Of a stretch of DNA of 40,165 nt, positions 1 through 40,165 are shown piece by piece. Both the position numbers and the translations under genes were made by a program. The notes beneath the pieces are model-generated. The model made no database searches, was not told the DNA's origin, and worked only from the letters and a program-made list of their open reading frames with translations. The first letter of the stretch is position 1, and the number at the start of each line of letters is the position of its first letter. Source of the DNA: Elusimicrobiota bacterium (lineage in GTDB: Bacteria; Elusimicrobiota; Elusimicrobia; UBA1565; UBA9628); the NCBI GenBank assembly GCA_028714015.1, contig JAQTNG010000005.1:1-40165 (forward strand). The letters run 5' to 3'.

Positions 1-177
1 TACAGGATTCTCTTCCTCTCCGGCCTCACCCAGACCGAGGCGCTGGCCCAGCTGAAGGCCGGCGGCAAGCCCGACCCGATCGTCCAGGAGTGGATCGACT
101 TCATCGAGTCCGCGGGCAAGCGCGGCTATATGCGCCCGGCCGTCGGCGCGACGGAGCTCGAAGAGGCCGCGGCCTAA
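1..177 (+). CDS. lpxA: LpxA, acyl-ACP--UDP-GlcNAc O-acyltransferase, C-terminal fragment (5' truncated by window)
   Basis: Frame 1 translation YRILFLSGLTQTEALAQLKAGGKPDPIVQEWIDFIESAGKRGYMRP... resembles the LpxA C-terminus; directly followed by lpxI. Confidence 0.8.
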   Translation, partial: YRILFLSGLTQTEALAQLKAGGKPDPIVQEWIDFIESAGKRGYMRPAVGATELEEAAA

Positions 178-180
178 TAC

Positions 181-1023
181 ATGGGAACGGAGCCGCTGGG
201 ACTCATCGCCGGCTCCGGCCGTTTCCCGTTTCTCGTCGCCGAGGAGGCGCAGCGCCGCGGCGTGCCCGTCGTGGCGTTGGGCATCCCCGGGGTCACCGAC
301 CCCGGGCTCGAGGCCGTCGCGGGCGGCCTGACCTGGTTCAAGCTCGGCCAGATCGACGCTCCCATCAAGGCGATGAAGGACGCCGGCGTGCGCCGGGTCG
401 TGATGGCCGGCAAGGTGCAGCACGTGTCCCTGTTCGGCGGGGTGATGCCGGACTGGCGCGCGGCGAAGGTCCTTCTCTCGCTCAAGGACAAGCGCACGGA
501 CACGATTCTGAAGGCGGTCGTCGATGAATTCGCGAAAGACGGCCTCGAGTTCGTGTCCTCCGCGCTGTACCTCGAGCATCTGCTCGCGCCGGTCGGCCCG
601 CTCACGAAGAGAGCGTTCACCGTCGAGGAACGGGCCGACGCGATGATCGGCTGGCGCGCGGCCAAGGCCGTCGCGGGCTTCGACATCGGACAGACCGTCG
701 TCGTGCAGGGCGCGGCGATCGTCGCCGTCGAGGGGATGGAGGGCACGGACGCCTGCGTCGCGCGCGCGGCCGCTCTCGCCCGCACGCAGGGCAAGGAGGC
801 CGCGCTCGTCGTCGTCAAGGTCGCAAAACCGAAGCAGGATTTCCGCTTCGATCTGCCCGTGGTCGGCCTCGACACGCTCATCAGCTTTAAAGCCGCGGGC
901 GTGAAGGCCATCGCGCTTGAAGCCGGATCCACTTTGATCTTCGACAGAGATCGCTTCGCGATTAACGCCGACGCCGCCGGCATCGCCGTCGCCGGCTTTC
1001 CCCCGGAGGGGCCAATTTCATGA
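181..1023 (+). CDS. lpxI: UDP-2,3-diacylglucosamine pyrophosphatase LpxI
   Basis: LGLIAGSGRFPFLVAEEAQRRG N-terminus typical of LpxI; lies between lpxA and lpxB. Confidence 0.92.
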   Translation: MGTEPLGLIAGSGRFPFLVAEEAQRRGVPVVALGIPGVTDPGLEAVAGGLTWFKLGQIDAPIKAMKDAGVRRVVMAGKVQHVSLFGGVMPDWRAAKVLLSLKDKRTDTILKAVVDEFAKDGLEFVSSALYLEHLLAPVGPLTKRAFTVEERADAMIGWRAAKAVAGFDIGQTVVVQGAAIVAVEGMEGTDACVARAAALARTQGKEAALVVVKVAKPKQDFRFDLPVVGLDTLISFKAAGVKAIALEAGSTLIFDRDRFAINADAAGIAVAGFPPEGPIS

Positions 1024-2063
1024 CCGAGACCTCGAAGATCCGCATCGCCGTCATCGGCGCGGGCAAGATGGGCACCCATCACGCGCGCGCGCTGTCGAAG
1101 CTCCCCGACGTCGAGCTCGTCGGCGTCTGCGACACCAACGTCTGGAAGGCCCAGCTCGCGGCCTGGCAGTCGAACACCGTCGCGGTGCGCGACTATAAGG
1201 ACGTGCTGCCTCGCGTGGACGCGGTGATCGTGGCGGTGCCCACGCCCCTGCACTACGAGGTCGGCAAGGCCGTGCTCGGCGCCGGCGCGCACTGCCTCAT
1301 CGAGAAGCCGCTCGCCTCCTCCGTGGAAGAGGCGAAGGAGCTGCTGGCGCTGTCCGAGGCCAAGGAGGTCATCCTCCAGGTCGGTCACATCGAGCGCTTC
1401 AATCCCGCCGTGCTCGAGGCGGTCAAGCACATCCGCGACCCGCGCTACATCACCGTCGAGCGTCTCGGCCCCTACGATCCGCGCATGAGCCACATCGGCG
1501 TCGTCATGGATCTGATGATTCACGACCTCGACATACTGCTTACCTTGGTGGGCTCCGAGGTCGAGAGCATCGAGGCCCTGGGCGCGAACCTGCTGTCCGG
1601 CCACGAGGACATCGCCAACGTGCGCGTGCGCTTCAAGACCGGCTGCGTGGCCGACCTGACCGCGAGCCGCATCTCCCTGACCAAGAGCCGGAAGCTGCGG
1701 GCGTTTCAAAAAGACTCGTACATCTCGCTCGACTACGGCAACACCGCGCTCAAGGTCTACCGCAAGAAGGCGCCGGTGATCAAGAGCCTCAAGGACGTCG
1801 AGTACCTGAGCCCGAAGCTGTCCTCGACCGACCCGCTGCGCAACGAGCACCAGCACTTCCTCGACTGCATCCGCCACAACCGCAAGCCCTGGCCGAGCGG
1901 CGAACGCGGCGTCGAGGCCCTGAAGCTCGCCCTTCAGATCTCGGAGGAGCTGGAGCGCTACGAGCTCTCGGGCCACGCGGGCTCGCGCTCGCTGATACCC
2001 AGCTGGGCCCAGGACCTGGGCAAGCTCGCCAAATCCGTGGGCAAAGACATTCTACGCAGTTGA
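1020..2063 (+). CDS. Gfo/Idh/MocA family NAD(P)-dependent oxidoreductase
   Basis: Rossmann motif IRIAVIGAGKMGTHHARALSKLP..., EKPLA motif; ATGA overlap with lpxI. Confidence 0.92.
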   Translation: MTETSKIRIAVIGAGKMGTHHARALSKLPDVELVGVCDTNVWKAQLAAWQSNTVAVRDYKDVLPRVDAVIVAVPTPLHYEVGKAVLGAGAHCLIEKPLASSVEEAKELLALSEAKEVILQVGHIERFNPAVLEAVKHIRDPRYITVERLGPYDPRMSHIGVVMDLMIHDLDILLTLVGSEVESIEALGANLLSGHEDIANVRVRFKTGCVADLTASRISLTKSRKLRAFQKDSYISLDYGNTALKVYRKKAPVIKSLKDVEYLSPKLSSTDPLRNEHQHFLDCIRHNRKPWPSGERGVEALKLALQISEELERYELSGHAGSRSLIPSWAQDLGKLAKSVGKDILRS

Positions 2064-2075
2064 GCAAAGAAGTCA

Positions 2076-2107
2076 TCCGTAAAATTCCACCGGTGGAATT
2101 TTGCGGA
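2076..2107. repeat. Palindrome with perfect 22-bp core AAAATTCCACCGGTGGAATTTT (2081-2102), extended to 32 nt with one G-U pair
   Basis: Read directly; lies in the Gfo/Idh-lpxB spacer 12 nt upstream of the lpxB ATG. Confidence 0.85.
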
Positions 2108-2119
2108 CAACTCAGAGCA

Positions 2120-3238
2120 ATGCAACCGAAACTCTTTCTCGTCGTCGCGGGCGATCCCTCCGGGGATCTCCACGCCTCGAACCTGATTGTGGCGCTCAAG
2201 CGCCGGGACCCGTCCGTCCGCGTCGCCGCGGTCGGCGGCCCGCTGTGCCGGGCCGTCGCCGACGAGTTTCTCGAGGACCTCGCCTCGAGGGGCGTCACCG
2301 GCTTCCTCGAGCCGGCCTTGAAGATACCCTTCCTCTTCAAGCTGGCTTCGCGCCTTCGCGACTTCGTGGTTCAACGCCGCCCCGCCGCGCTGATCTGCGT
2401 GGACTACTACGGGTTCAACCGGCGCATACTCCCGTTCGCCAAGGGCGCCGGCATACCCGCCTTCTACTTCGTCAGCCCCCAGGTGTGGGCGTCCCGCCCC
2501 GGCCGGATCAAGGTGCTCAAGCGATTCGTCGATAAGATGTTGGTCATCTTCCCGTTCGAGGAAAAGCTGTATCGCGACGCGGGCGTCCCCGCCGAATTCG
2601 TCGGTCATCCCTTGCTCGATTTGATCCCCGAGCCGAAGGCGAGGGCCGCCGTTTCTTCGCCGATCGTCGGCCTTCTGCCGGGAAGCCGGTCTTCCGAAAT
2701 ACACCGCCATCTGCCGGTCTTCTTTGAAGCCTTCCGAGCTCTGCGCGCGAAGCGCCCCGCGCTCCAAGGCCTCCTGTTCGCATCCGCGAACCAGGACGAC
2801 GCCGCCTTCGGGACTCTCCCCGACGGCGTCAAGCTCGTTCGCGAGCACGACTACGCGCTCCGTTCGACTTTGGATCTGGCCATCTGCTCGTCGGGCACGG
2901 CGACGCTCGAGAACGCCTTGCTCGGCGTTCCGATGGTCGTCGTCTACAAGCTGTCCTGGCCGACCTACGCCATCGCGCGAGCCCTGGTGAACGTCAAGCA
3001 CATCGCGATGGCGAATCTGCTCGCCGGCAAGACCGTGGTTCCCGAATTGATCCAGCGCGACGCCACCGCCGGCCGCGTCGCCGCCGAAGCCGCCGCCGTC
3101 CTCGATCATCCGGACCACGCCGCGTCCGTCCGCGCCGAGCTCCTGAAGGTCCGCCGCTCGCTGGGCGAGCCGGGCGCCGCCGACCGCGCGGCTCTCGCCG
3201 TCCTGGCCGGCGCGGCGAGCGAGGCACGGAGCCCATGA
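2120..3238 (+). CDS. lpxB: Lipid-A-disaccharide synthase LpxB
   Basis: MQPKLFLVVAGDPSGDLHASNLI, FYFVSPQVWASRPGRIK, LLPGSRSSEI motifs; internal ATG at 2120 fits the LpxB N-terminus better than the ORF start at 2060. Confidence 0.93.
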   Translation: MQPKLFLVVAGDPSGDLHASNLIVALKRRDPSVRVAAVGGPLCRAVADEFLEDLASRGVTGFLEPALKIPFLFKLASRLRDFVVQRRPAALICVDYYGFNRRILPFAKGAGIPAFYFVSPQVWASRPGRIKVLKRFVDKMLVIFPFEEKLYRDAGVPAEFVGHPLLDLIPEPKARAAVSSPIVGLLPGSRSSEIHRHLPVFFEAFRALRAKRPALQGLLFASANQDDAAFGTLPDGVKLVREHDYALRSTLDLAICSSGTATLENALLGVPMVVVYKLSWPTYAIARALVNVKHIAMANLLAGKTVVPELIQRDATAGRVAAEAAAVLDHPDHAASVRAELLKVRRSLGEPGAADRAALAVLAGAASEARSP

Positions 3239-4977
3239 CCGTTCGCCGGCGCCTCGCGCGCTACGTCAAGCCCTATCTCCCCCGCTTCGGCTGGGCCTGC
3301 CTCGCGATGATCGCCGTCTCGGCGTTCAACGGCCTGGGGATACTCCTGCTCAAGCCGATCGTCGACGAGGTTTTCATCGCGAAGGACATCCGCATGCTGG
3401 CCTTGGCGGTGGCGGTCGTGCCGCTGCTCGTGGCGCTCAAGGCCGTCGCGTCCTACATCCAGAACTACCTGATGAGCTGGATCGGCCAGCGCGTGAGCCA
3501 GCAGATCCGCGAGGACCTGTTCCGGCACCTTCATCTGCTTCCCCTGGAATTCTATTCGGGTCTGCGCGGCGCCGACGTGCTGTCGCGCGTGACCGGGGAC
3601 CTGACGCTCGCGCAGGCCGCGCTGACGACCTTGCCGGTCTACCTGATCCGGGACAGCCTGACCACGGTGTTCCTCGTCGCGTCCCTGCTCAAGCTCGACT
3701 GGCGCCTCGCCCTGCTGACCGTGTTCGGCTCGCCGTTGTCGTTGGCGGCGCTGTGGGTGCTCTCCCGCAAGATGCGCGACGCCAGCCGCCAGTCGCAGAT
3801 CGCCGTCGACCGCCTGCACCACCGCTTCCAGGAGAGCGTGCAGGGCATGATGACGGTGAAGGCCTTCAACTACGAGGAGGGCGCCACCGAGAAGTTCCAG
3901 GAGGAGAACGAGTCCTTCTTCCAGCCGATGATGCGCTACCTGCGCGCCACCGCGCTGATGAACCCCCTGCTCGAGATCGGAGCCTCGGTCATCGTCGCCG
4001 CCGTCATCTGGTTCGGGGGCCGCGAAGTGATCCGCGGGCGCATGACGCCGGGCGCCTTTTTCGCCTTCATGGGCGCCATGCTCGCCGCCTACGCGCCGAT
4101 CAAGAACCTCGCCCGCGTCAACGCCGAGGGGCAGCGCGCCTGGGCCTCGGCCGAGCGCCTGTTCCAGCTCCTCGACGAAAGGACGGCCGTGCCCCGCAAG
4201 CGGATGCCCGCCTTCAAGCACCTCCAATCGAGCGTCCGGCTCGAGGGCGTGGGCTTCCGCTACCCCGGCTCGCGCGCCTGGGCGCTGCGCGGCCTCAGCC
4301 TCGAGATTCCGAAGGGCGCGCGCACGGCGATCGTCGGCCCGAACGGCTGCGGCAAGACGACGGTCACGAAGCTTCTCCTGCGCCTGCATGATCCGATCGA
4401 GGGCCGCATCACCTTCGACGGCGTGGACGCCCGCGAGCTCGACGCGTCCTCGATCCGCGCCCGCGTGGGCCTCGTCTCCGCCGACGCCGTGCTGTTCAAC
4501 GACACCGTCTTCCAGAACCTGGCGCTCGGCCGCAAGGTCGTGACCCTCTCCGAGGTCGAGCGCGCGGTGCGCTCCGTCGGGGCCGAGGACTTCGTGGCCG
4601 CGCTGCCCGAGGGCTACCAGACGACGCTCGGCGACTGGGGATTTTCCCTCTCCTCCGGACAGCGGCAAAAACTCGCGATCGCGCGCATGCTGCTCAAGGA
4701 TCCCGAGATCGTCGTCCTCGACGAGGCGACCGCGCACATCGACGGCCCGGCACGCGAGGAGATCCTCGCGGTGCTCAACCGGGCGCTCGCGGGGCGCACG
4801 GTCGTCACGATCGCCCACGACCTGGCCTCGGTCGCGCCGGCGGACAAGATCTTCGTGCTCAACAACGGGGGCCTGGCCGAGTCCGGCACCCACGCCGAGC
4901 TGATGGCGAACCGGGGCCTGTACCGCCGGCTGTTCGAACTGCAGAGCGTCGCACGCGATTCCGCCGAGGCACCATGA
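3235..4977 (+). CDS. MsbA-like ABC transporter (fused TMD-NBD)
   Basis: Walker A GPNGCGKTT, LSSGQRQKLAIARMLLKDPEIVVLDEAT; follows lpxB. Confidence 0.9.
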   Translation: MTVRRRLARYVKPYLPRFGWACLAMIAVSAFNGLGILLLKPIVDEVFIAKDIRMLALAVAVVPLLVALKAVASYIQNYLMSWIGQRVSQQIREDLFRHLHLLPLEFYSGLRGADVLSRVTGDLTLAQAALTTLPVYLIRDSLTTVFLVASLLKLDWRLALLTVFGSPLSLAALWVLSRKMRDASRQSQIAVDRLHHRFQESVQGMMTVKAFNYEEGATEKFQEENESFFQPMMRYLRATALMNPLLEIGASVIVAAVIWFGGREVIRGRMTPGAFFAFMGAMLAAYAPIKNLARVNAEGQRAWASAERLFQLLDERTAVPRKRMPAFKHLQSSVRLEGVGFRYPGSRAWALRGLSLEIPKGARTAIVGPNGCGKTTVTKLLLRLHDPIEGRITFDGVDARELDASSIRARVGLVSADAVLFNDTVFQNLALGRKVVTLSEVERAVRSVGAEDFVAALPEGYQTTLGDWGFSLSSGQRQKLAIARMLLKDPEIVVLDEATAHIDGPAREEILAVLNRALAGRTVVTIAHDLASVAPADKIFVLNNGGLAESGTHAELMANRGLYRRLFELQSVARDSAEAP

Positions 4978-6419
4978 TCACCAAAGAAGCCCTGCTCGCC
5001 AAATTCACCGCCTACTCGCCGCACGTGGACCCGATCGCGCTCGAGCTCGCCTGGGACTTCGCGGAGAAGGTGCACGTCCATCAGGCGCGCGCCTCCGGCG
5101 AGCATTACCTGACTCATTGTGCGGCTGTAGCTGAGTCCCTTATAGAATGGCGCATGGACCTGCCCACGGTGTGCGCCGGGCTGCTGCACGACACGATCGA
5201 GGACACCGCGACGACCGAGATGCAGCTGCGCGCCGAGTTCGGCGAGGAGATCGCCATGCTCGTCATGGGGGTCACTAAGCTCGACGCCCTCAAGTTCGAG
5301 TCGCGCGACGAGGCGCAGGCCGAGAACTGGCGCAAGATGCTGCTCGCGACCGCGCAGGACATCCGCGTCATCGTGGTCAAGCTCGCCGACCGCCTGCACA
5401 ACATGAAGACGCTCAATTTCCTCAAGCGCGAGAAGCAGGAGCGCATCGCCGCGGAGACGATGGCGCTGTACGCTCCGCTCGCGCACCGCCTGGGCATGTT
5501 CAAGCTCAAGGGCGAACTCGAGGACCTGGCCTTCAAGTACCTGCATCCCGAGGAGCACCTCGAGCTCTCGCAGAAGGTCGCGGCCCTGGTCGCCGGCAGC
5601 GAGAAGAACCTCGCGGAGACCCGCGCGTCCATCGAGAAGGTGCTCGCCGGCACGAACATCCCCTGCCGCATCCTCGCGCGCAGCAAGACGCTCTGGTCGA
5701 TCTACGGCAAGATGGAGCGGCAGCAGAAGCCCTTCGAGGACATTCAAGACGCCCTGGGCGTCCGCTTAATAACCGACACCGTGGCCAACTGCTACGCGCT
5801 GCTCGGCATCATCCACACCAACTTCAAGCCCGTGGCGGGCTCCTTCACCGACTACATTTCAACCCCTAAACTTAACTTATACCGGTCGCTTCATACGACG
5901 ATCGTCAGCCCGACCGGCGAGTTCGTCGAGATTCAGATCCGCACCGAGGAGATGCACCGCTCCTCCGAGTACGGCATCGCGGCGCACTGGCGCTACAAGA
6001 CCGGCGAGTCCGCCCGCGACGCCCACATGGAGGAGAAGCTCAACTGGCTGCGGCAATGGATGGAGTGGCTGCAGGACCTGAACTCCCCGCGCGAGTTCCT
6101 CGACAGCCTCAAGACGGACCTGGAGTTCGACCAGGTCTTCGTCTTCACGCCCGCCGGAGAGGTGAAGGTCCTTCCGGCCGGGGCCACGCCGCTGGACTTC
6201 GCGTTCTCCGTGCACACGGCGATCGGCTTCTCCTGCGTCGGCGCCCAGGTCAACAACAAGATGGTCAAGCTCGACCTGGCGCTCAAGTCGGGCGACATCT
6301 GCAAGATCATCACGAAGAAAGGCTCGATGCCGAAGAAGGACTGGCTCAACTACGCGAAGACCGCGCGCGCCCGCTCGAAGATCCGCCACTATCTCCGCGA
6401 GCAGGGGATCGTCGCGTGA
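4974..6419 (+). CDS. RelA/SpoT homologue (HD hydrolase + synthetase + TGS), short form of 481 aa
   Basis: HD motif AGLLHDTIEDT; synthetase motifs FEDIQDALGVRLITDTVANCYALLGIIH, EIQIRTEEMHRSSEYGIAAHWRYK; TGS VFVFTPAGEVKVLPAGATPLDFAFSVH; terminates shortly after TGS. Confidence 0.92.
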   Translation: MITKEALLAKFTAYSPHVDPIALELAWDFAEKVHVHQARASGEHYLTHCAAVAESLIEWRMDLPTVCAGLLHDTIEDTATTEMQLRAEFGEEIAMLVMGVTKLDALKFESRDEAQAENWRKMLLATAQDIRVIVVKLADRLHNMKTLNFLKREKQERIAAETMALYAPLAHRLGMFKLKGELEDLAFKYLHPEEHLELSQKVAALVAGSEKNLAETRASIEKVLAGTNIPCRILARSKTLWSIYGKMERQQKPFEDIQDALGVRLITDTVANCYALLGIIHTNFKPVAGSFTDYISTPKLNLYRSLHTTIVSPTGEFVEIQIRTEEMHRSSEYGIAAHWRYKTGESARDAHMEEKLNWLRQWMEWLQDLNSPREFLDSLKTDLEFDQVFVFTPAGEVKVLPAGATPLDFAFSVHTAIGFSCVGAQVNNKMVKLDLALKSGDICKIITKKGSMPKKDWLNYAKTARARSKIRHYLREQGIVA

Positions 6420-6886
6420 TCCGGCACGGGCTTCTCGCCTTGTTCATCCTCGCCGCGGCGGGCTGCTCCCGACAGGCGGGGCTCAACTACCGCCGCTGCC
6501 TGAAGCTGCGCGTGGGCATGACGCGCGAGCAGGTGTTCGCCGCGATGGGTCCGCCCGAGGAGACCTTCCCCTACGTCGAGGGCAAGTCCCTGCCTCACCT
6601 GAAGGGGCGCACCGCCTATGAGTGGAGCACCCCGGCCTCGATGCCCGCGCCGAACCGGGTCTCGTTCGACGACGCCTCCGGGAAGGCCGAGAGCATCCGC
6701 TGCGGCGACTCGGTTATCACCGCGGGCGTGTTCGTCGAGCCGCCCGCGCCCGCCGTCTCGACGGCGGCGGTTTACGGAGTGGAGATCGCGACCGCGACCG
6801 CGGCCGCCCCGCCCCCGCGAAGGCGCTCCCTGCGCGAAGGCGGCTCATCGAGCGCGCGATCCTCCGGACGGCCCCTGACCGAATGA
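6416..6886 (+). CDS. Small lipoprotein
   Basis: GTG start overlapping the RSH stop (GTGA); VIRHGLLALFILAAAGCSRQAG with lipobox. Confidence 0.7.
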   Translation: MIRHGLLALFILAAAGCSRQAGLNYRRCLKLRVGMTREQVFAAMGPPEETFPYVEGKSLPHLKGRTAYEWSTPASMPAPNRVSFDDASGKAESIRCGDSVITAGVFVEPPAPAVSTAAVYGVEIATATAAAPPPRRRSLREGGSSSARSSGRPLTE

Positions 6887-7383
6887 AAATCGCGGCGCTC
6901 GTGATCCTGGCCGCGGCGCTCGCCGCCTGCGGAAAAACGCCCCCCAAGGCGCCGACGCCCGAAGCCGTGGGCGCCGAGCTGGCGACGTTCCCGCAGCTCC
7001 TCGTGCCGATCTCGAGCCAGACCTGGGCCGGGATGCAGGTGGCGGCCAAGATCAACGACCCGGGCCACGTGAACGCGAACCAATACCCGCATCCTTACGC
7101 GCACGGCTCGGTGCTCGTCGGCGGCCGGGAGACCGCCGTCATCGTCGCCTACACCGGCGTCTGGCTGGCGCCGGCCGCCGTTCCCCTGCAGCCGATGTCG
7201 GTCCAGCAGTTCCTGCGAACCTTCGGAGCCGATCCGGGGACCGACCTCGCGGGCGTGATCGCCCAGAAGGGCAACATCTTCTTCACGCGCGAGCAGCTGC
7301 CGGACGTCATCGGCGCGGCCAGAAAGTCCGGCGCCACCTCCGAGGACCTGCCTTACAGCATGGTCCGCGGCGCCGGGCGCTAG
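6883..7383 (+). CDS. Putative lipoprotein of unknown function
   Basis: ATGA overlap; MKIAALVILAAALAACGKTPPKAP lipobox. Confidence 0.75.
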   Translation: MKIAALVILAAALAACGKTPPKAPTPEAVGAELATFPQLLVPISSQTWAGMQVAAKINDPGHVNANQYPHPYAHGSVLVGGRETAVIVAYTGVWLAPAAVPLQPMSVQQFLRTFGADPGTDLAGVIAQKGNIFFTREQLPDVIGAARKSGATSEDLPYSMVRGAGR

Positions 7384-7395
7384 CCTAGGCCGGGC

Positions 7396-7938
7396 TTAGT
7401 CCCAATCGTCGCCCTCGCCGCTCATGCGGACGAAACGGCTCTCGATCGCCTTCTCGCGGGAAGACTTCTTCTTGGCGATCTTCGCCCTGAGCTCGGCGAC
7501 GTGCTTCTCCATCTTCGCGAGCATGGCGGTTTCCATGGCGAGCTTCGCGTCGAACAGCTCTCCGAGCGTTTTCCGGAGGTCGGCCTTGGCCGCGGCCTTC
7601 TCCGAGTCCGAGCCCTGACGCAGGACCTTCGAGATTTCGCGCGTCTTCAGCTCGAGCTCGCGCGTCTTCTCGAACTTCTCCTTCATCTCGGGGTCCATGT
7701 CGCGCGGGCCGCGCGGGCCTTCCCCCGGCTCGCGGCCGACCATGCCCTCGCGCCGCTCGCGCGGGCCGCCGTCGCGATCGCCTCGGGCTTCTTCGCCGCC
7801 GTCATGATGCATGCGCTTGCGGACCTCGATGGTCTCCTCGTCGCCGTCCTTGCCCCCGTCCTGGGCCCGCGCCGCGAGCGGGAGCGCCGCCCAAACGGCG
7901 GCCAGGGCGGCCGCCAACGCCAGTCGAGAAAGTTTCAT
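7396..7938 (-). CDS. Secreted, highly charged (Arg/Glu/Gly/Lys-rich) coiled-coil-like protein
   Basis: Signal peptide MKLSRLALAAALAAVWAALPLAARAQ; strong SD (aggagg) upstream of the internal ATG. Confidence 0.7.
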   Translation of the reverse strand: MKLSRLALAAALAAVWAALPLAARAQDGGKDGDEETIEVRKRMHHDGGEEARGDRDGGPRERREGMVGREPGEGPRGPRDMDPEMKEKFEKTRELELKTREISKVLRQGSDSEKAAAKADLRKTLGELFDAKLAMETAMLAKMEKHVAELRAKIAKKKSSREKAIESRFVRMSGEGDDWD

Positions 7939-8026
7939 GTCGAGGTTCCTCCTGAAGCGACGACTAAGGGTACCCCGCGAACGGATCGCCGTCAATGGCC
8001 GTTATGTCACAGGTTGACGGGCATGG

Positions 8027-8050
8027 CCGGCTGTCCTCAAGGATAGCCGG
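8027..8050 (-). terminator. Hairpin at the end of the membrane protein gene (possible terminator)
   Basis: Stem CCGGCT...AGCCGG with inner TCC/GGA; no strong U tract. Confidence 0.35.
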
Positions 8051-9575
8051 AGTCGTGACGGGCCTTTTCGGCGTCGACGGCGGCCGCCGGAGCCTCGCCG
8101 CGGGCCCGGGCGTCGGAGAGCGCCTCGCCGTCGCCGGGGCGCCACCAGCGGTACTCATGCGCCGCGAGCCACGCGGCCGGGACCTTCGCGCGGTCCACGA
8201 AGATCAGCGCCTGACGGTCCCACCAGACCAGGGCCCAGCGGTCGCGAGGCAGGTAAGTCACATACCAAGGCCTCGCGAGCTCCCGTCGCGACCCGTCCGG
8301 ATAGACGCGCACGCCGGACAGGCGCTCGGGGTAGTTTCGGATCAGCAGGGCGTCCAGCCGGTTGCGCTCGACGAAGGCGGCCATCGGCGCGTCGCCGGTG
8401 AGCGCCTCCCGCAGCTCGGCCAGCTGGCCGTGAAACAGGTACCGCCCGTCGCCGTACACGCGGCCCTCCGGGCCGAGGCGCCAGCCCAGATAGCCGCCCC
8501 ACTCATAGGTGTTGAACGAGCGCAGGGGGTCAAAGACCCCGCGCTGAGAGACGACGAAGTCCGCGGCGCGGCGCGCGACGAATATGTCCTGGTACGGCCG
8601 GCCCCATTCGACGACGCGCAAGGACGCGGCGAAGAGAACCGTGATCACCGCGAGCGCCGCCTCGGCCGGAATCGCGCAGGCCAGAAGCGGCACGGCGGCG
8701 GCCGGCCAGTACACGTTGAAGCGGGCGGAGTACAAGGTCGCCGCGGTCAGCGCCAGCGCGGCGGCGGCGAGCCCCGGCTCGCGCCGGCGCGCGCGCCACG
8801 CGGCCCACGCCCCGGCGGCGAGGGCCGCGGCGAGCGCCCACTGGAACGGATACAGCAGGGAGAACGGGCCCCACTCCGTGACGCCGGCGCGCACCGGATC
8901 GAGCGCGTGCGTCACGAACACCGCGTACAAGGAAACCCCGTAAGGATTCAGCAGCGAGCCGAGCGCGGCGCCGCACGCCTCCGCCCATAATCCCGCGGGG
9001 CGCTCCTTATGGGCGGCGGCCTGGACCAAGGCCCACGCCGGATACAGCGCCAGGCCGAGAGCGAAGCCCGCGTGCAGGTTGACCCAGCACGCGAAGGCGA
9101 TGAAGCCGGCGAGAAAGGACGCGCGCCCGGCGGCGAGCCGGCGCAGCTGCCAGGCGAAGAGCGCGGCGGAGATCAGGTCGGCGCGCAGGTCGGCCTTGGG
9201 CAGGATCGCGGCGGCCCACAGCGCCGCGCCCAAGGCCCGCTCGAGAGGCGAGGCCTTGCGGTCGCGCAGGAGCCCGTCGATCGGAAGAAACGCCAGCGCC
9301 AGAAGCAGCGCCTTCGCCGCCCACAGGCCCCAATCGCCGAGCAGGCCGAACGGATACAGAAGAAGCTGGAAGCCCCACTCGAAGTCGATCCAGGGGGCGC
9401 CCGCGCGCGTGAAGCTGAACGCGTCGGCCAGGGGAACGGCGCGGTGCGCCCAGATCCAGCGTCCCGCGGAGAGATGCCACCACGCGTCCGGACTCAGGAC
9501 GGGCAGGCAGAAAACAATCAGGGCCAGGGCATAAGCCCAGGCCCTGAGCGCGCCCCCTTTCGGAAGGGCGGACAC
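8037..9575 (-). CDS. Polytopic membrane protein of unknown function (glycosyltransferase-like topology)
   Basis: Many hydrophobic segments; PDAWWHLSAGRWIWAHRAVPLADAFSFTRAG near the N-terminus; start assigned to GTG at 9575 from the promoter position. Confidence 0.65.
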   Translation of the reverse strand: MSALPKGGALRAWAYALALIVFCLPVLSPDAWWHLSAGRWIWAHRAVPLADAFSFTRAGAPWIDFEWGFQLLLYPFGLLGDWGLWAAKALLLALAFLPIDGLLRDRKASPLERALGAALWAAAILPKADLRADLISAALFAWQLRRLAAGRASFLAGFIAFACWVNLHAGFALGLALYPAWALVQAAAHKERPAGLWAEACGAALGSLLNPYGVSLYAVFVTHALDPVRAGVTEWGPFSLLYPFQWALAAALAAGAWAAWRARRREPGLAAAALALTAATLYSARFNVYWPAAAVPLLACAIPAEAALAVITVLFAASLRVVEWGRPYQDIFVARRAADFVVSQRGVFDPLRSFNTYEWGGYLGWRLGPEGRVYGDGRYLFHGQLAELREALTGDAPMAAFVERNRLDALLIRNYPERLSGVRVYPDGSRRELARPWYVTYLPRDRWALVWWDRQALIFVDRAKVPAAWLAAHEYRWWRPGDGEALSDARARGEAPAAAVDAEKARHDSGYP

Positions 9576-9583
9576 TTTCGCTA

Positions 9584-9784
9584 TTATCGAGTCGGGCGAA
9601 CGGCGCGCCCGGACTTGATGCAGTCCGTGCAAACGTAGACGGTCTGCGTCTTGCCTTCGATCGCGACCTTCTGCCGCTGAAGATTCGGGCGGAAGACGCG
9701 ACGGGTGGCCTTGTGCGAATGGCTATAGCTGTTGCCGGCCTTGGGACCTTTGCCGCAACCGGGAATCTGACATTTGAATGACAT
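9584..9784 (-). CDS. rpmB: 50S ribosomal protein L28 (Cys-containing form)
   Basis: MSFKCQIPGCGKGPKAGNSYSHSHKATRRVFRPNLQ...VYVCTDCIKSGRAVRP. Confidence 0.92.
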   Translation of the reverse strand: MSFKCQIPGCGKGPKAGNSYSHSHKATRRVFRPNLQRQKVAIEGKTQTVYVCTDCIKSGRAVRPTR

Positions 9785-9824
9785 TGTGTTTTCATAGTAG
9801 CAAACCATCGACGGGCCCCGCAAG

Positions 9825-11915
9825 ATGACCGATCAAACGCTCAGCACGCCCATCCAGTACCTGAAGGGGGTCGGTCCCCGTCGGGCGGTGCTCTTCGAGC
9901 ATCTGGGCGTGAAAACCTTGGGCGACCTGCTCACCCATTACCCCCGCCTCTGGCAGGACCGCCACGAGACCCAGGACCTGAAGCTTCCTCAGGGCGGCCT
10001 CGTCGTCCTGAGGGGACGCGTCCTGCGCGCCTCGAAGCACGGCGCGGGCCCGACGCTGGGAATCTACAAGGCGACGCTCGCCACCGCGCACGGCAAGGTC
10101 GAGTGCCTGTGGTTCAAGCATCTCTCGCGCAGCTACGACGCCTTCGCGACGCTGAAGGCCGAGGCGGCCGAGGGCGCCGACCTCTGGGTCGTCGGCCGCG
10201 CCGAGCCCGATCTGACCGGCGTAAGAGAGATCCGCGTCGACGAGCACTACCCGCTCACCGACGAGCGCTGGCGCATGCACGCGGGCCGCATCACGCCGAT
10301 TTACGCTCTGACGGAGGGGCTCTCGCAGCGTTTCATACGCGAGGCCGCGCACAAGGCCCTCGAGCTCTCCGCCGACTCCGCGCGCGACATCGTCCCCGCC
10401 GAGCTGATCACCAAGCGCCAGCTCCTCGCCGCCTCCCAGGCCCTGCGCGGCATCCACTTCCCGCGCTCCGACGCCGAGCTCGAGGCCGCGCGCGCGCGCC
10501 TCGCCTACGAGGAGCTGCTCCTGCTCGAGCTCGCCTGGATTCTCAAGCGCCGCCAGACCCGCGGCCTGCTCAAGGGCTTCTCGTACGAGGTCAAACGGAC
10601 CTTGCTCACGCCGTTCCGGCAGAAGGCCGGCTTCGAGTTCACGCACGCGCAGAAGCGCGTCATCAACGAGATCTTCGACGACATGAAAAATCCGTATCCG
10701 ATGACGCGGCTCCTCCAAGGCGACGTCGGCTCGGGAAAAACGGTGGTCGCGCTGTCCGCGTTATTGCTCGCCGTCGAAAACGGCGGCCAGGCCGCCTTGA
10801 TGGCGCCCACGGAAATCCTCGCCGACCAGCACCGCGCCACGCTCGACCGGTTCTTGAAAGGGCTTCCGGTGAAGGTCGCCTCCTTGACCTCGCGCGTCCC
10901 GAAAAAAGAGCGCGAGAAGATTTCGGCGGCGATACGCGCGGGCGAGATCGACATCGTCGTGGGCACCCACGCCTTGCTCGAGGGCGGCGTCCAGTTTCCG
11001 CGGCTGCGGCTGGCCGTCATCGACGAGCAGCACCGCTTCGGCGTGCGCCAACGCACGACCCTGCGCCAGAAGGGCAACCTCATCGACCTGCTCATCATGA
11101 CCGCGACGCCGATACCGCGGACCTTGGCGCTGTCCCTGTACGGCGACCTCGAGGCCTCGACGATCGACGAGATGCCGCCGGGCCGCACGCCGATCAAGAC
11201 CTTTCTCTCCCCCGAAAACGAGGCCTTCGACGCGATCCGCCGCGAGGTGAAGGCGGGGCGCCAGGCCTACGTCGTCTATCCGATCATCGAGGAATCCGCG
11301 AACCAGGACCTGCAGTCGGCCAAATCCGAATTCGAACGGCTGAAGACCTCGGTCTTCCCCGACATCAAGGTGGATCTCATCCACGGCGCCATGACGGGCA
11401 AGGCCAAGAGCGCGGTGATGACGGATTTCTCGTCGGGGAAATCGAAAATACTTGTCGCGACCCAGGTCATCGAGGTCGGCATCGACGTGCCCAACGCGAC
11501 GGTCATGGTCATCCAGAACGCCGACCGCTTCGGCCTGGCGAGCCTGCATCAGCTGCGGGGACGCATCGGCCGCGGAGGGGCCGAATCGTACTGCCACCTC
11601 GTCGCCGACCCGCGCACCGAGCACGCCCGCGCGCGCCTCGACATCATGACCGCGACCGCCGACGGCTTCAAGATCGGCGAGGAGGACCTCAAGCTGCGCG
11701 GCCCCGGCGAGCTGCTCGGCACCGCGCAGAGCGGCGAGCTCGCGCTCGCCGTCGCCGACCTGTTCAAGGACGCCGAGCTGCTCGCCTTCGCGCGCGCCGA
11801 CGCCGACGAGCTGCTCAAGGCCGACCCCAAGCTCCTGGCCCCCGGCCACCGCGCGGTCCGCGAGCGGCTGATCTCGCTGTACCAGAGCCGCTGGAACTGG
11901 ATCGACCTCGCCTGA
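9825..11915 (+). CDS. recG: ATP-dependent DNA helicase RecG
   Basis: PIQYLKGVGPRRA wedge start, LLQGDVGSGKTVVA Walker A, DEQHRFG, ATPIPRTLALSLYGDL. Confidence 0.96.
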   Translation: MTDQTLSTPIQYLKGVGPRRAVLFEHLGVKTLGDLLTHYPRLWQDRHETQDLKLPQGGLVVLRGRVLRASKHGAGPTLGIYKATLATAHGKVECLWFKHLSRSYDAFATLKAEAAEGADLWVVGRAEPDLTGVREIRVDEHYPLTDERWRMHAGRITPIYALTEGLSQRFIREAAHKALELSADSARDIVPAELITKRQLLAASQALRGIHFPRSDAELEAARARLAYEELLLLELAWILKRRQTRGLLKGFSYEVKRTLLTPFRQKAGFEFTHAQKRVINEIFDDMKNPYPMTRLLQGDVGSGKTVVALSALLLAVENGGQAALMAPTEILADQHRATLDRFLKGLPVKVASLTSRVPKKEREKISAAIRAGEIDIVVGTHALLEGGVQFPRLRLAVIDEQHRFGVRQRTTLRQKGNLIDLLIMTATPIPRTLALSLYGDLEASTIDEMPPGRTPIKTFLSPENEAFDAIRREVKAGRQAYVVYPIIEESANQDLQSAKSEFERLKTSVFPDIKVDLIHGAMTGKAKSAVMTDFSSGKSKILVATQVIEVGIDVPNATVMVIQNADRFGLASLHQLRGRIGRGGAESYCHLVADPRTEHARARLDIMTATADGFKIGEEDLKLRGPGELLGTAQSGELALAVADLFKDAELLAFARADADELLKADPKLLAPGHRAVRERLISLYQSRWNWIDLA

Positions 11916-11945
11916 GGGCGTCTCGCGCCGTGATATACTGACCCC

Positions 11946-13184
11946 GTGATCGAACCCACCGAGGGCGTCCTCCACCGCGCCCTCGACAAGGAGCGGCGCC
12001 GCAACGCGCGCTGGCTTTGCTCGATCCGCCTGGCCGGCGTCGGAAGCGTGTTCGCGATCTCGCTCTGGTTCGGCCTGCGCGTCGGCCTCAGCGATTGGCG
12101 CGCGACCCTGCCGGCGTTCGGCCTCTATTTCCTGCTCAGCGCGGGCCTCGCGCTCGCCGCCTGGAAGCGGCCGTCCCTTCACCGCCTCACCGGCCTGGCC
12201 CTGGCGCTCGTCGACGCGCCGCTCGTCTACTGGATCCAGAATTCCTCCCTCGCCGCCTCGCCGTCGCCCGCGGGAACGGCGAGCTTCGCCTTCGGGCTGT
12301 ACTGCGCGTTCATCCTGCTGGCCGCGCTTTCGCTCGACCAGGGCCTCATACTGCTCGTGGCCGGAGCGGGCGCGGCGCTCGAGCTGACCCTGATGCGCGG
12401 CGCGGGCGTGGCCGCGGGGCCGCAGGCCGCCGCCCTCGTCGTGCTTTTCGGCGCCGGCGCCGCGGCCTGGCATCTCGTCGGGCGCACGCGCCTGCTGATC
12501 GTCTCCGTTTCACACGAGGGCCTCAAGCTCGAGAGGCTCGGACGCTACTTCAGCGCGTCCGTCATCGAGCGCCTGCAGAACGGGGCGCAGGGCCCCGCCC
12601 AGTCCTGCGAGGCGACGATCCTGTTCTCGGACATACGGGACTTCACGGCCCTGTCCGAGAAGCTCCCCCCCGAGCAGGTCGTGGCCATGCTCAACGAGTA
12701 CCACGAGCGCATGGTCGAGACGATCTTCAAGCACGGCGGCACGCTCGACAAGTTCATCGGCGACGGGATCATGGCCTACTTCGGCGCGCCGGTCGCCAGC
12801 GCCGACCATCCGCAAAAAGCCGTCGATTGCGCCCTCGAGATGGAGAGCGAGCTCGCCCTGCTCAACGTCGCCCGCGTCCGGCGCGCCGAGCCCGTCCTGC
12901 GCATCGGCATCGGCGTTCACACCGGCCGGGTCGTCGTCGGCGACATCGGCTCGCCCAAGCGCCGCCTGGAGTTCACGGCAATCGGAGACGCGGTCAACCT
13001 GGCGTCGCGCATCGAGGGCCTGACGAAGGTCCACGGCGTCGTGACGCTCGTCTCCAAGGCCACGCGCGACCGCGTGGGCGACGCCCTCTCCTGGACCGAG
13101 GCCGAGCCGGCGACCGTCAAGGGCAAGTCGGAGCCGGTGCGGACCTTCGTCCCCGGGCATAGGCCCATTCGCCCCCTTAATTAG
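11946..13184 (+). CDS. Membrane-anchored class III adenylate/guanylate cyclase
   Basis: N-terminal TM segments; [24 protein letters not shown]...[14 protein letters not shown]...[14 protein letters not shown]...[15 protein letters not shown]. Confidence 0.9.
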
Positions 13185-13233
13185 GGCCGAAAGACTCACG
13201 CCGGGCGCTCGCGTTCCGGTATAGACTGTGCGC

Positions 13234-15150
13234 ATGAGCGCTCTCCTTTCGCTGCTGCCGGCCCTCCTCGTTCTGGGGCCGTGCCCGGCCCGGGCCGGCG
13301 TCGTCGCCGGCCTTCAGGCGCTGCCCGGCGCGCCCATTCCCGTCGTCCTGCTCTCCGCGCCCCAGGTCCGGCCGGTTTCGTTCCTGAGCCCCGCGGTCCC
13401 GGCCTTGGCCCCCGCGCTCGCCGTCCCGAGCCCGCTTCTCGCCGCTCCCGCGATCGCCCTGCGCGCGGCTCCCGCGGCCGCCGTCCCCGTTCCCGTGAGC
13501 GCGGTCCGCTCGCTCGCCGCGATGGCCGCCGCGATGCCGGTTCTCCGGGCGCCGGCCCTCTCCGAGATGAGTTTCCGGCTGTCCGCCGGGGCGGCCTTCG
13601 ACGGGACCCAGACGGGCCCCGGCGCCGTCGACCCGGCGCCCAATCCCGCGGTCGACGCGTTCGTCCGGGAGCTGCTCGTCGTCCTGATCAAGGCCGGAGG
13701 CGATCCGACGAAGGCGGAGGGAGAGCTCATCGAGGTCCTCGCGCGCGCCCACGCGGCGGGCCAGCTCGCCCCGGTCCTTCAGGCCCTCGTCGCCGACCCG
13801 CGCGTGGCTTCGCATTTGCCGCCGATGCCGGCGGAGAAGCGCGCCGCGTACGCGGCCCAGTTCGCGTTCATGGTCGGCGCCGAGCTCGAGGGCGCCGGCC
13901 GCATACCCGGCACCAAGCCCTTCGAGACCTGGGACGACATGTCGCGCCGTCAGCTCGCCGAGGTCGCCGCGAGCGCCTTCGCCCCGCGCGGCCCCGGCGA
14001 GGCCTCGCTGTTCGCCGAGCCCGGCTTCGTCAAAGAGTACGAGGCCCTCGCCGGCGCCGCCTTCACCGACGGCAACTCGGCCAAGCCGCTCATCGACGGC
14101 CCCGCCTCCTTCAAGGTCCGCTTCGGGCTGATGCGCAAGGCCAAAAAGAGCATCCACATACAGAGCTGGGCCTTCTACGACGACGCGACCGGCAACGCCG
14201 CCGCCGACCTGCTCATCGCCAAGAAGACAGAGGGCCTCGACGTGAAGATCATGGTCGACGGAAAGACCGCGTCCCAGCACGGCGCCGCCGTGCTCGCGCG
14301 CATGGCCGCGGCGGGCATCGAGATCGTCCTCTTCAACGACGCCGCCCGGAAGTACGACGGCCTTCACACGAAAATCCTGCTGGTGGACGGAGCGCATGCG
14401 ATCGTCGGCGGCATGAACTTCGGCGACGATTACTCTCACATGGGGCCCGGCCCGAAATGGCGCGACACCGACCTCTACTACCGCGGCCGCGCCGTCGGCC
14501 AGACGGCGCGCTTCATGGCCGCCCTGTGGAACGCGCAGGTCGCCGCGCAGGGCCTGCCCCACGGCCTCATGACCCCCATGGCCGTCCTCCCCGCGTCCGG
14601 GAAGGCGCGCATGTCCTTCCTCGCCGACGGCCCCGAAGGCGAGGCGACGATCATGCTCGCCTACCTCAAGGCCATCGCGGGCGCGAGCACGGTCATCAAC
14701 ATCGAGAACGCCTACCTCATCACGATGCCCCAGCTTCGCGCCGCGCTGCTGGGCGCCCTGCGCCGCGGCGTGAAGGTCAACATACTGACCAACTCCGCGG
14801 AGAGCATCGACGAGCAGATCGTGATCGCCCCCATACTCGCGAGCCTGCCCGAGCTGATCGCCGCGGGCGCGACGGTCGGGCTCAAGCGCGGCGACACCGT
14901 GCACAGCAAGTTCATGACGGTCGACGGCCTGTTTTCGATCGTCGGCTCCTTCAACCTGCACCCGCGCAGCATCCGCTACGAGTTCGAGCTGATCGTCAGC
15001 GCCCTCGATCCGCGCCTCGCCGCCGGCCTCGACCGCGCCTTCGCCGCCGACATGGCCGCCGCCACGCCCGTCGCCGACCCGGCCGCCCTCGCCATTCCCG
15101 ACTCGCCGCTGACGAGGATCGTGCGCCGCTACCTGTTCAACCAGCTCTAG
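13234..15150 (+). CDS. Exported phospholipase D superfamily protein with Ala/Pro-rich N-terminus
   Basis: Signal-like N-terminus; two HKD motifs, HTKILLVDGAHAIVGGMNFGDD and HSKFMTVDGLFSIVGSFNLHPRS. Confidence 0.85.
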   Translation: MSALLSLLPALLVLGPCPARAGVVAGLQALPGAPIPVVLLSAPQVRPVSFLSPAVPALAPALAVPSPLLAAPAIALRAAPAAAVPVPVSAVRSLAAMAAAMPVLRAPALSEMSFRLSAGAAFDGTQTGPGAVDPAPNPAVDAFVRELLVVLIKAGGDPTKAEGELIEVLARAHAAGQLAPVLQALVADPRVASHLPPMPAEKRAAYAAQFAFMVGAELEGAGRIPGTKPFETWDDMSRRQLAEVAASAFAPRGPGEASLFAEPGFVKEYEALAGAAFTDGNSAKPLIDGPASFKVRFGLMRKAKKSIHIQSWAFYDDATGNAAADLLIAKKTEGLDVKIMVDGKTASQHGAAVLARMAAAGIEIVLFNDAARKYDGLHTKILLVDGAHAIVGGMNFGDDYSHMGPGPKWRDTDLYYRGRAVGQTARFMAALWNAQVAAQGLPHGLMTPMAVLPASGKARMSFLADGPEGEATIMLAYLKAIAGASTVINIENAYLITMPQLRAALLGALRRGVKVNILTNSAESIDEQIVIAPILASLPELIAAGATVGLKRGDTVHSKFMTVDGLFSIVGSFNLHPRSIRYEFELIVSALDPRLAAGLDRAFAADMAAATPVADPAALAIPDSPLTRIVRRYLFNQL

Positions 15151-15190
15151 GTCACTGGCCGGGCGGCCCGCGCACTGTTATACTCAGACC

Positions 15191-16063
15191 GTGCGCGTCC
15201 TCCTTCTGCTCGCCGCTCTCGCCGTTCCCGCCGCCGCGCTCGACATCGAGCGCGAGGAGTACAAGATCATCGGCTGGAACGACGCCTGCTCGGTCGCCGT
15301 CGAGCGCTACGCCTATCCCCGGCTCGGGGAGGCCATCGTCGGCGAGCCGATCACCTCGCGCATCGGGACCTTGGCCATCGTCACCGAGAAGCCGACCGTG
15401 GAGACGCGCTGGGTGCTCGAGGCCGACGGCGCCAACACCTACGACAGGGTCGCCATACCGGCCTTCCGCAAGAAGCTCCGCCGGGCCGGCTTCGACCGCC
15501 CCGGCTTCGACGAGACGATCCGCGACGCCGCGACCGTCGAGTCGCCGGGATCGGCCGAGGTCATCCTGTCCACGGCCATACTCGAGGCGCGGCCCGACTT
15601 CTGGCCCGACACGGGGGTTTGGCGCCTGGGGCACGCGCACTACAACCCCCTCGGCACCTGCGCGCTGCTGGTCTACGAAAAGATCGGCGAGCGCGACCGC
15701 TTCAAGTTCCTCCTGACGCGCATCTACAACGCGAGCGCGCGCTCCGACCGCGGCCGCGCCCACACGACGAACGGACGCCTGCTGTTCAATAACGGCGACC
15801 TTCCCGCCGCGCTCGCCGAGACCGAGATCGGCGCCCGGATGGCGCCCGAGCTGGGCGGCACGCGCTACCACTACGCCGCGATGCTGGCGCTCAACGGCCG
15901 TCTCAGCTCCGCCATGAGCGAGCTCCTCGCCGCGATCAAGCTCGACGACCGCTTCGCCGAAAAGGCCGCGGAGGACCTGGATTTCGAATCGCTGCGCGTT
16001 CGCCAGGATTTCCAGGAGCTCATCCTCAAGAAAAATCGCGCGCCCGCCCCGAGCCCCCCCTAG
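15191..16063 (+). CDS. Exported protein with TPR-like C-terminal half
   Basis: Signal peptide MRVLLLLAALAVPAAALD; repeat-like NGRLLFNNGDLPAALAETEIGARMAPELGGTRYHYAAMLALNGRLSSAMSELLAAIKLDDRF. Confidence 0.6.
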   Translation: MRVLLLLAALAVPAAALDIEREEYKIIGWNDACSVAVERYAYPRLGEAIVGEPITSRIGTLAIVTEKPTVETRWVLEADGANTYDRVAIPAFRKKLRRAGFDRPGFDETIRDAATVESPGSAEVILSTAILEARPDFWPDTGVWRLGHAHYNPLGTCALLVYEKIGERDRFKFLLTRIYNASARSDRGRAHTTNGRLLFNNGDLPAALAETEIGARMAPELGGTRYHYAAMLALNGRLSSAMSELLAAIKLDDRFAEKAAEDLDFESLRVRQDFQELILKKNRAPAPSPP

Positions 16064-16083
16064 AACTCCCGGCCGCGAAACGC

Positions 16084-16089
16084 TATAAT
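16084..16089 (+). promoter_or_regulatory. -10 box (TATAAT) for the metH leader
   Basis: Consensus hexamer, located between the upstream stop codon and the riboswitch candidate. Confidence 0.6.
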
Positions 16090-16099
16090 CACCGTGCCG

Positions 16100-16153
16100 C
16101 AGGCGAGGATTTGTGCCCGATTGCCCCAGCCGCTTAACGGGAGCTAAAAAGGC
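16100..16153 (+). promoter_or_regulatory. SAM-II-like riboswitch aptamer
   Basis: AGGCGAGGATTTGTGCCCGATTGCCCCAGCCGCTTAACGGGAGCTAAAAAGG: ordered GATTTG, CCGxTTGC, AGCCxCTTAA and GCTAAAAAGG blocks recalled from SAM-II; P1 AGGCG/CGCTT and pseudoknot CCCG (16116-16119)/CGGG (16138-16141) can form; immediately upstream of metH. Confidence 0.75.
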
Positions 16154-16158
16154 CCCAG

Positions 16159-16185
16159 AAAACCACGCGTCGCGGCGTGGTTTTT
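16159..16185 (+). terminator. Intrinsic terminator / attenuator in the metH leader
   Basis: Perfect 10-bp stem AAAACCACGC-GTCGCG-GCGTGGTTTT followed by T-rich TCGTTT. Confidence 0.85.
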
Positions 16186-16201
16186 CGTTTACAGAGGAAC
16201 A

Positions 16202-19731
<3,530 letters not shown>

Positions 19732-19735
<4 letters not shown>

Positions 19736-20784
19736 CTTTGGCGCTGCTGCTGGCGCTCTGCGTCCCGGCCTCGGCCCAGACGCCCCAAGCCGTCGTCGAG
19801 CGGGCCATGGCGCGCGCCGAGAAGCTCGTCGCCTCGGAGAAGGGCAAGGACGCCCTCGAGATCGGCGACCTCGACCGGGCGGCCGAGAGCCTCGCCAAAG
19901 AGCTCCGGCCGCTGGGCTGGAAGGCCGCCCCCGCCCTGGGCGCGGCGGCCTCGGACCTCAAGCGCCCCGAGAAGGTCCGCCTGTTCGCCGCCTCGTTCCT
20001 CGCGCTGATACGCGACCCCGCCGCGTTCCCCCCGCTCGAGGACATCCTCCTCAACCGGGAGCTGTCGCCGTCCGTGCGCGCTCTCGCCGCGCAGAGCCTC
20101 CCCGGCCAGGGCGCCCCCGACGCCGCCGTGAGCAAGGCCCTGTGCGCGGCGCTCGCTCAGGAGGACCTTCCGCGAGAGGTCCTCTCCGAGACTTTGCTGT
20201 CCCTCTCGCGCCTGGGCTGCCAAGACCCGGCCGCGCTTTCGCGCGTCGCCCGCTCCTTCGGCCCGCGCCCCTCTAAAAAAGATCTCGCCCTCGTGAGCGC
20301 CGCCCTCGCCGCCCTCGGACGCTCGCGCGGCGCCGTCTCCGGCAAGGCCCTTCTGGCGCTCGTCGGCTACTTCCCGTCCTCAGGGGCCCCGCGAGCCGCC
20401 GCGATCGCGGCGCTCGACGCCCGCCGCGCGGAGATCACGACCTGGCTGGCGCCCGAGGCCCTGCCGGTGGTGGCCGAGGCCCTGCGCTCCGAGACCGAAC
20501 GCTGGGACACGATGATACCTCTCATTCACATCGCGACCGCCCTCGGCCCCGAGGGGGGCAGGGCGCTGCTGCGCCTGACCCGTCATCCCGACGCCGAGGT
20601 CCTGGCCGAGACCGCCGAGGCGCTCGCCGCCTTCAAGCACGTCGAGGCTCTGCCCGCGCTCGAGGCCGTGATCGCGGGCGCGATGAACGACCCGCGCTTC
20701 TCTCCCAAAGAAGGCCGTCCCGATCCCGCCGTTTCGCTCGCGCGCCTCGAGAAGGCCGTCGCGACGCTTCGCCGCGCGCGCTAA
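19732..20784 (+). CDS. Exported HEAT-repeat-like protein
   Basis: Signal peptide MTLALLLALCVPASAQ; helical repeats such as RLTRHPDAEVLAETAEALAAFKHVEALPALEAVI; ATGA overlap with metH. Confidence 0.7.
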
Positions 20785-20807
20785 GCGGTCTTGCTATACT
20801 TTTCCCC

Positions 20808-21287
20808 ATGCCCGACTACTTCCCCCTCGTAAAAGGCGCCGTGCGTGAGTACGCGACGGAGAACTCCCGCGGCGCCGGCACCTATAAAGTCGAGGTGCTC
20901 GAGGTCTCGGCCAAGGACGCCGCGACGACGGCCAAGTGCCGCCGCACCATAAACCTGCCGGGCGAGCCCGAGCGGGTCGCCGAGTTCACCGTGACGAAGG
21001 ACGCCTCCGGCGTCCACGAGGGGGACGACGTCGAGTTCAAGACCCCGCTCGAGGCCGGCACGGAGTGGGTCAGCCCGCCGCGCCGGACCTGGATCGAGGC
21101 GCTCGACGCGGAGGTCGAGACGCCGGCCGGCAAGTTCACGGACTGCCTGAAGGTCGCCTACCTGATCGCGGAGGGCGACGGCGGCTCGGGCGAGCGCCAC
21201 TACGCTCCCGGCGTGGGGCTCGTGAAGGTCGCCGACAACGACGAGGGCGAGCCCCTGACGTATCAGCTCGTCAAGAAGCTCGGCTAG
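20808..21287 (+). CDS. Conserved hypothetical protein
   Basis: MPDYFPLVKGAVREYATENSRGAGTYKVEVLEVS...; promoter TATACT 7 nt before the ATG. Confidence 0.65.
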   Translation: MPDYFPLVKGAVREYATENSRGAGTYKVEVLEVSAKDAATTAKCRRTINLPGEPERVAEFTVTKDASGVHEGDDVEFKTPLEAGTEWVSPPRRTWIEALDAEVETPAGKFTDCLKVAYLIAEGDGGSGERHYAPGVGLVKVADNDEGEPLTYQLVKKLG

Positions 21288-21301
21288 TCATAATTTAGCC
21301 C

Positions 21302-21330
21302 TTGTAAAACAACGGTTGACCCCCTATAAT
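21302..21330 (+). promoter_or_regulatory. Promoter of the HTH-nucleotidyltransferase operon: TTGTAA-17-TATAAT
   Basis: -35-like 21302-21307, perfect -10 at 21325-21330, 17-bp spacer. Confidence 0.6.
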
Positions 21331-21365
21331 ATCGCTATAGCGATAATTATATCGCTATAGCGATA
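21330..21365. promoter_or_regulatory. Tandem operator: two identical 16-bp palindromes TATCGCTATAGCGATA separated by ATTA
   Basis: 21330-21345 and 21350-21365; perfect palindromes, centres 20 bp apart, second shares its last base with the ATG. Confidence 0.9.
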
Positions 21366-22153
21366 TGACGACCAAGAAAATCCTCCGTCACTCTCCCATC
21401 GGCGAGCGCATCCGCGCCCTGCGCCAGGAACGCCGTTGGACTCAGAAAGAGCTTTCGGAACTGCTCGGCATCTCGCAAAACTACCTCTCCGAGCTGGAGC
21501 GCGGCCAGGGCTCGTTCACGGCGGAGCACCTGCTGACGATCCTCCAAACCTTCAACGTGCCGGTCGACTACTTTTTCCCCGCCGGAGCGGGAAGCCAGGA
21601 CCGGATTCAAAGCGCCCTGGCGAGGTTCGGCGCCACGCATCTGTTCGAATCGGCGGAGACCGCGCCCACCGCGCTTCTGAAGGACGTCGCCGATGTCGTG
21701 CGCGAGGCGCTGATCTCGGCGCAATCGTCGCGGCTGATCACGGCGCTGGCGCCCGTGCTCGTGGACAACATCAACCGCATCAATCTCCGGACCCTGCAGG
21801 CGCGCCTCCATGAGGCCGGCCTGGAGCAGCGCTTGGGATGGGTTCTGGAAAACACGCTGGAAGCCCTTCGCGGCGAGTTGTCGCGCCCCCTGCCGCGGGA
21901 ATGGGCGCTGAAATACGGCCGGGCGGAAGCGATCCTGAAATCGTTTCTTTCTCTCGACCGGCCCGGCCGGAGGATCGAGGGGTCGCCGGAGGATCTCAGC
22001 GACGTGCTGGACCGCGACATCGCCAGCGACAAGTCGCTGGCCGAGGCCCGCCGGGAAAGCTCCGCGATTTCGAAGCGCTGGGGAATCACGACGCGGATCA
22101 AGACGGACGACTTCGCGCAGGCATTGAGAGCGGCTCGTGAAACTCATCCATAA
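21365..22153 (+). CDS. XRE-family HTH protein with ~190-aa C-terminal domain
   Basis: IGERIRALRQERRWTQKELSELLGISQNYLSELERGQGSFTAEHLLTILQTFNVPVDYFF. Confidence 0.92.
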   Translation: MTTKKILRHSPIGERIRALRQERRWTQKELSELLGISQNYLSELERGQGSFTAEHLLTILQTFNVPVDYFFPAGAGSQDRIQSALARFGATHLFESAETAPTALLKDVADVVREALISAQSSRLITALAPVLVDNINRINLRTLQARLHEAGLEQRLGWVLENTLEALRGELSRPLPREWALKYGRAEAILKSFLSLDRPGRRIEGSPEDLSDVLDRDIASDKSLAEARRESSAISKRWGITTRIKTDDFAQALRAARETHP

Positions 22154-22727
22154 ATTTCTCGCCGAAATCGACGCGCGGTGGAAGCCCGCGGGCGGCGGAC
22201 CGATCAGGTTGAAAATCATCGGATCGGCCGCTCTCATGCTCCAGGCCGATTACGAGCGCGGAACGAAGGACGGAGACGTTTTGGAGGCCGACGAGATCAC
22301 GCCCGCCGTGCGCGAGCAATTGCTCGCCCTCGCCGGTCCCAAGGCGGCTCTTTTTCAGAAATACCGCATGTACGTCGAGATCGTGACCCGGGCGATCATG
22401 TTCCTGCCGCAGAAACCCGTCTTCCGCCCGGTTCCGGGCCTGGCGTTGAGCAATTTCTCGGTCGAGGTCCTGGACCTGACCGATGTCGTCGTCAGCAAGC
22501 TGAAACGCCTCAACCAGAACGATATCTCCGACATCGAGGCCATGGCCCAAATGCGGCTCCTGCACCACGCGAGGCTGGTCGAGAGATTCGAAGCCGCCGT
22601 CGATTTTCACTCGACCTCCGCTTATGCGGAGGATTTCCCGAAGTGCATCGCGAACTTGAACCGCATCGAACGCGACTATCTCAGGGTTCCGGAATCGGCG
22701 ATCGAACTCCCCGATTGGATGCAGTGA
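22137..22727 (+). CDS. Nucleotidyltransferase-fold protein (AbiEii / DUF6036-like)
   Basis: KIIGSAALMLQADYERGTKDGDVLE (GS...DxD pattern); 17-nt overlap with the HTH gene. Confidence 0.75.
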   Translation: MKLIHKFLAEIDARWKPAGGGPIRLKIIGSAALMLQADYERGTKDGDVLEADEITPAVREQLLALAGPKAALFQKYRMYVEIVTRAIMFLPQKPVFRPVPGLALSNFSVEVLDLTDVVVSKLKRLNQNDISDIEAMAQMRLLHHARLVERFEAAVDFHSTSAYAEDFPKCIANLNRIERDYLRVPESAIELPDWMQ

Positions 22728-22734
22728 CGATCGG

Positions 22735-25700
22735 CTAGGGTTTAGCGGCCTCTTTGGCCGCGCCCGCGGGCACACGCTCCACGAAGGCGTCGAGCGCGTC
22801 GCCGATCTCCAGGGCCGCGGCGCGGTACGCGGCGTCGCTGCCGCCCCAAGGATCGTCGATGTCGCCGCCGACCTTCGTGTACTCGGCCAGCGAGAACACC
22901 TTGCCCTTGGCCTCGGGGTGGAGCTTGAGCACCGTCTGCGCCTGCCCGCCGGTCATCGTGAGGATCAAGGCGCTTCCCGCGACGTCGGCGGCGGTGAGCG
23001 GCAGCGCCTGGTGGCCTTCGGCGTCGACGCCCAGGCCCGCGAGCGTCTGCCGGGCCTTCGCGTTCATCGCCTCTCCCGGCCGGGAGACCGAGAGGCCCCG
23101 AGAGATCACATCGATGTCCGGGCGGCCGCGGCGGGAGAGCTTCTCGCGCGCGAGGTGCGCCGCCATCGGCGAGCGGCAGGTGTTGCCGGTGCAGACGAAC
23201 AGGAGCCGCTTGGGCTTGGGCGCCTGCGCGGGCTTGACCTGGGAGCCCTGGGTCACCGCCGGCACCGGCGCCTGCTTCTCGGCGCCGTTGCCCGTCACCG
23301 AGCGGGACTGGAGTATGTAGAGCTTGTCGCCGACGAAGCCGAACTCGATGTCGAGCGCGTAGCCGAAGTGGCGCTCGAGCGCGACGGAGACGTCGGAGAG
23401 GATCTTGAGCTTGGCCGGGGACATCGAGCGGCGCCGGCGCCACTCGGGCGGCATCTTGTGCTCGATCGTGCCGCGCCCGTCCTTGCCGCGCACGATCGCG
23501 AGCTTCTTGTCGGAGATCATGGGAGGAAGCAGCTCGAGGCCGGATTTCTTCGACAGGACGTACTGGTCGGGGGCCACGCGCCCGGAGACGATGCCCTCGC
23601 CGAGGCCGAACGCGGCGTTGACGATCACGCGCCCCGAGCTGCCGGAGACCGGGTCCTGCGTGAACGCCACGCCGGAGACCTCGGAGTCGACCATCGCCTG
23701 GACGACGACGGCCTGGGCCAGGTTCGTCGTGGACAGGCCGCGCGTCTGCCGGTAGAGCAGCGCGCGCGGGTTCCAGAGGGAGGCCCACACGTCCTTGACG
23801 TGCTCGAGCAGCTCCGACGGGTCCACGTAGAGATGAGTGTCGCCGGCGCCCGCGAAGGCGGCCTCGGCGCCGTCCTCGTCGACGGCCGACGAGCGCACGG
23901 CGAGCGGGGTCGAGTTCAGGCGCTGGGCGGCGAGGCCGGCGAGGATCTCGCGCCCGACGCCGTGCAGCGGGGAGAGCTTCGCGTCGAGGATCAGGCGCCG
24001 CGCGCGCTCGGAGCGCTGCTCGGGCGTCAGGCGCGCGTCGGCGCCCAGGGCCTCGAGGCGCTCGGATATGCCGGACTCCTTGAGGAAGCGCCGGTAGGCG
24101 TGGACGGTCAGCGCGATGCCCGGCGTGACCTCGCCGCCGGCCGCGCGCACGACGGCGGCGATCTCGCCGAGCTTGGCCGCCTTGCCGCCCACCCAGGGCA
24201 CGTCCACGTCGAGGATGGCGGCCAGAGGAAGCACCGCGGGCGCGGCCGCCTCCATGGCGGCGCGGCGGGAGCCCTCGAGGCGCGCGGCCTGCTCTTCCCA
24301 TTTGCGGATCATGTCCGGGTTCATGCCTCGGCGGCGGGCCTTGGCGATGGCGGACTTGATGCGCGGCAGGGCCTCGACCGTGGCGGCGGGAAACAGGCGC
24401 GCGTGGGTCTGGAGCTCGGACATCTCCTCGGCGAGGAGCTTCTCGTGGCGCTCGTGCGCCTCGGCCTTAAGCCCCGCGATCGAGATCTCGTAGGAGGCGA
24501 GCTCGGCCTTGCGGCGTCCGAGCTCGACGGCGATCGCGCGCAGGCCGCGCGCGCGCTGCTCGGCCTCGCGCCAGAGGCGCTCAACGGATTCCGTCGACAG
24601 GGACTCGGCGATGAGCTCGCGGCGCTCCGAGAGATCCGCGAGGGCGTCCTGGAGCTCGGCGGAAAAGCGCGCGTCGAGCGCGTCCGAGGCCAGGCGTCCG
24701 ATCGCGTCCTCCGGGCCGGGTATGACGGACAGCGCGCGGGCGAGAGCTTTGACCGCCCGGGGATCGGCCAGGGCGCGCGAGAACAGGCCGGCAAGGGCCT
24801 CGCGCACGAGGACCGACTTCTGCTCGTGCTGCAGGGACGACGCCGCCTGGCGGTTGCGCAGCCACTGGGCCAGCGCGCCGGCGTCGCCCGAGGCGTCGAA
24901 GCGCTCGAGCGCCCCCGCGGCGTCGAGAAGCGCCGCGCTCGAGCCCGCCGGGAAGAGCTCGACGACTCCCGTCGCGGGATCCAGGCGCACCACCTCGCCT
25001 TCGAGCAAGGCGAGGGCGGCCGCGGGCCTCGCGGGGCGCGCGATGAGCCCGCCGGCGCGGACCGGCTCGCCCAGATCGAAGGAGCTCAGCGACGCCGAGC
25101 CGTCCTTCCATTCGACGCCGGGCAGGATCGCGGCGGGTATGCCCATCTCGCGCGTCGTGATCGCGGCGTGGCTGAGAAGGCCGCCCGAGGTCGTGATCAC
25201 CGCCTTCGAGGCGCGGATCGCGTCGAGGTCGTCGGGCGTGGTGTAGGGGGCCACGAAGATGAAGCCGCCCGCGGCGGCCTTCGCCTTGTCGTAGGTCACG
25301 CGCGCGAGCAAGGTCCGCCCGTGGCCGGGGCTGGCGGCCATGCCCTGGAAGCTCCGGCCGAAGGACGCGCGCGCCGGGGCCGGCTCGCGCAGCAGCTTCT
25401 GGAAATAGGCCAGCCCGGGAGGCGACTGCGAGGGCTCGAACTTGGCGACCGGATGGCCCTGCGCCCGGAGCGCCTCGAACAGGGCGCCCGGCGTCAGCGC
25501 GCGCGGCTTTTCGCCCGGCTCGAGCGCCAGGATCTCCGCGCGGGCCAGGCCGATCTGGCCGTTCTTCGGATCGCGCAGCGCATAGACCGTCACCCACGCG
25601 TCCGGGTCGAGACGGCGCTGGGCGCGCTCGACGCTCAGCGCGCCGAGCGCGCCGATCGTCTCGTACCGGAACAGCGACGGATCGAGCGAGGAGACGACCT

Positions 25701-27963
25701 CCGCCATGCGCGCGCCGCCGACCGTCTCCCCGCCGAACGCCGCCGCCAGGGACGCGAGCGGATTGTACGAGGCGTTGCGGGCGAGGCGCCCGTCGGCGAT
25801 GAGGCGCAGCTGACCGCGCGCGATGGCGGCCTCGATCGGCTCGTTGACGAAGCGGTCGATCGTCCGCTGACCCAGCCTCTCTTCGGCGGGGATCTTCGGC
25901 AACCCCAAGGCCTCCAGGTTCTCGTCGAGCGCCGCGCGCAGGAGCGCGCGCTCTCTCCGCTCGGACTGGTACTGCTGCCAGCCCGCCACCATCGCGTTGT
26001 GATCGTCGTGGACGTAGAAGGGCAAGGTTCCCTCTCCGATCACGGTGTCCACCCAGTCGTCGATGCGCTGCCCGACCTCCTCGCTCGTCTTGGCCCCCGA
26101 GACGAGCATGGGCAGGGCGAAGTCCACGCCGACCGTCGCGTGCAAGGCCTGCACGACGAGCGCGAAGGTGTCGGTCATCTCGTCGACGGTCTGCGAGGCG
26201 TGGTCCTTGTCGATCACCGCGGTCAGGAAGCCGTTTTTCTGGTCCACATGGAAGCCGGCCTTATGCAGGAGGCGGCCGACGTAGTAGAGGCGGGTCTGGT
26301 TGTCGTAGAGCGTGCCCCACTCCTGATAGCGCACGCGGATCATGCCGCCCTCGTCGGGCTGAAGGAAGCTCGCGTAGATCTCGGCCGAGTGCGCGCCGAG
26401 CTTGAAGTGGCCCCAGAACTGGTGGTCCTGCATGATCAGCGAGCCCTTCGGCGTGTCCTTCGAGCGCGTCATCGCCGCGAGCAGCGCCTTGAAGCCGGGA
26501 GAGACGACGCGCCCGTCCCTGACGAGAGGGTTCTCCGACAGGTCCACGAGGGACACGGCCTTCTCCGCGGCGCCCGAGCCCAGGCGCACGGTCAGGTTCG
26601 CGGGCGAGGCGGCGTTCGTCCTGCCGACGGCCTCGAGAGCCTTCTGGTGGAGGTAGTTGAGGTACTTGTGCAGCGCGGGCGTGTCGATCGGCATCACGAG
26701 CTCAACGGCCCGAGGCGGCAAGAGGTCGGAGTCGGAGAGGCCGCGCACCGTCGCCTCGAGCAGGGCGCCGAGGCGCTTGACCTCGAGCTTCACGCCGAAG
26801 GCTTCCGCCGTGCGGGCGTCGTCGCCTTCGGCGAGCTTCGCGTAGGCCTCGGCCATCGCCGCCACGTGGCCGTGCACCGCGCGCGCGGTCTTCACCGTCA
26901 TCTTCGACGAGCTCTGCGCGATCAGCTCGAGCGCCGCGAAATTCGACTCGATGAGGCCGTTGAAGACCGAGAAGCGCGCGCGCAAAGCGGCGGTTCCGGC
27001 CGCGTCCTGGCCGCGCTCGAGGCGCACGCTCACGGCCTCGTCGGCCGTCTTCGCCACGGCCAGGCCCGCGGCGACGGGCGGCGCGTACAGCACGCGGTAG
27101 CCGAGCGCCACGAACCGCTCGCCGCGCCCGGAGCGGACGAGGATCTTGTCGCCGAGCTCCGGCTTCTTCCAGGGAAAAGCCTTGAGCGCCGGCTTGGGCT
27201 CCAGCACCGCGAGCGCGGGCGGCTCGCGGTCCGGCTCGGCCTCGGGATTGGCCTTGGTGAACGCCGACGCGACCGAGTCCCAGGCCTCGGACGCCGCGTC
27301 CGCCGCCGCGCCGATCTTGCTCTTGAGCCAGCGCTTCGCGCCCCCGGCCTTCGGCGCGGGAGGCTCCATCGCAAAGCCCGTTTTCGCCCCGTCCTTCCCC
27401 GCCGGCGCCAGGCCCGGCGAGCGCCCGGCGGCGGGATCGGCGGCGAGAGCAAAGACGCCGGTCTCCCCGTCGCCGGCCCGATCCCCGGAGCCGTCGTACA
27501 ATTGCTTGAGCTTTGCGTCCGACGGCGCGGCGCCGGTCTTGACCGCTTCATTCGCCCCGCCGAGCAACCGGGCATCGAGTTCGCCGGCCGACGCGGCGGA
27601 ATGCGAGGGCGCATCGATCGCCGGCGGCGCGGGCAACCGGACCTTCTTGGTTTTGGGCGCGGCCTTCGCCGCCGGGGGATTGAGCTCGGCCGCGGCGGGC
27701 TGAACGGCGGCCGCCGGCTTGGCCAGAGGCGCCGGCGCCGCATTGACGCCGAGCGTCGGCGCGAGCCCGAGGCCGAGGCCCGGGACGACGGACACTCCGC
27801 CGTTGACGCCGGGGGCGAGGCCGCCGACCGTCCCGGCCTGGCCGTGGCCCGTGCCGGCATTGCCCGCTTCTCCGGGCAAAGCGACGTCCACCGAGCGCGC
27901 GGGACCCGCCAGCAGGGCGGATAAGAGGAAGGCGAGGGCTCCCCGGAGGGGCGGCGGGGCCAT
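22735..27963 (-). CDS. Exported 1742-aa multidomain protein: unknown N-terminal region, PEP-utiliser His domain, ATP-grasp (PPDK_N-like), C-terminal low-MW protein tyrosine phosphatase
   Basis: Signal peptide MAPPPLRGALAFLLSALLAGPARS; TSGGLLSHAAITTREMGIPA (phospho-His); PWVGGKAAKLGEI...LAVRSSAVDEDG...QAVVVQAMVDSEVSGVAFTQDPVSG...IEFGFVGDKLYILQSRSVT; LLFVCTGNTCRSPMA and DDPWGG. Confidence 0.88.
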   Translation of the reverse strand: MAPPPLRGALAFLLSALLAGPARSVDVALPGEAGNAGTGHGQAGTVGGLAPGVNGGVSVVPGLGLGLAPTLGVNAAPAPLAKPAAAVQPAAAELNPPAAKAAPKTKKVRLPAPPAIDAPSHSAASAGELDARLLGGANEAVKTGAAPSDAKLKQLYDGSGDRAGDGETGVFALAADPAAGRSPGLAPAGKDGAKTGFAMEPPAPKAGGAKRWLKSKIGAAADAASEAWDSVASAFTKANPEAEPDREPPALAVLEPKPALKAFPWKKPELGDKILVRSGRGERFVALGYRVLYAPPVAAGLAVAKTADEAVSVRLERGQDAAGTAALRARFSVFNGLIESNFAALELIAQSSSKMTVKTARAVHGHVAAMAEAYAKLAEGDDARTAEAFGVKLEVKRLGALLEATVRGLSDSDLLPPRAVELVMPIDTPALHKYLNYLHQKALEAVGRTNAASPANLTVRLGSGAAEKAVSLVDLSENPLVRDGRVVSPGFKALLAAMTRSKDTPKGSLIMQDHQFWGHFKLGAHSAEIYASFLQPDEGGMIRVRYQEWGTLYDNQTRLYYVGRLLHKAGFHVDQKNGFLTAVIDKDHASQTVDEMTDTFALVVQALHATVGVDFALPMLVSGAKTSEEVGQRIDDWVDTVIGEGTLPFYVHDDHNAMVAGWQQYQSERRERALLRAALDENLEALGLPKIPAEERLGQRTIDRFVNEPIEAAIARGQLRLIADGRLARNASYNPLASLAAAFGGETVGGARMAEVVSSLDPSLFRYETIGALGALSVERAQRRLDPDAWVTVYALRDPKNGQIGLARAEILALEPGEKPRALTPGALFEALRAQGHPVAKFEPSQSPPGLAYFQKLLREPAPARASFGRSFQGMAASPGHGRTLLARVTYDKAKAAAGGFIFVAPYTTPDDLDAIRASKAVITTSGGLLSHAAITTREMGIPAAILPGVEWKDGSASLSSFDLGEPVRAGGLIARPARPAAALALLEGEVVRLDPATGVVELFPAGSSAALLDAAGALERFDASGDAGALAQWLRNRQAASSLQHEQKSVLVREALAGLFSRALADPRAVKALARALSVIPGPEDAIGRLASDALDARFSAELQDALADLSERRELIAESLSTESVERLWREAEQRARGLRAIAVELGRRKAELASYEISIAGLKAEAHERHEKLLAEEMSELQTHARLFPAATVEALPRIKSAIAKARRRGMNPDMIRKWEEQAARLEGSRRAAMEAAAPAVLPLAAILDVDVPWVGGKAAKLGEIAAVVRAAGGEVTPGIALTVHAYRRFLKESGISERLEALGADARLTPEQRSERARRLILDAKLSPLHGVGREILAGLAAQRLNSTPLAVRSSAVDEDGAEAAFAGAGDTHLYVDPSELLEHVKDVWASLWNPRALLYRQTRGLSTTNLAQAVVVQAMVDSEVSGVAFTQDPVSGSSGRVIVNAAFGLGEGIVSGRVAPDQYVLSKKSGLELLPPMISDKKLAIVRGKDGRGTIEHKMPPEWRRRRSMSPAKLKILSDVSVALERHFGYALDIEFGFVGDKLYILQSRSVTGNGAEKQAPVPAVTQGSQVKPAQAPKPKRLLFVCTGNTCRSPMAAHLAREKLSRRGRPDIDVISRGLSVSRPGEAMNAKARQTLAGLGVDAEGHQALPLTAADVAGSALILTMTGGQAQTVLKLHPEAKGKVFSLAEYTKVGGDIDDPWGGSDAAYRAAALEIGDALDAFVERVPAGAAKEAAKP

Positions 27964-28029
27964 GGGCTCAGTGTAGCCCCTCCTCCGAATCCCCGCCAGG
28001 GGGCGGCGGCGGCGTTCATCTCGCGTGCG

Positions 28030-28058
28030 TTGACAGGCGGGTCGCGCGCCGTTATACT
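28030..28058 (+). promoter_or_regulatory. coaD promoter TTGACA-17-TATACT
   Basis: Perfect -35 at 28030-28035, 17-bp spacer, TATACT at 28053-28058, 6 nt before the ATG. Confidence 0.85.
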
Positions 28059-28064
28059 GCGGAC

Positions 28065-28559
28065 ATGAGCCGAATCGCGGTATATCCGGGCAGTTTCGAT
28101 CCGCTGACGCGCGGGCATCTCGACATCATCCAGCGCGCCTCCAAGATTTTCGACCACGTGATCGTCGCGGTGTCGAACAACGCCTCCAAAAAGAACGTGT
28201 TCTCCGTTTCGGAGCGCATCGAGATGGTCGAGGAATCCATCCGCAACCTGCCGAACGTGGACTGCGACACCATCTCGGGCCTGCTCGTCGATTACATGCG
28301 CCGCAAGAAGGCCAAGGTCCTCATCCGCGGCCTGCGCGTGGTCTCCGACATGGACTACGAGTTCCAGCTCGCGTCCTTCAACCGCCGCCTCAACAAGGAC
28401 GTCGAGACCGTTTTCCTGATGCCGGACGATCAGTACACCTACCTGGCCTCCTCCATGGTGCGCGAGATCGCGCGCCTGGGCGCCGGCACCGAGCAGTTCG
28501 TCCCGTCCTTCGTGGCGCGGCGTCTCAAGCTGAAATTTGGCAGCCCCAAGGTCAAATAG
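28065..28559 (+). CDS. coaD: Phosphopantetheine adenylyltransferase
   Basis: RIAVYPGSFDPLTRGHLDIIQRASKIFDHVIVAVSNN; SSMVREIARLG. Confidence 0.97.
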   Translation: MSRIAVYPGSFDPLTRGHLDIIQRASKIFDHVIVAVSNNASKKNVFSVSERIEMVEESIRNLPNVDCDTISGLLVDYMRRKKAKVLIRGLRVVSDMDYEFQLASFNRRLNKDVETVFLMPDDQYTYLASSMVREIARLGAGTEQFVPSFVARRLKLKFGSPKVK

Positions 28560-29388
28560 CCTTATAGCGCTGGCCGCGGCGCTGCTGCTTGGCGCCGCGT
28601 GCAAGCGCGCGCCCGTGCCGGTCCCGGACGAAACGCCCGAGTTGTCCGCGCCCGAGCCGTCCTCGTCGCTGATCTCGACGCCTCTCGACAACGCCTCGAC
28701 CGGCTTCACCAACGAGATGCAGGCCGCCAACCTGACCAAGGAAACCTCCGAGCTGGGCATACAGCAGATCAGCAAGAACATCGAGGAAGGCGACTCCGGC
28801 CAGGAAAACCGTCCCGCCCCGCCGCCGCTGACCGCGGTCGAAAAAAAGGAGCGCATGGCGCAGCTCAAGGAGATGCGCATGGAGTTCACGCGCATGCGCC
28901 GCGGCATCGACGGCGCGCGCGACAAGAGCGTGGCCCTTCCGGGATCGACAGCCGCCATCATCCCGGGGCGCGAGTCCGGAGGCATGCTCGGCGCCGTCGA
29001 GGACGGCCCCGGAGTCTGGAGCGGGGCGTACGGCGGGGCCGTCGAGACCGGCGAGCGCGTCGTGTCGGACGCCGCGGTCTGGGCCGAGCTGTGGGGCCGC
29101 CTGTCGCGCGAGACGCCCCCCGCGATCGACTTCGAGAAGACCCGGGTCGCGGCGGTGTTCGTCGGACCGCGCCCGACCTCGGGCTACCGCGCGCGGCTGA
29201 TCGACATCTCCGCGGAGAAGGAACGCTACCTCCTGCGCTGGTACGAGGAAGGCCCCGGCGAGGGCGAAGCCGTCGCGGACGGGGCCACCGCGCCCTTCCT
29301 GCTCGTCTCGGTTCCGAAGGACGACCGGGCCATACGCTGGGACAAAGTCCGCCGGAACAGCGGGGCCGAAGGGCCTAAAATAAAGTAG
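28537..29388 (+). CDS. Putative lipoprotein
   Basis: TTG start overlapping coaD; SLIALAAALLLGAACKRAP lipobox. Confidence 0.6.
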   Translation: MAAPRSNSLIALAAALLLGAACKRAPVPVPDETPELSAPEPSSSLISTPLDNASTGFTNEMQAANLTKETSELGIQQISKNIEEGDSGQENRPAPPPLTAVEKKERMAQLKEMRMEFTRMRRGIDGARDKSVALPGSTAAIIPGRESGGMLGAVEDGPGVWSGAYGGAVETGERVVSDAAVWAELWGRLSRETPPAIDFEKTRVAAVFVGPRPTSGYRARLIDISAEKERYLLRWYEEGPGEGEAVADGATAPFLLVSVPKDDRAIRWDKVRRNSGAEGPKIK

Positions 29389-29405
29389 GCCTTTAGTCCT
29401 TTTTC
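29369..29405 (+). terminator. Intrinsic terminator
   Basis: AAGGGCCTA-AAATAAAG-TAGGCCTTT stem followed by AGTCCTTTTT. Confidence 0.7.
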
Positions 29406-29408
29406 CGC

Positions 29409-29438
29409 TTGACTCGGTTTCCGGGCCGCGTTTATAAT
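29409..29438 (+). promoter_or_regulatory. Promoter of the M14 peptidase gene: TTGACT-18-TATAAT
   Basis: Hexamers read directly upstream of the ATG at 29465. Confidence 0.75.
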
Positions 29439-29464
29439 TGGGACTGTCCCGCCCGGAGCCCCCA

Positions 29465-30796
29465 ATGAAAACCCTCGCCGCCGCCCTCGTGCTGTTCGCC
29501 GGAAGCGCCCTCGCCCTTCCCGATCCGCGCTTCGACGGAAAACCCGACGCGGCGGCTCCCGTCGTCAAGGCGAAAGCCTCCGCCGCCGCCATCAGCGAGG
29601 CGGATTCGAGGGTCTGGGTCGAGCTCGAGGCTCCGGACAAGGCCGCGCGCCAGGCCGCGGTGAACGCCGGCATCAGCGTCGAGGAGGTCAAGCCCGGGAC
29701 GGCCGCCGGCTTCGCCACGCCGAAGGCGCTCGCGCGCGCCAAGGCCGCCGGCCTCAAGGTCCGCACGACGGTTTCGCTGCGCCAGCGCTTCGGCGCCCTC
29801 GACTTCCCCGAGAAGGACGCGGTCTACCATAACTATAAGGAGCTCGAGTCGGACATGCGCTCGCTCGCCGCGCGCGCCCCGGACCTCGTCTCGATCTTCT
29901 CGATCGGCAAGTCCACGCTCGGCAAGGACCTGTGGGCCGCGCGCCTGACCAAGGGCGCCAAGGGCTCCCAGCCGAGCAAGAAACCCGGCATCGTCTTCAT
30001 GGGCACGCACCACGCGCGCGAGCACCTCTCGACCGAGGTCCCCCTCCTGCTCGCCAAGCACCTCGTCGACAACCGCGCCGAGCCCGAGATCGCGCGCCTG
30101 CTCGAGACTCGCGACATCTACTTCATCCCGATGGTCAACCCCGACGGCGCCGAGTACGACATCGAGGGCGGCAAGTACCACATGCACCGCAAGAACATGT
30201 CGAAGAACGCCGACGGCTCGACCGGCGTGGACCTCAACCGGAACTACGCCTGGGGCTGGGGCGGCGGCGGGGCCTCGCCGGACCCGGGCGACGACACCTA
30301 TCGCGGGCCCTCCGCCTTCTCCGAGCCCGAGACCAAGGCGGTGAAAGCCTTCGTCGAAGCGCGCCCGAACCTCAAGACCCTGATCTCCTACCACACCTTC
30401 TCCGAGCTGATCCTCTACCCGTGGGGCGGCTCCGACGCTCAGATCCCGGACGCGAAGGCCCTGGCGGCGTTCAGGGCCATGGCCGGGGAGATGGCCAAGA
30501 TGACGGGCTACACGGCCGAGCAGTCGAGCGACCTCTACGTCGCCACCGGCGACACCTGCGACTGGGCCTATGCCGAGAAGGGCATCTTCGCGTTCACCTT
30601 CGAGCTGACGCCGAAATCGATGTGGGACGGCGGCTTCTACCCGGGCGCCGCGGCCGTGCAGCGCGTCTTCCAGGCCAACATACGCCCCGCCCTGTACCTC
30701 ATCGATCTGTCCGACGATCCGCTGCGGGCTGCGAAGGGCGCGAGCGTCTTCGCCTCGGCTCCGGCGTCGAAGTCCCAAGGAGAAGCGACCAAGTGA
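29465..30796 (+). CDS. Exported M14-family zinc carboxypeptidase
   Basis: Signal peptide; GTHHAREHLSTEVPLLLAKHLVD, GVDLNRNYAWGWGGGGASPDPGDDTYRGPSAFSEPET, FAFTFEL. Confidence 0.92.
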   Translation: MKTLAAALVLFAGSALALPDPRFDGKPDAAAPVVKAKASAAAISEADSRVWVELEAPDKAARQAAVNAGISVEEVKPGTAAGFATPKALARAKAAGLKVRTTVSLRQRFGALDFPEKDAVYHNYKELESDMRSLAARAPDLVSIFSIGKSTLGKDLWAARLTKGAKGSQPSKKPGIVFMGTHHAREHLSTEVPLLLAKHLVDNRAEPEIARLLETRDIYFIPMVNPDGAEYDIEGGKYHMHRKNMSKNADGSTGVDLNRNYAWGWGGGGASPDPGDDTYRGPSAFSEPETKAVKAFVEARPNLKTLISYHTFSELILYPWGGSDAQIPDAKALAAFRAMAGEMAKMTGYTAEQSSDLYVATGDTCDWAYAEKGIFAFTFELTPKSMWDGGFYPGAAAVQRVFQANIRPALYLIDLSDDPLRAAKGASVFASAPASKSQGEATK

Positions 30797-31608
30797 AAAT
30801 CATACCGGCGATCCTCGCGGCGGCATGTCTGTCCTCGGCGGCGGCGGCCCAGTCGCTCGAGGCCCTGCGCTTCTCGGCCGACGCGGCCTTGACCGAAGCC
30901 CTGCCGTTGGCCCGCAATCCCGCTCTCGCCCGGCCGCAGGAGCCGGTTCTCCAGAAGCCCCTGAACCCGCGGCCGATGGGGCCCTTCGAGGCGCCCGGCC
31001 CGGTCGTCGGCAAGGCCGTCCTCTCCTCGCTGATGTCGGCCAACCGCCACTTCACGACGAGGCAGTTCGGCGCGCGGACGCTCGACCTCGGCATCGCGTC
31101 CGACGCCGCCTTCTCGAACAAATACTTCACCTTCTCGGACGCGAAGGCGACCGCCTTGGCCCCTTTGGGCGACCTCAACCGCCTGCGCGGCGCCGGCGTG
31201 AACGCGCGCGTCGACGCGAACACCGTCTACAACTTCAAGATCATCGTCAACATCTTCAGCCCCGTGCGCGGCAGCACGCTGAAGATGACCCCGACCCAGG
31301 GCACGTCCGGCCCGGCCTCCGACATGAAGACGGGGGCGCTGCTCGACGCGACCCGCGCCAAGTCCTTCGTCTTCAAGGCCAAGGGCCAGGAGCTGTGGCT
31401 GTCCTACGACGCCGACGTCCTGCCCGACGGCTCCGGCTTCGCCGCCACGCGCAGCTTCCTGTTCACCAAGGAGGACGGCCTCTCCTCGAAGGCCTGGCCT
31501 CTGGCCGAGTCCAAGCTCCCCCTCGACTCGAGCGCGACCGTGGACCTCGGCGGCCTCAAGCTCGGCCTGACCCGCACCGCCGCCGGCGAGCTCATCATCC
31601 GCGAATAG
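30793..31608 (+). CDS. Exported protein of unknown function
   Basis: GTG start overlapping the M14 gene stop (GTGA); signal peptide KIIPAILAAACLSSAAAAQ. Confidence 0.7.
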   Translation: MKIIPAILAAACLSSAAAAQSLEALRFSADAALTEALPLARNPALARPQEPVLQKPLNPRPMGPFEAPGPVVGKAVLSSLMSANRHFTTRQFGARTLDLGIASDAAFSNKYFTFSDAKATALAPLGDLNRLRGAGVNARVDANTVYNFKIIVNIFSPVRGSTLKMTPTQGTSGPASDMKTGALLDATRAKSFVFKAKGQELWLSYDADVLPDGSGFAATRSFLFTKEDGLSSKAWPLAESKLPLDSSATVDLGGLKLGLTRTAAGELIIRE

Positions 31609-31613
31609 AGCGT

Positions 31614-31673
31614 CCGGCTTGCCAAAACCTCAACTTCTTCCTATCGGGGAAGTTGCGGTATTGGTAAGCCCGG
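31614..31673. repeat. Long imperfect hairpin (about 20 bp with two 1x1 mismatches, plus CCGG extension)
   Basis: CTTGCCAA-a-ACC-t-CAACTTC [TTCCTATCGGG] GAAGTTG-c-GGT-a-TTGGTAAG read directly. Confidence 0.8.
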
Positions 31674-31696
31674 CACTCAACTAGTATCATTCAACT

Positions 31697-33733
31697 ATGA
31701 AACACGCCCTCCTCCTTCTCGTTTTGTCGTCGGCCGCGTCGGCCGCGTCCGTGCCGTTTCTCCCGGCGTCGACTTTGCGCTACGAGCCGACGGCGGTCGA
31801 GCTGATGGAGGACTGCCGCTCAGCCAAGAAGCGCGCCGAGTCGGCGCTCGAGGGCGTCGCGAGCATGCCCGCGGGCAGCCGCACGTTCGACAATACGCCC
31901 TGGGCGCTCGACCGGATCGGTTCCGACCTCTCGGACAACACCGCGTCCGACACCTTCCTCAAGTACGTCTCGGTCTCCTCTTCCGTGCGCGACGCCGGCA
32001 ACGAGTGCGAGACTTTGCTCGGCCAGTTCTCAGTGGACATGTACTCGCGCGAGGACCTGTACCGCGCGCTCAAGGAGTACGCGGCCAAGGGCGAGGCGCT
32101 GACCGGCGAGTCGAAACGCCTCGTCGACAAGGAGCTGCTCGACTTCAAGCGCTCCGGTCTCGAGCTGCCGAAGGACAAGCGCCAGGAGGTCACCGACCTG
32201 CGCAAAAAGCTCGTCGAGCTCGAGGCGACGTTCGGCAAGAACATCAACGAGTACAAGGACTTCGCGCTGTTCGACAAGTCCGAGCTCGACGGCCTGCCCG
32301 AGGACTTCGTCGCGCGCCTGGAGAAGGTCGACGGCAAGTACAAGGTCGGCCTCGATTACCCCGACTACTTCCCGTTCATGGAGAACTCCTCGAACCCGGC
32401 CGCGCGCCGGACCATGGAGGCCAAGTTCGACGACCGCGCCGCGCGCCTGAACCTGTCGGTGCTCAAGGAGGTCCTCGCGCTGCGCCTGAAGGCCGCGAAC
32501 CTCCTCGGCTACCCGTCGCACGCGGCCTTCATCCTCGAGGACCGCATGGCGAAGGACCCGAAGACGGTGGCCGCCTTCGTCGCCCGCCTGCGCAAGAAGC
32601 TCAAGATCCTCGGCGCCGACGAGCTCGAGACGCTCAAGGCCCTCAAGTTCGTCTTCGAGGGCCGCGCCTCCGACGGCCGGTTCAACGCCTGGGACTGGCG
32701 CTACTACGACAACCAGCTCAAGAAGGCCAAGTACTCCGTGGACAACCAGAAGATCAAGGAGTACTTCCCCGCCGACTACGTGACCGAGCAGATGCTCGGC
32801 GTCTACCAGAAGCTCCTGGGCCTGAAGTTCCGCGAGGTCACCGACGCCGGGACCTGGCACCCCGACGTGAAGCTCTTCGAGATCACCGACGCCGCGGGTG
32901 GGGAGCCGATCGCGTACTTCTACCTCGACCTGTTCCCGCGAGAGGGCAAGTACAAGCACGCCGCCGCGTTCTCGATGATCACGGGCCGGGCGCTCCCCGA
33001 CGGGCGCTACCAGAAGCCGGTGTCGTCGATGGTCGCCAACTTCAACAAATCGACAAAAGATCGCCCGTCCCTGCTCACGCACGACGAGGTCGAGACCTTC
33101 TTCCACGAGTTCGGCCACATCATGCACCAGACCCTGACCAAGGCCCGCTACGGGCGCTTCGCCGGCTCGGCGACCGCGCGCGACTTCGTCGAGGCCCCGT
33201 CGCAGATGCTCGAGAACTGGGTCTGGGACCGAGAGGTCCTGCAGTCGCTGTCGGGCCACTACCTCGACCACTCCAAGAAGCTGCCCAACGAGCTCCTGGA
33301 CAGGATGCTCGCGGCCAAGAACGTGAACTCCGGCCTCGTCAACCTGCGCCAGCTCCTGTTCGGGTCGGTGGACCAGCTCTACCACGGGACCCCGCCTTCC
33401 GACACGACCAAGGCCTACGCGCGCCTGGCCAAGGACATCTCGATGATCCCGATGTCCGAGGGCACGCATCCCGAGGCGAGCTTCGGCCACCTGATGGGCT
33501 ACGACGCGGGCTACTACGGCTACCTGTGGTCCAAGGTCTACGCCGAGGACATGTTCTCGCGCTTCAAGGCGGAAGGAGTCCTCAATTCCGCGCTCGGGCG
33601 CCGCTACCGGACCGAGATTCTGGAACGCGGCTCGTCGCGCGACGAGATGGAGTCGCTCAAGGCCTTCCTCGGCCGCGAGCCCAACGAGAACGCGTTCCTC
33701 GAGAGCATCGGGTTGAAGCCCGGCAAGAGCTGA
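31697..33733 (+). CDS. Exported M3-family metallopeptidase (oligopeptidase)
   Basis: Signal-like MKHALLLLVLSSAASAAS; HEFGHIMHQTL active-site motif. Confidence 0.92.
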   Translation: MKHALLLLVLSSAASAASVPFLPASTLRYEPTAVELMEDCRSAKKRAESALEGVASMPAGSRTFDNTPWALDRIGSDLSDNTASDTFLKYVSVSSSVRDAGNECETLLGQFSVDMYSREDLYRALKEYAAKGEALTGESKRLVDKELLDFKRSGLELPKDKRQEVTDLRKKLVELEATFGKNINEYKDFALFDKSELDGLPEDFVARLEKVDGKYKVGLDYPDYFPFMENSSNPAARRTMEAKFDDRAARLNLSVLKEVLALRLKAANLLGYPSHAAFILEDRMAKDPKTVAAFVARLRKKLKILGADELETLKALKFVFEGRASDGRFNAWDWRYYDNQLKKAKYSVDNQKIKEYFPADYVTEQMLGVYQKLLGLKFREVTDAGTWHPDVKLFEITDAAGGEPIAYFYLDLFPREGKYKHAAAFSMITGRALPDGRYQKPVSSMVANFNKSTKDRPSLLTHDEVETFFHEFGHIMHQTLTKARYGRFAGSATARDFVEAPSQMLENWVWDREVLQSLSGHYLDHSKKLPNELLDRMLAAKNVNSGLVNLRQLLFGSVDQLYHGTPPSDTTKAYARLAKDISMIPMSEGTHPEASFGHLMGYDAGYYGYLWSKVYAEDMFSRFKAEGVLNSALGRRYRTEILERGSSRDEMESLKAFLGREPNENAFLESIGLKPGKS

Positions 33734-33897
33734 CGACGCTGATGCAGGCCGGGGCGGGGAGATTCACCCTCGCCGGGGACGGTCGGGATTGACCCGACCT
33801 CCGGGGTCTGTCCGCGACGTATAAAAGACTCTTGTCGCGGCAGACCCAGGCCGCCGGCGAGGGTGAATCTCCCCGCCCCGATTGACCTGCGTCGTCA
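33731..33897. repeat. Large inverted-repeat element foldable into a three-way junction
   Basis: 26-nt perfect arms 33751-33776 / 33854-33879; inner hairpins 33781-33799 and 33804-33847; outer partial arms TGACGACG...GCAGG / CCTGCGTCGTCA. Confidence 0.88.
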
Positions 33898-33922
33898 TCG
33901 TCGCCCGAGGCCCGGCGGCGAG

Positions 33923-34765
33923 CTACGGCTTCCCGTCGGCGTAGATCGTGCGGGTCTCGGGGTTGGTCTCGCGCACGCCGCGGACCTTGAGCGCCCACGC
34001 GGCGGCGAGGCCCGCGGCGAGCGACACCCACTGCGACGGCGACAGCGCCGACGAGAGGAACACGCCGCGGTCGTCGCCGCGCAGGAACTCGATCGAAAAC
34101 CGCAGGATCGAGTAGTAGAGGATGTAGCCGATGAACGCGGTGCCGTAACGATACTTCCCCGCGCGGATGCCCGGCATCACCCAGCCGATGAGGACGGCGG
34201 CGGCCAAGGCCTCGCCGAACGCCTCGTAGAGCTGGGTCGGGTACAGGAGGACGCCGAGCAGGCGCGGCGGCACGCTCGACGCCGGGTCCATGAACGCCGA
34301 GCCCCAGGGCAGGCCGGTCGGGCGCCCGTGGCAGCAGCCCTCGGTCCAGCAGCCGATGCGGCCGAGCACGTGGCCCATCGCCAGCGCGGCCGCGAAGTAA
34401 TCGGCCACGGGAAGGTAGGCGCGCGGGCGGTGCGTCTTGTTGTGCCAGACCTGATAGAGAAAGCCCGCGAGGCAGGCGAGCAGGAAACCCGACCAGAACA
34501 CCCAGCCCGTGTTCCACTCGCGCAGCATCGGCCTGGGATTCGCGGCGAAATCGCGCCACTCGACGATGAAGAAGCCGAGCTTGCCGCCGGCCAGGGCCGC
34601 GACAAGCAGGGTCCCCACCAGGGAATAGAACAGCGCCGGCGTGGCCTGCATGTTCTTGACCTGGGTCCGCAGCCAGACGATCCCGGTCAGGTAGCCGAGC
34701 GCGACGAGGACCGAGTAGGTGGCCAGCGTCGTTCCGTCCGCCCAGCGCCACAGGATCGGGTGCAT
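33923..34765 (-). CDS. lgt: Prolipoprotein diacylglyceryl transferase
   Basis: MHPILWRWADGTTLATYSVLVALGYLTGI; GHVLGRIGCWTEGCCHGRPT. Confidence 0.93.
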   Translation of the reverse strand: MHPILWRWADGTTLATYSVLVALGYLTGIVWLRTQVKNMQATPALFYSLVGTLLVAALAGGKLGFFIVEWRDFAANPRPMLREWNTGWVFWSGFLLACLAGFLYQVWHNKTHRPRAYLPVADYFAAALAMGHVLGRIGCWTEGCCHGRPTGLPWGSAFMDPASSVPPRLLGVLLYPTQLYEAFGEALAAAVLIGWVMPGIRAGKYRYGTAFIGYILYYSILRFSIEFLRGDDRGVFLSSALSPSQWVSLAAGLAAAWALKVRGVRETNPETRTIYADGKP

Positions 34766-34766
34766 C

Positions 34767-35936
34767 TCAGGGCTTCTCGCAGAGGATCTGCTTGAGCACC
34801 GATTGCGGCCCGTCCACCATCGACGCGTAGGTCAGATACAGGTGCCAGGCCCGCTCGATCGTGGGCGTGATCATGTGCCGCGTCTGCGGCAGGTTCTCGA
34901 CGTACAGCTTGTACCAGTGCCGCAGGGTCTTCGCGTAATGCCCGTAGCGGAAGTTGATGTGCTTCACGCGAAAGCCCAGCTTCTCGATGATCTTCAGGTG
35001 CACGTGGATCGGGAACTGGAAATGGTCCGGGAAGACGTACTTCTGCGAGAACGTTCCCGAAATCGTCGTGTAGTTGGTCAGGCCCGCGTCGTTGGCGGGC
35101 GGTATGATCGCGTGGAACCAGGCCTTGCCGCCGCTCTTCAACAAGCCATAGCAATGCCTATAGTAGCGCTCGATCTCGGAGCGGTCGAGGTGGCTGATCA
35201 TGCCGCAGGTGTGGAGCTTGTCGAAGCTTCCGTCGGCGGGCACCTCGAGGTAGTGCAGCAGCTTCAGGTTCCTCGAGAAGCCGTCATCGACCTGGTTCTG
35301 CGACAGGGTGATGCCGAGGGTGTTCTTGCAGCCGTACTTGGTCTCGGCCAGGTGCGGCGCGAAGCCGTAGCCGGTGCCGATGTCGATGAACTTGTCGCCG
35401 GGCTGGACCTGCAGGGCCGTCAGCGCCTGGTCGAACTTGTCGTACTGGGCGTCGTCGAGCGTCTGATCGTCGAGGTTTCCGATCTTGAGCGGGTCCTTCC
35501 ACATCGCGCACGAGTAGGCCTTCGTGCGCTTGTCGAGATAGGACAGTATGAAATCGTTGGGCAGGTCGTAATGCGAGCTCACCGCCCGCAGCTTGCGGCG
35601 TATGCCGGAGGGGAACAGCGCGGTCGTGACGTAGCGCAGTTGGTGCTTGAGCTTGATGCGCCAGAGCTGGTCCTGGCGCACGAAGTTGCGCGCGCCGACG
35701 AAGGCGTACATGTCGCCGTTGAGGTCGGCGTCGCCCATCGCGTAATGGTCGAGGAACTCGGACAAGTCCTGGCGCGCGAGGGCCGCGAGCGACTCCTCGG
35801 TCTTGCAGGCCATCTCGACCTTCTCGGGGCCGGAGCCGACGGCGCGGCTCTGGCCCTTGTGGGAAATGCGGATGGTGTAGGGAAGCGTCGGGAACATCCA
35901 GTTCATCGCGTCGCCGGCCTGGTCGAGTTTGGACAA
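34767..35936 (-). CDS. Cyclopropane-fatty-acyl-phospholipid synthase-like SAM methyltransferase
   Basis: SSHYDLPNDFILSYLDKRTKAYSCAMW, DKFIDIGTGYGFAPHLAETKYG; TTG start preceded by AGGAGA. Confidence 0.85.
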   Translation of the reverse strand: MSKLDQAGDAMNWMFPTLPYTIRISHKGQSRAVGSGPEKVEMACKTEESLAALARQDLSEFLDHYAMGDADLNGDMYAFVGARNFVRQDQLWRIKLKHQLRYVTTALFPSGIRRKLRAVSSHYDLPNDFILSYLDKRTKAYSCAMWKDPLKIGNLDDQTLDDAQYDKFDQALTALQVQPGDKFIDIGTGYGFAPHLAETKYGCKNTLGITLSQNQVDDGFSRNLKLLHYLEVPADGSFDKLHTCGMISHLDRSEIERYYRHCYGLLKSGGKAWFHAIIPPANDAGLTNYTTISGTFSQKYVFPDHFQFPIHVHLKIIEKLGFRVKHINFRYGHYAKTLRHWYKLYVENLPQTRHMITPTIERAWHLYLTYASMVDGPQSVLKQILCEKP

Positions 35937-36029
35937 GGAATCTCCTATGGCCTTAAGCTTAACGGCGGGCCGCGCGCGCGTCAAGGCCGGGGCTTGACGC
36001 AGGCGAGAGCCGGGGTCATAATCGTTTCC

Positions 36030-37121
36030 ATGAACGCCCTCCCCCTCCTGGCCGCCGCCCTGCTGGCCGCCTTCGCCGCGCTGCCCCTCCAGGCCCAGAA
36101 CATCGACCCGAAAGACGGGAAAAAGGCGGCAAAACTCGCCGAGAAGGACAGCGACTTCAGATCTTTGCCTGACGATGAGAAGCAGGCGGTCATCCTCTTC
36201 ATCGCCGAGCAGATCCACGGCCGCCGCCGCCGGGCGATCAGCGCGGACATCCGCACCTTGACCGGCCGGGACGTAGGGGCCTTGAAGAAAAGAGCCGCGG
36301 CGAGGGAGATCGTCCTCGCCGAGCAGGACAAGGACCCCGTCTCCATCCCCGGAACGAGCAAGCTCGAAATCAGGCCTATCGAGACTCCGGACTTCGGGAG
36401 GCTGTTCGGGGACAACGAGTGGACCGTGCTGGAGAACTCGGCCGAAGCCCAGACGCTCAAGCAGAACATAGACAAGGTCGTCGACTTGCTGAAGAAGAAC
36501 GACGGCCGCCTGGTGTCGATGCACGTCGAATCCTCGGCCAGCACCTTGCGCAACACGGGCAAGGCGGCGAACCTGACCCACCTTGAGCTGTCCAAGCTGC
36601 GCGCCGAGGCCGCCGCCCGGTACGCCCTCGACTATTTGAAGATGAAGGGCTTCCCCCTCGACGAGGACGAGCAGGTGACGCTCGACTATAAGGGGACCAA
36701 CGGCAACGGCACCTCGGGCCCCTCGAGCCCGTTCGCCGTCCCCGCCGACGCGGACCCGAAGCTCGTCGCCGCGGGCTCATGCGAGGCCCCTCCCGAGCTC
36801 AAGGCCGCCGCCGCCAAAGGCACGGCCATGACGACGGACGACTGGTCCGAGATCGCCTCGTTCTACAACCCGAACAAGTTCGTCCATTTCACCTTCGACG
36901 CCCTGTTCGAGGTCAATAACGCCAAGCCCGGAGTCAACACGCCCGGCGAGGCCCACATGGTCACCGCCGACGTCGATTACAGGAAGAAGCTGAAGATCCG
37001 GCTGCCGCACCTCGAGATTCATCTGCCGCGCATCAGCTTCAAATGGCTCGCCAACTTGTTCGATTCGGATAAGCGCAGGGCGCGGCACGCGGTCCGCTGC
37101 CCTACGTTCAAGAAGAGGTAG
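36030..37121 (+). CDS. Exported protein with OmpA-C-like region
   Basis: Signal peptide MNALPLLAAALLAAFAALPLQAQ; NIDKVVDLLKKNDGRLVSMHVESSAS...LTHLELSKLRAEAAARYALDYL resembles the OmpA peptidoglycan-binding fold. Confidence 0.6.
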   Translation: MNALPLLAAALLAAFAALPLQAQNIDPKDGKKAAKLAEKDSDFRSLPDDEKQAVILFIAEQIHGRRRRAISADIRTLTGRDVGALKKRAAAREIVLAEQDKDPVSIPGTSKLEIRPIETPDFGRLFGDNEWTVLENSAEAQTLKQNIDKVVDLLKKNDGRLVSMHVESSASTLRNTGKAANLTHLELSKLRAEAAARYALDYLKMKGFPLDEDEQVTLDYKGTNGNGTSGPSSPFAVPADADPKLVAAGSCEAPPELKAAAAKGTAMTTDDWSEIASFYNPNKFVHFTFDALFEVNNAKPGVNTPGEAHMVTADVDYRKKLKIRLPHLEIHLPRISFKWLANLFDSDKRRARHAVRCPTFKKR

Positions 37122-37127
37122 ACGGCC

Positions 37128-38381
37128 ATGCTGACTTTGCTCGCGGCCCTATTCCTGTCGGGGCCGCCCGCGGCGCGCGCGGAGGGGCCGCCCGCCGCGC
37201 AGGCGCCCGCGCTCGACGCCGCCGACGAGAACGGAGACGGGATCGTCAGCGGCAAGGAACGCCGGCGCAAGCGCCGCGCCGACCGGCGCGCGCGCCGCGG
37301 CGACAAGGGCCCCAACGGCGAGATCATGAGCGACGAGCAGGCCGACGCCGCCGACGCCGCCGAGTCCTCGGCCCGGGGCTCGGCCGCCTCCGGCAAGGCC
37401 GCGACCGCCGCCGCGGCGCTCAAAGGCTCCTTGCCCTCCGCCGACGCGGGCGGCGGCATTCCCGGCTCGGCCGCGAACGGCTCGGCCGCGGGCGGCGGCC
37501 GAACGTCCGACGCGGCGACGAGCGCTTCGGCCGGCCGCTCGGCGACAGCCCCCGCGGACGGCGCTCAGAAGCCGAGCGGCAATCCCGGCAGCCCCAAGGC
37601 GCCGTCCGATTTCGCGCTGGCCGCTCGCTCCGGCTACGCCCCGGCCTTCGCGGCCGCGGGGCTCAAGCTCGGCCCCGACGGCAAGAGCGTCCTGCGCCTC
37701 GACGGCAAGCCCGCGACGCCGGAGGACTACGCGCGGCTGCAAAAGGAGATCGCCTCGATGCCGGCGGCTCTGGGCCGGCGTCCCGACTTCTTCTCCGTCG
37801 TCAGCCCCGAGCATTACGCCGGCCTCAAGCGCGGCTATAACGAGAAGAAGGACGACCCGGTGTACAAGGACGTCGGCACGACCGAGGAGGACCGCGACTT
37901 CGTCCACACCGCCTCCTGCTCCAAGCTCTCGGGGGACTGCAACAAGAGCGTCGAGAAGGCCTCCTACAAGAAGGGCGACTTCGTCGCCCCCGAGGACCTC
38001 GACAGCATGTGGAACGCCCTGCAGAAGGAGCTCGACGGCTCGGCGGAGGGCGGCGGGGGCGGCGGCCTGCCGGACCCCGGAGCGGCGCGCTCGCAGGTCG
38101 CGCGCGAGAAGGCCATGGACGCCGCGCGGGCCTTGAGCGACGGGAAGCCGGACGACGCGGCGGGCTCTTCCGGCGCGGCGACGACGGCGGCGAAAGCCCC
38201 GGACACGACGCCCGTCTCCCAGGCCGTGGCCTCGGTGCGACGCTTATGGAAAAACGCCGCCCTCGCCCTCCCGGGAACGGGCGGCTCGAAGGACGGGGGC
38301 TCGAACCCGCTTCTCCCGGCCGGCGCTTTGGCCCTCGCGGCGCTCGCCGCCCGCGCGCTGTTCATGCGCCGAAAAGAATGA
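37128..38381 (+). CDS. Exported low-complexity protein with an EF-hand-like loop and C-terminal TM plus basic tail
   Basis: DENGDGIVSGKE matches DxNxDGxIxxxE; C-terminus NPLLPAGALALAALAARALFMRRKE. Confidence 0.65.
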   Translation: MLTLLAALFLSGPPAARAEGPPAAQAPALDAADENGDGIVSGKERRRKRRADRRARRGDKGPNGEIMSDEQADAADAAESSARGSAASGKAATAAAALKGSLPSADAGGGIPGSAANGSAAGGGRTSDAATSASAGRSATAPADGAQKPSGNPGSPKAPSDFALAARSGYAPAFAAAGLKLGPDGKSVLRLDGKPATPEDYARLQKEIASMPAALGRRPDFFSVVSPEHYAGLKRGYNEKKDDPVYKDVGTTEEDRDFVHTASCSKLSGDCNKSVEKASYKKGDFVAPEDLDSMWNALQKELDGSAEGGGGGGLPDPGAARSQVAREKAMDAARALSDGKPDDAAGSSGAATTAAKAPDTTPVSQAVASVRRLWKNAALALPGTGGSKDGGSNPLLPAGALALAALAARALFMRRKE

Positions 38382-39280
38382 AGACACGCACCCTCGCTTC
38401 CCTGGTGATAAGAGGCGTCCGTGAAATATTCTGGCCCTCGGGGCGGCCCCTGGTCGGGACGATCATTTTGACGGATTTCTGCAACCTGAGCTGCGCCCAT
38501 TGCGCGACGTCCAACCATCGCCAAGAGCACCATTCGTACGACGAGGTCTCCCGCGAGATTCGCGCCCTGTACGATCTCGGCGTGCGCATTCTCTTCTTCT
38601 CGGGCGGCGAGACCATGCTGTGGCGGCACAGCGGGAGGACCGTCCGGGACCTCGTCCGTGAGGCTAAGGCGATGGGATTTCCCATCGTCAATTTCGTCAC
38701 CAACGGCACGGTCGATTTCGACACCCCCGAGGCGAGCCTTATCCTGCTGAGCCTGGATGGGACCAAGCCCACCCATGATGATATCCGCGGGGTCAGCTAC
38801 GACCGCATCATGGAGAATCTAAAGAGGGTCACCGCCTCCAATGTCTGCGCCTACGTCGCGCTCAACAGCCGCAATTACCTTGAGATCCCGAGGATCGCCG
38901 AGCTGGTCAAAGCCCATCCGAAGCTCAAGTCCATGTCGTTCAATTTCCACACCCCCTACCCGGGCACGGAAGGTCTGGCCATGAGCCGCGGCCAGAAGGA
39001 GCATGCGGCTCGGGAAATCAAGACGCTCATCGGGAAGGGATACCCCATTTTCAATCTCTCCTCATGCATCGACTCCTATCTCGACGGGACCTGGAGTCGC
39101 CCGTGCGCTCAATGCGTGGTGTCCGAGGACAACGCACGCACGACCTGCGGACGCTGCAGCAAGATCGCGGGGCTCTGCAAGGAGTGCGGATATCTCTTCG
39201 CCGTGGAGTACTCCAAGCTCTTCGCCGGAGACTTGCGGGTGATCTTCGAAATGCTGAGGACCTACCCTCGCTATGTCTAG
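38378..39280 (+). CDS. Radical SAM protein with C-terminal Cys cluster
   Basis: CNLSCAHC; FSGGETMLW; C-terminal CAQC...CGRC...CKEC. Confidence 0.88.
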   Translation: MKTRTLASLVIRGVREIFWPSGRPLVGTIILTDFCNLSCAHCATSNHRQEHHSYDEVSREIRALYDLGVRILFFSGGETMLWRHSGRTVRDLVREAKAMGFPIVNFVTNGTVDFDTPEASLILLSLDGTKPTHDDIRGVSYDRIMENLKRVTASNVCAYVALNSRNYLEIPRIAELVKAHPKLKSMSFNFHTPYPGTEGLAMSRGQKEHAAREIKTLIGKGYPIFNLSSCIDSYLDGTWSRPCAQCVVSEDNARTTCGRCSKIAGLCKECGYLFAVEYSKLFAGDLRVIFEMLRTYPRYV

Positions 39281-39298
39281 CGTCCCCGTGAAGGCCCG

Positions 39299-40165
39299 AT
39301 GCCGGCCCTGATTCGCGCCGCGACGCAAGCCGCCCGGAACCTCATCGTGGGGGGCGGGCAGGAGTTCGTGTTCAGGCGCACGCACCCGCAAAACGGCCTG
39401 CGCTTCGGGACCCCGATTCCCGAGTCTCTTCCCTTCTACGTGCATATTCCTTTTTGCAAGACGCTCTGCCCTCACTGCCCGTACAATAAAATCACCTATG
39501 AGCGGAGTCTTGCCGGCGCTTATACCGCCGCTCTCATCCGGGAAATCGAACAGGCGCATCGGCAGCTCGGTTCATGCGAGGTCCCGTCGATTTACATCGG
39601 CGGCGGCACTCCGACCTTGCTGATCGACGAACTCCCGAGCATACTCGATGCCATTCGCTCCCGCTTTCGTCTCACGGGAAAAATCTGCCTCGAGACATCG
39701 CCCCAAGAACTCACCCAGGAGAAGATCGCCCGCCTCGAGGATATGGGGATAAGCATGCTCAGCATCGGCGCGCAGTCCTTCGACGACGAGCGGCTCCGAT
39801 TTCTAGGCCGCTCCCACACCGCCTCCCTGCTGCGGGAAGTCCTGCCGCGGGTCCTCGCAGCCAAATTCGACTCGGTGAATGTCGATCTCATCTTCGCCTA
39901 CCGGGATCAGACGGCGGCTCAGTTGCGGCGGGATATCGACGAAGTCCTGGCGACGGGCGCCACGCAGCTCACCTGCTACCCGCTCTTCACATTCCCGCAC
40001 AGCGCCGCGGGAGAGCAAAAGAAACTGCAGCGGATCCAGGGGCCCGGCATCCTCCGGCGGCGGAGCCTATACCGCGTCCTGCATGAACACTGCCTCTCCA
40101 GAGGGTTGGAGCGCACTTCGGTGTGGGGATTCAAGAAGGCGGGAGATGAGCGGTTTTCCTCGGTG
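39299..40165 (+). CDS. HemN/HemW/ChuW-like radical SAM protein, 3' truncated by window
   Basis: Own translation from the ATG at 39299: LPFYVHIPFCKTLCPHCPYNK, IYIGGGTPTLL, ISMLSIGAQSFDDERLRFLGR; absent from the ORF track because no stop lies in the window. Confidence 0.88.
   Translation, partial: MPALIRAATQAARNLIVGGGQEFVFRRTHPQNGLRFGTPIPESLPFYVHIPFCKTLCPHCPYNKITYERSLAGAYTAALIREIEQAHRQLGSCEVPSIYIGGGTPTLLIDELPSILDAIRSRFRLTGKICLETSPQELTQEKIARLEDMGISMLSIGAQSFDDERLRFLGRSHTASLLREVLPRVLAAKFDSVNVDLIFAYRDQTAAQLRRDIDEVLATGATQLTCYPLFTFPHSAAGEQKKLQRIQGPGILRRRSLYRVLHEHCLSRGLERTSVWGFKKAGDERFSSV

Follow-up and report, generated by a model that had tools for sequence, protein, structure and literature searches.

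Several kinds of SAM and SAH riboswitch regulate genes of methionine synthesis and the SAM cycle, and the metH gene of the Elusimicrobiota bacterium studied here lies behind a short leader with a promoter, a conserved block and an intrinsic terminator. The question raised by this locus is whether the leader is a riboswitch and, if so, whether it belongs to SAM-II, as an earlier note based on the sequence alone had proposed. The window analysed is the whole stretch of 40,165 nucleotides.

Organization of the metH leader

The TATAAT box, the conserved RNA, the perfect 10-bp terminator and the start of a full-length metH that the earlier note had read in this region were all confirmed in position. 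The features of the leader, all on the plus strand, are as follows.

16084-16089 (+), TATAAT -10 box; transcription probably starts near 16095-16098, a few nucleotides 5' of P1
16102-16152 (+), conserved block GGCGAGGATTTGTGCCCGATTGCCCCAGCCGCTTAACGGGAGCTAAAAAGG of an RNA of about 55 nt
16102-16104 (+), P1 5' strand GGC (pseudoknot helix), pairing with 16129-16131; covariation
16105-16112 (+), L1, GAGG plus AUUU; U16110-U16112 correspond to the third strand U8-U9-U10 of SAM-V (PMC6061858); the segment doubles as the putative antiterminator strand
16115-16117 (+), P2a 5' strand GCC, pairing with 16151-16153
16118-16122 (+), joining segment CGAUU; A16120, U16121 and U16122 correspond to SAM-V A18, U19 and U20 (PMC6061858)
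16123-16127 (+), P2b 5' strand GCCCC, pairing with 16139-16141 and 16143-16144, with A16142 bulged
16129-16131 (+), P1 3' strand GCC; covariation across leaders
16139-16144 (+), P2b 3' strand GGG-A-GC; covariation across leaders
16145-16150 (+), joining segment UAAAAA; U16145, A16146, A16147 and A16148 correspond to SAM-V U47, A48, A49 and A50 (PMC6061858)
16151-16153 (+), P2a 3' strand GGC; covariation across leaders
16159-16184 (+), intrinsic terminator with a perfect 10-bp stem, a 6-nt loop and a U tract to 16185
16159-16168 (+), terminator 5' arm AAAACCACGC, followed by the loop GTCGCG and the 3' arm
16175-16184 (+), terminator 3' arm GCGTGGTTTT
16193-16198 (+), Shine-Dalgarno-like AGAGGA, read in the sequence
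16202-19735 (+), metH, cobalamin-dependent methionine synthase, 1177 aa, TTG start

The metH frame is full-length by TIGR02082 (1191 bits against a cut-off of 1011) and by its Pfam domains; in relatives the gene begins at the same codon, which is either ATG or TTG. No -35 consensus was found at the metH leader of the window. All 24 leaders inspected have a -10 box ahead of P1, at a distance of 8-15 nt in 23 of them, so that transcription would begin just 5' of P1. A 290-aa open reading frame (window 15191-16063, plus strand), which has no Pfam match, ends just ahead of the metH promoter.

Distribution and gene context

We searched for metH in 58 relatives and then read the leaders. Most leaders of the host genus, together with those of several other genera and families, contain GGCGAGGAUUU..CC(G)AAUUGCCCCGGCC..GGGnGCUAAAGAGG, followed by a GC-rich terminator and metH; some metH genes in the host genus are without the RNA. 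Two covariance models (R1 and R2) built from these leaders were used to scan the host's class, and located the RNA at 48 places in 41 of 235 genomes, representing 22 of 64 genera. A leader with a degenerate pocket (L007) was excluded from the counts, and four weak R1 matches (L106, L108, L109 and L110), which are without CUAA, were dropped. The presence of the conserved RNA ahead of metH is much more than chance, given that it is kept there across genera and families, that terminators are enriched behind it and that -10 boxes precede it.

In a pattern scan of named genomes, nearly all copies were from Elusimicrobiota. The genuine copies elsewhere came from MAGs of Acidobacteria (two), Coatesbacteria (one) and Desantisbacteria (one), hosts that need care because MAG contigs are possibly misbinned. 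With R1 and R2, 2 of 297 sampled genomes in the phylum of one Acidobacteria MAG gave matches. Pattern matches in Microseira and UBA11372 (L041, L058), a Clostridia MAG (L052) and an Aminicenantes MAG (L062) were rejected, as they had no structure and scored at chance level.

Gene contexts were assigned by reading the translated downstream frames, with family searches for examples only. At the 48 places in the class the RNA is followed by metH (30), metY (seven, of which a tandem pair accounts for two), metX-metW (one), a methionine-aminotransferase-like gene (one), a DsrE2/TusA-like pair (one) or other and unknown genes (seven), and one place runs off the contig end; a methionine or sulfur gene is thus downstream of 40 of the 47 class copies with a readable gene. 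NCBIfam searches on representative proteins supported O-acetylhomoserine sulfhydrylase, MetX, MetH and the DsrE2-like and YedF/TusA-like proteins, and MetW fell just below the cut-off on a 150-aa piece. The Coatesbacteria copy lies ahead of a nitrate/taurine-type ABC transporter. A SAM sensor would be expected to control a range of genes such as this. Against such a role stand seven class copies, together with those from Acidobacteria and Desantisbacteria, whose downstream genes have no known methionine link.

Fold and covariation

The fold was examined in 50 distinct leaders aligned by their helices. Covariation was found in all three helices (P1, P2a and P2b), including P1, the pseudoknot helix, and compensatory changes recur in separate families. 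P1, which in the window is only 3 bp long, changes from GGC/GCC to AGC/GCU and GGU/ACC, and its outer pair is C-G, A-U or U-A. By shuffle tests, which ignore kinship between the sequences, the third position of P1, paired in 46 of 50 leaders, was equalled in 1 of 2000 shuffles; the third pair of P2a (G-C, U-A, A-U or C-G) is formed in 40 of 50 leaders against 19.8 expected, a value reached in none of 2000 shuffles, and the second position of P2b is paired in 49 of 50 against 37.7 expected. P2b also shows compensatory changes from GC/GC to GG/CC (six leaders) and from CCC/GGG to CGC/GCG (two leaders). Extra hairpins of varied lengths occur in L1 (L023, L099, L100), in L3 (L019, L048, L104) and at the P2b-P1 junction (L022), and leave the helices undisturbed. 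When the window leader is folded as a single sequence, the result is unremarkable (z = -0.66), so folding energy by itself is no evidence for the RNA.

The putative SAM pocket

In the crystal structure of SAM-V, U47 together with U8 holds SAM, the triple U20:A48.U9 faces the sulfonium, U19:A49.U10 lies below it, and A50 and A18 hold the aminoacyl end (PMC6061858). All of the SAM-V pocket residues (U8, U9, U10, A18, U19, U20, G21 and U47-A50) have counterparts in the window, namely U16110-U16111-U16112, A16120-U16121-U16122-G16123 and U16145-A16146-A16147-A16148. UUU, UUG and CUAA do not vary among the 50 leaders and UAAA is present in 47, and every leader has all three bases of the U:A.U triple by which SAM is preferred to SAH. 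Most leaders have A or C at the counterpart of SAM-V position 18, and one genus has U; SAM-II of Sinorhizobium meliloti has C at this position, as does part of the new leaders. We infer that the ligand is SAM and that the UUU strand would form a triplex of the SAM-V kind. Three leaders of a single genus (L028, L029 and L057; family f2, genus g14) depart from the UAAA and N-A/C-UU of all other leaders, with UAAG and UUUU instead, a variant that could alter recognition of the ligand's aminoacyl end.

Relation to SAM-II and SAM-V

None of the 4227 Rfam families matched the window at its gathering score. In a permissive search, RF00521 (SAM_alpha, the SAM-II family) aligned to 16090-16168 with 11.9 bits (E = 5; gathering cut-off 36), placing AUUUG, UUGC, UUAA and GCUAAA-AGG in register, and it exceeded its cut-off in none of 231 genomes of the class. 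As a positive control, the same model recovered two true SAM-II copies in S. meliloti with 85 bits; the model of the new RNA does not recognise these elements. Gathering and permissive Rfam searches of the window and about 36 homologous loci gave no usable match, and weak matches to istR, RNAI, rnk and Leu_leader were rejected because they arise from the GC-rich terminator stem.

Much of SAM-II is nevertheless present. The conserved pocket blocks of SAM-II (GAUUU, UUGC and GCUAAA) do occur in this order, and the new RNA has in common with SAM-II the H-type pseudoknot of P1, P2a and P2b, the AGG that follows GCUAAA, the association with methionine genes, and a promoter a few nucleotides 5' of P1 with a terminator 3' of P2 (PMC1273637). 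Set side by side with the S. meliloti element, both read GAUUUG..UUGC..nGCUAAAAAGGCC. In contrast, P1 has 3-4 bp in most new leaders and about 6 in SAM-II; P2b has 5 bp and is GC-rich, compared with 3 bp; a GAGG is added before UUU, so that P1 is not directly joined to L1; the UUAAA that follows P1 in L3 of SAM-II is absent; the joining segment is 5 nt long (4 nt in one genus); and L3 may hold an optional hairpin. The new RNA also differs in lying mostly before metH and in Elusimicrobiota, and the two covariance models are mutually blind. SAM-V was split from SAM-II over differences of a similar kind (PMC2704228).

RF01826 (SAM-V; gathering cut-off 41 bits) gave no match in the window, exceeded its cut-off in none of 231 class genomes and gave none at the RNA copies. 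The new RNA shares with SAM-V the SAM pocket and third-strand arrangement (PMC6061858) and a third hairpin that may be present in the L3 loop. However, SAM-V is translational, its P2a masking the Shine-Dalgarno sequence, whereas the new RNA has a terminator between aptamer and start codon. The SAM-I/IV, SAM-III, SAM-VI, SAM/SAH and SAH riboswitches also regulate methionine or SAM-cycle genes but have other folds, and they are absent from both the gathering-score and the weak Rfam matches of the window.

The best explanation is that the RNA is SAM-II-like in its working and yet forms a separate consensus group by covariance model, in neither family as defined. The proposed membership of Rfam SAM-II is therefore not supported by the scores above, and the distribution of SAM-II as defined is not extended in the way that had been suggested; the RNA stands beside SAM-II as a sister group and shares its pocket. 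The earlier note had named as contrary evidence the lack of an RF00521 match and the lack of covariation in homologous metH leaders, taken jointly: the match is indeed lacking, and the covariation is clear. No prior description of this RNA, and no SAM riboswitch in Elusimicrobiota, was found in the literature searched, which omits most subscription journals; Rfam-based annotation at present misses the RNA in every genome checked. The SAM-II/SAM-V pocket is thus found far beyond Proteobacteria and Bacteroidetes. Its compact form here, with helix lengths redistributed (short P1, long P2b), offers a way to test which elements of the fold are required for the pocket, and also whether the superfamily is ancient or was spread by transfer.

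Terminator and proposed switching

An intrinsic terminator follows 50 of the 52 copies, and a terminator score of at least 16 was obtained for 48 of the 52, against 20 of 600 random stretches. In nearly all copies the neighbour of the aptamer is this terminator, not a Shine-Dalgarno sequence. When the window transcript is folded as if halted before the terminator 3' arm, the P1 5' strand, GG and UUU are predicted to pair with the terminator 5' arm while P2 is formed. In a test aimed at this P1/third-strand segment in 45 leaders, one permutation in 5000 gave a better mean duplex energy than the leaders with their own terminators (two in 5000 once the set had been thinned), and covarying cases are seen in L029 (CCAGCG/CGCUGG), L112, L056, L100 and L030. 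A reversed-segment control also had a negative mean z (-1.07, against -1.85 for the real segment), and the evidence for the antiterminator is therefore weaker than that for the aptamer. Own and foreign terminators were not separated when the best helix anywhere was taken, nor when truncated-transcript pairing was computed with swapped terminators. In three copies from Acidobacteria a different strand of the aptamer, CUCCAACUU, is the one that matches the terminator, with 10-11 contiguous pairs in L033 and L128 and six in L048.

In equilibrium folding the window terminator forms with a probability close to 1, whether or not the aptamer is imposed as a constraint. Because the finished terminator wins in both states, switching would have to be kinetic, as is usual. 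The nascent RNA, starting just 5' of P1, would fold as an H-type pseudoknot (P1, P2a and P2b), in which the UUU of L1 would lie in the P2 groove and make up the SAM pocket with U-A-A-A and (A/C)-U-U-G, as in SAM-II and SAM-V. When SAM is absent, the P1 5' strand, GAGG and UUU would pair with the terminator 5' arm as an antiterminator and metH would be read through; when SAM is present, this segment would be locked in P1 and the triplex, the terminator would form and transcription would stop, turning metH off. The metH leader is thus very probably a SAM-sensing transcriptional OFF riboswitch of a separate group within the SAM-II/SAM-V superfamily, found mainly in Elusimicrobiota. The earlier view of a SAM-II-like transcription-attenuating leader on a full-length metH in a non-alphaproteobacterial host is in this respect supported, the host being a member of Elusimicrobiota. 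This phylum would thereby gain SAM-responsive control of methionine synthesis.

Alternative interpretations

The likenesses to SAM-II in topology, order of the pocket blocks, methionine genes, terminators and the S. meliloti motifs could mean that the RNA is an ordinary divergent SAM-II (RF00521) that deserves no separate name. We consider this possible but doubtful, because the two models fail to recognise each other, RF00521 missing every copy yet scoring true SAM-II with 85 bits; the changed lengths of P1 and P2b, the missing UUAAA and the added GAGG also weigh against it, as the separation of SAM-V illustrates (PMC2704228). A wider proposal, that the RNA is a third, undescribed class of the superfamily, at home in Elusimicrobiota with scattered copies in MAGs of Acidobacteria, Coatesbacteria and Desantisbacteria, and that its ligand preference has in addition shifted in the UAAG/UUUU genus or before non-methionine genes, seems rather unlikely when taken as a whole.

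The aptamer might instead act through a constitutive terminator, as an ON switch or on translation. The terminator present in both states at equilibrium would fit such action, as would the S. meliloti metA terminator, which is not predicted to respond to its SAM-II aptamer (PMC9373788), but antiterminator complementarity exceeds that of permuted pairs and it is a terminator that adjoins nearly all aptamers, and we judge this improbable. Slightly less probable still is another ligand, such as S-adenosylhomocysteine, methionine or a cobalamin, or a changed ligand in some lineages: MetH is a cobalamin-dependent enzyme, genes unrelated to methionine follow some copies, and f2/g14 departs from the others where the aminoacyl end of SAM is held, yet Rfam finds no cobalamin riboswitch in the window, the cobalamin-independent metY and metX carry the same RNA, and neither of the two uracils in contact with the sulfonium in SAM-V varies. 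Strong sequence conservation would also suit a protein-binding attenuator or a DNA operator, but such a site is very hard to reconcile with a covarying pseudoknot, with hairpin insertions at three separate loops (L019, L022, L023, L100) and with an RNA that directly follows the -10 box and has a pocket identical to that of SAM-II and SAM-V.

Atypical copies and neighbouring elements

One metH leader (L011, of genome G004) keeps the TATAAT box and the terminator hairpin, with the aptamer between them absent, as if deleted. Tandem copies of the RNA precede metY in two genera, at loci L113 (633-728 and 784-877, minus strand) and L127 (near 2032-2250); of the two copies in L113 the upstream one is followed by a terminator of its own, and none was detected for the downstream one. 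Genes without a clear methionine link follow the RNA in L102, L114, L099, L100, L107, L056, L124 and L125; these non-methionine contexts include a RepA-like ATPase, a helix-turn-helix protein and unknown proteins, and some resemble mobile-element genes. In L107, positions 2458-2535 match Hammerhead_II below threshold (32.7 bits against a cut-off of 37, E = 0.0088). In Acidobacteria (L033, L048 and L128) the gene behind the RNA encodes in each case a member of a single family of uncharacterised proteins, about 95 aa long (no NCBIfam match for the one protein tested), and purD comes soon after this gene in L033 and L128. The Acidobacteria MAG contig L048 also carries, at 5546-5639, a selenocysteine tRNA (74.5 bits).
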